Source: Thermoanaerobaculia bacterium (GTDB lineage Bacteria > Acidobacteriota > Thermoanaerobaculia > Multivoradales > J023). From it: DNA of 64,000 nt. Shown one piece after another: positions 1-64,000 of this stretch. The DNA is taken from the NCBI GenBank assembly GCA_028066595.1, contig JALCBJ010000002.1:62001-126000 (forward strand). The letters run 5' to 3'. The notes beneath the pieces were generated by a model, which ran no database searches, was not told the origin of the DNA, and was given only the letters and a program-made list of their open reading frames with translations. Made by a program: the position numbers and the translations under genes. Each line of letters begins with the position of its first letter. Position 1 is the stretch's first letter.

Positions 1-317
1 GGCGTCACAGGCAAGAACGGCGGCTTGTCCGCTACCAGCAGATGCTCGTCTTCGAAGACGATTCGCTCGACAAACGGTACCCGCGGTTCTTCTGCTGTCT
101 CTCGGTAGTACCGCACCTGAAGGTGGGCCTCGTAGGGTGATGCGACATCCAGTGGCGATCCATCCCGCCGTGTCACGAGACCACGCTCCATCCTCGATCG
201 CCAGGTCGCTTCCGCGATCTGTGGAAAGCGCTCCACCAGCCACGCGAGGACCGTCGGAGGAGGATTCTCCTGCGGAGGCAGATGGGTCGTGGACGGTCGA
301 CCAGCGCGGCTCGTCAT
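1..317 (-). CDS. RluA-family RNA pseudouridine synthase, N-terminal part, cut by window edge
   Basis: Reading frame open from an ATG to the left edge, so only about 105 N-terminal residues are visible. The last part reads 'VFEDEHLLVADKPPFLPVT', the beginning of the RluA-type catalytic domain; the 'adKP..lpv' segment precedes the catalytic Asp motif in this family. An N-terminal stretch with 'RMERGLVTRRDGSP' is compatible with an S4-like or linker region. The enzyme would isomerise uridine to pseudouridine in rRNA or tRNA; the target site cannot be told. It is divergent from bioA with 18 bases between the two start codons. The catalytic Asp lies outside the window. Confidence 0.8.
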   Translation of the reverse strand, partial: MTSRAGRPSTTHLPPQENPPPTVLAWLVERFPQIAEATWRSRMERGLVTRRDGSPLDVASPYEAHLQVRYYRETAEEPRVPFVERIVFEDEHLLVADKPPFLPVT

Positions 318-335
318 GACGATAGGGTACGCCCG

Positions 336-1676
336 ATGACCGATCCACGCACTTCGTCTTCCCCGGGAAGAGCTCCCGACTGGCTGGAGCTCGACCTGCG
401 CCATCTGTGGCATCCCTACACACAAATGAAGACCGCCCCGCCACCGATACCCATCTTTCGGGGTAAGGGAGTGTGGCTGGAGACGGCCGACGGCCGACGA
501 ATACTCGACGGTATCTCGTCGTGGTGGGTGAACTGTCACGGGCACAGTCACCCGCGGCTGAACGAAGCTCTGGCACGCCAGGCTTCCGAGTTGGAACACG
601 TGATCTTCGCAGGCTTCACGCACGAACCCGGTGCGCGCCTGGCGGCCGAGCTGGTGGCGCGAGCACCGGGTGATCTCACGCGGGTCTTCTATTCCGACGA
701 TGGGTCCACGGCCGTCGAAGCGGCGATGAAGATGGCCTATCAGGCGTGGCGACATCGAGGCGAACCGCAGCGCACACTCTTCATTGCTCTCGACGACGCC
801 TACCATGGCGACACGTTCGGCGCCATGGCGGCGGGTGGCGTGGCGGCATTCCACGGCGCATTCTCCGACCTGTTCTGCGAAGTACGTCGTGTGGCCACTC
901 CGACGTCGAGTCATCGCGCGGATTGCGGCGAGGATCTGCAGACCTTGCTCGATCGGGAGGGCGAGCGCGTCGCGGCGGTTCTCGTGGAGCCCCTGGTCCA
1001 GGGCGCCGCCGGGATGCTCATGCACCCGCCGGACTTCCTCCACGAGGTACGCCGTCTCACCCGCCAGCATGGCGTGCCGTTGATCGCCGACGAGATCTTT
1101 ACCGGCTTTGGCCGTACCGGACGCTTCTTCGCTTGCGAGTACCCGCCGGACGGTCTCGACTTCGGTGTGGTCGAACCCGACCTGCTGTGCGTATCGAAGG
1201 CCCTCACCGGCGGCTATCTACCTCTGGCCGCAACGTTGGCAACAGACGAGCTCTTCGATACATTTCTTTCGGACGACCGATCCAGAACCTTCTTCCACGG
1301 TCATTCCTACACCGGCAATGCGTTGGCCTGCGCCGTCGGTCTGGAAAGTCTGAAGCTGTTCGACGAGGAACAGCGCATGACCCGCGTTGGGGAGCTGGCT
1401 GCCCTGTTCGGCGAGCGACTCGAGCATCTGGCCGGCCATCCTCGCGTGAAGACGACCCGGGGAATGGGAGCCATCGCCGCGCTGGAAGTGGAGCCGGAAG
1501 GAGCCGGCGGATACCTCGACGACTTGGGGCCCAGATTGTATGGCGCTTTCCTGGACCGGGGCGTGCTGTTGCGACCGCTGGGCAACGTCGTCTATTTCCT
1601 GCCGCCGTACGTGGTAACGGACGACGAGGCTCATCGCGTCTTTGATGCCATCGAAGAGGTCCTCGGCGAACTCTAG
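336..1676 (+). CDS. bioA: Adenosylmethionine-8-amino-7-oxononanoate aminotransferase (biotin synthesis)
   Basis: PLP-dependent class III aminotransferase of 446 residues, normal length for BioA. It transfers the amino group of S-adenosylmethionine to 7-keto-8-aminopelargonate to give 7,8-diaminopelargonate. Visible signatures are the BioA-typical 'HLWHPYTQMK' near residues 23-32, 'SSWWVNCHGHSHP', 'DDAYHGDTFGAM', 'LIADEIFTGFGRTG' around residue 252 and the PLP lysine in 'CVSKALTGGYLPL' (Lys about 288). I chose the ATG 54 bases inside the longest frame because 'MTDPRT' leaves a normal N-terminus and the extension is Arg-rich filler. No other bio gene is in the window, so biotin genes are dispersed here. 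The convergent kinase gene follows after about 170 bases with nothing recognisable between them. Confidence 0.95.
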   Translation: MTDPRTSSSPGRAPDWLELDLRHLWHPYTQMKTAPPPIPIFRGKGVWLETADGRRILDGISSWWVNCHGHSHPRLNEALARQASELEHVIFAGFTHEPGARLAAELVARAPGDLTRVFYSDDGSTAVEAAMKMAYQAWRHRGEPQRTLFIALDDAYHGDTFGAMAAGGVAAFHGAFSDLFCEVRRVATPTSSHRADCGEDLQTLLDREGERVAAVLVEPLVQGAAGMLMHPPDFLHEVRRLTRQHGVPLIADEIFTGFGRTGRFFACEYPPDGLDFGVVEPDLLCVSKALTGGYLPLAATLATDELFDTFLSDDRSRTFFHGHSYTGNALACAVGLESLKLFDEEQRMTRVGELAALFGERLEHLAGHPRVKTTRGMGAIAALEVEPEGAGGYLDDLGPRLYGAFLDRGVLLRPLGNVVYFLPPYVVTDDEAHRVFDAIEEVLGEL

Positions 1677-1844
1677 AGTGCACCGATTGACTAGAGCCGT
1701 CCTGTTTGTTTCGTGGAGTTTCTTGGTCCTGACAAGGCGCACCGACGAGGAATAGCAGAGCTATTTCGAAGAGAAGCAACGCCGTCCAGGGTCGGGAAGG
1801 CCCGAAACGAGCGGAAGGGAATGGTCAAGCGGTGGACTATCTCG

Positions 1845-4199
<2,355 letters not shown>

Positions 4200-4494
4200 G
4201 CCTCGGACGACTCCACGGTTCTCGTTGTCAGCAGCTCGTCCCGACCCTCGGGACGTACGACGTCACACTTCCTTGATGAGCATCGTACCGGCGTCTCGTG
4301 CTGGGGCCAAGCGGCGTACCCCATGCGTCACAGTCCTACAAGATCGAGATCTTCGCTGACAAGGACTGCGCTCCGGAGCCGACGCTACGAGGCGTAGGTA
4401 GCCGATCGTCCTGCACCTCGGGGCGGCCTACACTCTCTATGCATGATCGATGTTTGACTCGATCAGCAAGCCACTTCTCGATAGGAGAGCCCAG
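4200..4494. other. Divergent intergenic region, kinase / small membrane protein
   Basis: About 295 bases between the GTG start of the kinase and the ATG of the small membrane protein. It must hold both promoters, but I could not identify a convincing -35/-10 pair for either. An 'AGGAG' ribosome binding site lies just before the downstream ATG. No RNA gene or repeat is evident. Confidence 0.4.
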
Positions 4495-4767
4495 ATGTCA
4501 CATCACTATCCTCCGCGAAACCATTACAAGGTCACCGCCATGGGTCTCCCGAGCTTCACCCGAGGTCTGCATCGACTCGGGCTCCGGCTGCAATTCGACC
4601 CACGGATTCGTGAGACCGTGTTGGTAGCGGTTGCGGCACTCGTCGCCTGCTACTGGGCATCTTCGTCGCTGGACGCTACCGCCGTCCCGAACCCAGATCA
4701 CACCACGGCGGCAGTCGAATCGTCGGCGTCCGTCTCGCCGGAACGCGTGTACTGGTTGACCCGGTAG
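4495..4767 (+). CDS. Small single-pass membrane protein, unknown function
   Basis: A 90-residue frame starting 'MSHHYPPRNHYK', chosen over an ATG 45 bases upstream because a clear 'AGGAGA' ribosome binding site stands about 8 bases before it. One hydrophobic segment, 'TVLVAVAALVACYWASS', lies near the middle, after a basic stretch 'FTRGLHRLGLRLQFDPRIRE', so the N-terminus is probably cytosolic. The tail is polar, Ser/Thr/Ala-rich, and ends 'VYWLTR'. I do not recognise the family. The C-terminal part and stop codon lie in the first copy of a 122-bp tandem duplication; the second copy sits after the stop. It stands alone between a divergent kinase and a minus-strand terminator. Confidence 0.6.
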   Translation: MSHHYPPRNHYKVTAMGLPSFTRGLHRLGLRLQFDPRIRETVLVAVAALVACYWASSSLDATAVPNPDHTTAAVESSASVSPERVYWLTR

Positions 4768-4904
4768 CCGAGGCGAAGCAAACTTCGTCGCTTGACGCTA
4801 CCGCCGTCCCGAACCCAGATCACACCACGGCGGCAGTCGAATCGTCGGCGTCCGTCTCGCCGGAACGCGTGTACTGGTTGACCCGGTAGCCGAGGCGAAG
4901 CAAA
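4661..4904. repeat. Two-copy 122-bp tandem direct repeat
   Basis: Copy 1 (4661-4782) and copy 2 (4783-4904) are identical except for one base (g at 4671, t at 4793). The unit starts 'cttcgtcgct' and ends 'gaggcgaagcaaa'. Because 122 is not a multiple of three and the stop codon of the small membrane gene is in copy 1, the second copy is untranslated. Near-identity means a recent duplication or active maintenance. An assembly artefact is possible but is not suggested by the single mismatch. Confidence 0.95.
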
Positions 4905-4905
4905 C

Positions 4906-4938
4906 AAAAAAACGCCGACCAAAATAATCAGGTCGGCG
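4906..4938 (-). terminator. Strong Rho-independent terminator for minus-strand transcription
   Basis: On the minus strand an 8-bp stem CGCCGACC / GGTCGGCG with a 10-base AT-rich loop is followed at once by seven T and then GTTTG. There is no U tract on the plus side, so it works for minus-strand transcripts only. The nearest annotated minus gene ends about 290 bases upstream of it, which leaves room for a long 3' UTR or a separate small RNA. Confidence 0.85.
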
Positions 4939-4941
4939 ATC

Positions 4942-5013
4942 GGGAGCGTCAGATAGCTGGGCCAGCCCTCCGGGTTCGCTCATGGGCCGAATGAACCCGG
5001 TGATGACGCACCC
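4942..5013 (-). ncRNA. Candidate structured RNA ending at the terminator
   Basis: A 72-base element closed by a 10-bp stem with one A-A mismatch (GGGTGCGTCA with TGACGCTCCC on the minus strand). Inside is a perfect 8-bp hairpin, CCGGGTTC / GAACCCGG, with a 15-base loop, and a GC-rich arm GGGCTGGCCCAGC. The element ends three bases before the intrinsic terminator hairpin, as small RNAs often do. No good open frame with a ribosome binding site covers it. I do not recognise it as a known riboswitch, 6S, SRP or tmRNA. It could instead be a 3' UTR structure of the FAD oxidoreductase transcript. The 5' end is not defined; 5014-5231 shows no clear promoter or gene. Confidence 0.4.
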
Positions 5014-5231
5014 ACGTATGAATTCCTCTCTCTCCTCTTTTCTCACGCGGCCGGCGTGCGGTGGGCGGCTGGAAGGCCCGGCGGCGTGGGGTGTGGGGCG
5101 GTTCCTCGAACGAGTGTTATTCAATACGCTCGACCTTACGAGCCACATTACGTGATCGCAGAGGTTCGATTTTTGGGCTGAGCAGCAGCGACCCGACCGG
5201 CTCGTCCGCCGTCGTCTCGGGTCAGGCTCGT

Positions 5232-6443
5232 CTATGCGGCCTGGGCCTGGAAGCGCGCTTCTAGCCGCTCACCGACCCGGCGTGCGGCGTGGCGGGCACC
5301 CAGGACGAAACGCATGGCAGGACCGTGGGTGGGTTCGGCGATTCCACCGACGAGATATAGATCGGGCACTGCGCAGGAGAAATCGGCTGCCAGGGCTGGC
5401 GGTTTGTCAGCCCCGCCGAGTCGGCTGGCCAGCGGATCCGACAGGAATGGCAATCCCAAGAGGGAGTAACGGTAGCCGGTTGCCGACACGATCTGATCGT
5501 AGAGCCTTCCGTCGACTCGGCAGCGAATACCGCTGGCTTCGAGCGTCAGTCCCAGGCCCTCTGCATCTGCCGTGAGTTTCTCCACCGACGGATCCAGCCA
5601 GACCCGTTTCAGGGTCGGCGTAATCGTCGTGCGAAACGTGGCCTTTCCCAGTGTGCGCAGAATGGGTGGGGGAAGTCTGTAGATCAGGTGTGAGCCCGCC
5701 AACACCAGCTTGAACAGCGGGGTCGGAAGGCGTAGGGGCTCACGAAAGAACAGTGGCGGTCGTTTGACGGCCCAGCTGACCTCGTTGGCGGGACCGTTTT
5801 CGGTTTCCGTGGTCAAAGACAAGACCGACTCGGCAGCGGACTGACCCGTACCGACGACCAAGACCCGGCGACTGCGGGTCGCCTGAATACGCTCGGTGTC
5901 CCAACTGTGAGCGACGCGGTCTGCGGGCAGCTCTCGAAAAGCCGCAGGCAGATGACGATGGCTACCGAGCCCGGTGGCGATCACGGCGACATCGGCACTG
6001 ACTCGGAAGCTACGGATCTGTCGCGCCTTTGTCCGCGAATCGAGTCGGCCCAAAGCTTCGAAACCGTAGCCGTCGTTGCCACTGGCCAACTCTTCGACGA
6101 TCCCTTGTACGACGGGGAACGGAAGCTGATGTTCGACCTCGCTGAGGTATCGGCGAAATAGCGAGACGGGCACGATGTCGTGCTCGCCTGCTGTATGGCC
6201 GATTCTCCGAAGGAAGGTGGGGAAGTCAAAGCGAGCGTCCGGCGACCAGACGGAGCTGCCCCTTGGATCGGAGCGCAGATTCATCACGTCCAGTGTGTGC
6301 CGATGCCATGTCTCGAACGGACGGCCGATGACTACGACGTCGAGTCCTCGGCAGTGGAGCTCCTGCGCCACGGCGATGCCGTAAGGCCCCGCTCCGACGA
6401 CCAGGACCTGCGCCCGGCGATCGTCTCTCGGGTATGGTGTCAT
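5232..6443 (-). CDS. FAD-dependent oxidoreductase / flavin monooxygenase-like protein
   Basis: A 403-residue two-dinucleotide-fold flavoprotein. The N-terminal FAD fold is 'VLVVGAGPYGIAVAQEL', a second Rossmann motif 'RVLVVGTGQSAAESVL' near the middle should bind NAD(P)H, and 'SATGYRY' plus 'DLYLVGGIAEPTHGPAMRF' are the late FAD-contact motifs. The 'ETWHRHTLDVMNLRSDP' segment resembles SidA/IucD-like N-hydroxylating and FMO-type enzymes. Substrate unknown. The ATG overlaps the stop of the upstream membrane-protein gene by 4 bases (ATGA), so the two are translationally coupled. An upstream extension of the frame is Arg/Gly-rich filler and was dropped. Confidence 0.85.
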   Translation of the reverse strand: MTPYPRDDRRAQVLVVGAGPYGIAVAQELHCRGLDVVVIGRPFETWHRHTLDVMNLRSDPRGSSVWSPDARFDFPTFLRRIGHTAGEHDIVPVSLFRRYLSEVEHQLPFPVVQGIVEELASGNDGYGFEALGRLDSRTKARQIRSFRVSADVAVIATGLGSHRHLPAAFRELPADRVAHSWDTERIQATRSRRVLVVGTGQSAAESVLSLTTETENGPANEVSWAVKRPPLFFREPLRLPTPLFKLVLAGSHLIYRLPPPILRTLGKATFRTTITPTLKRVWLDPSVEKLTADAEGLGLTLEASGIRCRVDGRLYDQIVSATGYRYSLLGLPFLSDPLASRLGGADKPPALAADFSCAVPDLYLVGGIAEPTHGPAMRFVLGARHAARRVGERLEARFQAQAA

Positions 6444-7459
6444 CGAGCGGGCTCCCCGAGGGGTGCCGCATCTCTCGTCATGTAGGCGGCCAGCGCGAGA
6501 AGCGCATCGCCCGCCACCATCACGAGCCGCAGGCCGACCGCGGCGGCCAACACTTCGACGGCTCCGTAGCGACTGCCGAGGATGGCCACCAGCACGGCTT
6601 CTACAGCCCCTGCCCCCGCCGGAGTGGCCGGAGTCAGGAATCCGGTCAGCCAGGCCAGCGGATAGGCTGCCGTCGCGGCCAAGAGGCAAGCCACCAGAGC
6701 TTGATCTGAGGTCGTTGCGAGAAGCGAACCCAAAATCAGGCCGGCGAGGGCTTTCTCGATCGCGTACAGACCGAAGCTCGGCAAGAGTGCGCGGCTCTCG
6801 TGGGGCACGACGCCCGGAAGCCAGCGACTTCCGGCAAGCCGCGAGAGAAGCCAGGGAATGGTGAGAGCCATGCCCACGGCGATCACCGGCACTCCCACGA
6901 GAACGGGGCGTGGGAGCTCGAATCCGAGCCCGACGGCACCTACCGAGACGGCCAGCCCGAACGCGACGAACGCCAGAGCTGCAGCGGCGGTGATCATGCC
7001 CAGGGCTTCACATGTGGCGGCGGCGCCCAGGGCGGTATGCGGTACCGAGTCGCGCCGTTCCCACACCCCTTCGCCACGCCCGGCGCTGCGCGTGACCGCG
7101 TGACGCGCGACCTGAAAGGCATGGCCCGGGAGATACTTGGAAATCTGCAGCCGTGCGAAGATGCGCACGTCCCGCCTGCGGTCGGCGTAGTCTCCCGCCA
7201 GCACTTCGAGGAGTCGGGCCCAGGCCGAGGCGGGTACCAAGCCCACCGAGGACCAGAGGGGCACCGCCAGGGCCGCGAGGGCGAGGAAGCCTGGGCTCGG
7301 ACGAAAGCTCGCGAGCTCCGCTCCATCGGCGCCGAGTCGAAGCACGATCCATCGCAGGGAGAGCAAGACGACACCGAAGCCTAGGATCCGGGCTGCCAGA
7401 AGCCACCGGCTGGCCGGAGCGGGCGGCGTAGGCAATGTCTTTACGATGGAGCCGGGCAT
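6440..7459 (-). CDS. LPG-synthase transmembrane-region-like integral membrane protein (UPF0104 type)
   Basis: 339 residues with about eight hydrophobic helices. The 'LQISKYLPGHAFQVARHAV' segment is the hallmark of the lysylphosphatidylglycerol synthase membrane domain family, which includes flippases and glycosyltransferase-associated membrane proteins. The C-terminal 'GFLTPATPAGAGAVEAVL' helix pair is also typical. There is no cytosolic aminoacyl-transferase domain, so it is not a full MprF. It probably moves or handles a lipid or isoprenoid-linked substrate. It forms a two-gene unit with the downstream flavoprotein (4-base overlap), which suggests that enzyme acts on or near the same lipid; this is inference. 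Confidence 0.8.
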   Translation of the reverse strand: MPGSIVKTLPTPPAPASRWLLAARILGFGVVLLSLRWIVLRLGADGAELASFRPSPGFLALAALAVPLWSSVGLVPASAWARLLEVLAGDYADRRRDVRIFARLQISKYLPGHAFQVARHAVTRSAGRGEGVWERRDSVPHTALGAAATCEALGMITAAAALAFVAFGLAVSVGAVGLGFELPRPVLVGVPVIAVGMALTIPWLLSRLAGSRWLPGVVPHESRALLPSFGLYAIEKALAGLILGSLLATTSDQALVACLLAATAAYPLAWLTGFLTPATPAGAGAVEAVLVAILGSRYGAVEVLAAAVGLRLVMVAGDALLALAAYMTRDAAPLGEPAR

Positions 7460-7507
7460 GGTGAATCGGTGCTTCGAGGTCGGTAGCGGCCGCGGCCGCC
7501 GAAGATA

Positions 7508-8743
7508 TCAACCTTGATCGAACTTCGGCGAATCAGATGTCTGGCCGTTCGCACCGGGGTTCGAAGGTGGTGCTGCTTCGGACGCCAGTCGGTCGAACAC
7601 GACGTGAAAGGTCGTGCCTTTCGGTCCCGTGTCGAAACGCAACCTCCCATCCATGCCCTCGACCATACCCCGAGCGATGGACAGTCCCAGCCCGGAGCCT
7701 CCCGGCTTGGCGTTCGAACGGTCGGCCTGGCTGAACTGGTCGAAGAGCCGCTTCTGGAAATCTTCGGGAATACCCGGACCCTGATCGGCCACGGAGATGC
7801 GCACTGCGTCACCGCCGAGGGAGCCGCCGCCTGCATCTACGACCAAGGTCACCGAGACCTCGCTGCCTCGAGGCGAGAATTTGATGGCGTTGGACAGCAG
7901 GTTGGTCAGAACTTGCAGCAGTCGCCCTTTGTCGCACGAGATCCAGTTGGCGTCGGCATGCTCTTCGACTCTTGCCGACAGCGCAATGCTCGATCGGTCC
8001 GCCAGCGAAGCCATACCGGCCAAGGTTTCTTCCACCACAGGCAGCGGCAAGGTCGGCCTCATGGTGAACGACATCTTGCGCGCCTTGAGCTTCTGCAGAT
8101 CGAGCAGGTCGTTGATCAGCCCGAGTAAACGATGACTGTTGCGATGTGCCACGTCGAGGAGTTGCGCCCGGCGCTCCGGATCCTGCAACCGCTCGTCACC
8201 CAGCAGATCCAGGGAGGCGATGATCGACGTCAACGGCGTTCGTAGCTCGTGGCTGACGGTCGACAAGAACTCCTGCTTCATCCGTTCCACGGCGCGCCGT
8301 TCCGTGATGTCTTCGCACAGCGTCACCGTACCCAGGGGCCTGCGGCGGCGATCGTAGAGCCGGTCCGACACAAGACGTACCGGAAAGATGTCGCCTTCCT
8401 TCTTGATGTTGAGGCGTTCTCGGCTCCAAGGCTCGTCACCGGGCTCGTCTTCGTCCTCTGCCAGCACGACGTCGGTGGGCTCGACGCCGTCGGCATAGAC
8501 CGTGGCGCTGGCGCCGAGTAGCTCGTCGACTCGATAGCCATGCTGCCGGGCGTCGGCCGGGTTGACGTAGACGATCCGGCCCTCACGATCGGTGATCGTC
8601 ACGCCGAGACTCATGGTTTCCACAGCCTTGGCCAGAAGGCGTAGAGAGAGGCGGTCGGCGCCCTGCGCTAGGTTGACCAGATCCAGGCGCGCAAATTCAC
8701 CAGAATCCTGGTGAAGACCAGATGTGTCGTTCTGACTGGGCAT
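7508..8743 (-). CDS. Soluble PAS-domain sensor histidine kinase
   Basis: 411 residues without a membrane helix. PAS domain at residues 35-150, ending in the PAC-like 'GTVTLCEDITERRAVERM'. HisKA dimerisation domain has the phospho-accepting His165 in 'STVSHELRTPL'. HATPase domain shows the N box 'NLLSNAIKFSPRG' (281-293), 'DQGPGIP' (320-326), 'LFDQFSQADRS' and 'GGSGLGLSIARG' (348-359). All catalytic boxes are intact. No response regulator is adjacent, so it is an orphan kinase. A strong 'GGAGG' ribosome binding site precedes the ATG. The signal sensed through the PAS domain is unknown. Confidence 0.93.
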   Translation of the reverse strand: MPSQNDTSGLHQDSGEFARLDLVNLAQGADRLSLRLLAKAVETMSLGVTITDREGRIVYVNPADARQHGYRVDELLGASATVYADGVEPTDVVLAEDEDEPGDEPWSRERLNIKKEGDIFPVRLVSDRLYDRRRRPLGTVTLCEDITERRAVERMKQEFLSTVSHELRTPLTSIIASLDLLGDERLQDPERRAQLLDVAHRNSHRLLGLINDLLDLQKLKARKMSFTMRPTLPLPVVEETLAGMASLADRSSIALSARVEEHADANWISCDKGRLLQVLTNLLSNAIKFSPRGSEVSVTLVVDAGGGSLGGDAVRISVADQGPGIPEDFQKRLFDQFSQADRSNAKPGGSGLGLSIARGMVEGMDGRLRFDTGPKGTTFHVVFDRLASEAAPPSNPGANGQTSDSPKFDQG

Positions 8744-8919
8744 GGGGGGCAGTCCTCCAGGAGATCGCTAGAGATCCCAAGGATATCTGTTGGAGCCGTC
8801 ACGGGCCCGCTGACGAGAATCAGCCATCACGAGGTTACCATCATCGGGCGCCGAACCTGCCGCTGCTGGAAAGGTACGCTGGCGAGCGGCCGTGCGAGTA
8901 GCGCCAGCTGCCGCGGTGC

Positions 8920-11382
8920 CTAGGCCTCGTCGTCCAGCCGTCGAATGCATACCACGGCTGGACGTGGCGGCGTGTTCGGATCTCCGGCCGGGAAATTCGA
9001 GCCGACGGGGATTTTGCGGGTTTGTTCGAACGGGCGATTGTTCCGGTCGTGGACCACGTGACGCTGTACCTCGAGCTCGCCATCTCGGCGAGTCGCGTCG
9101 TCTTCACCCGGATGTTGGACCGACAGGATCAGCGCCTGACCATCGTCTGAAAAGGTCGGTCCACACAGCTCGGCCTCTATGGGAGCCAGTGCGAAGAGAT
9201 GGGGCAGGCCGGTAGCGGCGCCGCGGGTCGGGAGCATGAACATCGCATTGTTGCCAAACACGCCCGGAAACGTCTTGCCTCCCGGATTGGTCCCGTCGGT
9301 TACAACGCGGGACGTCGGGAAATTTTGAGAGGTCGTCGAGATATCAGTGACGACCCATAGGTTGGCGTCGACGTCGAATACGAGATTGTCGGCGCACGCA
9401 AAGCCACCCCCATGATCGGCTACCTCGCCGGAGCTGATGAACTTTCCCCAAGTGAAGGTGGTGGCTGCGGGATCGGAATCCGCCCCGTCGCCTCCATCTT
9501 CGATCAGTCGATAGATGGCTCCGTATTGGCGGCTGTTCTCCATCGCCGAGTCGGGGAAAATGCGCCGATCCGGTGAGCCGTCGGAAGAGTCTGTGGCATC
9601 GGTGAACGCGATGAACACCGAACGATCGACGGGATGCACCTCGAGATCCTCGGGACGAGCCGTCGGAGTACCGCCGCAAGCGTTGGCCATGAGGAACGCA
9701 TCCATCGCGAGGATTCCGTTGACCAGGCGATGCCACTCGGCCGCGCTCAGGCGGGAGCCCACTCCCGCGTGAGGTCGCACCAGGTCGGCGAGTGTCGAGT
9801 CCTCGAAGCTCTTGCCGGTGAACGATTCGATGATCGAGATCCAATTGTCTACTTCGATGTCCGGCCGGTCTCGGTCCGGATTGCCCACCGAGACCGATCC
9901 GCCGACGAACCGCGAGGGCACCTGCATGTGACCGGAGAAACACTGCTCGGGCTCCGGGCGTCGTAGGGGCGTCTCCGCGTCGAGGGGAATCCAGCGACCC
10001 GTGAAGTCTGGCTCGAAGCGGGCGACGTAGAGCGTTCCCTTCTCCAGCAGACGCGAGGTGTCCGGATCGGACGGGTTCCTCACCACCTCGTCCGAAACGA
10101 ACTTCCAGATGTGTCCACCGCGGCGGTCGTCGCCCATGTAGGCGGCCAGACGCTTCCCTGCCTCGACCCGTAGCGTTACGTTCTCGTGGCGAAATCGTCC
10201 GAGTCCGGTGTGCTTGCGCAGGTGGCCGGTCGTCGGTTCGATCTCGGTCACCCAGCCGAAATGCCGTCCGTCGAGACGATCTTCCAGCAAGTGGCCGTTA
10301 CCGGAGATGTTGGGTGGTACCTCGTTGTCGAAGATGTACAAGCCGTTCACTTTATCTCCGCGTGCGCCATACCAGCTCTTTCGCGATTCGATGAGCCGGC
10401 CTTCGGGGCTGACGTCCTCGTCGACCTCGTTGTAGTAGTTCTCCTCGCATGTGAGGAAAGTTCCCCAGGGCGTGGTGCCACCCGAGCAGTTGGTCATGGT
10501 GCCGTGAGGCTGTCGATCGAAGAGCGGCACCGCCGGGCCGGTGAATCTCGAATGAACCGCCGGTCCGCCAGGAATGTTGTGTCGTCGGAAGGCGCTGATG
10601 CGACGGTGATCGTCGGCGTCGGCGACGACCTCGAACCCACCGTCATCCCGTCGCCGGACCCGCAAGACCGAAACGCCTACTTCGTCGAGGATTCGTTCTG
10701 CGTTGGCCCGCGCCTTCGCCTTGACAGCATCGGGTACGCGGGCCCACTGTTCCGGATCGTTCACATCTACGGCGTTGCCGGCGAAGGCCTCGAAGCTCCA
10801 GCCGTCGATAGAGAAGATCCCTCGTTTGAACATCGGTGGGTCGTTGTGGTCCGCCACGAGACGGAACGTGGGCGGCCGCTGTCCGTAGATCGTCTCGTAC
10901 ACATCGAGCCACGGTCTCGCCGAGACGTATTCGTGGTTGACCAGTAGCCAGAACTGATCTTCTTGATCTGCTACCGGTACGAGGCCGGTGTAGTCACAGT
11001 TGTAGCCGAAACGGATCTGCCGCGTCGGCGAGTCGTCCGGGCCGAAGATGTCGCCGAACCGGGCCAAGACTTCGTACTCGAAGCCCTCCGGCAAGACGAG
11101 GTCGTCGATCACCTCGTACGAAGCCAGTCGGAGACGATCGTCTCCGGCGTCACCCGGATCTCCGGGCAGGGGTACGGGATAAGCCGGTGGCTTCCAGTTG
11201 GGCTTGCCATCGGGTAACACCCAGGCCCGGGAAGAGGGCAGCTCGGCGAGGAGCCTGTTGGAATTCCCGAGGACCAAAGTGGCTGCGCCGGCGCCGACGT
11301 AGCGAAGGAACGTCCGCCGGCTGAAGCCGATCTCGGACGCTGGGTTTCGGGGAGCATCGGATGGGGAGTTCGAGTTCTGCAT
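8920..11382 (-). CDS. PhoX-family phosphatase, Tat-exported (DUF839)
   Basis: 820 residues beginning 'MQNSNSPSDAPRNPASE', chosen because the twin-arginine signal 'SRRTFLRYVGAGAATLVLG' then sits at residues 21-39; the longer frame adds an unlikely extension. The body has the PhoX signatures 'MTNCSGGTTPWGTFLTCEEN', 'GHLRKHTGLGRFRHENVTL' and 'YMGDDRRGGHIWKFVS'. Known PhoX enzymes carry iron and calcium and release phosphate from phosphomonoesters in the periplasm. It would serve phosphate scavenging. No Pho regulator or Pst transporter is adjacent. The region ahead of its start (130 bases) separates it from a divergent secreted protein. Confidence 0.9.
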   Translation of the reverse strand: MQNSNSPSDAPRNPASEIGFSRRTFLRYVGAGAATLVLGNSNRLLAELPSSRAWVLPDGKPNWKPPAYPVPLPGDPGDAGDDRLRLASYEVIDDLVLPEGFEYEVLARFGDIFGPDDSPTRQIRFGYNCDYTGLVPVADQEDQFWLLVNHEYVSARPWLDVYETIYGQRPPTFRLVADHNDPPMFKRGIFSIDGWSFEAFAGNAVDVNDPEQWARVPDAVKAKARANAERILDEVGVSVLRVRRRDDGGFEVVADADDHRRISAFRRHNIPGGPAVHSRFTGPAVPLFDRQPHGTMTNCSGGTTPWGTFLTCEENYYNEVDEDVSPEGRLIESRKSWYGARGDKVNGLYIFDNEVPPNISGNGHLLEDRLDGRHFGWVTEIEPTTGHLRKHTGLGRFRHENVTLRVEAGKRLAAYMGDDRRGGHIWKFVSDEVVRNPSDPDTSRLLEKGTLYVARFEPDFTGRWIPLDAETPLRRPEPEQCFSGHMQVPSRFVGGSVSVGNPDRDRPDIEVDNWISIIESFTGKSFEDSTLADLVRPHAGVGSRLSAAEWHRLVNGILAMDAFLMANACGGTPTARPEDLEVHPVDRSVFIAFTDATDSSDGSPDRRIFPDSAMENSRQYGAIYRLIEDGGDGADSDPAATTFTWGKFISSGEVADHGGGFACADNLVFDVDANLWVVTDISTTSQNFPTSRVVTDGTNPGGKTFPGVFGNNAMFMLPTRGAATGLPHLFALAPIEAELCGPTFSDDGQALILSVQHPGEDDATRRDGELEVQRHVVHDRNNRPFEQTRKIPVGSNFPAGDPNTPPRPAVVCIRRLDDEA

Positions 11383-11512
11383 ATCTATCGCGGGTCGGTT
11401 GGGGTCCGAGCATAGAGGATGGCGAATCGAGGCCGGTAGGGCAGGAATGAAGATCTCATGAATGCCGTGCGCGAAGGTACACTGAGATGACCATGACACC
11501 TGGAGGGACAGC

Positions 11513-12490
11513 GTGAAGCTTACTGCCATCGACTACCCCCGCGCGCTCGGACATCTCGTCGTCGGTTTCCTCGTGACTGGTGCTCTCGGGGTTGCGCCCG
11601 TAGCGTCCCAGGAGTGCTCTAACGTGTCCTATCGTCTTTGGACCCGTGGCGCCGACGAGGTTCGGTACCGCCTCGGCGAGACCGTGGAGATCGAGAGTGG
11701 CCGCGAGGGTCACATTTACCTGCACGTCGATTCGCGCTCCAAGGATCCATACTCCACGAGCGCCGAGGTCGGCTATCCGGAGAAGTACGGCCTCCGAGGC
11801 CGTGCCACGGTAGTCGTTCGCCACGTGAGGATGGAGGCGCAGAGCGGCGAGGACCGCTCGGCGGGCCGCATCCGATTCAACGCGGTCGAGCCCGGCACGA
11901 CGCAGCTTGGATTCCGGCTCGTGGGCGTCCGTTCCCCCGGTCGCCTCGATTTGGTGGCGAACGGTTGCCGTACCGGTGCGATCCCGATCCGCGTGCTACC
12001 CCGTGGCGGGCAAGCCGACCCACCGGCGGACGAAGAGGAACCGGCGGTCTCGGCAGCAGAGGAGCTCGTCGGAGTCCTCTTCACCGCGCTGCTGCGCCGA
12101 GCCGATGTAGGGCGCGCGGATCAGGAGTTCGTCCGCTGGGTCCGTCGCGATTCCCGTGAAGGCCTGCTGCGGGTCGCCGATACGATGGTGAGTTCGGACG
12201 AGTTTCGCAGCAACGCGTTGCGGCGCACCGACGACACCCATGGACGCAACAATCTCGGCAAGCTGCGTCAGCTGTTGCTGGGCGATATGTACCGAGATCT
12301 CTACGGCTACTCCGAACCCGATAGGCAGGGTCGGGAGGACGACCTGCTCGATCTGGAGGACTGTCTGTCGGGGCGACCAGGCAACGAGGCCTGTAGCCGG
12401 CTCGGTCGCGAGCTCGTCAATCGCCGACTCTTCTACGACTACCACCGGGATGCGATCGATGCGCTGTCCGGCCGGCGGGGTCGTCGCTAA
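11513..12490 (+). CDS. Secreted protein with DUF4214-like C-terminal helical domain
   Basis: 325 residues, GTG start with a very good 'GGAGGGA' ribosome binding site. A signal peptide covers about residues 1-32 and ends near 'GVAPVASQ'. Residues 35-165 look like a beta-rich domain with two cysteines ('QECSNVSY', 'ANGCRTG') that may pair. After an acidic Pro linker ('ADPPADEEEP') the C-terminal half reads 'LVGVLFTALLRRADVGRADQ' and later 'VADTMVSSDEFRSNAL', the pattern of the DUF4214 / phycobilisome-linker-like family often found in exported enzymes and S-layer-like proteins. It precedes an ABC exporter by about 30 bases and may share its transcript. Function unknown. Confidence 0.7.
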   Translation: MKLTAIDYPRALGHLVVGFLVTGALGVAPVASQECSNVSYRLWTRGADEVRYRLGETVEIESGREGHIYLHVDSRSKDPYSTSAEVGYPEKYGLRGRATVVVRHVRMEAQSGEDRSAGRIRFNAVEPGTTQLGFRLVGVRSPGRLDLVANGCRTGAIPIRVLPRGGQADPPADEEEPAVSAAEELVGVLFTALLRRADVGRADQEFVRWVRRDSREGLLRVADTMVSSDEFRSNALRRTDDTHGRNNLGKLRQLLLGDMYRDLYGYSEPDRQGREDDLLDLEDCLSGRPGNEACSRLGRELVNRRLFYDYHRDAIDALSGRRGRR

Positions 12491-12522
12491 GCCTTGCTCA
12501 GCCAGCGGGAGCGTCGTTGCCC

Positions 12523-13386
12523 ATGGGTTCTCCCCGGGGAACACCGGGTGGAGGGGTGACGTTTAGCTCCGTGGCCATGGGGCCGGCGGCGGAACTGTCG
12601 GGCGTCGACTACGTCTACGAAGGCAGTCGCGGTCGGGTGCAGGCACTACACGGCGTCGACCTCACGATACGACGGGGCGAGTTGACGACCCTCTTGGGCG
12701 TCAATGGTTCGGGCAAGTCGACGCTACTGGAGATTCTGGCGGCCGTTCGGCGCCCAACCGCCGGCCGAGTGGAAGTGCTGGGAAGGAGAACGGATTCGAT
12801 CGTCGCTTCCGGGCTGCGCGATCTGCACGGTCGATTGGCCTTGGCAAGGCAGGAAGCCGCCCTCGATCCCGAGATGTATGTCGTGGAGACGCTGGAGTTG
12901 CTGGCCACGCTCTACGGCGTTACCGGAGCGCGTCGTCGAGAACGGGTCGCCGAGCTTGTCGATGCCTTCGATCTACAGCAGGTGGCTGCGCGAAGAATCG
13001 ACGAGCTTTCGGGTGGACAGCGCCGCCGGCTGCATCTGGCTTCGTCGTTGATTGCCGAACCGGAGTTGATTTTGCTCGACGAACCCACTGCGGGACTCGA
13101 CGCGCCCGGCAGGGAGTCGCTTTGGGCGGAGCTCGCCCGGCGGGCCGGTGTCGGACAGGCCGTGGTGTTGGTGACCCATGAGCTCGACGCCGCCGAGCGG
13201 CATTCCGGACGCGTCGTGCTGCTGGACGGAGGGCGGGTCCTTGCCCAGGGTCGACCCGCGGAAGTGGTCGCCGGCCATGGCGGGGGCTGTCTGGCTGATT
13301 CGTTTCGTTTGCTCACCGGACATGATCCCGAGGAGCTGGCACCGCTCCAGCCTCGGAGATCTCGGCGAGGCGGAGGCGGCCGATGA
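12523..13386 (+). CDS. ABC transporter ATP-binding protein
   Basis: 287 residues from an ATG preceded by 'GCGGGAG'; a TTG two codons earlier is the alternative. Walker A is 'LLGVNGSGKSTLLEIL', signature 'LSGGQRRRLHLA', Walker B 'LILLDEPTAGLDAPG' and the switch His in 'VLVTHELDAAERHSG'. The order and short length fit the NatA/DrrA/CcmA-like class that powers ABC-2 exporters. Its stop overlaps the start of the permease by 4 bases (ATGA), so the two make one transporter. The cargo is unknown; drug, lipid or small-molecule export are all possible. Confidence 0.93.
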   Translation: MGSPRGTPGGGVTFSSVAMGPAAELSGVDYVYEGSRGRVQALHGVDLTIRRGELTTLLGVNGSGKSTLLEILAAVRRPTAGRVEVLGRRTDSIVASGLRDLHGRLALARQEAALDPEMYVVETLELLATLYGVTGARRRERVAELVDAFDLQQVAARRIDELSGGQRRRLHLASSLIAEPELILLDEPTAGLDAPGRESLWAELARRAGVGQAVVLVTHELDAAERHSGRVVLLDGGRVLAQGRPAEVVAGHGGGCLADSFRLLTGHDPEELAPLQPRRSRRGGGGR

Positions 13387-14159
13387 CGCCGGGCGTTCGG
13401 GCGCTGCCAGTCGTGTGGGCGATCTGCCGACGTACCTGGCTCAAGATACTCCGGCGGCCGGTGACGCTCAGCTTCAGCTTGGTGCAGCCCCTTCTGTGGA
13501 TGGCCTTCTTCGGCTTTCTATTCCAGCGCTACGAGATCACCCAGGCTTCAAAGGTCCGATATCTCGACTTCCTGGTGCCGGGCGTGTGTGCCATGACGGT
13601 CCTCTTCGGTGCTTCGCAGTCGGGCATCGGATGGATCCGAGACCTTCATTCGGGCTTCCTACAGCGCATGCTGCAGAGTCCTGCCAGGCCGTCGGCGTTG
13701 TTGGCCGGAAAAGTCGCGGCCGACGTGATGCGGCTGCTGGTCCAGGCTCTCGCTGTGCTGCTTCTGGCGTGGATCCTCGGTGCGCGGGTCAGAGTCGTCG
13801 GTGCCGAAGTACTGTTTGGCGTTCTGTGTCTCGCTTGTTTTGCTGCTGCTTTCTCCAGCCTTTCTTGCGTCATCGCCCTTCGTTCTCGAGCTCAGGAGGC
13901 CATGGCTGTCTACGTCCATCTGGTGAACATGCCGATGCTCTTCACCAGCTCGGCGTTGGTGCCCACCAAGCAGATGCCCGACTGGCTGGCGCGCATCGCG
14001 GAATGGAATCCACTCACTCTGACGGTCGATGCTCTGAGGGCGGGTCTACTACCGCAGTTTCGTGCTGATCGAGTTGCTCCCGTCGTCCTGGCGATCCTCG
14101 CTGCCCTTCTCTTCAGTCTTGCAGCCCGTGAGATGGCTCGCCTGGACAGGACCGGGTAG
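13383..14159 (+). CDS. ABC-2 type transporter permease
   Basis: 258 residues, about six membrane helices. The N-terminal 'RRTWLKILRRPVTLSFSLVQ' amphipathic entry, 'DFLVPGVCAMTVLFGASQSG', 'RDLHSGFLQRMLQSPARPSA' and the late 'LVPTKQMPDWLARIAEWNPL' are typical of the ABC-2/DrrB family. It overlaps the ATPase gene by 4 bases and would form a homodimeric pore with it. Convergent with the acyltransferase gene that follows; the 180 bases between them show no clear terminator. Confidence 0.9.
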   Translation: MTPGVRALPVVWAICRRTWLKILRRPVTLSFSLVQPLLWMAFFGFLFQRYEITQASKVRYLDFLVPGVCAMTVLFGASQSGIGWIRDLHSGFLQRMLQSPARPSALLAGKVAADVMRLLVQALAVLLLAWILGARVRVVGAEVLFGVLCLACFAAAFSSLSCVIALRSRAQEAMAVYVHLVNMPMLFTSSALVPTKQMPDWLARIAEWNPLTLTVDALRAGLLPQFRADRVAPVVLAILAALLFSLAAREMARLDRTG

Positions 14160-14339
14160 CCAGCGATCAGGATCCCGGCCTCCCGATGCTGGGTACTCTG
14201 TCGGCGATCCCACGATGTGCTGCGCGAAGAACTCCGCTCCGGGCCTATCTTTGTCTGGGCTTGCGTTGGCGCAGCGCCCGCATCGATCCGTCACCCTGGA
14301 TCGCGACGCTACAGGTCGTCGAGATACCTTGAGGCGCCG

Positions 14340-15248
14340 CTAGCGAAAGAACATCCGGAGGCGCTTCTCGCTCATCTCGGCGATGTCGAACAGTACGAGA
14401 TAGTCGATCGTCTTGAATTCGCGGTCGATGGCCGGTGGTCCGCAGATCTTGGCGCCATGGCGTAGATAGGTGCGAAAGAGTCGCGGGATGTCGACCTCGA
14501 AGTCAGGATCCGCGGGAAGCTCTGGTGGATAGCAGGCGAACCCAGGCTGAGGCTCGACGCGCAGCCCATCGACCAATAGGCCGGCACTCTCCAGGTACGC
14601 CATCACTGCCCGACCTTCCACTGGATCCTGAGACGTGAGTGAGCAGCAGCCGAAGAAGTACCGCAGCTGGTTGTGCGCGACGTAGAGCGCGAGGCCCTTC
14701 CAGAGGAGAAACAGTACGTGTTTGTTGCGGTGCTCTTGTGCGACACAAGCGCGGCCTAGCTCGACCGACTCGCCTCGAACGGAGTCGGGCAGGCCCCTGA
14801 GATCGAACTCGGCTTGACTGTAGAAGCCGAGGTTCGCATTGGCCATCGCGCTGGTCTGCATGCGGTAGGTGCCGACGATCTTGCCGTCACGCAGGCTCCT
14901 CACCAATAGGTGATGGCAGACGTCATCGAACGGATCGCGGTCGCGGCCGGTCTGCCACGACTCGTCGAGACCTTCGCTCAGCTCGACATTGAAGACCTCG
15001 AATCGCAGACGAAGAATCTCGTCCAGGGTGCTGCGATCCCGCGCAAAGCTCACTTCATAGTTGCCTTCCTGCAGCACTCTGTCCGGAATCGACTCCGGTG
15101 CGATGGGGTACGTGAGGGCAGACTCTCCCATCGAGGGCTGAACCGTCTCTTTGGGGGGCTGCACTCGGCTCATGCTGGCGTGCTCTTCTCGACCGAGGAT
15201 GGGAGCCCGTGCGACATCCGGGCTTGTCGTCTGGTGATTTTGTTGCAT
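14340..15248 (-). CDS. GNAT-type acyltransferase, OlsB / putative-hemolysin family
   Basis: About 302 residues with the COG3176/OlsB layout: 'LRLRFEVFNVE', 'DPFDDVCHHLLVR', 'KIVGTYRMQTS', 'ESVELGRACVAQEHR' and the closing 'CGPPAIDREFKTIDYLVLFD'. Members transfer an acyl chain from acyl-ACP to an amino acid, giving lyso-ornithine lipids or N-acyl amino acids. No OlsA (second acyltransferase) lies beside it, so the product is unsettled. The N-terminus is uncertain: ATGs encoding 'MQQNHQ' (used here) or 'MSRVQPPKE' 75 bases later are both possible, and the conserved domain starts only near 'DRVLQEGNYEVSF'. It is divergent from a GT-C-like gene. Confidence 0.82.
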   Translation of the reverse strand: MQQNHQTTSPDVARAPILGREEHASMSRVQPPKETVQPSMGESALTYPIAPESIPDRVLQEGNYEVSFARDRSTLDEILRLRFEVFNVELSEGLDESWQTGRDRDPFDDVCHHLLVRSLRDGKIVGTYRMQTSAMANANLGFYSQAEFDLRGLPDSVRGESVELGRACVAQEHRNKHVLFLLWKGLALYVAHNQLRYFFGCCSLTSQDPVEGRAVMAYLESAGLLVDGLRVEPQPGFACYPPELPADPDFEVDIPRLFRTYLRHGAKICGPPAIDREFKTIDYLVLFDIAEMSEKRLRMFFR

Positions 15249-15337
15249 TCTCCCATCATCGATTCCACCCCGATATCTACGATGAAGCATAGATCAAGAT
15301 TCGCGGCGTGGCGGGGCCGGACTGCTAAGGTTTCGCG

Positions 15338-16837
15338 GTGTCTGCCTCGGTATCAGAACCCTCGGAAAGGCTGCGCTGGGTCCCGTGGCTCGTCGCCGGC
15401 GTGGCGCTGTGGCCGATAAGCGAGTTCCTGCTCGATGCTTGGCGTGCCGTGACGTTCCCGTACCCTCTCGACTACGGAGAAGGTCCGCTGTTGGATCAGG
15501 CGCGCCGGCTCGCTGCGCTGGACAATATCTATCGGCCTCTCGAATCGGGACCACCCTGGACGGTGAGTAACTACCCGCCGGTCTATCCGCTACTGCTGGC
15601 CGTGGGTACGGCGCTCGTCGGGCCGATCTATGCCTGGGGTCGCGTCGTGTCGATTCTGTCGGCCCTGGCGGTGGCCTGGTGGATCGGCCGGATCTTGCAT
15701 CGGCGAACGGGCGATGCTTTGGTGGCGGCCGTCTCTGCCGTCACGTTTCTATTCACACCGTACGTTGCCTTCTGGGCGACGTTGCAGCGCGTCGATCTAC
15801 TTGCATTGGCACTCTCCTGGGCAGCCATCGCCTGGCTGTTGGGGGACGCACGCCGCTCCGTGGCGCCGGCCGCGATGCTCCTGGCCGCGTCGATCCTGAC
15901 CCGTCAGACCTTTGCGTTGGCAGCTCCCTGTGCACTCTTCGTTTGGTTGCTGTTACAGGACCTTCCCGGGCGGGCGCTGCGACTGGCGCTGCTCACGGGC
16001 GGACTGGTCGGCTTCGCGGCGGTGGTGCTACAGATTCTGAGCGGCGGCTTCGTCGATCATGTGCTGACCGCCAATTGGAACGTGTGGCGACCGGGCACGC
16101 TCGTGGAATTTGCCGTCGACGTATGCCGCAGACTGCCGGTTCCGATTCTCGGCGCGACACTCGCGATCGCACTTCTCTTGCGGCGGTGGCGTCGCCGCGA
16201 GCCGTCCTGGGACTTCGGCGCGTTCGTGTCCGTCTACCTGTTGTTTGCGTTGTTGTCGGCGGTCACCATCGGAAAAGCGGGCGCCAACGTCAACTACCTG
16301 CTCGAGCTCAGCGTGGCCCTGAGCCTGGGCATGGGTATCCTGCTCGCTGAGCTTCGCCGAGAGCCGAGGCTGCGTCTTCTCGCCTTGGGTTTTGTGGCGG
16401 TGCAGTGGTTCACCTGGGTACAACCCACGCGGCACGAAATGTTCACCGAGATATACCTCCAAGCCGAGAACGAGGCGGCAGCGGTCCTGGAGCGGATCGA
16501 GAGGACGGATGGCGACATCGTGGCCGGGCAGTGGCTGGGGCTTCTGCCGCTGGCGGACCGCGATGTCACCTTGCAGCCGCACGAGCGCCAGCACCTGGTG
16601 ACCCATGGACATTGGGATCAGAAGCCGGCCGTGGACTGGTTGCGGCGGGGGGAAGCGGAGATGATTCTGCTTTACCGGCCGCCGGAGATCGCCGAGCTGT
16701 GGCAGGGAATGTGGACGCAGGAGCTGCGGAAAGCCATCGAGGAGTGCTACGCCGTAGAGGAGTTCATCGGCTCGACGCAGGTTTTGCGCCCGCGTACCTG
16801 CGATTCGATTCCCGTTTCCGAATCACGGATGCGCTGA
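15338..16837 (+). CDS. Polytopic membrane protein, GT-C glycosyltransferase-like
   Basis: 499 residues, GTG start with 'CTAAGG' eight bases upstream. About ten hydrophobic helices. Near the N-terminus 'YPLDYGEGPLLDQARRLA' followed by 'VSNYPPVYPLLLAVGTALVG' resembles the first periplasmic loop of GT39/ArnT-like enzymes, where an acidic residue is catalytic. A soluble C-terminal domain (about residues 375-499) follows the last helix. It would transfer sugar from a polyprenyl phosphate donor at the outer face of the inner membrane. Donor and acceptor unknown. Confidence 0.72.
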   Translation: MSASVSEPSERLRWVPWLVAGVALWPISEFLLDAWRAVTFPYPLDYGEGPLLDQARRLAALDNIYRPLESGPPWTVSNYPPVYPLLLAVGTALVGPIYAWGRVVSILSALAVAWWIGRILHRRTGDALVAAVSAVTFLFTPYVAFWATLQRVDLLALALSWAAIAWLLGDARRSVAPAAMLLAASILTRQTFALAAPCALFVWLLLQDLPGRALRLALLTGGLVGFAAVVLQILSGGFVDHVLTANWNVWRPGTLVEFAVDVCRRLPVPILGATLAIALLLRRWRRREPSWDFGAFVSVYLLFALLSAVTIGKAGANVNYLLELSVALSLGMGILLAELRREPRLRLLALGFVAVQWFTWVQPTRHEMFTEIYLQAENEAAAVLERIERTDGDIVAGQWLGLLPLADRDVTLQPHERQHLVTHGHWDQKPAVDWLRRGEAEMILLYRPPEIAELWQGMWTQELRKAIEECYAVEEFIGSTQVLRPRTCDSIPVSESRMR

Positions 16838-16935
16838 GTCGAGACGGCGGCCAAGACCGGGCGTCGGCTTTTGGGCTGCCCGGAGGTTCAGCGCGCCACA
16901 TCGCGAAGATCGATGCGTGCTAGGGCGCGAGGACC

Positions 16936-18048
16936 TCATAGCTCGCGGCGAAACATCGGCGGGCGATGTATGACGACCTTCGTGGTGTCGTCCAACAAGG
17001 CTTCGGGTGCTTGATTCCATTCCGCGAGACGACTGGTTACGGCGCCCACGTCGACTCGATGCTCCTCGATGAATTGCAGCATCGGAGGGATGTCCGCCAT
17101 GGGATTCGCAAGCCCGGTTTTGAGGGTGAGATTCTTCGCGTAGAGCTGAAAGAATGGCACTGGGACTGACTTGTTGAAGTAGATGCTCATGGACGTGCAG
17201 ACTCCACCGGGCCGCAGGCAGCGAATGGACTCCGCGATTGCGGACCGGCGGCTACTGCCGTTGACGACCAGGTCGTATCGCCGGCTCGTCGCGGCCACGG
17301 GAGCCTCGACGATCGTCGCTCCCAAGTTGCTTGCGATAGCGCACCGTTCCGAGTTTCGATCCGAGTAGTCGACGCGTGAGGCCTGCATCGCCACAGCGAA
17401 CGCGACGCAGTACAGACTGATGCTGCGAGCCGAACCACCGAGTACGAGAACGTCTTTTCCGGGGCTTCCGAGGAGCTCGGGCGCGACCCGTGACCACGCG
17501 TCCGGAAGGTTGTCCGACGCACTGGCCAAGTCCAGCGGATCGAGGGAGGCGGGAACCGGGATGAGCATCCGCTGGGCTTGCGGTACGAGGACCACATCGC
17601 TGAGCATCCCACCTCGCGCGGTATCTCTGCCTATCCCACCGAACATGTCGAACGAGCCGTGGGTCTCGCATTGCGAAGTAAGGCTGCGGGTACACATGGG
17701 ACACGTTCCGCAAGAGATCTGAAAGGGCACGACGACTCGATCACCCCGCGAGAAGCCATGAACGTCGGCGCCGACCTCCAGCACCTCGGCAACACATTCG
17801 TGGCCCATTGGAAACGGGCCCCTCAGATAGTCCGTCCCAACGGTGTCCGCGACCGACGGATCCACTTGGTGGAGCAGACGGCCGAGCCGCAGCGTGCGCG
17901 CCACATTGTGGCGCAGGAAGACGGCATCGAGATCGCATCTGGCAACGACGAAAGGTCGCACCAGCGCCGAGGTGGAGTCCTTGAGTGAAGGCTCGGGAAC
18001 TTCATCCCAGCGCAGGGCTCCGGGCTTCAGATAGGTTAGCTGCCGCAT
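16936..18048 (-). CDS. Zinc-dependent alcohol dehydrogenase (MDR family)
   Basis: 370 residues. The catalytic zinc site is 'VVARCDLDAV' (Cys about 38) with 'FPMGHECVAEVLEVG' (His-Glu), and the structural zinc loop is 'CGTCPMCTRSLTSQC', with C-x2-C-x2-C-x7-C spacing. The Rossmann segment 'DVLVLGGSARSISLYCVAFA' departs from the usual GxGxxG, reading GGSARS, so cofactor binding may be altered. The substrate is unknown. It lies 107 bases downstream of the Rieske operon on the same strand and could be read from it. Confidence 0.88.
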   Translation of the reverse strand: MRQLTYLKPGALRWDEVPEPSLKDSTSALVRPFVVARCDLDAVFLRHNVARTLRLGRLLHQVDPSVADTVGTDYLRGPFPMGHECVAEVLEVGADVHGFSRGDRVVVPFQISCGTCPMCTRSLTSQCETHGSFDMFGGIGRDTARGGMLSDVVLVPQAQRMLIPVPASLDPLDLASASDNLPDAWSRVAPELLGSPGKDVLVLGGSARSISLYCVAFAVAMQASRVDYSDRNSERCAIASNLGATIVEAPVAATSRRYDLVVNGSSRRSAIAESIRCLRPGGVCTSMSIYFNKSVPVPFFQLYAKNLTLKTGLANPMADIPPMLQFIEEHRVDVGAVTSRLAEWNQAPEALLDDTTKVVIHRPPMFRREL

Positions 18049-18155
18049 CTACATCCAGCCTAGCCGAAACGCCAGCGTTCGTCTCAGCGACGTCTGCGCA
18101 GCAGATCGCGCCCGCCGACCCTGGCTCTCGGCCACAGCCGGGGCATCGCTTCGAG

Positions 18156-18923
18156 CTAGCGGGAAGGAGTCAGTCTCACCAGGGAGTCGAGGTCGGCGTG
18201 TAGCGTCCACACGTCACCTGCGACGAAGACCTCACCGGTGACTTCGATGGGTTCTGCGACGGCGTGCAGAATCCGTTGGTTCACTTCCTCACCCTCGGCG
18301 CCGAGTAGCAAGAGCTGTCGAACCACTTCGTCGCCCTGATGCACCGCGAGGAGTGGCGGGATACCGCCGCGAATGCATAGCGAAGCGCAGGCTCGATGCG
18401 TCTTGCCGTAACCGGGCTTCATGACGCCGAGCCAACACTTCGAATCCACGATCTCGCCGCGCAGAGTGTGTCGACCGAGGGAGACCGGCGACACGCCCTC
18501 ACCGGCGCTCGCCACGGGCTGAACGCTGCCCTCGACGATCTCGACCATCGTCCGCAGGTCGCCACCAGCTTCGGAGCCGCGGTAGATCAAGGTGCCCTGG
18601 AGACGTATCTTCTCGCCTTCGAAGGCGGCCACTTGCTCATCTGCACCGTGTTTACCGAAGGCGACCAGAAGCCAGTGATCGACCTCGCCGGACGGTGTGG
18701 CCACCTCCAGGACGGGATGGGGTATCAGGCGGATCACTCCCTCGACCTCGCTCGGCTGACCAAACTCGAACGTGGCCTCGTCGAACACCGATTGTGACGC
18801 GGCGAGCACGAAGGCCAGTAGGGATGCGACGAACACGAGAGCGACGGCGGTGAAGCGAGCATGGCGTCCGAAGATCGGGGAAGCCCGTTCCTCCCAGCCG
18901 ATGTAGAACTCGTCTCCGTTCAT
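18156..18923 (-). CDS. Membrane-anchored protein with conserved cysteines, last gene of Rieske operon
   Basis: 255 residues: a short cytosolic lead, one membrane helix at about residues 25-43 ('FTAVALVFVASLLAFVLAAS') and a large outside domain. The outside part has two beta-rich halves joined by 'GEIVDSKCWLGVMKPGYGKT' and then 'HRACASLCIRGGIPPLLAV': three cysteines and a histidine in a 30-residue stretch, possibly a metal or cofactor site. I do not recognise a named family. It overlaps the Rieske gene by 4 bases (ATGA), so it is made together with it and probably sits in the same membrane complex. Confidence 0.75.
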   Translation of the reverse strand: MNGDEFYIGWEERASPIFGRHARFTAVALVFVASLLAFVLAASQSVFDEATFEFGQPSEVEGVIRLIPHPVLEVATPSGEVDHWLLVAFGKHGADEQVAAFEGEKIRLQGTLIYRGSEAGGDLRTMVEIVEGSVQPVASAGEGVSPVSLGRHTLRGEIVDSKCWLGVMKPGYGKTHRACASLCIRGGIPPLLAVHQGDEVVRQLLLLGAEGEEVNQRILHAVAEPIEVTGEVFVAGDVWTLHADLDSLVRLTPSR

Positions 18924-19987
18924 GACGGGGTCTCCTGTTCAGCGGGAATACGAGCGGGCTCCGTCCTCGTGCCGGGTGGCAGTGGCGTGGGGTCGACCAG
19001 GATCTCTCCTTCCCGCACCGCGACACGAAAGGTCGGCACCTTCTCCGTGAAAGGTGGTGGTGACGAGCCGTCCTCCGGTCGGTATTGGTAGCCGTGCCAG
19101 GGGCATACGATGCAGCCGTCGACGATCTTGCCCTCGCCCAAGGGCCCGTTCTGGTGTTGGCAGACGTTGGATAGGGCGGAGATCTTGCCGTCGTAGCGGA
19201 AGATCGCTACGCGTTCCCCCGCGAGACATACAGTGACGGCGCGATCCTCGGCGATGTCATCGACGTGTCCGACTTCGACCCAACCGTCCTCGCCCTTCGT
19301 TTCGCTTCCTGCGTCGCCGGCGCTTTCTTTCCATCCCGCCGCGAGGTGCAGTCCCGCGACCCATACCAATCCGAGGCCGAGAAGAGCCGAATAGGCTGTC
19401 GCGCGCTCCTGCTGGAGTGCTCCCAATGCCACGTGGGCGATCAACAGCGCGTAGGCGAAGTAGACGCCCATATGCAGGCGCTTCCACGTGGGTGCCGTCA
19501 GGTTGGCGAGCCAGAAGTCGTGGCTCGTGGCCGCCATGACGAAAAGCACCAGTAGCGCCACGAATCCGAGCGGCTGGAAGGGAAACTGAGCCAGTCCCGA
19601 TTCTGCGACGCCATAGCTTCCGTTGGACACCAGGACGCTGGCCAGCGGATCCAGGACGCCCAACGCGTGGAACTGGATCAGCGACAGCAGTCCGTGTGCG
19701 AGTGCTGCCAAGAACATCGTCACGCCGAGATGCCGACGGTTGTAGAGCAGCGGCAGGAAGCGATGGTCCAGACGGCATAGAGGACCGATCGACAGGATGA
19801 CGTGGAGCAAGAGGAAGGACAGTGTGCCGAAGCCACGGATCAGCGCGGTCTCGGCCGTGGTGCCAGGACGCAACGCTATCGAGGCACCCAGGAAGACCGC
19901 GAGGTAGAGCACGCAGCCCACCGCCAGCGTCAAGTCGTACATTCTCTTCTGGCGGTTCCATTGCACCGCTCGGTAGGAAATGCTCAA
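18920..19987 (-). CDS. Fusion of ferric-reductase-like membrane domain and Rieske [2Fe-2S] domain
   Basis: 355 residues. Residues 15-215 hold about six helices in the ferric-reductase/MsrQ-like style, with membrane histidines that may bind heme: H62, H98 ('LAALAHGLLSL'), H172 and H185 ('RLHMGVYFAYALLIAH'). Residues 235-340 are a Rieske domain with 'CQHQNGPLGEG' (C276, H278) and 'CPWHGYQY' (C295, H298), 16 residues between His and Cys, so all four [2Fe-2S] ligands are present. The protein should pass electrons between a heme b membrane part and an iron-sulfur cluster at one membrane face. Start and stop both overlap neighbours by 4 bases. The electron donor and acceptor are unknown. Confidence 0.85.
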   Translation of the reverse strand: MSISYRAVQWNRQKRMYDLTLAVGCVLYLAVFLGASIALRPGTTAETALIRGFGTLSFLLLHVILSIGPLCRLDHRFLPLLYNRRHLGVTMFLAALAHGLLSLIQFHALGVLDPLASVLVSNGSYGVAESGLAQFPFQPLGFVALLVLFVMAATSHDFWLANLTAPTWKRLHMGVYFAYALLIAHVALGALQQERATAYSALLGLGLVWVAGLHLAAGWKESAGDAGSETKGEDGWVEVGHVDDIAEDRAVTVCLAGERVAIFRYDGKISALSNVCQHQNGPLGEGKIVDGCIVCPWHGYQYRPEDGSSPPPFTEKVPTFRVAVREGEILVDPTPLPPGTRTEPARIPAEQETPS

Positions 19988-20157
19988 GGGTTCGGCCCTC
20001 GATCCGACATATCGGCCGCCTGTTCGGCGAGCTCCGGCGGCAGACCGTCAGCCACCGGCTCGACGCGTGCTGTCAGCGCCGCCCACAGCAGTGCCGGCAG
20101 GAGCAAGGCGAGCAGAGTCCAGAGCCATCGGTGAGTGGTACGCAGTGACCGGATCAC
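19984..20157 (-). CDS. 57-residue single-pass membrane protein
   Basis: Small frame starting at a GTG that overlaps the stop of the gene before it (GTGA) and ending with a 4-base overlap with the Rieske fusion. One hydrophobic helix, 'LWTLLALLLPALLWAALTA', after a basic 'IRSLRTTHR' start, then an acidic tail 'PPELAEQAADMSDRGPNP'. Such small subunits often stabilise membrane redox complexes. There is no homology I can name; the tight overlaps on both sides are the main evidence that it is real. Confidence 0.72.
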   Translation of the reverse strand: MIRSLRTTHRWLWTLLALLLPALLWAALTARVEPVADGLPPELAEQAADMSDRGPNP

Positions 20158-20417
20158 GGCTTGGCCTCCTTGGCATTGCGGTGTGCGTTCTTCTCTTGCG
20201 GAGGGTTGACGACTCCGCGGAGCCAACGCGTAGCCAGTAGCGGCCAGAGGGCGATGGTGCCGGGCAAGATCAACAGACGGAATCCCCAGGTGCCGTCGCG
20301 AGCGACGGGGTCGACGCGTCCGGCGCCACGCCATGCGAAAGGGACGGCGAAGAGCACGCCGGCCAGCAAGTAGAGCTCGAGGGCTCGGGCGAGCCATGTC
20401 GCGATGGTGAGTGACAT
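20154..20417 (-). CDS. 87-residue membrane protein, first gene of Rieske operon
   Basis: Two hydrophobic stretches, 'ALELYLLAGVLFAVPFAW' and 'FRLLILPGTIALWPLLATRW', separated by a short polar loop with 'DPVARDGTWG', then a basic tail rich in Asn/Lys. The ATG with 'GGAGAC' about 7 bases upstream was preferred to a longer frame that would run into the divergent promoter region. It begins a four-gene chain in which every junction is a 4-base overlap. Function unknown; probably a subunit of the same membrane complex. Confidence 0.72.
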   Translation of the reverse strand: MSLTIATWLARALELYLLAGVLFAVPFAWRGAGRVDPVARDGTWGFRLLILPGTIALWPLLATRWLRGVVNPPQEKNAHRNAKEAKP

Positions 20418-20604
20418 GAAGTGGTCTCCGCGGTCTCCAGTGGATGCCGAAGCAAGCTGTTCCGACATCGCGGTCGTAGCATCTGCCGACGTGGGTTTGG
20501 ACCCAGGGTACGCTAGATGTCCTTCTTCGCGCCAGGGTACGGTAGACGGCCGTGATCGGTCGTATCCGTCCAGCGTCGGATCCATCCACCTCGGAGAGCC
20601 CACC
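20418..20604. promoter_or_regulatory. Shared divergent control region of the two Rieske units, with direct repeat
   Basis: This 187-base gap separates the 87-residue membrane gene (minus) from the Rieske-GltS gene (plus). It holds two 15-base direct repeats, CCAGGGTACGCTAGA (20503-20517) and CCAGGGTACGGTAGA (20532-20546), 29 bases apart, just under three helical turns. Same-face spacing and a 14/15 match suggest an operator for one regulator controlling both directions. I could not assign -35/-10 boxes with confidence. Confidence 0.45.
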
Positions 20605-22245
20605 ATGAACGACCCGAAGAATCCTCGTCCCCACAAGGTGAAGATCGCTGACTGGAACCAACTGGAAGACCGCAGTCCGGCGTATGCGTTGGCAGCCGGG
20701 GTCGATCTGGTGGCGGTCCGTTGGGATGATGATGTATCCGTTCTGTACGGCCGCTGTCTTCACCGCGGTGCGTTGCTCGCCGACGGCCATGTCGAGGGTG
20801 AGGACCTGATCTGCGGCGTGCACCATTGGGACTACCGCTACAAGACCGGCGTGTCCGCCTACAACAACGAGGAAGCGCTGCATCGCTTCTCTGCGTGGAT
20901 CGAAGACGACGCCGTATGGGTCGACGAGGAGGAGATCGCCGCCTGGGAGAAAGAGAATCCCCAGCCCTATGCGCGAGACGAGTATCTCGGCAACTACGCG
21001 GACGTGCACGGCGTTCCGGAAGAGCCGCACAACCAGCTGATTCAGGAATTGGCGAAGAACGGCCTGCGGAAGGTCGGTCACCACGGGCCCGTGCAAGCCA
21101 TGGGCGTACCGCGTCAGGAGCTTCCATCGTGGGACGACCTCCAATTCGTCACCGCGCAGTTGGCGCGCGTCCCGCTGCTCGACGACGAGGACGTGGGTAC
21201 CGAGCTCGTGATCGGGCCCGAGGCGAAGAGGCCACTGGTGCTAAAGATCCCCATCTTTGTCTCGGACATGAGCTTCGGTGCTCTGTCGGAGGAGGCCAAG
21301 GTGGCGTTGGCTCGCGGTGCCGAGCTGGCCGGCACCGGCATCTGCTCGGGCGAAGGAGGCATGCTGCCGGACGAGCAGACCGCCAACTCGCGTTATTTCT
21401 ACGAGCTGGCCTCGGCACGCTTCGGCTTCTCCATGGACAAGCTGAAGCGGGTGCAGGCGTTCCATTTCAAAGGCGGGCAAGGCGCAAAGACGGGCACGGG
21501 TGGCCATCTCCCGGGTAACAAAGTCAAGGGCAAGATCGCCGACGTACGAGGTCTCGAACCGGGTCAGTCGGCGGTATCGCCCTCACGTTTTCCCGACTGG
21601 AGTCATACCTCGGACTTCCGCGACTTCTCGGAGCAGGTGCGCGATGAGACCGGCGGAATCCCGATCGGCTTCAAGCTGTCCGCCCAGCACATCGAAGACG
21701 ACATCGACGCAGCTCTGGACATCGGTTGTGATTACGTGATTCTCGATGGTCGGGGCGGCGGCACGGGGGCGGCGCCCCTGATCTTTCGCGACCACATCTC
21801 CGTGCCTACGTTGCCGGCCCTGGCTCGTGCTCGCCGTCACCTCGACCGTCGCGGCAAGTCCGGCTCCATGACGCTGATCATCACCGGCGGACTGCGCACC
21901 CCAGCAGACTTCGCCAAGGCACTGGCTCTAGGAGCCGATGGGATCGCCGTGTCGAATTCTGCGATCCAGGCCATCGGCTGCCTCGGCATGCGCGCCTGCC
22001 ATACGAACAACTGTCCGGTGGGGATTGCTACCCAGAAGGAGAACCTCCGAGAGCGTCTCGACGTCGCGGTATCCGCCAAACGCCTGGCGAACTTCTTCGA
22101 GGCCTCCGTCGAGCTGATGAAGCTCCTGGCACGTGCCTGTGGGCACAGGCATCTGAATCAGTTCCGCCTTTCCGACCTCACCACTTGGAAGCGTGACGTG
22201 GCCCATCTGACGGGAGTCGAATACGGGGGCGTGGTCTCGCTTTGA
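20605..22245 (+). CDS. Fusion of N-terminal Rieske domain with glutamate-synthase FMN domain
   Basis: 546 residues from the ATG with 'CGGAGAG' upstream. Residues 12-105 are a Rieske domain: 'GRCLHRGALL' (C51, H53) and 'CGVHHWDYRY' (C70, H73), with 16 residues between His and Cys. Residues 150-540 are the FMN-binding domain of the large glutamate synthase subunit: 'FVSDMSFGALSEEAK', 'HFKGGQGAKTGTGGHLPG', 'ILDGRGGGTGAAP' and the [3Fe-4S] cysteines C459, C465 and C470 in 'CLGMRACHTNNCPVG'. The glutaminase domain of GltB is absent, so ammonia or another nitrogen source would be needed if it makes glutamate at all. The 2Fe-2S, 3Fe-4S and FMN set suggests an electron-transfer enzyme fed by the divergent membrane operon; this is inference. 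Confidence 0.88.
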   Translation: MNDPKNPRPHKVKIADWNQLEDRSPAYALAAGVDLVAVRWDDDVSVLYGRCLHRGALLADGHVEGEDLICGVHHWDYRYKTGVSAYNNEEALHRFSAWIEDDAVWVDEEEIAAWEKENPQPYARDEYLGNYADVHGVPEEPHNQLIQELAKNGLRKVGHHGPVQAMGVPRQELPSWDDLQFVTAQLARVPLLDDEDVGTELVIGPEAKRPLVLKIPIFVSDMSFGALSEEAKVALARGAELAGTGICSGEGGMLPDEQTANSRYFYELASARFGFSMDKLKRVQAFHFKGGQGAKTGTGGHLPGNKVKGKIADVRGLEPGQSAVSPSRFPDWSHTSDFRDFSEQVRDETGGIPIGFKLSAQHIEDDIDAALDIGCDYVILDGRGGGTGAAPLIFRDHISVPTLPALARARRHLDRRGKSGSMTLIITGGLRTPADFAKALALGADGIAVSNSAIQAIGCLGMRACHTNNCPVGIATQKENLRERLDVAVSAKRLANFFEASVELMKLLARACGHRHLNQFRLSDLTTWKRDVAHLTGVEYGGVVSL

Positions 22246-24260
22246 CGTCACCGTTTCGGCATTCTGTGGCGGGAAGGATACCCGCCTTGCTGATCGTCGC
22301 CGTTCTTCTCCTCCCCGTCCTCTGGTGGACGAAGGTGGCGTTTCTGGACGAAGGGACGGAGATGTTGCCACCCTCCTCGTGCGGCAGCTGGGTCGTGCAC
22401 CCGGAGTGGGGTATCGTCTTCGAGCCAAAGGAGCACTATCCACCGGTTCTTTACCGGTTGGACTTGCCCGCCGAAACGATTCGCGAGCCGCCAGCGGTGG
22501 AGATCACCGCTCTGGGATCGATTCGAGTACGCGTAGGTGAGCGCGCCTGTGGAGAGTTCGGCGAGGCCCGCGGTAACTGGCGGCGTCCCGTGCACATCGA
22601 CCTGGCCGACTGTGTCGGTTCCGATGACACGGGAGGAGAGTCTCGCCCGTTGGTGGTCGGGGTTAGAAACGACGACGGCCCGGCGCCGGTGCGGGTTTGC
22701 TGGCCGGAGTCCGGAGGCTCGCTTCCGGCCACGGGAGAGGATGGCTGGAGCAGCCTAACGCCCGGTCGCGGCTGGCTGCCCGCGGGGGTCGCTGGCCGTG
22801 AGACGTCCGAGCTGCGCGACAAGACTTTCACCTGGCCAGCGGGCCCATGGGGCTACCGAGTTCTTTTGGCGGGCTCCGCCCTGCTTGTGCTGGTGGGTCT
22901 GTGGCGCGGCCGCGCGGCCCGCAGCGGAGTGCAAGATCGGGAAAACCGGCCGGACGGGGAAGTCCTCGTCTGGCTGGTACTTGCTCTCGTCGTCTCCGTC
23001 TACTGCTGGAACGCGCTGCAGTATCCCTGGTGGGCGAGTCGCATTGACCAGGGCGCTCACGCCGAACGTCTCCGAGAAGCCGCCGAGGGCGACTGGCTGC
23101 CGGAGGCCGATCGGAGCTTTCAGTCGTACCAGCCACCGCTCTACTATGCTCTCGCTGGCGGTCTCGTTGCACTGCGCCACCCTGGCGTGGACCTGACACA
23201 GAGTCGCGACGGCAGGGACCTTCGACCAGCCCAGGTGCTCGACGCCTTCGCCGGTACCGTTCATCTCCTGTTGGCGTTTCTCTTGCTGCGCCGCCATGGC
23301 CCGTCGAGCCCGCGAGCCAGGGCACTGAGTCTGGGCTTGGTCGGTCTGGCTCCGGTCGCGGTGACGACCTACCCCATGCTCGGCAACGAGACGCTCGCTG
23401 CCAGCCTGTGCGGTGCAGCGTTGCTGTCGGGCGTCCTGTGGCTACACCAGGAACGGATGGTGTGGCCGCTCCTGGCCGGGTTTTTCTCTGCGTCGGCCCT
23501 GTTGTCCAAGTACACCGGTGTGATGCCCACGGCGGCCCTTGCTGTGATGTTGGTCGGCCTGCTTCTGATGGGTCGGGGCCGCGGTCCCAATCCGGCGATG
23601 CGGATCAGGACGGTCCTTCGCAACGCCGCCGTCTGGCTCGGTGTGATCGCGCTGGTGGCCGGCCCCTTTTACGTCGGGAGGTGGCTGCGCTGGGGAGATC
23701 CGTTCATCGGCAACTGGGATCGTAGCCTCGGATTCGGGTTCGAAGGCGAGCCCGGATATCGCACCTTGGGATTCTTCACTCGCTTCGGCGAGGTGTTTTT
23801 TTACTCGCCGGAACGGGCGATGTGGTCGAGCTTCTGGGACGGTCTCTACGCCTCAACCTGGGGAGAGATCAACGACAGCTTCCTGCCGGCAGGTGACCCC
23901 GCTGTCAACGCACTACTGCTTCTCTTGATGGCGTTTGCCGTCGTACCGACTCTGGCCGGACTGGCCGGTTTCGCGATCTCGGTGCGCCGTGCCTGGAGCC
24001 GAGGACCCGGCCTCGACCTGGTATTCGTCGCGGTATCCACGTTTACCCTCGGCTCGGTGGCGGTCTACACGACGCAGGTTCCCTTCGTCGCCACGGTCAA
24101 AGCATTGTTCATGCTGTCTCTCCTGCTCCCCGTCACATTCTTCGTAGCTCGGGGTTATGCGTGGATCGAGCGCGGCCTGGGACGGGCGTGTTGGTTGCTC
24201 GACGTGGCCGCGGCTTTACAGTTGCTGCTCGTCTTGCGTCTCTTCGTTTGGGTGGGCTGA
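22242..24260 (+). CDS. Large polytopic membrane protein, GT-C glycosyltransferase-like
   Basis: 672 residues from a TTG that overlaps the stop of the Rieske-GltS gene (TTGA). A GTG 24 bases later is an alternative start. One N-terminal helix leads to a periplasmic domain of about 170 residues, then about nine helices. After the second helix 'SYQPPLYYALAGGLVALRHPG' is the 'P-x-Y-Y' loop typical of GT39 and related GT-C proteins that use polyprenyl-phosphate sugars. Its place behind a redox enzyme is puzzling, and the coupling may only be economical spacing. Confidence 0.7.
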   Translation: MTSPFRHSVAGRIPALLIVAVLLLPVLWWTKVAFLDEGTEMLPPSSCGSWVVHPEWGIVFEPKEHYPPVLYRLDLPAETIREPPAVEITALGSIRVRVGERACGEFGEARGNWRRPVHIDLADCVGSDDTGGESRPLVVGVRNDDGPAPVRVCWPESGGSLPATGEDGWSSLTPGRGWLPAGVAGRETSELRDKTFTWPAGPWGYRVLLAGSALLVLVGLWRGRAARSGVQDRENRPDGEVLVWLVLALVVSVYCWNALQYPWWASRIDQGAHAERLREAAEGDWLPEADRSFQSYQPPLYYALAGGLVALRHPGVDLTQSRDGRDLRPAQVLDAFAGTVHLLLAFLLLRRHGPSSPRARALSLGLVGLAPVAVTTYPMLGNETLAASLCGAALLSGVLWLHQERMVWPLLAGFFSASALLSKYTGVMPTAALAVMLVGLLLMGRGRGPNPAMRIRTVLRNAAVWLGVIALVAGPFYVGRWLRWGDPFIGNWDRSLGFGFEGEPGYRTLGFFTRFGEVFFYSPERAMWSSFWDGLYASTWGEINDSFLPAGDPAVNALLLLLMAFAVVPTLAGLAGFAISVRRAWSRGPGLDLVFVAVSTFTLGSVAVYTTQVPFVATVKALFMLSLLLPVTFFVARGYAWIERGLGRACWLLDVAAALQLLLVLRLFVWVG

Positions 24261-24389
24261 CCCAGATCTCAATCAACTAGGTCGGTAGATCCGATGCGAG
24301 CGGCGTGAGGGTCTCCTATACTTCACCAGTTCATTTACCCTTAGAACGGTGTCGCTTGGCCCGGCGGCCCGCAACGATCGGAGGTTTCG

Positions 24390-26003
24390 ATGTATCGTGA
24401 CACTGGTTTCTTTTCGCGGTCTGCTTTGTCTGGACGCTTTGCAATGGCGGTCTGGATCTTGGCGGTCCTTCTTCTCGGTGCGGTATTCGTATCGTCTTCG
24501 GCAGCGAACGACGTCGAGCTCGGCAAGGAGGTCTCGGTACGCGAGCGCCTCGTCGACGGTGACGAGCAGGTTCTCGATCGCGGTGCGTTGATTCAGCAGG
24601 GCGCAACTCTTTTCAACGCCATGTGGACATCTCAGGAGGGCGGCGGCCGTCCCCTGACCACCGGCACCGGTGGCGACTTGGCCGATCCGTCGAGCCCGCT
24701 GGTGTTCCCGCGCAACGCCAACCGGATCTCGGCCCCCGACGCCAACTCCTGTGGCGGCTGTCACAATCTGCCGCGCTCTGGTGGTGGTGGCGATATCGTC
24801 ACCAATGTCTTCGTTCTCGGTCAGCGGTTCGACCACGTTACGTTCGACCATGCAGACGCGATCACCGGTCGTGGCGCGCTCGACGAGGACGGCAAGTTTC
24901 CGACGCTCGACGAGATCGCCAATAGTCGCGCCACTCTGGGTATGTTCGGTTCCGGATATGTCGAGATGCTGGCGCGCCAGATGTCTACCGAGCTGCGGGC
25001 CATCGCCGGCGGGATGGCACCAGGAACCAGTGCGGAGCTAGTGACCAAGGGTGTGTCGTTCGGCACGCTCGTACGAAACGCAGACGGTACCTGGGACACT
25101 GCGGGAATCAGTGGACTGCCGCCCGCTTCTGCGGCTTCTGCAGGGCAGGAAGCGCCGAATCTGATCATCCGTCCGTTCCATCAGGTAGGTGCGGTGATCT
25201 CGGTGCGTGAGTTCACCAACAACGCGTTCAACCATCACCACGGCATCCAGTCGTCGGAGCGTTTCGGCGACGGCACCGATCCCGACGGCGACGGATTCAC
25301 TGATGAGTTGAGCCGTCCAGAGGTCACAGCCGCAACGATTTACCAGACCACCCTCGCGGTCCCGGGTCGGCGCATCCCACGCTTCCGCCCCGTGGAAGAA
25401 GCGGTACTGAACGGCGAGGACAAGTTCGTGCAGATCGGCTGTGGCGGGTGCCATGTCCCGCAGCTGCCGCTGGACAACTGGGGGTGGGTCTACATCGAGC
25501 CGAATCCGTTCAATCCGCCCGGCAACGCTGGCCCCGGCGACATTCCCGAGATGAAGATCAATTTGAACAGCCAGTACCTGCCTCAACCCAGGCTGCGTCA
25601 GCAGGGAGACGTCACCTGGGTGCCGGCATACACCGACCTCAAGTTGCACGACATCACGACCGGACCGGATGATCCGAACTGTGAGGAGCTCGACCAGCAT
25701 CGTGCTGGCACTCCCGAGTTCTTCGACGGCAACTGCAAGTTCCTGACGAAGAAGCTCTGGGGTGTAGCCAACGAGCCACCGTATTTCCATCACGGCAAGT
25801 ACATGACGATGCGTGAGGCCATCGAAGCGCATGCGGGTGAGGCTCAATCCTCTGCGGATGCATGGGCGGCCCTCGATGACTACGACCGCGATTCGATCAT
25901 CGAGTTCCTGAAGACCCTTCAGCTTCTGCCAGAGGGAACAAAGGACCTCGTCATCGACGAGAAGGGTCGGTCGCGTGAGTGGCCACCTGCCTGGGCCAAC
26001 TGA
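24390..26003 (+). CDS. Secreted di-heme cytochrome c oxidoreductase (DHOR / peroxidase-like)
   Basis: 537 residues with signal anchor 'FAMAVWILAVLLLGAVFVSS' and a 'GGAGG' ribosome binding site. Two CGGCH heme c motifs (C121-H125 and C351-H355) give one heme in each half, as in the thiol oxidoreductase/di-heme peroxidase families. A calcium-type loop 'DGTDPDGDGFTDE' at about residues 294-306 recalls thrombospondin type 3 or EF-hand loops. The end 'LDDYDRDSIIEFLKTLQLLP' is the usual C-terminal helix. It should act in the periplasm. A possible -10 (TATACT) lies 68 bases ahead of the start, without a good -35. The gene ends at a clear intrinsic terminator. Confidence 0.88.
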   Translation: MYRDTGFFSRSALSGRFAMAVWILAVLLLGAVFVSSSAANDVELGKEVSVRERLVDGDEQVLDRGALIQQGATLFNAMWTSQEGGGRPLTTGTGGDLADPSSPLVFPRNANRISAPDANSCGGCHNLPRSGGGGDIVTNVFVLGQRFDHVTFDHADAITGRGALDEDGKFPTLDEIANSRATLGMFGSGYVEMLARQMSTELRAIAGGMAPGTSAELVTKGVSFGTLVRNADGTWDTAGISGLPPASAASAGQEAPNLIIRPFHQVGAVISVREFTNNAFNHHHGIQSSERFGDGTDPDGDGFTDELSRPEVTAATIYQTTLAVPGRRIPRFRPVEEAVLNGEDKFVQIGCGGCHVPQLPLDNWGWVYIEPNPFNPPGNAGPGDIPEMKINLNSQYLPQPRLRQQGDVTWVPAYTDLKLHDITTGPDDPNCEELDQHRAGTPEFFDGNCKFLTKKLWGVANEPPYFHHGKYMTMREAIEAHAGEAQSSADAWAALDDYDRDSIIEFLKTLQLLPEGTKDLVIDEKGRSREWPPAWAN

Positions 26004-26026
26004 CACTGTTGTCAGATCGATGTTTC

Positions 26027-26054
26027 GGGCCCGCTTCGGCGGGCCCATTTTGTT
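26027..26054 (+). terminator. Intrinsic terminator after the di-heme cytochrome gene
   Basis: Perfect 8-bp stem GGGCCCGC / GCGGGCCC closed by a TTCG tetraloop and followed by ATTTTGTT. It starts 24 bases after the stop codon and faces the plus strand. Confidence 0.92.
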
Positions 26055-26176
26055 GCTACCGACTGCAGGCCGCACGAGCAGTTTGGCGGCTTCGCCCGTC
26101 GGCTGTAGATCCGCAGGTAGCCTGCGCACGGAGTTCTGGATAGGCTGCGGTTTCCGTCGCCGAACGAGAGGAAAGG

Positions 26177-26836
26177 ATGACCATGTTCGGACTGAGCAAG
26201 AGCGTGGAGATGCCGACACCCGAGGATGCCCTTCCGGGCCGCGCCGAACGAATGCCGGTGCCCGACCGTCACTACGTTCTCGATACCCCTCTGGAGCCAC
26301 CCTACCCGGAAGGTACGGAGATCGCGGACTTCGGCCTCGGATGCTTCTGGGGAGCCGAGCGCAAGTTCTGGCAGACCGAAGGCGTCTTCACCACTGCAGT
26401 CGGCTACCAGGCTGGGTTGACGCCGAATCCCACGTACCGGGAGGTGTGCTCCGGACGTACCGGACACAATGAAGTGGTACGTGTGGTCTTCGAACCGGGG
26501 AAGGTCTCCTACGACGAGCTCCTGCGTGTCTTCTGGGAGTCCCACGATCCAACGCAGGGGATGCGGCAGGGCAACGACGTGGGTACACAGTACCGTTCGG
26601 GTATCTATGTCCATTCGGAAGCGCAGCAGCTCTTGGCGGAGAGTTCGCTGGATGCCTACCAGATGCGATTGCGGAATGCCGGCTACGGCGACATCACCAC
26701 CGAGATCATCGAGGCCCCGGAGTTCTTCTTCGCCGAGGAGTACCACCAACAGTACCTCGCCAAGAATCCCGGCGGCTATTGTGGGCTCGGTGGAACCGGC
26801 GTGACCTGTCAGGTCGGCACAGGCGTGGAGGGCTGA
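26177..26836 (+). CDS. msrA: Peptide methionine-S-sulfoxide reductase
   Basis: 219 residues. The catalytic motif '[19 protein letters not shown]' places the nucleophile at Cys56. 'GVGYQAG'-type sequence (here '[20 protein letters not shown]'), '[12 protein letters not shown]', '[20 protein letters not shown]' and 'YRSGIY' are family landmarks. The C-terminal '[13 protein letters not shown]' supplies resolving cysteines. An N-terminal extension of about 45 residues without a signal peptide precedes the core. ATG at 26177 or 26183 are both possible, each with a nearby 'AGG'. It repairs oxidised methionine in proteins. Its stop overlaps the thioesterase start by one base (TGATG). Confidence 0.96.
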
Positions 26837-27273
26837 TGGGCGACCTTCCGGGTCGCGAGCAGTTTTCGTTCTGGGTCCCCGTGTCGGTTCGGTGGGGCGA
26901 CATGGATTCCTACGGCCACGTGAACAACGCCAAGTACTTCACGTACTGTGAGACGGCGCGTATGGCCTACTTCGAAGCCATCGGAATCGACGGGGCCACC
27001 AGCCAGCCCGATCTGGGCCCGGCCATAGTCCGCGCGGAATGCAATTTCCGGCATCAGGTGCGCCATCCCGCCGAGCTCGACATCGGGGTCCGCACCTCCA
27101 AGATCGGCGGCCGCACCTTCACTCTCGAATACGGTCTGTTTCACCGAGGTACCGACGACTTGGCCGCCGACGGTGCGTCCGTCTGCGTCTGGGTCGACTA
27201 CGTGGCGGAGAAGGCTCTCCCCATTCCCGAGGCGTTGATCGGGCGAATTCGTCAGTTGGAGGATGCGAGCTGA
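26836..27273 (+). CDS. Acyl-CoA thioesterase, 4-hydroxybenzoyl-CoA thioesterase-like hotdog fold
   Basis: 145 residues, usual hotdog length. 'VRWGDMDSYGHVNNAKYFTY' is the 4HBT active-site motif (Asp and His near the N-terminus), followed by 'CETARMAYFEAIG' on the long helix. The ATG shares one base with the msrA stop. A longer frame starting upstream would run inside msrA and is not used. It probably hydrolyses a cytosolic acyl-CoA; the acyl chain cannot be told. Confidence 0.9.
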   Translation: MGDLPGREQFSFWVPVSVRWGDMDSYGHVNNAKYFTYCETARMAYFEAIGIDGATSQPDLGPAIVRAECNFRHQVRHPAELDIGVRTSKIGGRTFTLEYGLFHRGTDDLAADGASVCVWVDYVAEKALPIPEALIGRIRQLEDAS

Positions 27274-27313
27274 GACTTGGGGGCGTCGACGGCTACGGGT
27301 TCGTCGACGGCGA

Positions 27314-28276
27314 TCAGAGATCGAAGATCTCGCCCTCCTCGGCCACCCGCAGGCCCGCTGCCTCTAGCTCTTGTCGTTGCGGCGTTCCCGCCACCAGCGC
27401 GGGGTTCGTGTGGTTGAGGTGGATCAGCCGCACCTTCGCTCTTTCCTCGGCCGGCAGCGGCGCCAGCCGCTCCATGGTGTCGCGGATCCGGGGGTGGGGG
27501 AAGCCCGACATGTCCCGCCCAGGGACTTCACCATCGGCGAAGAAGGTAGCGTCGAGGAACGCGATGTCGACGCTGCGGAGCTGGTCCTCCAGTCGCACGC
27601 CGAGGGCGTCCCAGTCGTCCCAGCTGTCGATGTCGGGCAGGAACAGCGCGCTGCGTTCCGGGCCATCGACGCGAAAGCCCACGACCTCAGAGAACTCCTG
27701 CCGATGAGGTACTGGAAACGCCGAAACGCTCACGCGACCCAGCTCGACGGCCCGCTGCGTTGACAGCTCGCGGAGGTCGATGTTCTGGTAACCGACCAGC
27801 TGGCTCCACGGTCCGTTGGTGCGCAGGTATCGGGCCATGCGCGGCATGGCGTAGACCGGGACGTTCCGTGCGCCCATGGACTCGTGTCCGAGAAAGATCA
27901 ACCCGGTGTAGTGGCCCATATGGGCATGAGTCAGGAAGATGCCGTCGAGGCCGGGGGTTCCCGGTACCGGCGCCAAGGCGTCGAGCCGTGCCAGTTGCTC
28001 TCGGAAGTCAGGCGTCGCCTCGAAGAGGAAACGGCGGCCTTCAGTTTCGTCCACTAGAGCCAGGCTGGTCGCGAGGCGCCGGAACTCTGGAGGCCGCCAG
28101 TCAGGAGCGCTCTTGGTACCAGCCTGGGGCACGCCTCCGTCCTGCGCGATTCCGAGAACCACCAGGTAGATACGTTGCGTCCGCTCTTGAGAGGCCGCTC
28201 CGAGCGCAAGGAGCGAGATCGTGCACCAAGCCGTGAGCCCGAGCAAGGGTCGAAGTGCAATAGGTTTGAGAATCAT
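27314..28276 (-). CDS. Exported metallo-beta-lactamase-fold hydrolase, PqqB-like
   Basis: 320 residues with a signal peptide of about 30 residues ('LLGLTAWCTISLLALGAASQ'). The mature part starts 'IYLVVLGIAQDGGVPQAG', very like the PqqB opening, and has 'THAHMGHYTGLIFLGHESMG', 'YAMPRMARYLRTNGPW', 'FPVPHRQEFSEVVGF' and 'LIHLNHTNPAL'. The metal-site pattern HAHMGH replaces HxHxDH, with Gly where Asp is usual, as in PqqB. PqqB itself is cytosolic and no other pqq gene is present, so this is an exported relative of unknown job rather than a PQQ gene. Confidence 0.85.
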   Translation of the reverse strand: MILKPIALRPLLGLTAWCTISLLALGAASQERTQRIYLVVLGIAQDGGVPQAGTKSAPDWRPPEFRRLATSLALVDETEGRRFLFEATPDFREQLARLDALAPVPGTPGLDGIFLTHAHMGHYTGLIFLGHESMGARNVPVYAMPRMARYLRTNGPWSQLVGYQNIDLRELSTQRAVELGRVSVSAFPVPHRQEFSEVVGFRVDGPERSALFLPDIDSWDDWDALGVRLEDQLRSVDIAFLDATFFADGEVPGRDMSGFPHPRIRDTMERLAPLPAEERAKVRLIHLNHTNPALVAGTPQRQELEAAGLRVAEEGEIFDL

Positions 28277-28392
28277 CTAGCCGTCCTCGTCTGCTCCAAC
28301 CTATCAGCGCGAGCCAACCCATCCGCGCCAGAGTGAAGAGCTCCTGGGGCTCGCCGACCCGAATGCAGGAGCCGATTCAGACCGTTATGAGG

Positions 28393-28417
28393 CCGGTTCT
28401 TGCCGACGAAGAACCGG
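28393..28417. other. Perfect 9-bp inverted repeat downstream of the beta-helix gene
   Basis: CCGGTTCTT, 7-base loop, AAGAACCGG. It begins 14 bases after the stop codon of the minus-strand beta-helix protein and precedes the hydrolase gene. No T tract follows on either strand, so it is not a classical intrinsic terminator. It may protect the mRNA 3' end or bind a protein. Confidence 0.5.
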
Positions 28418-28430
28418 GCGTCGCGAGTGG

Positions 28431-30236
28431 TTACTGCGACGGGATCACCGCGCTCCAAGCGCTTGTGTTGCCACTCTCGAACCCGTCGGCGAACAGCGCC
28501 GCTCGCCGCTCGAACGCACCGACGTCTAGAGTGGCGCCGACGGGGCGTGGCTGGAGGTCATGGTCGTGGGCTAGAGGCAGCGCTGCGCCGGCGTCGATGG
28601 CGACACTGTCGGAGGCCAGATGCAGATCGTCGTCGACCGTGCCGCGTATGCCGTCGGCACCGTCGAGATCGACGAACAGGCCGCCGATGTCACCTGCGGC
28701 TAGCCGTCGACTTTGTCCGTCGTTGCCGGACGCCGTCTGCCAGTCCTCGAGCAAGTAGGAATTGCCTGCCACGTCAAACTCGCTGGCAGCCCCCGGCACC
28801 AGGAAGAGGTTGTGATCCGAATCGATCTCGGTCATCGGACCTTCATAGCGCAGGATCTTTCCCAGATGCAGCTCGAGACTCGGAGTGGCGTAGATCAGAT
28901 TGTTGCGCAGGTAGATTCCGAGGTTGTGCTGGGTGGCGCGAAAGAGCGTGAAGTAGGGGTAGGTCGAAGAGAAGGTGTTGTTGTAGATCCGCGTTCGTAC
29001 CGAGTGGGGATGGGGGCGATTGGTGTCGCCGAGCATCAGCAGCGCACTGTCCGAGTTGAGGAAGACGTTGTTGCGCACAGTAACGTCGTCGGCGGTGATC
29101 ACCGTCACAGCCGCACGATCGTCGGGATCCGAGTTCGACAGCACGTTGCCGTCGAGGATCGCGCGATCGATGTACTGCTCGACGGAGGTGTTCTCTGGCC
29201 CCACCCCGACCGCCCAGGCGAAGCTGGTGGGACTGCGCACGAGGTGGTTGTTGGCTATCAGAACGTACAGCGACGCCAGGTCGTGCGTGCCGCTGGTACC
29301 GGCGATCTTGAGGATCGATCCCGCTTTCGAGTGGATGTGGTTGTCTGCGATCAGCACCTTCGAGCCGTGGGTGCGAATGCAGTGTTCCTCGTCGTTGTCG
29401 CGGATGGTGGAGCCGAGGACGGCGAAACGGCTCAGGCGCTCGCCGCTGGCGGGGTCGTGGCCGCCCATGAAATGACCGTAGGCTGCACCACCGTCGATCT
29501 CGCTTTCGATGAAAAAGAAGCTCTGACTCGGGTAGGCGAATTGGTTCGGCAGGTCGTTGCCCTTGACGCGCAGAAAGAGCTGGTGGTCCGCCTGTGAGCT
29601 GGTGACCAGCGCCTCGCCGTTCAGGCGCTCGCGTGGACCGGTGATCTCCAGATCCAGCAGGCGCCAGTCGCGCCGGATGCGGACCGATGCCTCCGAACGG
29701 TCGAGGTGCGGCCGTGGCAGATGATCGGGTCCGAATGCACCGATCGTCACCGGCCCGTCCACCGCACCGTGGAGCGGCCGATCGAGCTGCCAGGTCTCAC
29801 CGCGCCGCAGCAGCAGTCGAGACCCACTCGTCAGCTCACCCCAAGCGTCGTGGAGTGAGGTGCGCTGCAAGCCGCCGGCCGGGCAGCCCGTGAAGTCACC
29901 GACATCGGACACGCATAGAGTGGTGCCCGCGAACGGGGTCACCGACACGGTGACCTGGCCGGTCGCCACCAGCGACCCGTTGCGCTCGACCTCCACCCGT
30001 ACGGTGTAGTCCCGAGCCGGAGAGGCGTCGTCTAGCTCGTAGACGTGGGCGGCGAGGAAGCCGTTGAATCCGCTCCCGTCGCCGAAGTCCCATCGAATCT
30101 CGGAGCTCTCCACGTCCGACCACGGCAGAGCGTCGGCGACGTCAAAGAAGACCGCTAGTGGCGCTACGCCGGCTGTGCGGCTCGCTTCGATCGCGATGGT
30201 TGTCTGGGCGCGGAGCGGTAGAGCGGATGCGAACAA
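28431..30236 (-). CDS. Secreted PKD plus right-handed beta-helix protein with 'FESGNTSAWS' tail
   Basis: About 601 residues as drawn. A PKD-like domain comes first ('GVAPLAVFFDVADALPW', 'IRWDFGDGSGFNGF', residues 20-100). A parallel beta-helix of repeated 'N-N-x-hydrophobic' rungs follows ('LYVLIANNHLV', 'VTVRNNVFLNS', 'RTRIYNNTFSS'). The end is 'DVGAFERRAALFADGFESG' and then 'NTSAWSAV'. The fold suggests polysaccharide binding or cleavage. The start is unsure: the frame has only a TTG here, yet the in-frame codons just upstream spell a good signal-peptide core (SRLVSLALCLFASA) without an ATG/GTG/TTG, while a nearby ATG is in another frame. A frameshift or an unusual start is possible. Confidence 0.78.
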   Translation of the reverse strand: MFASALPLRAQTTIAIEASRTAGVAPLAVFFDVADALPWSDVESSEIRWDFGDGSGFNGFLAAHVYELDDASPARDYTVRVEVERNGSLVATGQVTVSVTPFAGTTLCVSDVGDFTGCPAGGLQRTSLHDAWGELTSGSRLLLRRGETWQLDRPLHGAVDGPVTIGAFGPDHLPRPHLDRSEASVRIRRDWRLLDLEITGPRERLNGEALVTSSQADHQLFLRVKGNDLPNQFAYPSQSFFFIESEIDGGAAYGHFMGGHDPASGERLSRFAVLGSTIRDNDEEHCIRTHGSKVLIADNHIHSKAGSILKIAGTSGTHDLASLYVLIANNHLVRSPTSFAWAVGVGPENTSVEQYIDRAILDGNVLSNSDPDDRAAVTVITADDVTVRNNVFLNSDSALLMLGDTNRPHPHSVRTRIYNNTFSSTYPYFTLFRATQHNLGIYLRNNLIYATPSLELHLGKILRYEGPMTEIDSDHNLFLVPGAASEFDVAGNSYLLEDWQTASGNDGQSRRLAAGDIGGLFVDLDGADGIRGTVDDDLHLASDSVAIDAGAALPLAHDHDLQPRPVGATLDVGAFERRAALFADGFESGNTSAWSAVIPSQ

Positions 30237-30319
30237 ACAGAGAGCGAGGGAAACCAGCCTAGACCAGGATATGGAGACCTCATTTCGATGAGAAGAAGAT
30301 CTGTATGCGAGGCCGGCGC

Positions 30320-30325
30320 ATTATA
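30320..30325 (-). promoter_or_regulatory. Possible -10 box (TATAAT) ahead of the beta-helix gene
   Basis: A consensus TATAAT on the minus strand overlaps the stop codon of the 1341-residue kinase gene, about 84 bases before the beta-helix start. No good -35 stands at the right distance. It could give the beta-helix gene its own transcript. Confidence 0.35.
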
Positions 30326-33300
30326 TAGAACGTCGGTCGCTGACCTTGATGTCCTGAGCCCTGAAGAGACGCAGCAGCGCGCGGTTTTCGGGAACTCCCG
30401 ACAGGAAGGATGCCTCGAGGGCCCTGTCACCTAGGGCCGCCGTGCGTCGGCCCAGGCGCTCGGCGGCGCGCTGCACCGCCTCAGGGAAGCCGTCGTCGTC
30501 CTCCGCCTGGAGCGCTTCCAGCCAGGCGAGCCACACCAAGGACTCGAATTCTTCGATTCCACCGTGGGTCTCGAGCACCTCGAAGGCGGCAGCGGCGGCG
30601 AGTCGTGCTTCGGGTACATACTGTTGGGCCAACAGCGAACGAGAGAGTGCCGCTTCCGCCCCAGCGCGGGCAGGTGGTGAGTCGATCAGAAGTCCCACGG
30701 CCTCTCGGGCAACCGACTCCGAGGATTGTCTCGGTCCCTGTCCGTCGATGAGCAAGTAGGCCTGGGAGAGGTAGACGGAAGTCCAGCCGACGAAGCGCAG
30801 GTTGCCCTGCTCCCTGGCCTCATCGATGACCTGGCGGAGGATTCCGACGGCGCTGCGTCCGTCGCCACGCTGAATGAGAGCCAGACCTTGATTCTGCCGT
30901 GCTCGCGTCACCACGGACTCGAGACCCATCCGTCGTGCCTCGCGCAGACCCTGGCTCAGAAACGCTTCAGCCCGCGTCTGATCGCCTACTTCCAGGTAGC
31001 CGAATCCCAGACTGACCCGGACGTTGGCGGCCTGCCGTACGTCACCCAGCTTCTCGCAAGCCTCGAGAGCCCGGCAATAGCCACGGAGATCGCCTGCCAG
31101 GTCCCCGACGTGACGAGCCCGGGCGCCCCGAAGACGATGAAGGTTGGCCCAAGCACCCGGTTCGAGGCACTCCCCACCGTCGTTCCCGTCTGGGGCCCCG
31201 GCCCGTGCGGCGATGGATTCGGCCAGGGACGCCAGACGCTCTGCCTCTTCGTACTCGCCGGCGTGAAAGACCTGGCGGGAGGCCAGTGCAAGGGCCGAGA
31301 TGCGAGCCGATCCAGCCGACCAGGTACCGTCCGGAGCACGATCCGAAACCAAGGCAGCGGTGGAGGCCACGCGCGACTGCCACAGACGAGCCACTTCATG
31401 ATGGCCGCGTCGAGCGGCGGCGGTCATGGCCTCTGCGCTGGCTCGGAACCACTCGGCGGACCCGGCTTCCAGCAGCTCGCCGGCGATCTCGGCTCGGCGC
31501 TGGGTCTCGCTCCAATCGCCGCGCCAGCGTTGAGCCACGGCACATAGGAGGTGCAGGTTGCCCGCCTTCCGGCCTCGGACATGCTCTACGGCCTCGTCCG
31601 CAAGACGAACGGCGGTGTCGAAGTCATGGGCTTCGAAGGCAGCATCCGCTGCGCGAGGTAGCCACGAGACGATCTTTGAGGTTTCGTCGGCTCGACGGAA
31701 GTGCTCCAACAAAACCGCGGGGGACGACTGCCGAATCTCCAGCCACTCACCCGCCAGGCGATGGCCGAGGATGCGGTCGTCGGGTGTCAGAGACGCGTAG
31801 GCCGCTTCGCGCACCAGATCGTGGCGAAACGAATACTCCATGGTGCCGGCTCCGCCGCTGTGGGTGCGACGTTCCACCAGCTCGAGCTCTTCCAGCCGAC
31901 GAAATCTGGCGGAGCTGATGTCCCCTCCTACCAGCTTCTCCACGCCGCCGTGCCAGAAGGTCAAGCCGAAGACGGAGGCTGCTCGAAGCAGCTTGCGTTG
32001 CTCCGGCTCGAGCTCTTCCAATCGTACTTGGACCGTCGCCCGGAGGGTGGCTGGTGCCCCATCGCGCCGGCCCTCGGCATGGCTCCGGATCAGCTCTTCG
32101 AGGAAGAAAGGATTGCCGTCAGCGGCAACCACGAGCCTCTCAACCTCGTCTGCTGGAGCTCGGTCACCCAGCATCTGCCGAGTCAGACTCGTGGCGGCTC
32201 GCCGGGGCAGGCGCTGGAGCTCGATACGAGTGGGTCGGCATTCGTGCCACAAGTTGGGGAAACGGTCGGCGATATCGGGGCGTGCGAATGCCGCTACGAA
32301 GAACGGGCGATCGGCCAAGACCCGCATCGCAGCATCGAACACGCGAATCGTCGGGAGGTCACCCCACTGTACGTCCTCGAGCACGACGACGAGAGGTCGT
32401 GCGCGGGTCTCGAGGCTCAGCCAGTCGATCCATGCTGTGCGGATACGGTCGGCCATGAGCTCGCGGTCGTGGCGTGCGCGTACCACCTCCTCGTGGCTTT
32501 CTTGACCTCGTACTCCGATTACCTCCGCCAGGAACGGCGCCACGCGGTCTGCGTCGGCCGCCGGCAGGTGGCGCCCCAGACGGGCCCGCAGCTTTCGCGA
32601 TCTGACCTCGTCGTCCTCTCCGTCTGGAGCGCCCACCTCTTTTGCGATCACCGCTGCCAGGAGCGACCAAGCCGCACCGGAACGCATCACATCGGCTTGT
32701 CCGCACCAGACCTCTCTACCGGCCTGGCGCCAGCGATCGATCTGCTCCGCTGCGAGACGCGACTTGCCAGCGCCGGGTATGCCCGTCACTACGGCCACCT
32801 GAGCCCCTTCCCCTGCTGTCGCAGAGTCGAGCAGGGCGTCGAGCATTCGGAGCTCCCGTTCGCGACCGACGAAAGGAGTCTTTCTTCCCAGGAGACTCCG
32901 GGCCGGTCCGCCACCCCGCCTCTCGCGGGTCAGGAAGAGTCCGTGGTCCCCTCCTTCGATCTCGAAGCGGCCGTCGAGCAAACCGGTGGTCAGATCGTCG
33001 ATCGCTACGGGGAGCGGGTCGCCGGGTCGATCCCGCATCTGGTGCCGAAACCTCCGGAGCCCTTCTCCAGCCCGATCGATCACTTCACCCACAGGGAACG
33101 ATCCCTCGAAACGACCGCGGCCGGTCGCGACGGAGATCCGAGTGCCGGGCAGCGCCCGTGCCAGCTCCAGGGCACTCCGCACGGCCAGCCGGACGCGGTC
33201 GGTTGCGACCCCGGCACCGTCCACCACCAGTACGAGGTCGCCGGTGGCGAGGACCTGCATCTGTCCGCCATGCTGGCCGAGTCGCCAGTTGGTTTCCTCC

Positions 33301-34346
33301 AACTCGTCCTGCAGCGAAGTCTCTCCGGACTCGCCTGGAGAAGGCTTCGCCCGATCCGCCGCGGTCAACACCACCGAGACCAACCGTTGTTCGTCGCCGG
33401 TGAGCGTCGAAGTATCGGCCGCAGGCTGACGTCCGCCCTGTTCGGTCGTCTCGACGTCGGACAGGTCCGAAACGCTGTCGCGACGATGTAGCGCTTCGAG
33501 GGCTCGGGCTGCGGATTTGGGCCGCCGGGCCGGATCCTTGGCCAGCAGGGTGGACACGAAGATAGACAACCAGGCCGGTATCCCGGGACGAAGACTGGAG
33601 ACGTCCGGTGGCGTTTCCAACAGGACCTTGGCGAGAACCGCCATTGGATTCTCACCGCGAAACGCGCGTCGACCGCTCAGGCACTCGAAGAGCAAGCAGC
33701 CGAAGGAGAAGAGGTCGCTGCGACCGTCGAGCGCCTCACCACGCGCTTGCTCGGGAGCTAGATAGGCAGGTGTCCCGACGAGGCTGCCATCCACCGTGAC
33801 GGTGGCGCAGTCTGCATTGCCTTGCTGGATGCGGGCCAGCCCGAAGTCCAGGAGCTTCGGTCGGCCAGGATCTCCACCGACCAGGAAGACATTGCCAGGC
33901 TTGACGTCGCGATGCACGACTCCCGCGCGATGGGCTTCGTCGAGAGCGGCGAGTAACCTGGATGCCAACGCCCGTGTTGCTGGCACCGACAGTCGACCTT
34001 CGGCGAGGCGCTCCGCCAAGTCGTGCCCATCGAGCCATTCCAAGACAAGAAAAGGACGCCCTTCGTCCGTGGTGCCGTGGTCGAAGCAGTGGACAATGGC
34101 CTCGTGGCGAAGTCGTGTGAGCGCTTCGATTTCCCTGTGGAAACGAAGACGTTGGATCCCTTGGTGTGTCGAACAGCCTCGAAGGCCATCCGAGCTGTCT
34201 CCTTCGACAGGCACCGGACGGCGTAGCGTCTTGATCGCGACCTTACGTCCGATCTCGTCCGTAGCTTCGAAGACCGAGCCCATGCCGCCTTCGCCGACCG
34301 CTCGGCCGATTCGGTATCGGCCGGCGATCCGCTGGCCGGGTCTCAT
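30321..34346 (-). CDS. Giant regulator: Ser/Thr kinase + cyclase-like + AAA ATPase + TPR
   Basis: 1341 residues with no membrane helix. Kinase at residues 8-290: 'GEGGMGSVFEA', Lys39, 'VVHRDVKPGNVF' (145-147), 'DFG' (167-169) and 'GTPAYLAPEQ'. Residues 320-475 resemble a class III nucleotide cyclase fold ('RLVSVVLTAADRA', 'VLATGDLVLVV', 'ISVATGRGRFEGSF') but without clear metal Asp residues, so probably inactive. An AAA/STAND ATPase begins 'FVGRERELRMLDALL', Walker A 'GIPGAGKSR' (522-530), Walker B-like 'LVVVLEDVQWGD'. The last 500 residues are TPR-like helical repeats. This combination of Pkn kinase and LuxR/AfsR-like STAND module suggests an ATP-gated signalling hub. It follows PhoH by 13 bases in one transcript. 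Confidence 0.9.
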   Translation of the reverse strand: MRPGQRIAGRYRIGRAVGEGGMGSVFEATDEIGRKVAIKTLRRPVPVEGDSSDGLRGCSTHQGIQRLRFHREIEALTRLRHEAIVHCFDHGTTDEGRPFLVLEWLDGHDLAERLAEGRLSVPATRALASRLLAALDEAHRAGVVHRDVKPGNVFLVGGDPGRPKLLDFGLARIQQGNADCATVTVDGSLVGTPAYLAPEQARGEALDGRSDLFSFGCLLFECLSGRRAFRGENPMAVLAKVLLETPPDVSSLRPGIPAWLSIFVSTLLAKDPARRPKSAARALEALHRRDSVSDLSDVETTEQGGRQPAADTSTLTGDEQRLVSVVLTAADRAKPSPGESGETSLQDELEETNWRLGQHGGQMQVLATGDLVLVVDGAGVATDRVRLAVRSALELARALPGTRISVATGRGRFEGSFPVGEVIDRAGEGLRRFRHQMRDRPGDPLPVAIDDLTTGLLDGRFEIEGGDHGLFLTRERRGGGPARSLLGRKTPFVGRERELRMLDALLDSATAGEGAQVAVVTGIPGAGKSRLAAEQIDRWRQAGREVWCGQADVMRSGAAWSLLAAVIAKEVGAPDGEDDEVRSRKLRARLGRHLPAADADRVAPFLAEVIGVRGQESHEEVVRARHDRELMADRIRTAWIDWLSLETRARPLVVVLEDVQWGDLPTIRVFDAAMRVLADRPFFVAAFARPDIADRFPNLWHECRPTRIELQRLPRRAATSLTRQMLGDRAPADEVERLVVAADGNPFFLEELIRSHAEGRRDGAPATLRATVQVRLEELEPEQRKLLRAASVFGLTFWHGGVEKLVGGDISSARFRRLEELELVERRTHSGGAGTMEYSFRHDLVREAAYASLTPDDRILGHRLAGEWLEIRQSSPAVLLEHFRRADETSKIVSWLPRAADAAFEAHDFDTAVRLADEAVEHVRGRKAGNLHLLCAVAQRWRGDWSETQRRAEIAGELLEAGSAEWFRASAEAMTAAARRGHHEVARLWQSRVASTAALVSDRAPDGTWSAGSARISALALASRQVFHAGEYEEAERLASLAESIAARAGAPDGNDGGECLEPGAWANLHRLRGARARHVGDLAGDLRGYCRALEACEKLGDVRQAANVRVSLGFGYLEVGDQTRAEAFLSQGLREARRMGLESVVTRARQNQGLALIQRGDGRSAVGILRQVIDEAREQGNLRFVGWTSVYLSQAYLLIDGQGPRQSSESVAREAVGLLIDSPPARAGAEAALSRSLLAQQYVPEARLAAAAAFEVLETHGGIEEFESLVWLAWLEALQAEDDDGFPEAVQRAAERLGRRTAALGDRALEASFLSGVPENRALLRLFRAQDIKVSDRRSI

Positions 34347-34359
34347 CGATCCGTAGGGC

Positions 34360-35709
34360 TCACAGCAAGCTGCTGGCGAGGTTCGCCAGCACGGAGCGCT
34401 CGCCCTTTTCCAGATTCACGTGAGCGTAGAGTGCCTGACCCTTGAGCCGGTCGATGAGAAACGACAGACCATTCGATTGCGCGTCGAGGTAGGGCGTGTC
34501 GATCTGGAAAACGTCACCGGTCAACACGATCTTGGTGCCTTCGCCGGCACGGGTGATGATCGTCTTGATCTCGTGAGGCGTCAGATTCTGAGCTTCGTCG
34601 ACGATGAACATGACGCGAGAAAAACTGCGGCCCCGGATATACGCCAGCGGGATCACCTGTAGCTTCTCCCGCTCCACCATTTCTTCGAGGTGCCGGTATT
34701 CCTTGTCGGAAGGATCGAACTGGCTCTTGATGAAGGCCAGGTTGTCCCACAGTGGAAGCATGTACGGATGGATCTTGGATTGCGCGTCACCCGGTAGGTA
34801 GCCGATGTCACGATTCGACAAGGGCACGATGGGACGAGCGAGGTAGATACGTCGGAAGTCCCGCCGCCTGGCCAGGGCGCCCGCGAGGGCGATCAACGTC
34901 TTCCCGGTACCCGCAGCGCCGGTCAGCGTGACCAACGGGATGTTCGGATCGAGAATGGACTGCAGAGCGAAGGTCTGCTCAGCGTTACGCGGCGAGATTC
35001 CGTAGGCGGATTCCTTCACGAGACGCTGGAGTACCCGGTCGCGCGGGTCGTACCAGGCGAGGCCGGATCGTCCGTCGCCGGTGAGGATGAAAAAGTGGTT
35101 TGCCTTGGGCTCTTCGTCGAAGACTTCTTCCCAGGCCAGGAACCCCTCGCGGTGCAGGCGGTCGACAACCTCCGAGTCGTCGACCTCCACGAGAGACTTG
35201 CCGCGGTAGAGATTCTCCAGATCCTGGATCTGAATGTGCTTGTAGTCTTCCGCCGGCAGCTCGAGGGCGCGCGCCTTGAGACGCAGATTGATGTCCTTGC
35301 TCACCAGGATCACCGACCGCCGCTCCTCTTCGTTGCGCAGGCGCAAGGCAGCCGCCAGGATGCGATGGTCGTTCTCCGACGCCGGGAGACCCTGGAGATC
35401 CGCGGCCGCGCCGTGCCCGTTAGATGACATGACGACTTTTACCCTTCCGGAGCCGTCACCGTTGAGCGGAATCCATTCGCGGAGAATCTTGTCGCCGGAA
35501 TAGCCGTCGAGACGCCGGATGAACTCTCGCGCGTTGCGTTGTAAGACTCCCCCGCCCTTCTTGAAACGGTCGAGCTCCTCCAGCACCGTCAGCGGAATCG
35601 CGATGTCGTGCTCTTCGAAACTGTCGAGCACCTGGTGGTCGAACAGAATCACCGAGGTATCGAGTACGAAGATCTTGCGCCTGTCTTGGGCCGGACTCGG
35701 AGGGGTCAT
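34360..35709 (-). CDS. PhoH2-type protein: PIN nuclease plus PhoH ATPase
   Basis: 449 residues. PIN domain at 12-150 with acidic residues in 'IFVLDTSVILFDHQ' (Asp17), 'VLEELDRF' (Glu44-45), 'SENDHRILAA' (Asp114) and 'LVSKDINLRLKA' (Asp139). The PhoH domain begins about residue 235, with Walker A 'LTGAAGTGKTLIALA' (262-276), Walker B 'VMFIVDEAQNLTPHE' and 'TGDVFQID'. Such proteins are ATP-driven RNA unwinding and cleaving enzymes in the species where they were studied. Typical length, intact motifs. It sits 13 bases ahead of the giant kinase gene, so both are likely read together. Confidence 0.93.
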   Translation of the reverse strand: MTPPSPAQDRRKIFVLDTSVILFDHQVLDSFEEHDIAIPLTVLEELDRFKKGGGVLQRNAREFIRRLDGYSGDKILREWIPLNGDGSGRVKVVMSSNGHGAAADLQGLPASENDHRILAAALRLRNEEERRSVILVSKDINLRLKARALELPAEDYKHIQIQDLENLYRGKSLVEVDDSEVVDRLHREGFLAWEEVFDEEPKANHFFILTGDGRSGLAWYDPRDRVLQRLVKESAYGISPRNAEQTFALQSILDPNIPLVTLTGAAGTGKTLIALAGALARRRDFRRIYLARPIVPLSNRDIGYLPGDAQSKIHPYMLPLWDNLAFIKSQFDPSDKEYRHLEEMVEREKLQVIPLAYIRGRSFSRVMFIVDEAQNLTPHEIKTIITRAGEGTKIVLTGDVFQIDTPYLDAQSNGLSFLIDRLKGQALYAHVNLEKGERSVLANLASSLL

Positions 35710-35864
35710 CGGGTCTCCATCGAGGTGAAGGCGGCACCCGCGAGCTATCGCTCCTCGGGTCTGGTCGCATCATTTCAACATAAGCACGCGCCGCGGTCAC
35801 GAGTGCAGGGAAACGCCGTCCGTATAGGGCTTCAGGGAGATGTTTGACAGCGGTTCAGTCTAAT

Positions 35865-35884
35865 TTCGCCTAAAGATGGGCGAA
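35865..35884. promoter_or_regulatory. Inverted repeat just upstream of the regulator promoter
   Basis: TTCGCC, 8-base spacer TAAAGATG, GGCGAA. It ends four bases before the -35 box of the AraC-type gene, a usual place for an activator or autoregulatory site. Confidence 0.45.
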
Positions 35885-35888
35885 GACG

Positions 35889-35916
35889 TTCACAATGGTG
35901 AGAAATCGTCTATAAT
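35889..35916 (+). promoter_or_regulatory. Sigma-70-type promoter for the AraC-family gene
   Basis: TTCACA (35889-35894), 16-base spacer, TATAAT (35911-35916). The -10 is consensus and the -35 matches 4 of 6. It stands about 240 bases ahead of the regulator's ATG in an AT-richer stretch than its surroundings. Confidence 0.65.
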
Positions 35917-36154
35917 CCTAGAGTCCAGTGGAACCGTCACTGTCCCGAGCCTTTCGCCGGGCGCGGTCTACCTGGCCATCTACCGTATCCCTTTCGATGT
36001 ACCCCTCCCTCCTCCACGTGCTGCAGCTACTAGACTCGGGGTTCGAGCGTAGATTTCGCGCCGTCCGCGGTGCTTTTGGTTGCAGACGAGATCGGGACCC
36101 ATCCCAGACGTTCGCCGTTGCGAGGCGGCGTCACGACCACGGAGCTCAGGTGCC

Positions 36155-36718
36155 ATGTCTCTGGAACCCAGTCAAGACGATCTATTGCAGGCCGCCGCCT
36201 CGAAGACCTACCACCGGATCGAAGTCGACCGGGAGAAGGCCCCGGACAAGCTGAAGCCGATGTTGGCCCACATTCACGGCCATCTCTTCGATCCCAAGCT
36301 GAATGTGAACCGGTTGAAGAAGGCTTGTGGCATCCGGGACAACTCGGTTGCGATCCACTTCCATTCGGCTGTCGGTCAGCCACCCCATGCTTATATCTCG
36401 CAATGTCGCTTGGAGACGGCGGCACGCCTCTTGCGCGACACCGATCTGCCGGTATGGAAGATCAGCGAGATGTTGGGCTTCTCCAGCATTCAGGTGTTCA
36501 GCCGCGCCTTCCACCGGTGGTGTGGACAACGGCCGACCACCTACCGCAAGGAAAATCGTCCAACCAGCTCCGTCGAATCGGACAATGGCAAGGGGAAAAG
36601 GGACGCTTTTGCCGATCCGGAGACCTGGAGACGAGCTGTCGCCGGCCAGCTGCGCAGCGACGAGGCCGCCCATCTCGTGTATCGATTGCTGGAGCTCTAT
36701 CCGCCGTCCCGTAGATAG
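36155..36718 (+). CDS. AraC/XylS-family DNA-binding protein lacking a sensor domain
   Basis: 187 residues from 'MSLEPSQDDLLQAA'; an in-frame ATG 75 bases upstream gives a poor Arg/Ser-rich extension. The AraC double helix-turn-helix occupies about residues 42-135: 'FDPKLNVNRLKKACGIRDNS' (first HTH), 'ETAARLLRDTDLPVWKISEM' and 'LGFSSIQVFSRAFHRWCGQR' (second HTH and family signature). Before it are only about 40 residues, so there is no cupin or sugar-binding sensor. The 50-residue tail is polar then helical and may be a dimer or partner contact. Targets unknown; the inverted repeat near its own promoter hints at autoregulation. Confidence 0.85.
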   Translation: MSLEPSQDDLLQAAASKTYHRIEVDREKAPDKLKPMLAHIHGHLFDPKLNVNRLKKACGIRDNSVAIHFHSAVGQPPHAYISQCRLETAARLLRDTDLPVWKISEMLGFSSIQVFSRAFHRWCGQRPTTYRKENRPTSSVESDNGKGKRDAFADPETWRRAVAGQLRSDEAAHLVYRLLELYPPSRR

Positions 36719-37047
36719 CCAGTATCTAAGAGAGTCCTTCAACGGTCCCTGGCAGGTCTTCTATGCCGTGCGCCGGACCGTTCATGGTTTCGACATACGG
36801 CCGTGGTGTGATCGGCCGACCGATGTCGACCCCGTTACAGATCCCGACCCCGTTACAGATCCCGACCCCGTTACAGATCCGTTGGTCCGGAGCAGGCACC
36901 CTGGAATGCGATTTCGGGGTGCTTCTGCCTCCTGGCGTCGTCGACCAGCTGCTGAGAACACCGGCGCGACGTCCCGAACCCGGCGACCGAGGGGTCGGAC
37001 CGTCGTCCGCTGCCACCCGTGACGGATACGGGGCCGGCCGCTATGGC
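36719..37047. other. 329-base convergent intergenic region with short tandem repeat
   Basis: Lies between the 3' ends of the AraC-type gene and the phytase-like gene. Apart from the 18-bp repeat listed separately I see no gene. The short open frames across the repeat on both strands owe their openness to the repeat itself. Confidence 0.6.
36827..36880. repeat. Three perfect copies of an 18-bp tandem repeat
   Basis: Unit CGACCCCGTTACAGATCC repeated three times without mismatch. A period of 18 keeps any frame open, which is why short hypothetical frames cross it. It lies between two gene 3' ends. Not a CRISPR: there are no spacers. Confidence 0.95.
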
Positions 37048-38118
37048 TCAGTCGACCGGTAGCTCCAACTGGAAGAGCAGCGTCCGCTGATCCGCGGAAT
37101 AGTTGTCGTCGGCCAGGATATAGGCATAGGTCTGGCCTTCGGGTCCCAATCCGATGTCCAAGGCCTCGAAGTTGTCGACCGACAGCGGGGGCTGCAAGCG
37201 CGCCAGCTCTGTGCCGGTGACGACTTTGGCCGCATCGTCGTCGGCTGCTGCTGCGGCCTGTTTCAGCTCGTTCGCCGCCAGCCGAATCAATCGCACGCGA
37301 ACCCCCTGCTCGGCGGCCCAGAAGCGTTGCAGCAGGATCACGTCGCCGTTCGGTAAGGTGGAAGCGGCGGTCGCCTTGAATTCGTGGTCGGTGTCGACGG
37401 CGAGCACGCGCCAGCTCTCCCTGGCGGGATCGCTGAGCCAGGCGCGAAGGTGACCCTTCTCGTCGAGGAGATCCTCCGCCACGATCAGCAGGCTTCCATC
37501 CGGCAGGTGGGTCACGGCCTCCATGCCGCCATTCGTCGGCGCCTGCTGGATGCCGCCAGGAACGGGTCCGGGCGTCGGACGGGAGTCAGCCGCCCGCCGG
37601 TAGACATGACTGCGGTGAGCCCCTTCGAAGGTCACCAGGAGCCTGCCTTCCACACCGGCTAGCTCCTCCGCATCGCGCCGCATGCGTCCCGCGACGGGTC
37701 GACCATCCAGATCGGCCAGCGGAGCCATCTCGCTGTTCTCGAGACCTACCAGCCGGCCGCTCTCGTCGTGCCGCAGGGTAGCTCGCCACCAATGTCCCTG
37801 ATCCGACACCGCCAGAAGCTGATCGCCGGACACCAAGAGCCCGGAGAAGCCACCAAAGCTCGGGTCGTTGCTCCGTAGGGAGAATCCAGCTCGAAACCGA
37901 GCTCGGCCTACACGGCGGTGAGCCGGGCGGGCTTCGTCCAGGCGTACTTCTGAAGTCGTGACCTCGGTCTGGCGCCAATCCGGATCTGATGACGTCGGCT
38001 GCGGGGGCTGCCTTTCGGGGGGCGTCTTTGCACCGCAACAAACTGCAGCCAGGGCGAGCATCACGAGGGTGACCGGTCGGCTGAAGATCCGGCTTCGCTG
38101 GGGGAAATGACCGAGCAT
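37048..38118 (-). CDS. Lipoprotein with phytase-like esterase domain
   Basis: About 356 residues from 'MLGHFPQRSRIF'; ATGs 21 and 30 bases upstream are alternatives. A lipobox-like 'LALAAVCCGAK' suggests a lipid-anchored export signal. The mature part matches the 'esterase-like activity of phytase' beta-propeller family: 'FGGFSGLLVSGDQLLAVSDQ', 'GGMEAVTHLPDGSLLIVAED', 'FEALDIG' and the closing 'DDNYSADQRTLLFQLEL'. It probably sits in the outer membrane or periplasm and hydrolyses a phosphate or ester. It is divergent from an EEP-family lipoprotein, with about 28 bases between the starts. Confidence 0.82.
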   Translation of the reverse strand: MLGHFPQRSRIFSRPVTLVMLALAAVCCGAKTPPERQPPQPTSSDPDWRQTEVTTSEVRLDEARPAHRRVGRARFRAGFSLRSNDPSFGGFSGLLVSGDQLLAVSDQGHWWRATLRHDESGRLVGLENSEMAPLADLDGRPVAGRMRRDAEELAGVEGRLLVTFEGAHRSHVYRRAADSRPTPGPVPGGIQQAPTNGGMEAVTHLPDGSLLIVAEDLLDEKGHLRAWLSDPARESWRVLAVDTDHEFKATAASTLPNGDVILLQRFWAAEQGVRVRLIRLAANELKQAAAAADDDAAKVVTGTELARLQPPLSVDNFEALDIGLGPEGQTYAYILADDNYSADQRTLLFQLELPVD

Positions 38119-38146
38119 CGGAACGCGAAACGGTAGCATAGACAAC

Positions 38147-39394
38147 ATGCCACAACGCAGTCGATGGGGCAGGATTCACCCACTTGCACTCACCGTCGCA
38201 GTGCTCCTCGGTTCGGCCTGTGGACCTCCGTCGCCGAACGAGTCCGAGAGCGAGCAGATCAGTGGGCGAGTCGAGGAAGAGAACCCCCCGGAAGGCAGGC
38301 TGCGCGTCGGCGTCTTCAATATCTGGGAGCTCTCCGAGGAGAAAATCGACCGGGTCGTCGAACAGGACCCGCAGCTCCGAGCGGCTGCCGAGGTCATTCA
38401 GCGGCTTCGCCCGGATGTCCTGCTGCTCAACGAGATCGACGTGGTGGAGGGGAGAAACCTCGCGAAGGAGTTTGCCCAGAGCTACCTCGCGGCGGCCCAG
38501 CACGTGGACGTACAGCCGATCGCTTATGAGCACGTGGTCTATGAGACGGTCAATACAGGTATACCGTCGGGCTTCGATCTGAATCGCGATGGCAATGCTA
38601 CCGGGCCCGAGGATGCTTGGGGTTTCGGGCGCTACCCGGGCCAATACGGGATGGCGGTACTTTCGAGGTACCCCGTGGATCGGAACGATGTCCGTTCCTG
38701 GCGATTGTTGCCGTGGCGGTCGTTGCCGGGACACCTCATGCCGGATGGCCGTGATGGTCGCCCTGCATGGTATTCGGCCGATCAGGCCAGGGCGTTACGC
38801 TTGTCTTCCAAGAGCCACCTCGACGTACCGGTGTTGCTACCCAACGGTAGGGTGTTGCATTTGCTGGCCAGTCATCCCACCCCACCGGTATTCGACGGTG
38901 ACGAGGACCGGAACGGTCGGCGCAACTATGACGAGATCCGCCTGTGGACCGAGATTCTGGCGCCGAACGACGACCGAGCTGCGGGATCCACGTGGTTGGT
39001 AGACGACCAGGGGCGTCCGGGCGGATTGGCCTCCGATGCGTCGTTCGTGATCGCGGGCGATCTCAACGCCGATCCTTATGCCGACACGCCCTACGGCGGG
39101 CCCGCGATCGCGCAACTCCTGAACCATCCGAGGATTCGAGATCCCCGACCCACGGGTGACGCCGAGCCGCCGGGCGCAAGGCTCTCAGGAGGCGAGTATC
39201 CGGGCCCACCCCACAGCCGCACATCCGCCTGGGGTCGTCTCGACTACGTGCTACCGAGCGCCGATCTCGATGTCCTGGCGAGTGGCGTCTTCTTGCCGGC
39301 CGAAGGCAATCCCCTGCGTCGTCTGGTAGAGGGGGAGGAACGAGCGAGCGACCACTTCGCGGTATGGGTGGACCTGGTCATGCCCTCGAACTGA
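38147..39394 (+). CDS. Lipoprotein of the endonuclease/exonuclease/phosphatase family
   Basis: 415 residues. Signal peptide with lipobox 'LLGSACG'. EEP-family motifs in order: 'RVGVFNIWELSEEK' (Asn), 'DVLLLNEIDVVEG' (Glu metal ligand), 'GMAVLSRYPVD', 'LHLLASHPTPPVF' (His), 'FVIAGDLNADPY' (Asp-x-Asn) and 'ERASDHFAVWVDL' (terminal Asp-His). All catalytic positions are present. Exported members usually cut nucleic acids or phosphoesters outside the cytosol. Paired with the divergent phytase-like lipoprotein, it suggests extracellular organic-phosphate use. Confidence 0.88.
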   Translation: MPQRSRWGRIHPLALTVAVLLGSACGPPSPNESESEQISGRVEEENPPEGRLRVGVFNIWELSEEKIDRVVEQDPQLRAAAEVIQRLRPDVLLLNEIDVVEGRNLAKEFAQSYLAAAQHVDVQPIAYEHVVYETVNTGIPSGFDLNRDGNATGPEDAWGFGRYPGQYGMAVLSRYPVDRNDVRSWRLLPWRSLPGHLMPDGRDGRPAWYSADQARALRLSSKSHLDVPVLLPNGRVLHLLASHPTPPVFDGDEDRNGRRNYDEIRLWTEILAPNDDRAAGSTWLVDDQGRPGGLASDASFVIAGDLNADPYADTPYGGPAIAQLLNHPRIRDPRPTGDAEPPGARLSGGEYPGPPHSRTSAWGRLDYVLPSADLDVLASGVFLPAEGNPLRRLVEGEERASDHFAVWVDLVMPSN

Positions 39395-39414
39395 TGAGCG
39401 GATCGCCTAGGGAG

Positions 39415-40362
39415 CTAGAGCTTGAGCTTGGGAAGCAGGGAGTTGATCGCTTTGGAGCTCTGCATGATGTAGAAGTGCACCGAGGGTGCTCCCCGATCGA
39501 GCAACTCCTGACTCTGGGCCCGGGCCCATTCGACCCCGATGTCGAGGACGTCTTCCTTTCTCGCCTGGCTTACCTCGTCGGCCAGGGCAGTGGGGATCTC
39601 GCAGTGGAAGGTGCGGGGAATGGTGCGCAGGTGGGACTTCTTGGTCAGGATCTTGATCCCGGGGATGATCGGTACCTCGATGCCTTCGGCCCTGCACAAC
39701 TCGACGAAACGGTGGAAGTGCTGGTTCTCGAAGAACATCTGTGTGACCACGTAGTCGGCACCCGAGTCGACTTTCTGCTTCACGGTGCGGATGTCGGCGC
39801 CCAGGTTCGGGGCTTCGAAATGCTTCTCCGGATAGCCGGCGCCGCCGATGCAGAAGTTGGCAGGATCGGCATCGAGCAGGTCCTCCAAATAGTTGCCGCG
39901 GTTCATGTCGGCGATCTGGGCTATGAGATCGGAGGCGTAGCGGTTTCGCGTGCGACCGTGGTCGAGCGGCTTTTGGTACCCGGAGTCGTCGCCGCGGATC
40001 GCCAGGACATTGTCGATGCCCAGGTAGCGCAACTCGATCAGGAAGTCTTCAGTTTCCTGACGGGTGAATCCCTGACACAACACGTGAGGCACGGCGTCGA
40101 TCCCGTATTTGTTCTGGATCAGTGCACAGACGCCCAGTGTGCCAGGTCGCTTGCGCTTGATCTTGCGCTGGATGCCATCCGGAGTTTCTTCGTAGACGAC
40201 CTCGGCAGCGTGGGAAGTGATGTCGATGAATGGGGGCTCGTGTCGCGACAGATCCTCGATCAAATCGAGCAGTCCGTGCAGGTCGCCGCCGCGAAGTGGC
40301 GGGATGATCTCGAAGCTGATGAGCGGGCCGTCGGCCTGCTCCAAATGGTCTGTGACTTTCAT
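39415..40362 (-). CDS. metF: 5,10-methylenetetrahydrofolate reductase
   Basis: 315 residues from 'MKVTDHLEQADGPLISFEI'; a 17-residue upstream extension is discarded. 'SFEIIPPLRGGDLHGLLDL' is the MetF opening (Glu is catalytic). 'PHVLCQGFTRQETEDFLIEL', 'NVLAIRGDDSGY', 'CIGGAGYPEKHFEAPNLGAD' and 'YVVTQMFFENQHF' are the FAD- and folate-binding segments. It makes 5-methyl-THF for methionine synthesis. It stands apart from other methionine genes here. The start is 41 bases from the start of the divergent TPR gene. Confidence 0.95.
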   Translation of the reverse strand: MKVTDHLEQADGPLISFEIIPPLRGGDLHGLLDLIEDLSRHEPPFIDITSHAAEVVYEETPDGIQRKIKRKRPGTLGVCALIQNKYGIDAVPHVLCQGFTRQETEDFLIELRYLGIDNVLAIRGDDSGYQKPLDHGRTRNRYASDLIAQIADMNRGNYLEDLLDADPANFCIGGAGYPEKHFEAPNLGADIRTVKQKVDSGADYVVTQMFFENQHFHRFVELCRAEGIEVPIIPGIKILTKKSHLRTIPRTFHCEIPTALADEVSQARKEDVLDIGVEWARAQSQELLDRGAPSVHFYIMQSSKAINSLLPKLKL

Positions 40363-40403
40363 AGGTGATGAAAGCCTAACACCGCTCGGATAGCATTCGA
40401 TCG

Positions 40404-42113
40404 ATGCCCCCAACCCCTGCGAAACAGCCTCCGAGCTCGAGTTTCAGGCCGCCCTTGCCGCCGGCCCGGCTACCCGAGCGAATCGCTGCATTGGCCTTGG
40501 CTTGCTCAGCGCTCCTGCTCGCCGTCTTGGCGGTGGGCCAGCTGCTGGCGTGGCAGTCGGCACGCGCGGACCTCCTGCGTCATCTCGACGAAGCCGGCCT
40601 TTCGGAGGCCCAGCCGGAGGTCGTGGATGACGTACGCTTCGAGCGCTCGACGGAGGCGGCGAGGGTAGCGGTGGCGCGCGCTTTGGTTCATCGTGTGCTT
40701 TCGCTCGATGCCTCGATGTTGGAAACCGAGGAGGCGCGCCGTCGGATCGACAGCCTGCCGCAGATCGAGGAGCTGGCTCGTCGATCACTACGCGAGCAAC
40801 CCGGCGACTGGCAGGCACAGATGATCCTCGGAACGTCGATTTGGCTGCAGCGCTTCTATGATCGAGATCCCCGTCTGGTCACCGAGTACCGCGATTGGGA
40901 GGCGCCCCTCCTCGCGTCGGTTTCCGGAGCCGAGGATCAACTGGAGCCTCGTCGCGTGTTAGTCGCGGCCTACCTCGAGATCTGGCGACACCTTTCGCAG
41001 GAGAAGAAGGACGAAGCACGCTTGCTGCTGACTGATCTCTTCGCCGACGACCTGCGTTCCTATCGCATGCTGTTGCCCTCGTGGCTGAGGGTGGAGCGCG
41101 ATCCCGCGCTCGCCTTGGCTGCGGTTCCCAGGAGACCCGAGGCTTGGAACATCCTCCGCCGGTTGTACGCCGATCGAAAATCCTGGACCTCGTTCATCCT
41201 GGCCGATGAACGCTATCGGTGGGCCTTGGAGCAGAGCTTGAAAGATCGCCTGGCGGAGGCGCAGCGGCGCTTACGTTTCGGCGACTTCTTTCGCAGCCGC
41301 GAAATGTTCCTTCGCATCCTCCTGGAGGCGCCGACCGAACACCGATACGCTGACCTGGTCGCCGATTCGCTGGAGGCCTACCCCCCAGGTCTCCATGGCC
41401 TGGGGAGCGTCTCAGGCCTTCGCGGCTGGATCGAGTGGAGTCTGGAGCTTTCCGACGTCGGGTTGCGTGGACTGCCACCTCACGCCCTGGCCAAGTTGGT
41501 GGATACGCTGGGCTCGGAGCTAGAACCCGAAGTGGCCGCCCACGCAGCCATGGAAGCGGGTGACGCCTACCAGGCGGAGCGCTTCAGCAAGTTGGTGGAT
41601 ACCTTCCGCATGGCGAGCGCTGCGCCCTTTTTCATCGCGCGAGCTCGCGCCGAGTTGGCCGCCGGCAGGAACGAGGCCGCTGCCGAGACTCTCGAGCTGG
41701 TACAGGCCGACGCCCGCCGAGGATTGGCTTGGGCGACCGTGCGTCGTGAGGTTGCCCGAGCCACGGGCGACGTATTGGCTGAAGCGGCCGCGGAAGAGCA
41801 GCTCACCGAGTTGGAGGGTCCGGTCTATGGTGCTTCGGCTTGGCGCTGGAGGAGGGGCAGGCCCACACTGGATCTGGTCACGAAGCAGGCTGGAACCGGC
41901 TTGCTGTTGAACGTCGCCGATGCTCCTGCCGACGGTGCGGTCGTCGACGTCCACTTCGACGGCCGGTCGGTCTCGGTACGCGCCGTTCGTAAAGGTGACG
42001 CCATCGAGCTGCGGCCGCTACCGGTCCCGGTAGGCGGCCATCTCTTGGAGGTGCGGTTTCTCGCAGGAGGTCAGGTAGTGCCGGGTGAAGTAGAGCTTCT
42101 CTTCGGATCCTGA
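40404..42113 (+). CDS. Membrane-anchored helical-repeat (TPR-like) protein
   Basis: 569 residues. Pro-rich cytosolic lead, one helix 'IAALALACSALLLAVLAVGQ' at about 27-46, then a long outside region of paired helices ('LEQSLKDRLAEAQRRLRFGD', 'FFIARARAELAAGRNEAAAE') and a small beta-rich C-terminal domain of about 100 residues. No named family recognised. Its place at the left border of the polysaccharide cluster, with other TPR proteins, suggests an assembly or scaffold role; inference. Confidence 0.7.
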   Translation: MPPTPAKQPPSSSFRPPLPPARLPERIAALALACSALLLAVLAVGQLLAWQSARADLLRHLDEAGLSEAQPEVVDDVRFERSTEAARVAVARALVHRVLSLDASMLETEEARRRIDSLPQIEELARRSLREQPGDWQAQMILGTSIWLQRFYDRDPRLVTEYRDWEAPLLASVSGAEDQLEPRRVLVAAYLEIWRHLSQEKKDEARLLLTDLFADDLRSYRMLLPSWLRVERDPALALAAVPRRPEAWNILRRLYADRKSWTSFILADERYRWALEQSLKDRLAEAQRRLRFGDFFRSREMFLRILLEAPTEHRYADLVADSLEAYPPGLHGLGSVSGLRGWIEWSLELSDVGLRGLPPHALAKLVDTLGSELEPEVAAHAAMEAGDAYQAERFSKLVDTFRMASAAPFFIARARAELAAGRNEAAAETLELVQADARRGLAWATVRREVARATGDVLAEAAAEEQLTELEGPVYGASAWRWRRGRPTLDLVTKQAGTGLLLNVADAPADGAVVDVHFDGRSVSVRAVRKGDAIELRPLPVPVGGHLLEVRFLAGGQVVPGEVELLFGS

Positions 42114-42253
42114 GTCCGACTAGACGCGATCTCGAAGTGCTTTCCGTCCTTCCGGCGCATCGCTCCCGCTCGGCTAGGTGTGCCGGTCGCCACAGGCTCG
42201 GGTAGCCGGACAGTCCCGGCCGATTCGGCCACGATGTCGGGTACAGCGCGGAA

Positions 42254-42796
42254 TCAGGCGTCGGCCCGCATCTGCATCCGGCAGATCGAAGCCAGCCGCA
42301 GAAGCTCGAAAGACTGGTCGAAGTCGAGATCGAGCTCGCTCAGGGATTGCAGGAGCCAGCGGAGTGCGAGCTCTGGACGTTCGAGGGCGAGGAGACACTT
42401 CGCCATCAGCTCGCAGGTGTGTAGATGCAGGCCCAGGTACCGGATCGTGTGTTCCAAGAGCGCCACGGCGGAGCGCAGGGACCCGAGCTCGTACATTCCC
42501 ACGGCGAGATGGTAGAGGTCGACGACCTCGTCGTTTCCTCGGAGCTTCACGAGAATCTGCTCGGGCAAGGTATCGAGGAGGCTTCGGGGATCGCTGCTGT
42601 GGCTCGCGAGCTGACAGACCAACGATCGTGCGGTGGGATCGTCCACCTCTTGAATCCGCCCCCGGTCTCTTTCGTCGTTGAGAGCCAGGCTGCGCGCCGA
42701 GCGCGGTTCAGCGATGTCGTGCGACGCGATCTCCGGGATCTCGGGCCAGAACGAACTCGGCGTTTGGTGGTGGTCCATTGATTCTGTGCTCCGCAT
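42254..42796 (-). CDS. Small cytosolic TPR-like protein
   Basis: 180 residues with a perfect 'AGGAGG' site five bases before the ATG. The N-terminal 75 residues are charged and variable. The rest forms about three TPR-like helix pairs ('YHLAVGMYELGSLRSAVALL', 'CELMAKCLLALERPELALRW'). No signal or membrane segment. Possibly a chaperone or partner protein. Function unknown. Confidence 0.7.
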   Translation of the reverse strand: MRSTESMDHHQTPSSFWPEIPEIASHDIAEPRSARSLALNDERDRGRIQEVDDPTARSLVCQLASHSSDPRSLLDTLPEQILVKLRGNDEVVDLYHLAVGMYELGSLRSAVALLEHTIRYLGLHLHTCELMAKCLLALERPELALRWLLQSLSELDLDFDQSFELLRLASICRMQMRADA

Positions 42797-42996
42797 GGTG
42801 TCCTCCTCGAATTTGGATCGACGCCCGACCGGATTTCCTGGGCCGTGGCCGGGCTAGGAACATCATGGGGTCTGAGTGGATACCGAGGCATCGGTGTGCG
42901 ACCCGACGTCAAGTAGGACGAAGGGTGGCTGGTTCGTAGGTGAACGCGACGTCCGCCGTGTCGAAGTCCACGCGAACCAGAACGGCCCCAGGGGCT

Positions 42997-44499
42997 CTAC
43001 TCCCGGATCGGCCTCTCGTCGGTTCGGGAGGAATCTCGGCCGGACGTGTTCGGCCGCTCGGCGAGCAGTGAGGCCGATTCGCGATCCTCCAGATGGAACG
43101 TGAGACCGGAGCGCTGCTTGGGCCGGCGCCCGGTCGGGATACCGAGAGCCGCGCCACAGAGAATCGCGAGAGCGAACGCATTGGCCGGTAGCGTCAACCC
43201 GAAGTCCGCCATCGAGTGGAAGGCGGCGTAGACGACAGCCCCTAGAGCACCCAGCGCAAAGGCCCGATCCTCGGAGCGGCGCCCTCTGCGTGTGGTCGAC
43301 CACAGTCTCCGGAGGAGGATCGATGCGCCGGCCAGGAAGAACAGGACGGCCGGAAGGCCCACGGTCGCCAAGAGCTCGAGCCAGTCGCTGTGCGCATGGA
43401 GCCAGGTCAGATCGCTGCCCGACGATTGAGTGATGGGAAAAGCGAACCGAAAACTGCCGAGACCCGAACCGGTCAATGGAAACGCGAGCCAGAGCTCGAG
43501 GGTGTCACGCCATGTACCGACACGGGCGTTCCACCCGAGCTCGTAGGCCGACGTCTCCATCCAGCGACCCAGGAAGTTGCGGTAGCCAAACAGGACGAAA
43601 GTGATACCCGCCAGCGCGACACCGGTGATACCCCATGTTGCGCCGCGCCATCGTCGGTATTTGTCTGCCAGCACGCCGCCTTGCACCGTCAACGCCGCCA
43701 GAGCCGCCAGCAGGCCCGATCGGGAGCCCGATAGCCCGAGCCCGATAAAGGCCAGGAAGAAGAGCAGAAGTGCCACGGCCAGCCGTACACTCGCCACCTC
43801 CATCGACACCTTACGCGCTACGAGTCGTCGGACGGCCCACCACAGCCAGGCGAAGGCCAGGGCGACTGCCAAACCCATGAAGAAGGCGAAATGGTCGGGG
43901 TTGACGAAGGTGCCGCGCAGGCGACCGGGATCGCCAGGTACTTCGACACCGAGGATCTCCGCCTTCTGGCGGCTCCAGGCACTCGCGCCGTAGAGCACTT
44001 GAAAGACGCCCGAAAGGGCTAGTGCGACCCCGAGTAGGCGACGAGCACCCCGCTGTGCACCGGCGGACGCTGCGGCCAGCAGAGCGGCTGTGACCGCCAA
44101 CCAATGAACCGCTGCCACCCGGCTGGCCGACGGCGCGAGGGAAATCGGCAGCCACCAAGAGTCGGTCGGATCGGCAGATGACCCGGCCAGTAGCGACCTG
44201 GACTCGCTCCAGATCTCCGCCGATCTGGGCGACAGGAGATGGGTCAGAGGGTTCGGGGTGGATTGCAGCAGCCCGATGACGGCGACGAACGCGAGTGCCA
44301 GAGCCGGTGCCAACGCCGGGCGTAGGGGTGCGAGCCTGGGATAACGGAGTAGCACGACAGCCAGGGCGAGGAAGGCCATCGTGTCGAGTATCGCGCGCTC
44401 GGGCGGCAAGACACCACCGAACCGCACCGGACCCAGCAGTACGAGCGCCGCGAGGAGCGAAGTCACCACGACGTGAGTGACACTCTCGTGTCGTATCAT
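42997..44499 (-). CDS. O-antigen ligase / polymerase family membrane protein
   Basis: About 500 residues with roughly twelve helices. A long periplasmic loop carries 'RLRGTFVNPDHFAFFMGLAV' and, later, 'FPLTGSGLGSFRFAFPI' with 'TWLHAHSDWLELLATVGLPA', the Wzy_C motif in which Arg/His residues handle undecaprenyl-PP glycans. It would polymerise or ligate the polysaccharide at the outer face of the inner membrane. The ATG in 'MIRHESVTH' was chosen; a GTG 42 bases upstream or a TTG 93 bases upstream would lengthen it. Divergent from the outer-membrane barrel gene. Confidence 0.85.
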   Translation of the reverse strand: MIRHESVTHVVVTSLLAALVLLGPVRFGGVLPPERAILDTMAFLALAVVLLRYPRLAPLRPALAPALALAFVAVIGLLQSTPNPLTHLLSPRSAEIWSESRSLLAGSSADPTDSWWLPISLAPSASRVAAVHWLAVTAALLAAASAGAQRGARRLLGVALALSGVFQVLYGASAWSRQKAEILGVEVPGDPGRLRGTFVNPDHFAFFMGLAVALAFAWLWWAVRRLVARKVSMEVASVRLAVALLLFFLAFIGLGLSGSRSGLLAALAALTVQGGVLADKYRRWRGATWGITGVALAGITFVLFGYRNFLGRWMETSAYELGWNARVGTWRDTLELWLAFPLTGSGLGSFRFAFPITQSSGSDLTWLHAHSDWLELLATVGLPAVLFFLAGASILLRRLWSTTRRGRRSEDRAFALGALGAVVYAAFHSMADFGLTLPANAFALAILCGAALGIPTGRRPKQRSGLTFHLEDRESASLLAERPNTSGRDSSRTDERPIRE

Positions 44500-44591
44500 C
44501 CCGGCACGAAGACCGAGCCGCTTCAGAATGGACTTGAGCACCTGACGCCTCGAACAAGAACGGCTGTAATGCCGTGGGGAGACAACGCGCA

Positions 44592-45929
44592 ATGACCGGG
44601 AGAGGACCCGCCCGACAGGCTGTCACGACCGACGAGACCTCGAAGCTCGGGTTCGCCACAGGGGCGATCCTGGTGAGCTTTTTGTCACTGTGTCTCCTGG
44701 CGACCGGGGCCGCGGCGCAGTATACCGTTCTGGGAGGCGGGGCCACGTCGGTACCCGACGAAGAAGCGCTGCGGAGTAACGTCGAAGCAGCGCGATGGTC
44801 GGCGGGGCCGTTTCGCTTGCAGCCGTGGATTGGCCTGCGCGACGTCTCATATGTCCGCCAGCAGCAGAGCGTCTCAGGGAGCGAGGCGGAGGACCAGCTC
44901 ACCGTCACCGTCGGTGCCGGTCTGCGTGCCTATTCGCAGTTGGGCCCCAAAGTGATCTGGGCCGCACACCTGCTGCCCGAATATGTCTGGTGGCAGGATG
45001 ACTCCGCGAAGGACGGGCTGAACGGCCGCTACGGCATGGGATTCTTCGGCTATGCCAACCGCCTGCAGTTCCAGGTCTTTCATCGGCTGGAGGAACAGCA
45101 AGATTTCTTCTCCGATGAAATCCAAGAGCTGACGACCACCACCACGGCCACCTCCCAGGTGGGTGCAGAGTTGAAAGTCGTACGCGGCATCCACGTCTAC
45201 GGCTCGTGGGAACGTCTGGAGTTCGAAGGAGACGGCGACGACAGCGCTTTGTTCACACTACTCGATCGCACCGAGGATAGCTGGAGTGCGGGCATTCGCC
45301 TGCGCAGCCATCGCGGCTGGTCGTTGGGTGTGGGGGTCCGGCATACCGAGGGCGAGTTCGATCCGGCCGCTCGCGACCTTTCGTTCGAGGCGGATTCCGT
45401 GACCCTCGACTTGGGAGCGACGTTGGGACGTTTCGACGTTACTCTCAGATTGGAGGACGCGGACATCGAGCCTCGGCCTGGATCGACGCTCGAACCGCGC
45501 CAGCAGACGTTCGGCAACTTCGACGTCGCCTGGAAAGCAGGGCAAAGGGTGTCGTTCGAAGGCTATGCCTTGCGGCAACGCACGTTCTCGATTGCCGAGA
45601 CCCGATCATTGATCGTTCGTGACGAGCAAGGTCTGCGAACGGAGTTCTCGTGGAATGCATGGAATCTCCGTTTGCTCGTCGGCCAGGGCGGCCTCGAGTC
45701 CGAAGTCGTGGGTTCGGCCGTGGATCAATCCGACGACTACGACGTCTATGGCGCCACGCTCGGCTTCAGAATTCGTCGCCTGGGTGCAATCCAGCTGAAT
45801 GTGATCGAACGCCAGTACGACGTCGGGTTGTTGGGAGGCGATCGAGACGTCACCAGCTTCGGCGTATCCGTGCAGCTGGGTGAGCTTGCGCAACGTCTAT
45901 CCCTCGGTGAGTCCTCCAGTCTTTGGTAA
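44592..45929 (+). CDS. Outer-membrane beta-barrel protein of polysaccharide cluster
   Basis: 445 residues, ATG with 'GGGGAG' upstream. Signal peptide ends near 'LLATGAAAQ'. The body is a run of alternating amphipathic strands with aromatic ends ('GMGFFGYANRLQFQVFHRLE', 'VYGATLGFRIRRLG') and ends '...SSLW', an aromatic C-terminal residue as recognised by the BAM machinery. Lies one gene ahead of the Wza-like exporter, so it may be the outer-membrane pore or an associated barrel for the secreted glycan. No specific family named. Confidence 0.75.
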   Translation: MTGRGPARQAVTTDETSKLGFATGAILVSFLSLCLLATGAAAQYTVLGGGATSVPDEEALRSNVEAARWSAGPFRLQPWIGLRDVSYVRQQQSVSGSEAEDQLTVTVGAGLRAYSQLGPKVIWAAHLLPEYVWWQDDSAKDGLNGRYGMGFFGYANRLQFQVFHRLEEQQDFFSDEIQELTTTTTATSQVGAELKVVRGIHVYGSWERLEFEGDGDDSALFTLLDRTEDSWSAGIRLRSHRGWSLGVGVRHTEGEFDPAARDLSFEADSVTLDLGATLGRFDVTLRLEDADIEPRPGSTLEPRQQTFGNFDVAWKAGQRVSFEGYALRQRTFSIAETRSLIVRDEQGLRTEFSWNAWNLRLLVGQGGLESEVVGSAVDQSDDYDVYGATLGFRIRRLGAIQLNVIERQYDVGLLGGDRDVTSFGVSVQLGELAQRLSLGESSSLW

Positions 45930-45978
45930 TTCCGATCATTTCTCGCTGAGGCAAACTAAGCTGGGATAACCTAGTCGG

Positions 45979-46842
45979 ATGCGGAGTTCGCTCCATGGGC
46001 ATCCCGAAAAGCGTTGGCGGTTGCTGATCCTTGGTTATTTGACCGGTTTTGTGGCAATGGCCTGGGCATCGCCACTGGCGGCCCAGGGGCAAGTGATCGG
46101 ACCGAAGGATCAGCTGCAGATTCGAGTCGAGGAGATACCGTCGCTGCCGTCGGACTACGAAGTGGGTGCCGACGGAACGATCACGCTCGGCGTCGCCGGC
46201 CGCATCGACGTTCAAGGGCTCACCGAGGAGGAGCTTGCGAATCGAATCCAGGCACGGCTCCTGGAGCAGGGGCTGCGTCGGGCGAGCGTCGACATTCGGG
46301 TCATCGCTTACCGATCGCGACCTGTGACGGTGCTCGGCGCCGTCGAACGGCCGGGAAATCAAACGATTCCCGGTCGCTCCACCCTCCTGGACGTACTACT
46401 GGCCGCAGGCGGCCTGGCTGACAGCCATGGCATGAATGTGCGCGTGCGGCGACGCGCCGACAACGGACTGACCGATCAAGTCGAAGTCGCGGTCGTCGCA
46501 CTCTTCGAGCAGGGCGATCAGGACGTCAACCTGCCGATCTATCCCGGCGACGTGATCCATGTGCCGGAAGCACGCACCATCCAAGTGTTGCTCATGGGAG
46601 AGGTGGCGCAAGTCGGCGAGTTGACGTTCTCGGGTAGCGAGCGTGCGACCGTCTTGACCGCTGTCGCCAAGGCGGGTGGACTTACCGAAACGGCAGCGGA
46701 CAAGATCACGATCCAACGCCTCACCGAATCGGGCGAGCGACGCGAGATCGTCGTCGACTTCCAGCGCATCCTGAACGGACGCGCCCCCGACCTGCCACTG
46801 GAGGACGGAGACCTGTTGGTGGTCAAGGAGTCGTTCTTTTGA
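45979..46842 (+). CDS. Polysaccharide export protein (Wza/OtnA family, SLBB domains)
   Basis: 287 residues. Signal peptide to about residue 36 ('AMAWASPLAAQ'). Polysaccharide export domain 'IGPKDQLQIRVEEIPSLPSD' and 'VGADGTITLGVAGRIDVQGL' (residues 38-115), then SLBB domains: 'PVTVLGAVERPGNQTIPG' and 'VLLMGEVAQVGELTF'. No lipobox Cys is seen, unlike E. coli Wza, and there is no C-terminal amphipathic helix, so the outer-membrane passage may be built by the neighbouring barrel. Overlaps the BY-kinase gene by 4 bases (TTGA). Confidence 0.93.
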   Translation: MRSSLHGHPEKRWRLLILGYLTGFVAMAWASPLAAQGQVIGPKDQLQIRVEEIPSLPSDYEVGADGTITLGVAGRIDVQGLTEEELANRIQARLLEQGLRRASVDIRVIAYRSRPVTVLGAVERPGNQTIPGRSTLLDVLLAAGGLADSHGMNVRVRRRADNGLTDQVEVAVVALFEQGDQDVNLPIYPGDVIHVPEARTIQVLLMGEVAQVGELTFSGSERATVLTAVAKAGGLTETAADKITIQRLTESGERREIVVDFQRILNGRAPDLPLEDGDLLVVKESFF

Positions 46843-49259
46843 TCCCGGAACGCCCAGGGAGCGGTCCGCGGCAGCCGGCACCGATCGATCCGTTTCTTGC
46901 CTACGGCAGCGACGCGGCTCCCATAGGTCTGGGAGCCGAAGGGGAGCCACTAGACATCGCCAAGTACGTCAAGGGTCTGCGTCGCCGCTGGCCCTTGCTC
47001 TTGGTGTGCGTGCTCATAGGCGTCGCGTTCTCGTTGGTGCGCTATTCGCTGACGCCGAAGATGTATGAGTCTGGCGCCACCATTCAGATCGAGCGCAAAC
47101 GTCTGTCGCTCCTCACCCTCGGCCAGGCAGGTTGGCTCGAGGATTGGTGGAACATGGAGTACTACCCGACGCAGTATCGCTTGCTGCGCTCCCGCGGCAT
47201 GGCGGAGCGGGTCGTGCTCAATCTGCGCTTACACGAGGATCCCAACTTCAACGATCGGGCCGCCTCGTTGCTGGGAGGTGACATCGAGCCGGTCGATGTC
47301 AGCTCGAGCGCCGAGTTGGCGCGCCTCGCGGGCAGGGTGCAGGCGGGGCTTTCGGTCAAACCGATCGAAGACACGCAGCTGGTGCAGCTGACCTACCGCA
47401 GCCAGGATCCGGAGATCGCCTCGCGCATCGCCAACGGCTACGCAGAGGTGTTCATCGAGTGGGGCATCGAGACCCGGACCACGACCGTTGGCCAGGCATC
47501 GAGCTTTCTGGCCGCGCAGATCGGTACCTTACGCAAGGAGATCGAGGAGCGACAGAAGCAGCTCAACGCGTTCAGTGCGGCCAGTGACCAGGCTTTGGAT
47601 CAGGACGGTCAAGCACTGCTCCAGCGGCGCCAGTCGCTGGAAACCCAGTTCAATTCGGCGCTGGCGGAACGCATCAACAAAGAGGCGGCCTATCGCGAGC
47701 TGGTGGCGTCGTCGGCCCAAAGCGTCGCCAACTCGGCGTCCAGCGACGGGGTGGCAGATCTTCGCTCCGAGCTCTTTCGACTCGAAAGCGAGTATCGGTC
47801 GAAACTGGAAACGTACACGCCGGACTGGCCCGAGATGGTGCAGCTGGACCAGCAGATCGTGGAGAAGCGGGCTCAGTTGCAGCAGGCGGAGCAGGAGGCC
47901 TATCGCGAGGAGGTGGGACGGGCCTATACCGAGTTGCAACAGGCGCAACGACGTACCGCGGGGATCGACGCCGAGCTCGAGCGATTGCGGGCCGACGCTC
48001 AGGTCTACAATTCCGACACGCTGGAATACGAGAATCTGAAGACACTGATCGAAAGCCGGCGCCAGCTTCTCACCGACCTGGTGAAGCGACAGTCGGAAAC
48101 AGAAGTCGCGTCGCGTATTCAGGGCTCTCAGGAGTCGAACATCCGGGTCGTCGAGCGGGCTGTGGTGCCGTCGTCACCCTATGCTCCCGTCCTACGCAGT
48201 GACTTGACGAGGTCGGTGGCCCTGGCTCTTATGGTCGGCCTGGGAGCGATCTTCTTGCTCGAGTACTTCGACCGAACCGTCAAGAGCCCGGAGGAGCTGG
48301 AGTCCTTGACGGGCTTGCCGACTCTGGCTGTGATTCCCGACATCGAAGAGAGCAGCGGCGGGTTGCTGGGGCGCTACGCCAAGCGCTATGGCTATCGATA
48401 CAGCTACGGCGCCTACGGCTACGGTTATGGCTATGGCTACGGCTATTCCTACGGCTACGGCAGATCCACCAAGGCGAAGAAGGGTAAGGCAATGCAGATC
48501 CGAGGTGCCCAGGGCAAGGGTGCCAAGGCAGCGGACGAGGAGCGGCGGATCGAGCTCATGCCACATTTCAACCCCCGGGTTGCTGTGAGTGAAGCCTATC
48601 GATCGCTGCGTACGGCCCTGATGTTGTCCACTGCCGACGACCTGCAGGTGATCGCCATGACCTCGGCGGTACCCGGGGAAGGCAAGACTGCCAGCACCAC
48701 CAACCTGGCGACTGTGATCGCTCAGCTCGGCCGTCGGGTTCTTGTCGTCGACGCCGACCTGCGCCGTCCGCGCATGCACAAGGTCTTTCGTACGTCGAAT
48801 CGGCATGGCTTGGTGAACTACCTCACCGCGCATGCCGACTTGGAGGGCCTGGTCTTCGAGACACCGGTTCCTAACCTATTTCTTTGTCCGTCGGGCCCGA
48901 TCCCGCCCAATCCGTCGGAGCTACTGTCGTCGGAACGCATGCGCTCGTTTCTCGCCAAAGTCCGAGACCGCTTCGACTACGTCGTGATCGACACTCCGCC
49001 GACCCTGCCGGTAGCCGATGCGATCATTCTCGGCACCATGGTCGATGCGGTTTTGGTCTGCGCGCGTGCCGGTATCTTGGTGCGCGAAGACGCCAAGTTG
49101 TGTCGAGAGCGACTGAGCTACGCTGGAATCCGTCTGGTGGGGACGATTCTGAATCGCTATCGGGCGAATCAGGGGCGTCGGTACGACAAGCGTTATCGCT
49201 ACTATGGCACCTATGAGGAGCCACGAGCCGCGGGACGCAGCACGTCGACTGCCGCTTGA
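46839..49259 (+). CDS. Wzc-type polysaccharide co-polymerase / bacterial tyrosine kinase
   Basis: 806 residues, TTG start overlapping the exporter stop. Wzz domain with helices at about 51-70 and 457-476 flanking a long periplasmic coiled coil. Kinase: Walker A 'SAVPGEGKTASTTNLA' near 609, Walker A' 'VLVVDADLRRPRMHKVF' and Walker B 'YVVIDTPPTLPVADA'. The tail has a tyrosine cluster 'RYDKRYRYYGTYEEP' for autophosphorylation. Between membrane and kinase (about 512-540) is a Tyr/Gly-rich insert, 'YGYGYGYGYGYSYGYG' followed by basic residues, which is not usual in Wzc. It controls chain length and assembly with the PHP phosphatase that follows. Confidence 0.94.
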   Translation: MIPERPGSGPRQPAPIDPFLAYGSDAAPIGLGAEGEPLDIAKYVKGLRRRWPLLLVCVLIGVAFSLVRYSLTPKMYESGATIQIERKRLSLLTLGQAGWLEDWWNMEYYPTQYRLLRSRGMAERVVLNLRLHEDPNFNDRAASLLGGDIEPVDVSSSAELARLAGRVQAGLSVKPIEDTQLVQLTYRSQDPEIASRIANGYAEVFIEWGIETRTTTVGQASSFLAAQIGTLRKEIEERQKQLNAFSAASDQALDQDGQALLQRRQSLETQFNSALAERINKEAAYRELVASSAQSVANSASSDGVADLRSELFRLESEYRSKLETYTPDWPEMVQLDQQIVEKRAQLQQAEQEAYREEVGRAYTELQQAQRRTAGIDAELERLRADAQVYNSDTLEYENLKTLIESRRQLLTDLVKRQSETEVASRIQGSQESNIRVVERAVVPSSPYAPVLRSDLTRSVALALMVGLGAIFLLEYFDRTVKSPEELESLTGLPTLAVIPDIEESSGGLLGRYAKRYGYRYSYGAYGYGYGYGYGYSYGYGRSTKAKKGKAMQIRGAQGKGAKAADEERRIELMPHFNPRVAVSEAYRSLRTALMLSTADDLQVIAMTSAVPGEGKTASTTNLATVIAQLGRRVLVVDADLRRPRMHKVFRTSNRHGLVNYLTAHADLEGLVFETPVPNLFLCPSGPIPPNPSELLSSERMRSFLAKVRDRFDYVVIDTPPTLPVADAIILGTMVDAVLVCARAGILVREDAKLCRERLSYAGIRLVGTILNRYRANQGRRYDKRYRYYGTYEEPRAAGRSTSTAA
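48388..48465 (+). repeat. Short tandem repeat coding for the Tyr-Gly-rich insert
   Basis: A run of TAC/TAT-GGC/GGT hexamers (ggctacggttatggctatgg and continuations) inside the tyrosine kinase gene. The bases at third positions vary, so the repeat has been kept at protein level rather than being a fresh slippage product. Confidence 0.85.
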
Positions 49260-49291
49260 GGGAGCCAGCAGCTTCGTGATCGATCGATATC

Positions 49292-50110
49292 GTGATTGAT
49301 CTACACAGTCACATCCTGCCCGGCGTCGACGACGGTGCCGAAGACCTCGACGAAGCGTTGGAGATCTGCCGGCTTGCGTACGAAGATGGCGTTCGTGCCA
49401 TGGTGGCGACGCCCCATTTGCGACAGGAGAGCTTTTGGAACGACGATCGCAACCTCCTCGTGGATCGCTTCAAGGCGTTGCGCGCCGCGGTTCGGCGTAC
49501 CTTCGAAGGCGAATTCGAGATCCACTTGGGTGGTGAGATCGCGGTGCACGGCGCCAGCCTGGAAGAAATCAACCAGCTTCCAGGTGGCAACCTCTTGACC
49601 CTGGCGGGAACGAGCTACCTCCTCCTCGAGCTCGACTGGCACGGCGTGGGTCCGGATCCCCACGAGATGATTCACGAAGTGGTGGTGGCGGGTTTTCGGC
49701 CGATCATCGCTCATCCCGAACGTGTTGCCTGGTTCGTGCGGGATCGAGAGCTGGTGGAGTCGCTGGTCGACCAGGGTGCGATGATGCAATTGACGGCGAT
49801 GAGCGTCACCGGCGAGCTAGGCCGCCGCACGCAAGAAACTTCGGAGTGGATGCTCGATGCGGGTTTGGTCCACTTTCTCGCCTCCGACGCGCACGATCCT
49901 TCGTTGCGGCACCCCGGCTTGAAGAATGCGCGCCAGGTGGTGGCAGAGCGATGGGGCGAGCCGTTGGCCCAAGCCCTGGTGGAAGATCATCCGCAGGCTG
50001 TGTTGGAGGATCGCCCGATCGATGCCCGCGCCGTACCCATCGAAAGAGAAGCAAAAGCGGGACTATGGTCGGGTTTCGCCCGCCGACTGCTGTCGGGCGA
50101 AGAAGACTGA
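49292..50110 (+). CDS. CpsB/YwqE-type tyrosine-protein phosphatase (PHP fold)
   Basis: 272 residues from a GTG. PHP metal-site motifs: 'DLHSHILPGVDDGAEDLDEA', 'MVATPHLRQESF', 'IAHPERVAWF' and 'FLASDAHDPSLRHPG'. These bind a multi-metal centre. Enzymes of this class dephosphorylate the tyrosine cluster of the BY-kinase, here 32 bases upstream. Typical length is 250-260. It confirms the kinase/phosphatase switch of the polysaccharide system. Confidence 0.93.
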   Translation: MIDLHSHILPGVDDGAEDLDEALEICRLAYEDGVRAMVATPHLRQESFWNDDRNLLVDRFKALRAAVRRTFEGEFEIHLGGEIAVHGASLEEINQLPGGNLLTLAGTSYLLLELDWHGVGPDPHEMIHEVVVAGFRPIIAHPERVAWFVRDRELVESLVDQGAMMQLTAMSVTGELGRRTQETSEWMLDAGLVHFLASDAHDPSLRHPGLKNARQVVAERWGEPLAQALVEDHPQAVLEDRPIDARAVPIEREAKAGLWSGFARRLLSGEED

Positions 50111-50144
50111 ACCCAGACGATCCCGCAGGGATAGACTATTTGGG

Positions 50145-51665
50145 ATGAGATTCTCCATCGGCAACTATCCGTTTCGTTTTCTGCTGCCCATCCTGTTGAC
50201 GTTTCTCTTGTCGACGCCGGTCGCCGGAGTAGAAGACGTCGATACTTTCTACCTGAGGCTCTATCAAGACGGGGCCGAATTGGCTGCGGCCGGTCAGTAC
50301 CATGCGGCGGCCAGCAAGCTGCGGCTGGCCTGCTTCGGCATGCTCGATCATCCCTCGTTCCTGGGCCCGTGCTTGGGACGGTTGTTGGTGACGCAAAACG
50401 CCGCGGAAGTCCCGGCCGACGAGATCGAAGCCACGGTGGATCGCCTGTTGGAGGTGGAGAAACGATTTCAAGGTTGGTCAGAGCCCGCGGATCGCTACGC
50501 TCCCTCCGACGACCTGCGGCGGCGAGTCGAGGCGCTCTTCGTCCGTTTCGGCACGGCCGACAGTCTGGCGCGAATCCCGGGATTGGGCGACGTGGCGTTG
50601 GCGAAACAAGCCGAACGGATCGCGGCGATGCCAATCGAGGAGAGACGTCGAGAGTTGAATCTCTTGGTGCAGCGGCAGGCACGCGTACCGATCTGGCACG
50701 TGATGAGCGCCGAGCTTTCCCTCGAGGAAGGTGACCCGAGGGCCGCAGCGAGTGCCGCGGGGGACATCCTGCGCAAGTTCGAGGGAAATACCGATGCGCA
50801 CTGTGTGCTCGGCCGAGCGCTGGCGGCGCAGGATCAGTGCCAGGGCGCGGTCGTCGAGCATCTGCAGGTGTGCCCGGAGGATCACCCGCGACGAGGGGAG
50901 ATCGATCTGGCATTGACCACGTGCCTGGTGGAGGCGGAGCGCTGGATCGAAGCCGATGGGGCGCTGCGTCGATTGCCACCCGCCCTACAGGATCAACGAT
51001 CCGTTCGTCGACTCAGACGGCAGATCGAGAAAGGGCTGAGCTCGGCCCCGGCCAGCTCCTCGGCGACTGACCGTCCGTCCGCAACGGACGGTGCGGAAGC
51101 TCCCCAGCCGACGGGTGGCTCCGCAGGAACCGACGAGACAGGCCCCAGCGTCGCGGCCTCACCGGTCTATGCGCCGCCTCCTGGAATCGAAGAGGAAGAT
51201 CTGCAGGCCGAAGAGCCCGTAGTTCTGGCGACAGGACCCTCCGCAGTTCCGCGGGCAGATCTCCCGGCGGAGTTCGAAGGTCTGTCGCAGGACGAGCGAG
51301 AGACCCTCCGAAGGGTGAGGGACGCACTGGCCGCGGAGCAACGCCATCTCTATCCTGCACTCTGGACACCGATGAAGAAGCTGGCCAGGCGTCATGACGA
51401 CCTCGATGTCGCTCAACGTCTGGCGGGAAGCCTCGCGTTTCGTCTCGGGCGTTGGCGCGACGCGGTCCGCTTTCTACGGCGCGATGAGTCTCTAGTGTCC
51501 AGTCGTCCTCAGCTGCAGCTCGAATTGGCGGTGGCGCTTCACTATCAAGGCGAACGAGACGAGGCGCGTAACGAGTTCCGGCGCTGCCGACCGCTCCTGG
51601 CGTCCACGGCCTGGGTGGAGTACTGGGCGGCCGAATTGGGCAACGAGTCGGAGCACGAAGGATAG
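50145..51665 (+). CDS. Secreted helical-repeat protein with TPR-like units
   Basis: 506 residues from the ATG in 'MRFSIGNYPFRFLL'; the longer frame upstream overlaps the phosphatase gene and is rejected. Signal peptide 'LLPILLTFLLSTPVAGVE'. N-terminal TPR-like pairs ('ELAAAGQYHAAASKLRLACF'), a middle part with 'EEGDPRAAASAAGDILRKFE', a low-complexity Ser/Pro/Ala linker at about 300-375, and a C-terminal TPR pair. No named family. It lies in a run of same-strand polysaccharide genes, so a periplasmic scaffold is plausible. Confidence 0.72.
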   Translation: MRFSIGNYPFRFLLPILLTFLLSTPVAGVEDVDTFYLRLYQDGAELAAAGQYHAAASKLRLACFGMLDHPSFLGPCLGRLLVTQNAAEVPADEIEATVDRLLEVEKRFQGWSEPADRYAPSDDLRRRVEALFVRFGTADSLARIPGLGDVALAKQAERIAAMPIEERRRELNLLVQRQARVPIWHVMSAELSLEEGDPRAAASAAGDILRKFEGNTDAHCVLGRALAAQDQCQGAVVEHLQVCPEDHPRRGEIDLALTTCLVEAERWIEADGALRRLPPALQDQRSVRRLRRQIEKGLSSAPASSSATDRPSATDGAEAPQPTGGSAGTDETGPSVAASPVYAPPPGIEEEDLQAEEPVVLATGPSAVPRADLPAEFEGLSQDERETLRRVRDALAAEQRHLYPALWTPMKKLARRHDDLDVAQRLAGSLAFRLGRWRDAVRFLRRDESLVSSRPQLQLELAVALHYQGERDEARNEFRRCRPLLASTAWVEYWAAELGNESEHEG

Positions 51666-51823
51666 GGGCTGGGAGAGTTTGTCGGGCGACGTGAAAGGTG
51701 GTGTAGAGCAGCGGCGCGATGCCGCCTCGAGGGTGTGGCATTGCGACACTGCGCTCGAACGCGTAAACTTGAGATTGCGCACGCGGAAGATCTGTGCGCC
51801 GGCTCGGACATCTAGGAGACGTT

Positions 51824-52768
51824 ATGTCAACCGCCCACTCTGCTTCTTTCTTCGCCCGATCCTTCCGGATCTTGTTTCTTTTGCTGTTGATCGGTGGGGC
51901 ATTTCACCCCGCGTTGGCGCAGCGCGGCGTCACCGTCGAAGCCGATCCGGTCGATTGTCTACCGATCGGTGACAACGGAATCGGTTGGGCCACCGCCCAG
52001 GGTCACAGCCCCGATCACTCCGTCCGACTCAATTTCCGGCGTATGAACGACGTGGTCGAGGACACCTACTGGGTAGAAATGAACCCCGCTGGATCTGGTC
52101 GCTATTGGGGTATTTTCCCCAAGGCCGCCGACGAGGTCCTGCAGCGGCACGACATCGAGCAGGCCCGGTCCGAGGCTCAGCAGCAGTACAGCTGGGCCGA
52201 TTGGTGGCGTCAGAAGGACACGCTCGATAGCCGCGATCCGAATCAAGACCTCGACGCAGAGATGATCCGCGAACGCGCCAGCCAAGGAAAGCTAGTGCAA
52301 CGTCACTGGCTGGCAGAGATGGACGACGCCAGCTTCCAGGACTGGCTGGAGCGACTCGAGAACGAGCCCGCGGAGTTCTACACTTCGGTCGCTGATCCGG
52401 CAGGCCGCGAGATCGCCCGCTCGCAAACGATGGTGGCGGAGGTCAAGAGCGACTGCCGCCCTGACCTCAATGCCGAGCAACGTGGCGAAGCCGAGAACCT
52501 GGTCATTGGAGAGTCGGCCTATTGGCAGCAGGGGGAGCTGCCGTTTCACTGGTTGTGTGAAGGGATCGTCACACGAGTCGATCCATCGAACGTGCTACGC
52601 GGCGACGAAGTCTGTCGCGCCTGCGTGGTCGCTTGGTGGGATCGCGCCGGCGTTCTGGCGCCCATAGGCGCCGCTCTTGCTGGCGTCGCGATCGTTGGCA
52701 TCATCGAGAAAGACGACGAGCCACTCGCCCCGACGCCGCCGCCGCCCGCTTCGCCCGACAACCCTTGA
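51824..52768 (+). CDS. Secreted protein with glycine-zipper C-terminus, unknown function
   Basis: 314 residues; ATG with strong 'AGGAGA' upstream. Signal peptide 'FRILFLLLLIGGAFHPALAQ'. The mature part has six cysteines and many Trp ('QYSWADWWRQKD', 'FHWLCEGIV', 'ACVVAWWDRAG'). Near the C-terminus 'PIGAALAGVAIVGIIEKDDE' is a glycine-zipper-like membrane helix followed by an acidic then Pro-rich tail ('PTPPPPASPDNP'). I do not recognise it. Placed between a TPR protein and GDP-fucose synthase, it is likely part of the envelope system. Confidence 0.7.
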   Translation: MSTAHSASFFARSFRILFLLLLIGGAFHPALAQRGVTVEADPVDCLPIGDNGIGWATAQGHSPDHSVRLNFRRMNDVVEDTYWVEMNPAGSGRYWGIFPKAADEVLQRHDIEQARSEAQQQYSWADWWRQKDTLDSRDPNQDLDAEMIRERASQGKLVQRHWLAEMDDASFQDWLERLENEPAEFYTSVADPAGREIARSQTMVAEVKSDCRPDLNAEQRGEAENLVIGESAYWQQGELPFHWLCEGIVTRVDPSNVLRGDEVCRACVVAWWDRAGVLAPIGAALAGVAIVGIIEKDDEPLAPTPPPPASPDNP

Positions 52769-52784
52769 GCCGAGCCACACATCC

Positions 52785-53777
52785 GTGATCGCGGAGGCTC
52801 CACGGCTTCCTCGTGACGCCAGGATTCACGTAGCCGGCCATCGTGGTCTTGTGGGTTCGGCCATCGTACGTAAGCTGCGGGCAGAGGGCTTCGAGAATCT
52901 CCTCCTGGCAAACCGCGAACAGCTCGATCTGCGCGATCAGGCGGCGGTGAATTACTGGTACCAGGCGAACCAGCCCGAGTACGTTTTCCTTGTCGCAGGA
53001 ACCGTCGGCGGGATCCTGGCCAACTCCACCCGGCCAGCTGAGTTCATCTACGACAACTTGATGATTCACGCCACGGTGGTCGAGGCGGCACACCGCTTCG
53101 GCTCGAAGAAGCTCCTCTACCTTGGCAGCTCCTGTATCTATCCCCGCGAAGCGGACCAGCCGATCACCGAAGAGGCTTTGCTCACCGGTGGCCTCGAGCC
53201 CACCAACGAACCCTATGCGGTGGCAAAGATCGCCGGAATCAAGCTGTGTCAGGCGTACCGCCGGCAGTACGGCTGCAACTTCGTCTCGGCCATGCCGACC
53301 AATCTCTACGGTCCCGGCGACAACTTCGATCTGCAGTCGAGCCATGTGGTGCCGGCTCTGATGCGCAAGTGCCACGACGCCAGGGAGGATGGCCGGCGGG
53401 AGGTGCCGATCTGGGGCACCGGCTCTCCGCGACGTGAATTCCTCCACGTCGATGACCTCGCCGACGCATGTCTGTTCCTGATGGAGCACTACGAAGACGA
53501 GCAGCACGTCAATGTCGGCTGCGGCCAGGATCTCTCGATCCGAGAGTTGGCCGAGATCATCCGCGACATCGTTCATCCCGACGCGGAGCTGGTCTTCGAC
53601 ACGTCCAAACCCGACGGCGCTCCCCGCAAGCTGCTCGACGTATCGAAGCTGGCCGAGCTCGGCTGGTCGGCTTCGATAGGGTTGGAGGAAGGGATCCGTT
53701 CGACGTATTCCTGGTTTGTCGACAACGGGCAGTCGGGCCGATCGACCGAGTCGCGACCCGTGACCGCAGGCGCATGA
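52785..53777 (+). CDS. fcl: GDP-L-fucose synthase (GDP-4-keto-6-deoxymannose epimerase/reductase)
   Basis: 330 residues; GTG start, since no ATG occurs before the nucleotide fold 'IHVAGHRGLVGSAIVRKL'. Typical of the family are 'VAGTVGGILANSTRPAEFIY', 'LLYLGSSCIYPREADQPI' with the catalytic Ser and Cys, 'NEPYAVAKIAGIKLCQAYRR' (Tyr-x3-Lys) and 'NLYGPGDNFDLQSSHVVPAL'. It uses NADPH to make GDP-L-fucose, a sugar donor. The preceding enzyme Gmd is not in the window. It implies a fucose-containing or related deoxyhexose glycan. Confidence 0.93.
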   Translation: MIAEAPRLPRDARIHVAGHRGLVGSAIVRKLRAEGFENLLLANREQLDLRDQAAVNYWYQANQPEYVFLVAGTVGGILANSTRPAEFIYDNLMIHATVVEAAHRFGSKKLLYLGSSCIYPREADQPITEEALLTGGLEPTNEPYAVAKIAGIKLCQAYRRQYGCNFVSAMPTNLYGPGDNFDLQSSHVVPALMRKCHDAREDGRREVPIWGTGSPRREFLHVDDLADACLFLMEHYEDEQHVNVGCGQDLSIRELAEIIRDIVHPDAELVFDTSKPDGAPRKLLDVSKLAELGWSASIGLEEGIRSTYSWFVDNGQSGRSTESRPVTAGA

Positions 53778-53861
53778 GTTGATCGAGGTACTGGTTGTTG
53801 TGAGCTGGCCCTCGATGCCGTGGCGACCTTCCGGTGGATCGGCACGAGAGGCGAGCTTCCC

Positions 53862-54806
53862 TCAAAAGCTATGTAGTTTCGCCGACACCCGGTTGGCAAG
53901 CCGGTAGAAGGAAGCTTGAACGGGGTTGCACCTGCCCGCAGCGATCTTGCGGCCGCGAGCTTGACGGCGTAGCACGTACTGGTTGATATCGAATTCGCGT
54001 AGCGACGACAGAAAATCTTGCGCCGCGGACCTGCTGTCTATCGCCTTCTTTTCGTCGATTCCGGCCTCTCTCAAAACTTGCTCCGCAGTGGCTCGATACG
54101 CTCGTGCGTCGAGCGACACCTGCGCGTCGTCACGAATCGAACCTCCGTGGCGTAGGCCCATGAGGGCGACTTTCGCGTCGATATCGTAGGCGGCCTGTGA
54201 CTGAACTCTGGTGAGATACATGTTGAGCTTGTCGTCGCCGCGGGCGCGAAACGCACGGACGACCATCTTGCGAAAAATGTCGCGATAGTACTGGCCGAAG
54301 TCGTGAAGGCCGAAGATGAGTTTCGGCGTGGCCCAAGGCTTTCCTGCACGCTGCATATGCCTTTTAACTTCGGTTTCCGGTCGTAGCGATCCGTGGACTC
54401 GAGGCAGATAGCCGAGAGCTTCGGCGAGTAGCGCCGTCCGGTAGGTGTGCGGGCCGCCGGCGCGCTTGCGGCGCAGGAACTTGTCGTAGATATATCCCGT
54501 GAATCCGAAGTGATCGGACGGCAGATCCGACGCTACGTCGACGAGAAATGGAATCAAGGCCGGCGCGATCAGTACGTCTGCGTCCACGCAGACCGTCCAT
54601 TGGCTTTTGCTCTCCAGTGCGTGCTCGAATCCGCGCTCGAGTGCCTTCTCGAAGGGCCGTTCTCTCAGAATCGCCAGATTTTCGTCGGGCACCTGGTCGG
54701 CGAGTAGCTGACGACAGACCGACTCGGTTCGTTCGCCAGCGCAGCGGAGGACGACGAATACATCTTCCCTCGGCCTCGGTGACGAGCGTTGCCTTTCTAG
54801 GGTCAT
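53862..54806 (-). CDS. Glycosyltransferase-like protein, last gene of ABC-type glycan operon
   Basis: 314 residues from 'MTLERQRSSPRPRED', with a 4-base overlap (ATGA) with the methyltransferase. 'DVFVVLRCAGERTESVCRQL' then 'SQWTVCVDADVLIAPALIPF' looks like a GT-A nucleotide-sugar fold with a D-x-D. 'PDENLAILRERPFEKALERG' lies between. The C-terminal half is helical with 'FGLHDFGQYYRDIFRKMVVR'. No well-known family; a glycosyltransferase is the best guess from the DxD and context. The same frame extended upstream would cross into the methyltransferase gene and is rejected. Confidence 0.72.
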   Translation of the reverse strand: MTLERQRSSPRPREDVFVVLRCAGERTESVCRQLLADQVPDENLAILRERPFEKALERGFEHALESKSQWTVCVDADVLIAPALIPFLVDVASDLPSDHFGFTGYIYDKFLRRKRAGGPHTYRTALLAEALGYLPRVHGSLRPETEVKRHMQRAGKPWATPKLIFGLHDFGQYYRDIFRKMVVRAFRARGDDKLNMYLTRVQSQAAYDIDAKVALMGLRHGGSIRDDAQVSLDARAYRATAEQVLREAGIDEKKAIDSRSAAQDFLSSLREFDINQYVLRRQARGRKIAAGRCNPVQASFYRLANRVSAKLHSF

Positions 54807-55522
54807 TCGGAGCTGGTCGTGAGAGCAATCCATCGCGCCTTGGCGCCGCGGGCAATCCGCCGTAGGCGCTTCCATCGCGGGGGCTTTCGCTCCGAGTGGC
54901 CGAGCCAACTCCCGAGATGAGTGACGGGCTCCCAATGCGGGAGCTCTGTTACCCAGGCGGGCTTCCTTTTGGATCCGATCATCAGAATGTAGAGGCCGGC
55001 GTTCACATGGTCGTTGGCGGCCTCGTAGACGACCTGAAAACCGAACTTGGCGAACATCGAACGGAGACCTTGTGGAGTGAATCGCCAATAGTCTCCGTAG
55101 TCGTCCGTGTAGTGAAGCTCTTGCGCGAAGGGCACGACCACGATGACCCCGTCGCGAGACATCGCCGCAAGGTTGCCGAAGGCCGTATCCAGTGCGAATA
55201 CATGCTCCAGCACCGTGTGGCAGAAGGCGACATCGAACCTCTGGTGGAGTTTGTCCGGGAGCGTGTCGGTCGTCAGGTCCAGGCAGAAGTCCGTTTTGTG
55301 CTCGGCATCGGCTACGCCGCGTTTGCCCTCGTAGTTGCTCAGATAGTAGGCGCTTGCATTGCAGAAATAGTCGCGGTATTCCGATCCTTCCTTGTCGCGA
55401 TCGTCCCAACCCGATACGTTGATCACTTCGCCTCGGAAAACCGGCGCAATGGTTCGCAAGATCTGGTTCGACCAGACTCGCGGAAGGCGAAACGACCTGT
55501 CGATGGGCTTCAAGGTGTTCAC
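54803..55522 (-). CDS. SAM-dependent methyltransferase-like protein
   Basis: 239 residues from a GTG that overlaps the stop of the asparagine-synthase-like gene (GTGA). The fold is class I: 'RGEVINVSGWDDRDKEGSEY' for strand 1, 'KTDFCLDLTTDTLPDKL', 'FDVAFCHTVLEHVFALDTAF' (motif like that of UbiE/Methyltransf_11) and 'VIVVVPFAQELHYTDDYGDY'. The glycine-rich loop is weak, so a non-catalytic role cannot be excluded. Probably methylates a sugar or lipid of the exported glycan. Confidence 0.78.
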   Translation of the reverse strand: MNTLKPIDRSFRLPRVWSNQILRTIAPVFRGEVINVSGWDDRDKEGSEYRDYFCNASAYYLSNYEGKRGVADAEHKTDFCLDLTTDTLPDKLHQRFDVAFCHTVLEHVFALDTAFGNLAAMSRDGVIVVVPFAQELHYTDDYGDYWRFTPQGLRSMFAKFGFQVVYEAANDHVNAGLYILMIGSKRKPAWVTELPHWEPVTHLGSWLGHSERKPPRWKRLRRIARGAKARWIALTTSSE

Positions 55523-56925
55523 GATGCATTGCTCCGGGACCGAAGAACTTTTTCGATCGGCTTCAGCAGCGTATAGGCGAAGTATGCGCGGAGCCGCCGA
55601 TCGCGCCGGCGTAGGGCGCGTCGGATCCGCCACAGTCCGCGGACCCGTGCGAGTCGGCGCGGTCGCCTACCGTAGGCGATATCCCACGCCAGGCCGCCTC
55701 GCGGCAGCATCTTGTTGATCCAGTGCACGTACTCGACCTTCACGACCTCTCGCAATACCGCCGGATCCAATCTTTCCGATCTCGGGATCTGGCGCATGAG
55801 ACGAAAGACGATCCCCATCTTGTCGCGATCGAACGAGAGCTCATGGTCCCCCAGATCCAACCCCGCGTCGCGGAAGTATTCGGACTGCCAGCGTCGATCG
55901 CGCCGCCGGGGGTCAGGGAGGCTCAGCATAGCCTGCGCGACTTCGGCTTCGAGGAACGGTGACCACGGTTCGAATCCGTAGTACTTGGGGATTCGCAGAA
56001 GCAGGCAGAGGAATGTCAGTTTGCAACGCATGGCCTCGACGATGCGGATCTCGTCCCGCTGAAGCCGTTCGCGGTTCTCCTCGAAGAAACGCTCGGCCGA
56101 CGAGTCGCGGGACGGGAACTGGCTCATGCTGGCTTCGGCTGTCCATCGGGTGTAGCCGAGATGAAGAAGATCCGAGGGGCTTTGAATCGGCGGTATCTTC
56201 ACGCTGCCGGCCCAGGCGTCGCCGATGATGCCGCTGAGCAGGGGTCCGCCGCTGGGGCTCATCTCGCGCACACGGGCGAAGAACTCCGTGAAAATGTGGT
56301 AAGCGTTGGTCGACGGGCCGAAGAGGTCGTACCACACGTCGAAGAAGCGATGATCTGCCGTCAACGGTACGTGGCACCAGCGGACGCCGATTCGCGTTGC
56401 CAGTCGCTCGGCGACCTGAACTTCTTCCGACTGACTCTGCCGCCTGCTGCGGCCGAAGGTATAGGCCCGGACTCTGCTTCGGTCGCGAAGCAGTGCGCAC
56501 AGGAGCCGGGAATCGTATCCTGCGGTCATCGGCACGATGATCTCGCCGTCGACCCTGTCTTCCCAGGCCCTGACGCGGCGGCGGATGTCCTCGACCAGAG
56601 ACTCCTCCGCAGGAGGGATCATGTCCCAGGAGTCTGTGATGTCCGGGCCAGATTTGATCTCTAGCCTCCCGTCGGGCGAGATCCGGGCGCTGGACGAGTG
56701 GCGTAGCAGCTTGACGTGTCGTATCGGTGTCTGTTGGAAGACCGAGAAACCGAAGCGAAGGTAGTTGTTGAATCCTTCTGGGTGAATCTCCAGGTTGGCA
56801 GGATCTATGACGTCGAGAACGTCGTGACTGATGGCTCCGGTTTGTGTGTTGTAGAACACCGGGCTGGAAGCTAGCCAGTCGGTTCGAAAGACGGCGTTGT
56901 CCCGTTGATCAGGAGCTTCCTGCAC
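55519..56925 (-). CDS. Asparagine-synthase-like amidotransferase without glutaminase domain
   Basis: 468 residues from a GTG that overlaps the end of the Wzt gene by 17 bases. The ATP-binding PP-loop is 'IIVPMTAGYDSRLLCALL' (residues 129-146), a TAGYDSR version of SGGxDS. 'VRAYTFGRSRRQSQSEEVQV', 'LLSGIIGDAWAGS' and 'FEPWSPFLEAEVAQAMLSLP' are further AsnB C-domain landmarks. The first 120 residues are not a class II glutaminase: there is no Cys2. In polysaccharide loci such proteins are thought to amidate or transfer groups on uronic acids; the nitrogen source is unknown. Confidence 0.82.
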   Translation of the reverse strand: MQEAPDQRDNAVFRTDWLASSPVFYNTQTGAISHDVLDVIDPANLEIHPEGFNNYLRFGFSVFQQTPIRHVKLLRHSSSARISPDGRLEIKSGPDITDSWDMIPPAEESLVEDIRRRVRAWEDRVDGEIIVPMTAGYDSRLLCALLRDRSRVRAYTFGRSRRQSQSEEVQVAERLATRIGVRWCHVPLTADHRFFDVWYDLFGPSTNAYHIFTEFFARVREMSPSGGPLLSGIIGDAWAGSVKIPPIQSPSDLLHLGYTRWTAEASMSQFPSRDSSAERFFEENRERLQRDEIRIVEAMRCKLTFLCLLLRIPKYYGFEPWSPFLEAEVAQAMLSLPDPRRRDRRWQSEYFRDAGLDLGDHELSFDRDKMGIVFRLMRQIPRSERLDPAVLREVVKVEYVHWINKMLPRGGLAWDIAYGRRPRRLARVRGLWRIRRALRRRDRRLRAYFAYTLLKPIEKVLRSRSNAS

Positions 56926-58246
56926 TCTGTGGCAACTCCGTATCCAACGACTCTGAAATCGACCAAGAGTAGTTGCTGAGAAGAAAGACGCCGTGTGCCG
57001 CTGCTCTCGGCAGGCGACCGGTTCCGAGTGGGTCGCCCGGAAGTACTTCGAGTTGGCCGGCATCCCGGGCAATGGCTGCGGCGACGCCTTGGACCGACGT
57101 CCACAAGTGGACTCGATAGGTGCCGGGGATCAAAGGCAGCTGCTCCAGCTCCAGCTTTACGATCCCGCGGCGAGGCGCCGTCTGGAAATCAGCTCCAACC
57201 AGGTGGGTGGAAGCCGTGAGCAGCGGCGTGCCCAGGAGGTCTTTGATGGTCATTGCGATCGAAAGCTGCTCCAGCCCCTCGGAAGACTCGGGAGCCTCGT
57301 ATTCGACGTGGAATGCACAGCGATGGCCGCAGCGGACCTCGGTTCCCAGGCCTAGTTGAGCATCCTCCACCGCCCACCGGCGCAGGCTCAATCGACCCGA
57401 TCCGTCGTCGCCATGATCCTCGGCCCCGAGAGTCACCCAGGTTGTCCCTGTACTCGAGCTGGCTCCGAGATACCGGAACACTGCCTCTTCCGACGTCCCG
57501 TCCATCTGGACCTGACCCCGATCGAGCAAGATGACACGGTCGCAGAGGGCGGTCACCATCGCCATCTGATGGGAGACGAAGAGGATGGTCCGTCCGGAGT
57601 GCCGAGCTTCGTCCATTTTGCCGAGACACTTGCGCTGGAACTGGGCGTCACCGACCGACAGTACCTCGTCGATCAGGAGAATCTCCGGTTCGAGATGGGC
57701 CGACACCGAGAACGCCAGTCGAACCCTCATGCCCGACGAATAGCGTTTGACCGGCGTGTCGATGAACTTCCGAATGCCGGAGAAGTCGACGATCGCGTCG
57801 AATTTGCGATCTACCTCCCTCTTCCGCATGCCCAGGATCACGCCATTGAGATACACGTTCTCACGCCCCGTCAACTCGGGATGGAACCCGGTTCCGACTT
57901 CGAGCAGGCTCGACACTCGACCGTCGAGCTCGACGCGGCCACGGGTCGGATGGGTGATCTGCGACAGGATCTTCAGCAGGGTCGTCTTGCCGGCGCCGTT
58001 ATGGCCGATGACGCCTACAACTTCACCCGGATGGATGTCGAGGGAAATATCCTTTAGCGCCCAGATCGTACTGTCGCCAGAGTCGCCGTCGCCGAAGCGT
58101 GTCAGGCTGCGTAGGCGTTTCAGGTTGCGTAGTGGGCGCATAACAAGGTCGGAGGCCGCGCCCAGCAGGGTCTCCGGACGATCATCGAACACGCCGATTC
58201 GATAGCGTTTCGACAAACCGCGTATTCGAATCGATCCTTTGCGCAT
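56909..58246 (-). CDS. wzt: Wzt-type ABC transporter ATPase with C-terminal glycan-recognition domain
   Basis: 445 residues. ABC domain: Walker A 'GVIGHNGAGKTTLLKIL' (Gly81-Thr89), signature 'YSSGMRVRLAFSV' (169-181), Walker B 'ILLIDEVLSVGD' (189-200). 'LLEVGTGFHPELTGRENVYL' is the Wzt/TagH-type Q-loop region. From about 265 a beta-sandwich domain ('FHVEYEAPES', 'LPLIPGTYRVHLWTSV') matches Wzt_C, which binds the finished glycan's terminal cap. Pairs with the Wzm permease 14 bases upstream. This indicates ABC-dependent O-antigen or capsule export with a chain terminus read by Wzt. Confidence 0.95.
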   Translation of the reverse strand: MRKGSIRIRGLSKRYRIGVFDDRPETLLGAASDLVMRPLRNLKRLRSLTRFGDGDSGDSTIWALKDISLDIHPGEVVGVIGHNGAGKTTLLKILSQITHPTRGRVELDGRVSSLLEVGTGFHPELTGRENVYLNGVILGMRKREVDRKFDAIVDFSGIRKFIDTPVKRYSSGMRVRLAFSVSAHLEPEILLIDEVLSVGDAQFQRKCLGKMDEARHSGRTILFVSHQMAMVTALCDRVILLDRGQVQMDGTSEEAVFRYLGASSSTGTTWVTLGAEDHGDDGSGRLSLRRWAVEDAQLGLGTEVRCGHRCAFHVEYEAPESSEGLEQLSIAMTIKDLLGTPLLTASTHLVGADFQTAPRRGIVKLELEQLPLIPGTYRVHLWTSVQGVAAAIARDAGQLEVLPGDPLGTGRLPRAAAHGVFLLSNYSWSISESLDTELPQSAGSS

Positions 58247-58260
58247 TCGATCAGGTTTCC

Positions 58261-59127
58261 TCAGACCACGTCGGCGAAGTAGAGCTCGGTACGCCGAAAG
58301 TACACCAGGCCGGTGAGCAGGATCACCAGCGCCGAGACGGAACCAACGGCGATCAGGTCAAGCGGCATGGGAATGGTCCCGAGGAGCGCCGAACGAAATC
58401 CCTCGATGACTCCGACCATCGGATTAACGGCGTAGAACAGTCGATAGGACTCGGGAACCGCGCTGGTCGGATACACCACCGGTGCGGCATACATGAGCAT
58501 CTGGATGACGAAGCTCATGGCGTATTTCACGTCGCGATACTGCGCGGCGAGGGGAGTCAGCCAAAGGCCGAGGCCCGCTGCGCAGGTCATCATCAGCAGA
58601 ACGAGGAAGGGGAGGGCCGCAGCCCAGACTGTGGGAGCGATGCCGTACCAAGCCATCAGGCCGAACAGAATCGCCAGGGCCACCGCGAAATCGATCAGTC
58701 TGGCCAAGACCGGTGCCAATGGAATGACCAGCCGGGGGAAGTAGACCTTCGACACCATCGCGGACGATGCGATGAGGCTCGCCGTGGCGCCCGTGAGCGC
58801 GGCCGAGAAATAGGTCCAGGGCACCAAGGCGGAATAGCTGAAGATGGAGTACGGGACTCCGTCGGAGTCGATCTTTGCCAGATTGCCGAACACGACGGTA
58901 AAGACGAGCATGGTGAAGACGGGCTGAAAGACAGCCCAGCCGATTCCGAGCACCGACTGCGCGTACCTGGTCTTCACGTCCTTCCACACCAAGTGGTAGA
59001 AGAGGTCGCGAAAGCGCCACAGCTCGCGCGTGTCTAGCAGCTTGAGCCTCGATCCAGCGTCGATCACCAGAGGGTGCTCCGAGCTGGTCTCCGGGCTGGC
59101 CTCCCGCGGTTGCGGTTCCCGAGTCAC
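58261..59127 (-). CDS. wzm: Wzm-type ABC-2 polysaccharide export permease
   Basis: 288 residues from a GTG overlapping the GT4 stop (GTGA). Six helices; 'ELWRFRDLFYHLVWKDVKTR' and 'YAQSVLGIGWAVFQPVFTML' form the amphipathic gate helix and first helix of the KpsM/Wzm/TagG class, and 'YAAPVVYPTSAVPESYRLFY' precedes the last helices. It would form the channel with Wzt for a lipid-linked glycan. Confidence 0.94.
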   Translation of the reverse strand: MTREPQPREASPETSSEHPLVIDAGSRLKLLDTRELWRFRDLFYHLVWKDVKTRYAQSVLGIGWAVFQPVFTMLVFTVVFGNLAKIDSDGVPYSIFSYSALVPWTYFSAALTGATASLIASSAMVSKVYFPRLVIPLAPVLARLIDFAVALAILFGLMAWYGIAPTVWAAALPFLVLLMMTCAAGLGLWLTPLAAQYRDVKYAMSFVIQMLMYAAPVVYPTSAVPESYRLFYAVNPMVGVIEGFRSALLGTIPMPLDLIAVGSVSALVILLTGLVYFRRTELYFADVV

Positions 59128-60302
59128 CGATCCACCACCCGGTGATACATCTCGATCACCCGATCGCGCACCATCTCGTAGTCGAGCCGTTCCCTGGCCA
59201 GTCTACGGTTGATCTCGGCCGCCTCGTCGACCAGAGCATCGTCCTGCAGACCTCGGCGAATCGCCGAGGCAACGGCGTCTGCATCATCGGGCGGTACGAG
59301 AAGGCCGTTGGTATCATCCTCGATCCATTCGGCGGTGGCACCTCCCGGATCGGTCTGGATGGGCAACGCGCCCATGATCATGGATTCGAGCATGGCGTTC
59401 GGAATACCGTCGGACAAGCTGACGGCGATGGAAAGTCTGGCGCGGCCGAAGTACGACCAAACCTTGCGATAGTGAACCCGTGGCAGGATCTCGATCTCGA
59501 TCCCGGTGTCACGGGAAAACTGCTCGGCGGCCTCCACCGTCTCGGGGCGGCACTGATGGAAAAGGATTCGGTGGTCCTGCAGCAAGTCCGCGCACCGGCG
59601 CAGCGCTTCGATGGTCAGTAGCGCCCGGCCCAAAACGGTCTCGAGCCCCTTGACGGCGACGGCCTTGCGCGCCGACGGCGGACCTGGCGGACATTCGGCC
59701 ACCATTTCGTCGACCGGGTAGCCACCGCCACCCTGGAAGAGTCCCAGCACCTCACCGCGCAGGCCGTATTCCCCCGCCAGGCTTACGTCGCGTTCGCAGT
59801 TGGCGAGGAAGTAGTCGCATCCGGCGAGCACCTTACGGATCGCGTCGACTTCTTGCGGTGTCCGCCGGAAGTAGAAGATGTCGCTGCCGCGGCAAGAGAA
59901 GATCCAGGGTACCTCTAGCCCGCCGTCGAGTTGCTCGGCCGCTCGCACGACCGGAGTCGCGTAGTCGCGGAGTCCCAGGGAGTGCACGCAATCGGGACTC
60001 AGTTGCTCGATCAGCCGCGCCAGCCGCTCCTCCGGCGGCGGCAGGATCCGACTCCAGAGCATGGGAAGACGCCGCTGGAGGAAGTGTCGACCCCGAGTGA
60101 AAGGCCAGCGGCTGCACACGCGAGTTCCGCGGGGTACGTCCTTCTTCTTCCATCCCGTGTGGAGAGTGATCCCCTCGAGCTCTAGGTGGATCAGTGCATT
60201 CGTGGGGTCGAAGAGGTGGATGTCCCAGCCGGTATCTCGCAGCTGGTGGATCCAGCGCGAGGAATGGACACAGTAGGGATCACCGACGAAGAGAATACGC
60301 AT
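59124..60302 (-). CDS. Glycosyltransferase family 4
   Basis: 392 residues with two GT-B halves. N-terminal 'RILFVGDPYCVHSSRWIHQL' and 'WDIHLFDP' form the acceptor domain. C-terminal 'YRKVWSYFGRARLSIAVSLS' and 'DGIPNAMLESMIMGALPIQT' plus 'LVPPDDADAVASAI' form the donor site with the E-x7-E-like pattern. It adds a sugar to the growing glycan on the cytosolic face. Overlaps Wzm by 4 bases. Confidence 0.9.
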   Translation of the reverse strand: MRILFVGDPYCVHSSRWIHQLRDTGWDIHLFDPTNALIHLELEGITLHTGWKKKDVPRGTRVCSRWPFTRGRHFLQRRLPMLWSRILPPPEERLARLIEQLSPDCVHSLGLRDYATPVVRAAEQLDGGLEVPWIFSCRGSDIFYFRRTPQEVDAIRKVLAGCDYFLANCERDVSLAGEYGLRGEVLGLFQGGGGYPVDEMVAECPPGPPSARKAVAVKGLETVLGRALLTIEALRRCADLLQDHRILFHQCRPETVEAAEQFSRDTGIEIEILPRVHYRKVWSYFGRARLSIAVSLSDGIPNAMLESMIMGALPIQTDPGGATAEWIEDDTNGLLVPPDDADAVASAIRRGLQDDALVDEAAEINRRLARERLDYEMVRDRVIEMYHRVVDR

Positions 60303-60350
60303 GGGGCAGTACAGGGTCGGGATGGGCGACCCTAGCTCGATCGCAAGAGG

Positions 60351-61520
60351 TCACATGTGAGAGACCAGCATACCTGCCACGAGGCCGGCGGCCGAACCGG
60401 CCGCCATGGCGTGACGATAGGTCCACCTCGGTCGCCGAACGAGCGCTACCAGCAGCAAGCCACCGAGAGCGATCGCAACCGAAGTCGTGGTTCGGGCCAG
60501 GATCGGCCCTTGGCCTGCGATCAGGTGGCCTAGCCAGAAGCCCGCGAGTCCGAAAGCCGTACCCAGGGCCCCGTAGAAGCCCGTGAGAACGAGTGCGTTG
60601 CGGAGGTTCCACCAAAGGACCGTCCCCAGAGGTAAATAGGCTGCCGGCTTCCTGCGATAGAGCGAGCGTAGCCAGGGCGGTACCAAGGTCCAGCCTTGCC
60701 GCAACCATCGGTGCAGGCGGAACCGAGTGCCGCCGAGGTCACCGGTCTGGCCGAACCCCTCCGACCACGACACTATTTCGACGTCCCCCTGGGTCAGAAG
60801 GAAATCGAGGACGCCACAAAACCCGTCGAGATCGAATGCGCCTCGCTCGTCGTCCACCTCCACGAAGTCGTAAGGGTGGAAGATCGCCACCATAGAGGTC
60901 CCCGGTCGGCCGTGCCTTCGGACTTGATCGAGCGCCGCCTGGAGGTCCTTCAGCTCGCAGGTGGCCGGTAGGAGCTTCAACGGCGAATCGTGCAGGACGG
61001 GTCCGAATCGGGGTCCGGCGAGCAACGTGCTGAAGTCCAGCTTCTCGAGAGCTCGAAGAGTCGCTTTGTCGTACGAGTTCCATGGCGGCGCGAAAAACCG
61101 AACGACCGAGCCAAGGCGTGCTTCGAGGAAGTTCTTGCCTTCCGACAAGAGCTGCTGCTGGCGTTCGACGGCGAGGCCGGCAAACTCCGACGGCCGATGA
61201 GTCTTCGACGGCGGGTGGAGCCGTCGATGGCTGTGGCCATGCAGTACGGGCTCCGCAGTGCCGTCCTCGACGGCCTGGCGCAGGAGCGCCGTTTTTTCTT
61301 CCGCCAGAGGCTCGCCGGCCGGCGCGGACGGGTCCAAATGGTCGTCACAGGCGAAGGGCACGATCGCCACGGCGCAGTTGAGATTCCGCTGCCGAAGAGC
61401 GTCGAGAAAACCCGCTTCCACCTCCGTCGGGCTGTGGTTCGAGAAGTCGTCGTACCGCAGGGCGATTGGTATCCTCTGCGGTGAGTCGTTCCGGTCCCTC
61501 GCAGTGCTCCTGGTTCCCAT
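60351..61520 (-). CDS. Polysaccharide-deacetylase-like protein with C-terminal membrane helices
   Basis: 389 residues. 'IPIALRYDDFSNHSPTEVEA' carries the Asp-Asp of the NodB-like barrel; 'EPVLHGHSHRRLHPP' supplies metal histidines, and 'VRFFAPPWNSYDKATLRALE' is the third motif. From about 290 two to three helices end the protein ('LVLTGFYGALGTAFGLAGFW', 'TSVAIALGGLLLVALV'). No signal peptide, so the catalytic barrel may face the cytosol. It heads the ABC glycan operon. Substrate unknown; it may remove N- or O-acetyl groups. Confidence 0.8.
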   Translation of the reverse strand: MGTRSTARDRNDSPQRIPIALRYDDFSNHSPTEVEAGFLDALRQRNLNCAVAIVPFACDDHLDPSAPAGEPLAEEKTALLRQAVEDGTAEPVLHGHSHRRLHPPSKTHRPSEFAGLAVERQQQLLSEGKNFLEARLGSVVRFFAPPWNSYDKATLRALEKLDFSTLLAGPRFGPVLHDSPLKLLPATCELKDLQAALDQVRRHGRPGTSMVAIFHPYDFVEVDDERGAFDLDGFCGVLDFLLTQGDVEIVSWSEGFGQTGDLGGTRFRLHRWLRQGWTLVPPWLRSLYRRKPAAYLPLGTVLWWNLRNALVLTGFYGALGTAFGLAGFWLGHLIAGQGPILARTTTSVAIALGGLLLVALVRRPRWTYRHAMAAGSAAGLVAGMLVSHM

Positions 61521-61570
61521 GGCCGCGGAAAGTATAGAGGCTCCCCTTGGCCCGACACGGCAAGAACCCC

Positions 61571-62575
61571 ATGCTCCTCACCCGCCGGCTCGCGCAGCCG
61601 GCGCCGGTTACCGTGATCACGGTGGTCTTTCTACCCGAGCTCGAGGGATTCTGGCGCGATGGCCTCGAGGTGCTCCGACGGTGCCTCGGCAGCCTGCGTT
61701 CGACGACGCCGCAGCCTTTCGAGCTGGTGGTGATGGACAATGGCAGTTGCGCCGGGGTTCGGACCTACCTGGGCGAGCTCTTCGAGAACCGGGACATCGA
61801 CCAGCTTCTGCTGTCGCGACGCAATCTGGGAAAGGTCGGGGCCTGGAACTTGCTGTTCGCCGCTGCCCAGGGGGAGATCGTCAGCTATGTCGATAGTGAC
61901 ATCTACTTTCTGCCGGGTTGGTTCGAAGCCACGCAGCAGGTGCTCGACGCCTACCCAGAGGCGGGCGTGGTCACGGCACAGGCAATGTCGCGTGATCTTC
62001 GTCACTACTGTGGGTCGACGCTCCGAGGTGCAGCCGCCGATCCTTCCGTCGAATGCGACGAGGGGCCCGGCCTGGTGCCACGGGAATACGTCGAGGCGCA
62101 CCTTACGGGACTGGGGGAGTCCCGGGAAAGCTACGAGCAGCGGATCCCGACCCGCCACGACGTGCGGCTGTGTCGCGGCGATCGCCAAGCCTTTGCCGGC
62201 TCGGCTCACTTTCAGTTCTCCGGCCGTCGTGAAGCGTTGGTAGAGCTGTTTCCCCTGGCATCTTCCCGAGCCATGGGGGACGTGAACGTGCTCGACGAGG
62301 CCATCGACGACGCAGGGCTCTGGCGTCTTTCGACCACAGGCTATTACGTACACCACATGGGCAACCGCGTGCCCGACCTGGAGGTCGAGCTACCTTGGGT
62401 GCAGCAGGAGCTCTCCACTACGGCCAGGGGGCCTGGGAGGGCGGACGCAGACCGTTCGAGGAAGTCCCTGAGCCGCCAGTTTTGGGATCGCCTGGGCCTC
62501 TCAGAGAGGTATCGCGTTCGACAGCTCCTCAAAAGGTTGAACCGGTGGAGCCACGAGCTGCTCTATCCGGACTGA
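61571..62575 (+). CDS. Glycosyltransferase family 2
   Basis: 334 residues from the ATG in 'MLLTRRLAQPAP'; a TTG 24 bases upstream is an alternative. 'VTVITVVFLPELEGFWRDGL', 'FELVVMDNGSCAGVRTYLGE', 'LLSRRNLGKVGAWNLLFAAA' and the metal motif 'EIVSYVDSDIYFLPGW' (D-S-D) fit GT2. The part after about 160 is less usual and may set acceptor choice. Read on the plus strand, divergent from the ABC glycan operon and convergent with the GT4-methyltransferase fusion. Confidence 0.88.
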   Translation: MLLTRRLAQPAPVTVITVVFLPELEGFWRDGLEVLRRCLGSLRSTTPQPFELVVMDNGSCAGVRTYLGELFENRDIDQLLLSRRNLGKVGAWNLLFAAAQGEIVSYVDSDIYFLPGWFEATQQVLDAYPEAGVVTAQAMSRDLRHYCGSTLRGAAADPSVECDEGPGLVPREYVEAHLTGLGESRESYEQRIPTRHDVRLCRGDRQAFAGSAHFQFSGRREALVELFPLASSRAMGDVNVLDEAIDDAGLWRLSTTGYYVHHMGNRVPDLEVELPWVQQELSTTARGPGRADADRSRKSLSRQFWDRLGLSERYRVRQLLKRLNRWSHELLYPD

Positions 62576-62584
62576 GAGCTCGTT

Positions 62585-64000
62585 TCAGCCAGGCTTGCGG
62601 GCTGCAATCAGCAGGTTGGTCGCCCGCTCCGGAGGCCTCTCGCGCATGAGTGGCAACCACGGTTTCCAGATGAAGGGAGCGCGATTCATGGTCTTGCGCA
62701 GCTTCTTGAACCGGCTGGCCCAGGGTGACGATTGCCCGCGGACCGCAATCACTTCGAAGCCGCAAGATCGGATCAGATCCGAGAGCCCATCTACGGTGTA
62801 GTGACGAAGGTGCTGTGGCGGCATCGGCAAGAGCTCGCTCGGAGTCGTGAGGACGAGCACGCCGCCGGGACGCAACACTCGGCAAGCTTCGGTCAGGTGA
62901 AGAGCCTCGTGCTCTGAATCGATGTGCTCGATCACCTCGATGGACGTTGCCAGATCGAAGCTGTCGTCCGCGAACGGAAGCTCGCCACCTCCGAAGTCGA
63001 GGAACTCGATGTGCGGCGAAATCAGACGCGCAAATCCGATCGCACGCTCCGAGATGTCGATGCCGCAGGATTCGACATCTCTTGCCACCGAGTCGCGTCG
63101 TAGAAAGCGATGTACGTCGCTGGTCCAACGGCCATCGCCGCAACCCAGGTCGAGATAGCGACGGATCGGCTCCCGGGCGGCTTCTTGGATCATCGCGAAA
63201 ACGATCCGTTGCTTCTCGAGCCGCGTGTACTTCGGCAGCCGCTTCTCCGGAAACCAGTGGTAGGGCAGGAAGTACTTGTCCTCTTGGGCCTGGGTCGCCG
63301 CCTGTACTCGATCGGAACGCCGATCTTCAGGATCGGAGACGTTCGATGCGGCGGTCGCCGATCGAGGAGAGTGCTCGCTGACGTCTTCGAGGGCTTTCAT
63401 CAAGTGGGCTCCGAAGCGGTCCCAGGAAAGATGCTGATCATAGCGTTCTCGGGCACCCCGGCGGAGCGCGTGGTAACGGTCGGTATCTTCCGTCAACTTG
63501 TGGATGGCCTCGGCAAACTCGGAGCCTCGGCTACCCGCAGGCAAGACGACACCGGTTTGCCCGTCGACGACCAGTGATGTCATGCCGCAGACGTCGTGAG
63601 TGACGGTGGGTACGCCGAAGGCTGCAGCCTCGGCGACGACCATGGGGGACGGGTCGAAGCGTGCCGGATGGATCAGAAGGTGTGCTCGGCGGTAGAGCTC
63701 GGCATAGTTCTCGAGCTCGTCGGGATTGCTCTTGTCGTAGAGGCCCAGGTAGGTCACACCGTCCTCGATCTCCGAACCCGCGGCATCGGCCTGGAGACCA
63801 CAGATTTGCAGACGGCAGTCGAGCCCCTGCGACCGGAGTCGGCGTACGGTTTCGAGGGTGGTGTCGAGCCCCTTGCGATGTGCATCGAGACCCACGAAAA
63901 GGAGATTCAGCGGCAGCAGACTCTCCCGCCGGATCTCGGCTCCTCTGGACATCTCTCCCAAGATAGTCGGTGGCAGCCCGCCGGTGTTCGGAAACACGCG
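62585..64000 (-). CDS. Fusion: GT4 glycosyltransferase C-half plus SAM methyltransferase; cut at right edge
   Basis: The frame is open to the window edge; about 471 residues are visible. The first 210 are the donor half of a GT4 enzyme ('LNLLFVGLDAHRKGLDTTLE', 'LLIHPARFDPSPMVVAEAAA', 'FGVPTVTHDVCGMTSLVVDG'). After a polar linker a class I methyltransferase follows: 'RRYLDLGCGDGRWTSDVHRF', 'ESCGIDISERAIGFARLISP', 'FDLATSIEVIEHIDSEHEAL' and 'PGGVLVLTTPSELLPMPPQH'. The GT4 acceptor half should lie beyond the edge. One protein that both adds and methylates a sugar is suited to making a methyl-capped chain end, which Wzt_C could read; inference. Confidence 0.88.
   Translation of the reverse strand, partial: RVFPNTGGLPPTILGEMSRGAEIRRESLLPLNLLFVGLDAHRKGLDTTLETVRRLRSQGLDCRLQICGLQADAAGSEIEDGVTYLGLYDKSNPDELENYAELYRRAHLLIHPARFDPSPMVVAEAAAFGVPTVTHDVCGMTSLVVDGQTGVVLPAGSRGSEFAEAIHKLTEDTDRYHALRRGARERYDQHLSWDRFGAHLMKALEDVSEHSPRSATAASNVSDPEDRRSDRVQAATQAQEDKYFLPYHWFPEKRLPKYTRLEKQRIVFAMIQEAAREPIRRYLDLGCGDGRWTSDVHRFLRRDSVARDVESCGIDISERAIGFARLISPHIEFLDFGGGELPFADDSFDLATSIEVIEHIDSEHEALHLTEACRVLRPGGVLVLTTPSELLPMPPQHLRHYTVDGLSDLIRSCGFEVIAVRGQSSPWASRFKKLRKTMNRAPFIWKPWLPLMRERPPERATNLLIAARKPG

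Follow-up and report, generated by a model that had tools for sequence, protein, structure and literature searches.

A conserved four-gene operon pairing a ferric-reductase-type heme domain with a Rieske domain, a probable electron conduit across the inner membrane

What a bacterium does with a Rieske domain fused to a heme-type membrane domain, and with which proteins this fusion works, is the question raised by a small operon in the window (the stretch of 64,000 nucleotides from a Thermoanaerobaculia bacterium analysed here). The minus strand holds four frames between nt 18156 and 20417, in the order P1-P2-P3-P4. P1 (nt 20154..20417, minus strand) encodes a membrane protein of 87 residues, and P2 (nt 19984..20157, minus strand) a single-pass protein of 57 residues with a GTG start. 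P3 (nt 18920..19987, minus strand) starts with TTG and encodes 355 residues, with the heme domain at about residues 1–220 and the Rieske [2Fe-2S] domain at about residues 236–331. P4 (nt 18156..18923, minus strand) encodes 255 residues, comprising an N-terminal membrane anchor and two tandem OB folds. RNA folding 3′ of P4 showed nothing remarkable.

A sequence-only reading of the locus had described overlaps of GTGA, ATGA and ATGA between the genes and took such strict coupling to suggest a fixed stoichiometry. The 4-base overlap is present at all three junctions, but the middle one is TTGA, because the start codon of P3 is TTG. This start is supported by the homologs of other genomes, which begin at the same residue; they also commonly share a 4-base overlap with the preceding gene at the equivalent start. 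Overlaps of this length are common in bacterial operons, and alone they do not show stoichiometry, so that part of the reading is not supported in the form given. Yet in distant genomes from the best 80 of at least 574 loci, a spacing of −4 is the commonest at each junction (57, 42 and 30 of about 73–78 loci), and its recurrence together with the conserved gene order exceeds chance.

The loci were collected by scanning named genomes with a P3 alignment. The scan confirmed at least 574 P3 stretches, and the locus counts given here use the best 80 of them. All four genes are found at 77 of these 80 loci. By record title, which may be wrong for metagenomes, the 80 belong to Acidobacteriota, Planctomycetota, Verrucomicrobiota, Bacteroidota, Cyanobacteriota, Myxococcota, Calditrichota, KSB1 and others, and they include the isolates Sulfidibacter corallicola, Fibrisoma limi, Aquimarina spongiae and Moorena bouillonii. 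Across these many phyla the P3 of the window shares 53–66% identity with those of the best 80 loci. In most of 59 related genomes P3 and P4 homologs adjoin, and P1 and P2 homologs usually lie 5′ of P3-P4 where the flanks could be read. The P1 profile yields one strong match per genome besides marginal ones, mostly at the P3 locus. P1 and P2 are real genes. The synteny and profile searches proposed with the sequence-only reading bear it out in this respect: the order P1-P2-P3-P4 recurs at 76 of the best 80 loci as well as in most P3-carrying genomes of the window's taxonomic order, and homologs of the small proteins stand in that order elsewhere, contrary to the objection raised by the reading itself.

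The distribution of P3 is uneven. In its tree Bacteroidota and Cyanobacteriota form clean groups, Acidobacteriota and Planctomycetota are mixed, and within the window's own phylum the gene occurs in 14 genomes out of 149. The mixing and the patchy presence suggest losses, and possibly transfer.

Do the four proteins work together? P1 and P2 are naturally fused in a single frame at three loci (L152, L081 and L082), and P3 and P4 at seven (L100, L104, L108, L112, L144, L012 and L015). An apparent P1+P2 fusion in L095 was dropped, its P1 match being weak and partial. When fusions between proteins recur and their synteny holds across phyla, the proteins usually act in concert. Because of the two kinds of fusion and the synteny across phyla, P1–P4 likely form one membrane complex, and the earlier view of a membrane redox operon encoding very probably a single complex is upheld. 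The four genes might also be mere neighbours that share no complex, as 4-base overlaps are common in operons; the order conserved across many phyla and the pairwise fusions make this very unlikely.

P3 matches two Pfam models, Ferric_reduct (PF01794) with 47.0 bits against a cut-off of 28 and Rieske with 66.2 bits against a cut-off of 20.3, confirming that a heme-type membrane domain is joined to a complete Rieske domain. These are the only Pfam models that match, and Pfam finds no FMN-binding domain in P3. Four histidines of the membrane domain (H86, H98, H172 and H185) and the Rieske ligands C276, H278, C295 and H298 are invariant in all 81 rows of the alignment and are also kept in Rhizobium. 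H107 is likewise invariant in the 81 rows but is not kept in Rhizobium. No match to the transmembrane part of P3 was found among PDB sequences. Most of the membrane domain can be aligned with E. coli MsrQ, which places H98, H172 and H185 of P3 at H91, H151 and H164 of MsrQ, and R84 at R77, the conserved arginine before the first ligand. Binding of a heme b by H98 and H185 would follow by homology. A second heme at H86 and H172 is possible and uncertain, because the H86–H98 spacing departs from that of NOX and Arg84 occupies the canonical position as in MsrQ and STEAP.

On which side of the membrane would the Rieske domain lie? In the 81 rows the P3 loops carry on average 3.5, 4.2, 1.6 and 3.1 Arg+Lys on one side and 0.3, 0.6 and 0.2 on the other, and no row has a twin-arginine motif before the last helix. 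From these charge counts, read by the positive-inside rule, and from the missing motif, P3 is predicted to be N-in/C-in. Its Rieske domain would then be cytoplasmic, whereas that of bc1 lies on the other side of the membrane. A Tat-exported Rieske domain, as known from actinobacterial QcrA (PMC5449189), was considered and rejected on the absence of the motif from all 81 rows. The motifs of the P3 Rieske domain read CQHQNG...CPWHGY, and its closest solved relatives are the ferredoxins of biphenyl and naphthalene dioxygenases. Rieske domains of the dioxygenase-ferredoxin kind belong to the low-potential class. The P3 cytoplasmic loops FLPLLYNRRHLG, ATSHDF and WK.LH are nearly invariant.

The structural model of P4 (pLDDT 91) shows a helix that would serve as the anchor, together with two OB folds, and the protein is predicted to be periplasmic. 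The sequence-only reading had noticed three cysteines and a histidine within 30 residues of this anchored protein; C163, H176, C179 and C183 in fact lie within 21 residues of the second OB domain, together with M168. All five are invariant in 61 of 61 sequences and are kept in Rhizobium too. The site could bind a metal or cycle thiols; it is likely a metal or thiol redox centre or a docking site. P4 belongs to no family of Pfam or NCBIfam, and its profile found nothing significant among PDB sequences. One relative matched DUF5818 at E 0.027, which is a lead only. Comparison of the model with PDB structures recovered no known redox protein, and this counts against a conduit. The matches were OB-fold proteins only, with Z at most 7.2 (nucleic-acid-binding SSBs, synthetase domains and potempin inhibitors); they were rejected as a functional clue, since a common fold is shared here without functional meaning.

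P1 has a long helix at its N-terminus and another hydrophobic segment that is broken by proline, with the motif RxDP...GFRLLILPG..ALWP...RW..G..PP.E.NAHR. P2 carries the motif MIxxLRRRHR. Neither matches a family in Pfam or NCBIfam. The 57-residue P2 of the sequence-only reading is a real frame, but it is the short form of a protein of bimodal length, for 30 of the best 80 loci encode a short P2 and 50 a long one of 124–185 residues. The extra C-terminal part of the long form is predicted to be a beta domain outside the membrane. A model of the P1–P2 fusion gave beta-sandwich matches, among them the copper- or iron-binding proteins PmoD, FetP and P19; with Z under 6 these were not trusted.

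The gene divergent from the operon (nt 20608..22245, plus strand) encodes a Rieske domain with a glutamate-synthase-type FMN domain. Its product aligns with GltB-type enzymes, including the C-x5-C-x4-C region. A second kind of Rieske-fused enzyme is a pyruvate-oxidase/PoxB-like TPP enzyme with an N-terminal Rieske domain (L163:10345-12315, L074:11534-13555 and L079:10835-12796). The best solved relative of its TPP part is PoxB, and its Rieske domain shares about 38% identity with that of P3. In the window's own genome this gene (L163:10345-12315, contig C132) lies away from the operon. Within about 8 kb of P3, a Rieske-glutamate-synthase-like gene occurs at 13 and a Rieske-TPP gene at 9 of the best 80 loci. 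If such a gene had one copy and lay anywhere in a genome of 5 Mb by chance, we estimate that about 0.3 would be expected, with relatedness not corrected for. These two Rieske-fused proteins are put forward as candidate partners, although they adjoin the operon in a minority of loci only, which counts against such a role.

Other genes recur near the operon without a clear functional link to it. The Acetyltransf_5 (GNAT) protein at nt 14340..15290 (minus strand) has relatives near the operon at 25 of the best 80 loci, is 55% identical here, and may not belong to the complex. A DinB-like protein recurs at 20 of the best 80 loci and an alpha/beta-hydrolase/VTT protein at 31. The latter (L080:10609-13170 and relatives, 31 loci) is a large protein in which an alpha/beta hydrolase is combined with a VTT membrane domain and a part like ATP-grasp; it recurs in the company of the DinB-like and GNAT proteins. 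Within the window, a di-haem oxidoreductase/cytochrome c peroxidase-like gene (Pfam DHOR, nt 24390-26003) lies a few kb from the operon, and nt 8920-11529 encode an alkaline phosphatase of the PhoX type that may carry a Tat signal. The same genome holds a second ferric-reductase-domain gene (L002, contig C132:84015-87371). It adjoins a cytochrome-c-peroxidase-like gene and a gene for a His/Gly-rich repeat protein, and the Rieske-TPP gene is about 4.5 kb away.

Five Rhizobium plasmids carry P3 with 47–50% identity. In the Rhizobium binae region P1, P2 and P4 are recognisable beside it, and two further annotated Rhizobium regions show the same arrangement. The records annotate the products only as 'Rieske 2Fe-2S domain-containing protein' or 'hypothetical protein'. 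On three of the plasmids (L166, L167 and L168) a fifth small membrane protein is encoded 3′ of the operon, and the genes opposite the operon encode an acetolactate-synthase-like TPP enzyme, an OpgC-domain protein and a CoA transferase; ECF sigma/NrsF genes are near it in two of the three. One strain with the operon on a plasmid is Rhizobium leguminosarum bv. trifolii WSM1689. Since Rhizobium carries the set on plasmids, the system is open to genetics now.

We propose, with a probability of about 0.62, that the four genes specify a single complex of the inner membrane, a conduit for electrons from Rieske cluster to heme b to P4, probably outward. The cytoplasmic Rieske [2Fe-2S] cluster of P3, of low-potential type, would exchange electrons with a heme b held in the six-helix ferric-reductase-type domain, and the heme would pass them on to the membrane-anchored periplasmic P4. 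P1 and P2 would be small structural or assembly subunits. The direction would most likely be from cytoplasm to periplasm, as it is in the rest of the ferric-reductase superfamily. Through the Rieske domain, the Rieske-fused pyruvate-oxidase-like and glutamate-synthase-like enzymes would supply electrons or take them up. What was computed is the order of the genes, their fusions, the domains and conserved residues, and the predicted topology and fold; we infer heme and cluster binding, the direction, the P4 cofactor and the partner enzymes.

Electrons might also flow inward, or in a quinone-linked manner. The complex would receive them from a donor in the periplasm, by way of P4, or from the quinone pool, and the cytoplasmic Rieske domain would hand them to soluble Rieske-coupled enzymes, for instance the glutamate-synthase-like FMN protein. 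That divergently adjacent enzyme would, from what is known of its family, normally need reducing electrons, and the near-invariant cytoplasmic loops of P3 fit a docking or quinone site. Characterised members of the ferric-reductase superfamily send electrons outward, however, and the pyruvate-oxidase-like neighbour would be a donor and not an acceptor, which leaves inward or quinone-linked flow unlikely. A bc1/b6f-like quinol oxidase that uses its Rieske domain in the usual manner would account for a Rieske domain beside a heme b membrane domain. It is the least probable of the readings, scarcely to be credited, given that the P3 Rieske domain is of dioxygenase-ferredoxin type, is predicted to be cytoplasmic and lacks the extra disulfide cysteines of the bc1 Rieske, and that the set includes no cytochrome b or c1 gene, as the sequence-only reading had observed.

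A periplasmic system comparable to MsrPQ or DsbD, acting in repair or as a metal or thiol reductase, is a more specific form of the trans-membrane conduit and overlaps it. P3 would deliver electrons to P4 and P4 to an oxidised metal, disulfide or side chain, in a stress or metal role. The MsrQ-like membrane domain of P3 and the three invariant cysteines of P4 point in this direction, as do the genes within about 10 kb of the Rhizobium set (dsbD/thioredoxin/dsbA, ECF sigma-NrsF, DUF1223, CopD and peroxiredoxin-like) and the DoxX- and YHS-like families that recur near other loci. Yet no MsrP-type molybdoenzyme was recognised among the clustered recurrent neighbours, and the Rhizobium stress genes are not conserved beside the operon in other phyla. 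We regard this specialised role as possible, at less than even odds, and hold to the general conduit with probably outward flow.

In the literature outside subscription journals, text searches found no description of the four-gene system or of a Rieske-fused pyruvate oxidase, and the conserved complex and its spread are apparently undescribed. Here, then, is a strongly conserved redox system, with at least 574 P3 stretches, that apparently has neither a name nor an assigned function, although its carriers include cultured Aquimarina, Fibrisoma, Moorena and Sulfidibacter strains as well as Rhizobium plasmids. The pairing of Rieske and ferric reductase domains is not wholly new, because the survey of Zhang et al. 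2013 (PMC3591440), the only source for it that these searches found, lists a bacterial FRD architecture, M4, with FMN and Rieske modules. As the text of the survey lists it, M4 would differ from P3 in the FMN module, which Pfam does not find in P3, and that text names no operon, partners or function for M4.

The set fits none of the respiratory complexes compared, in agreement with the sequence-only reading; Pfam and NCBIfam place only the two domains of P3. Like bc1 and b6f it would unite a heme b and a Rieske cluster in one membrane complex. The bc1/b6f Rieske is a high-potential type with the motifs CxHxGC...CPCHGS, whose extra cysteine in each motif P3 does not have; moreover, bc1/b6f use another cytochrome family and contain c1 or f, which the set lacks. 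By Rieske type and predicted side the set is not a bc1 complex. The Rieske-TPP enzyme differs from the pyruvate:quinone oxidoreductase PoxB in its N-terminal Rieske domain, and it ends near PoxB residue 529 of 572, without the C-terminal tail of PoxB.

MsrQ (YedZ), of the methionine sulfoxide reductase MsrPQ, resembles P3 in its six-helix heme b domain with aligned histidines and arginine, and it serves a periplasmic partner, as P3 is proposed to serve P4. P3 has in addition the invariant His86, the fused Rieske domain and the partners P1, P2 and P4. It reaches 29.6 bits with the MsrQ model NF003831 (NCBIfam), below the equivalog cut-off of 130, and by this score it is not MsrQ.

The NAD(P)H oxidases and ferric reductases of the NOX/FRE group, including the bacterial SpNOX, likewise fuse a heme domain to a cytoplasmic domain for electron input. 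Their input is a FAD/NAD(P)H dehydrogenase, whereas that of P3 would be a Rieske [2Fe-2S] domain, accompanied by extra subunits. According to the survey text, the canonical NOX/FRE heme histidines are 14 apart in TM3 and 13 apart in TM5 (PMC3591440). The TM5 pair of P3 is 13 apart; its TM3 pair, H86–H98, is 12 apart (14 in NOX2), and Arg84 replaces the canonical first heme histidine of NOX. By domain content and ligand spacing, P3 is not a NOX/FRE protein. The operon might even represent a new class of trans-membrane redox complex. Its cytoplasmic Rieske domain would stand in for the NOX flavin dehydrogenase, and the complex would be a hub at which Rieske-tagged soluble enzymes, the pyruvate-oxidase-like TPP enzyme and the glutamate-synthase-like flavoprotein, trade electrons with the membrane and with a new periplasmic OB-fold redox protein; this larger claim is doubtful. 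The proposed electron transfer is of the ferric-reductase-superfamily type, in a new form.
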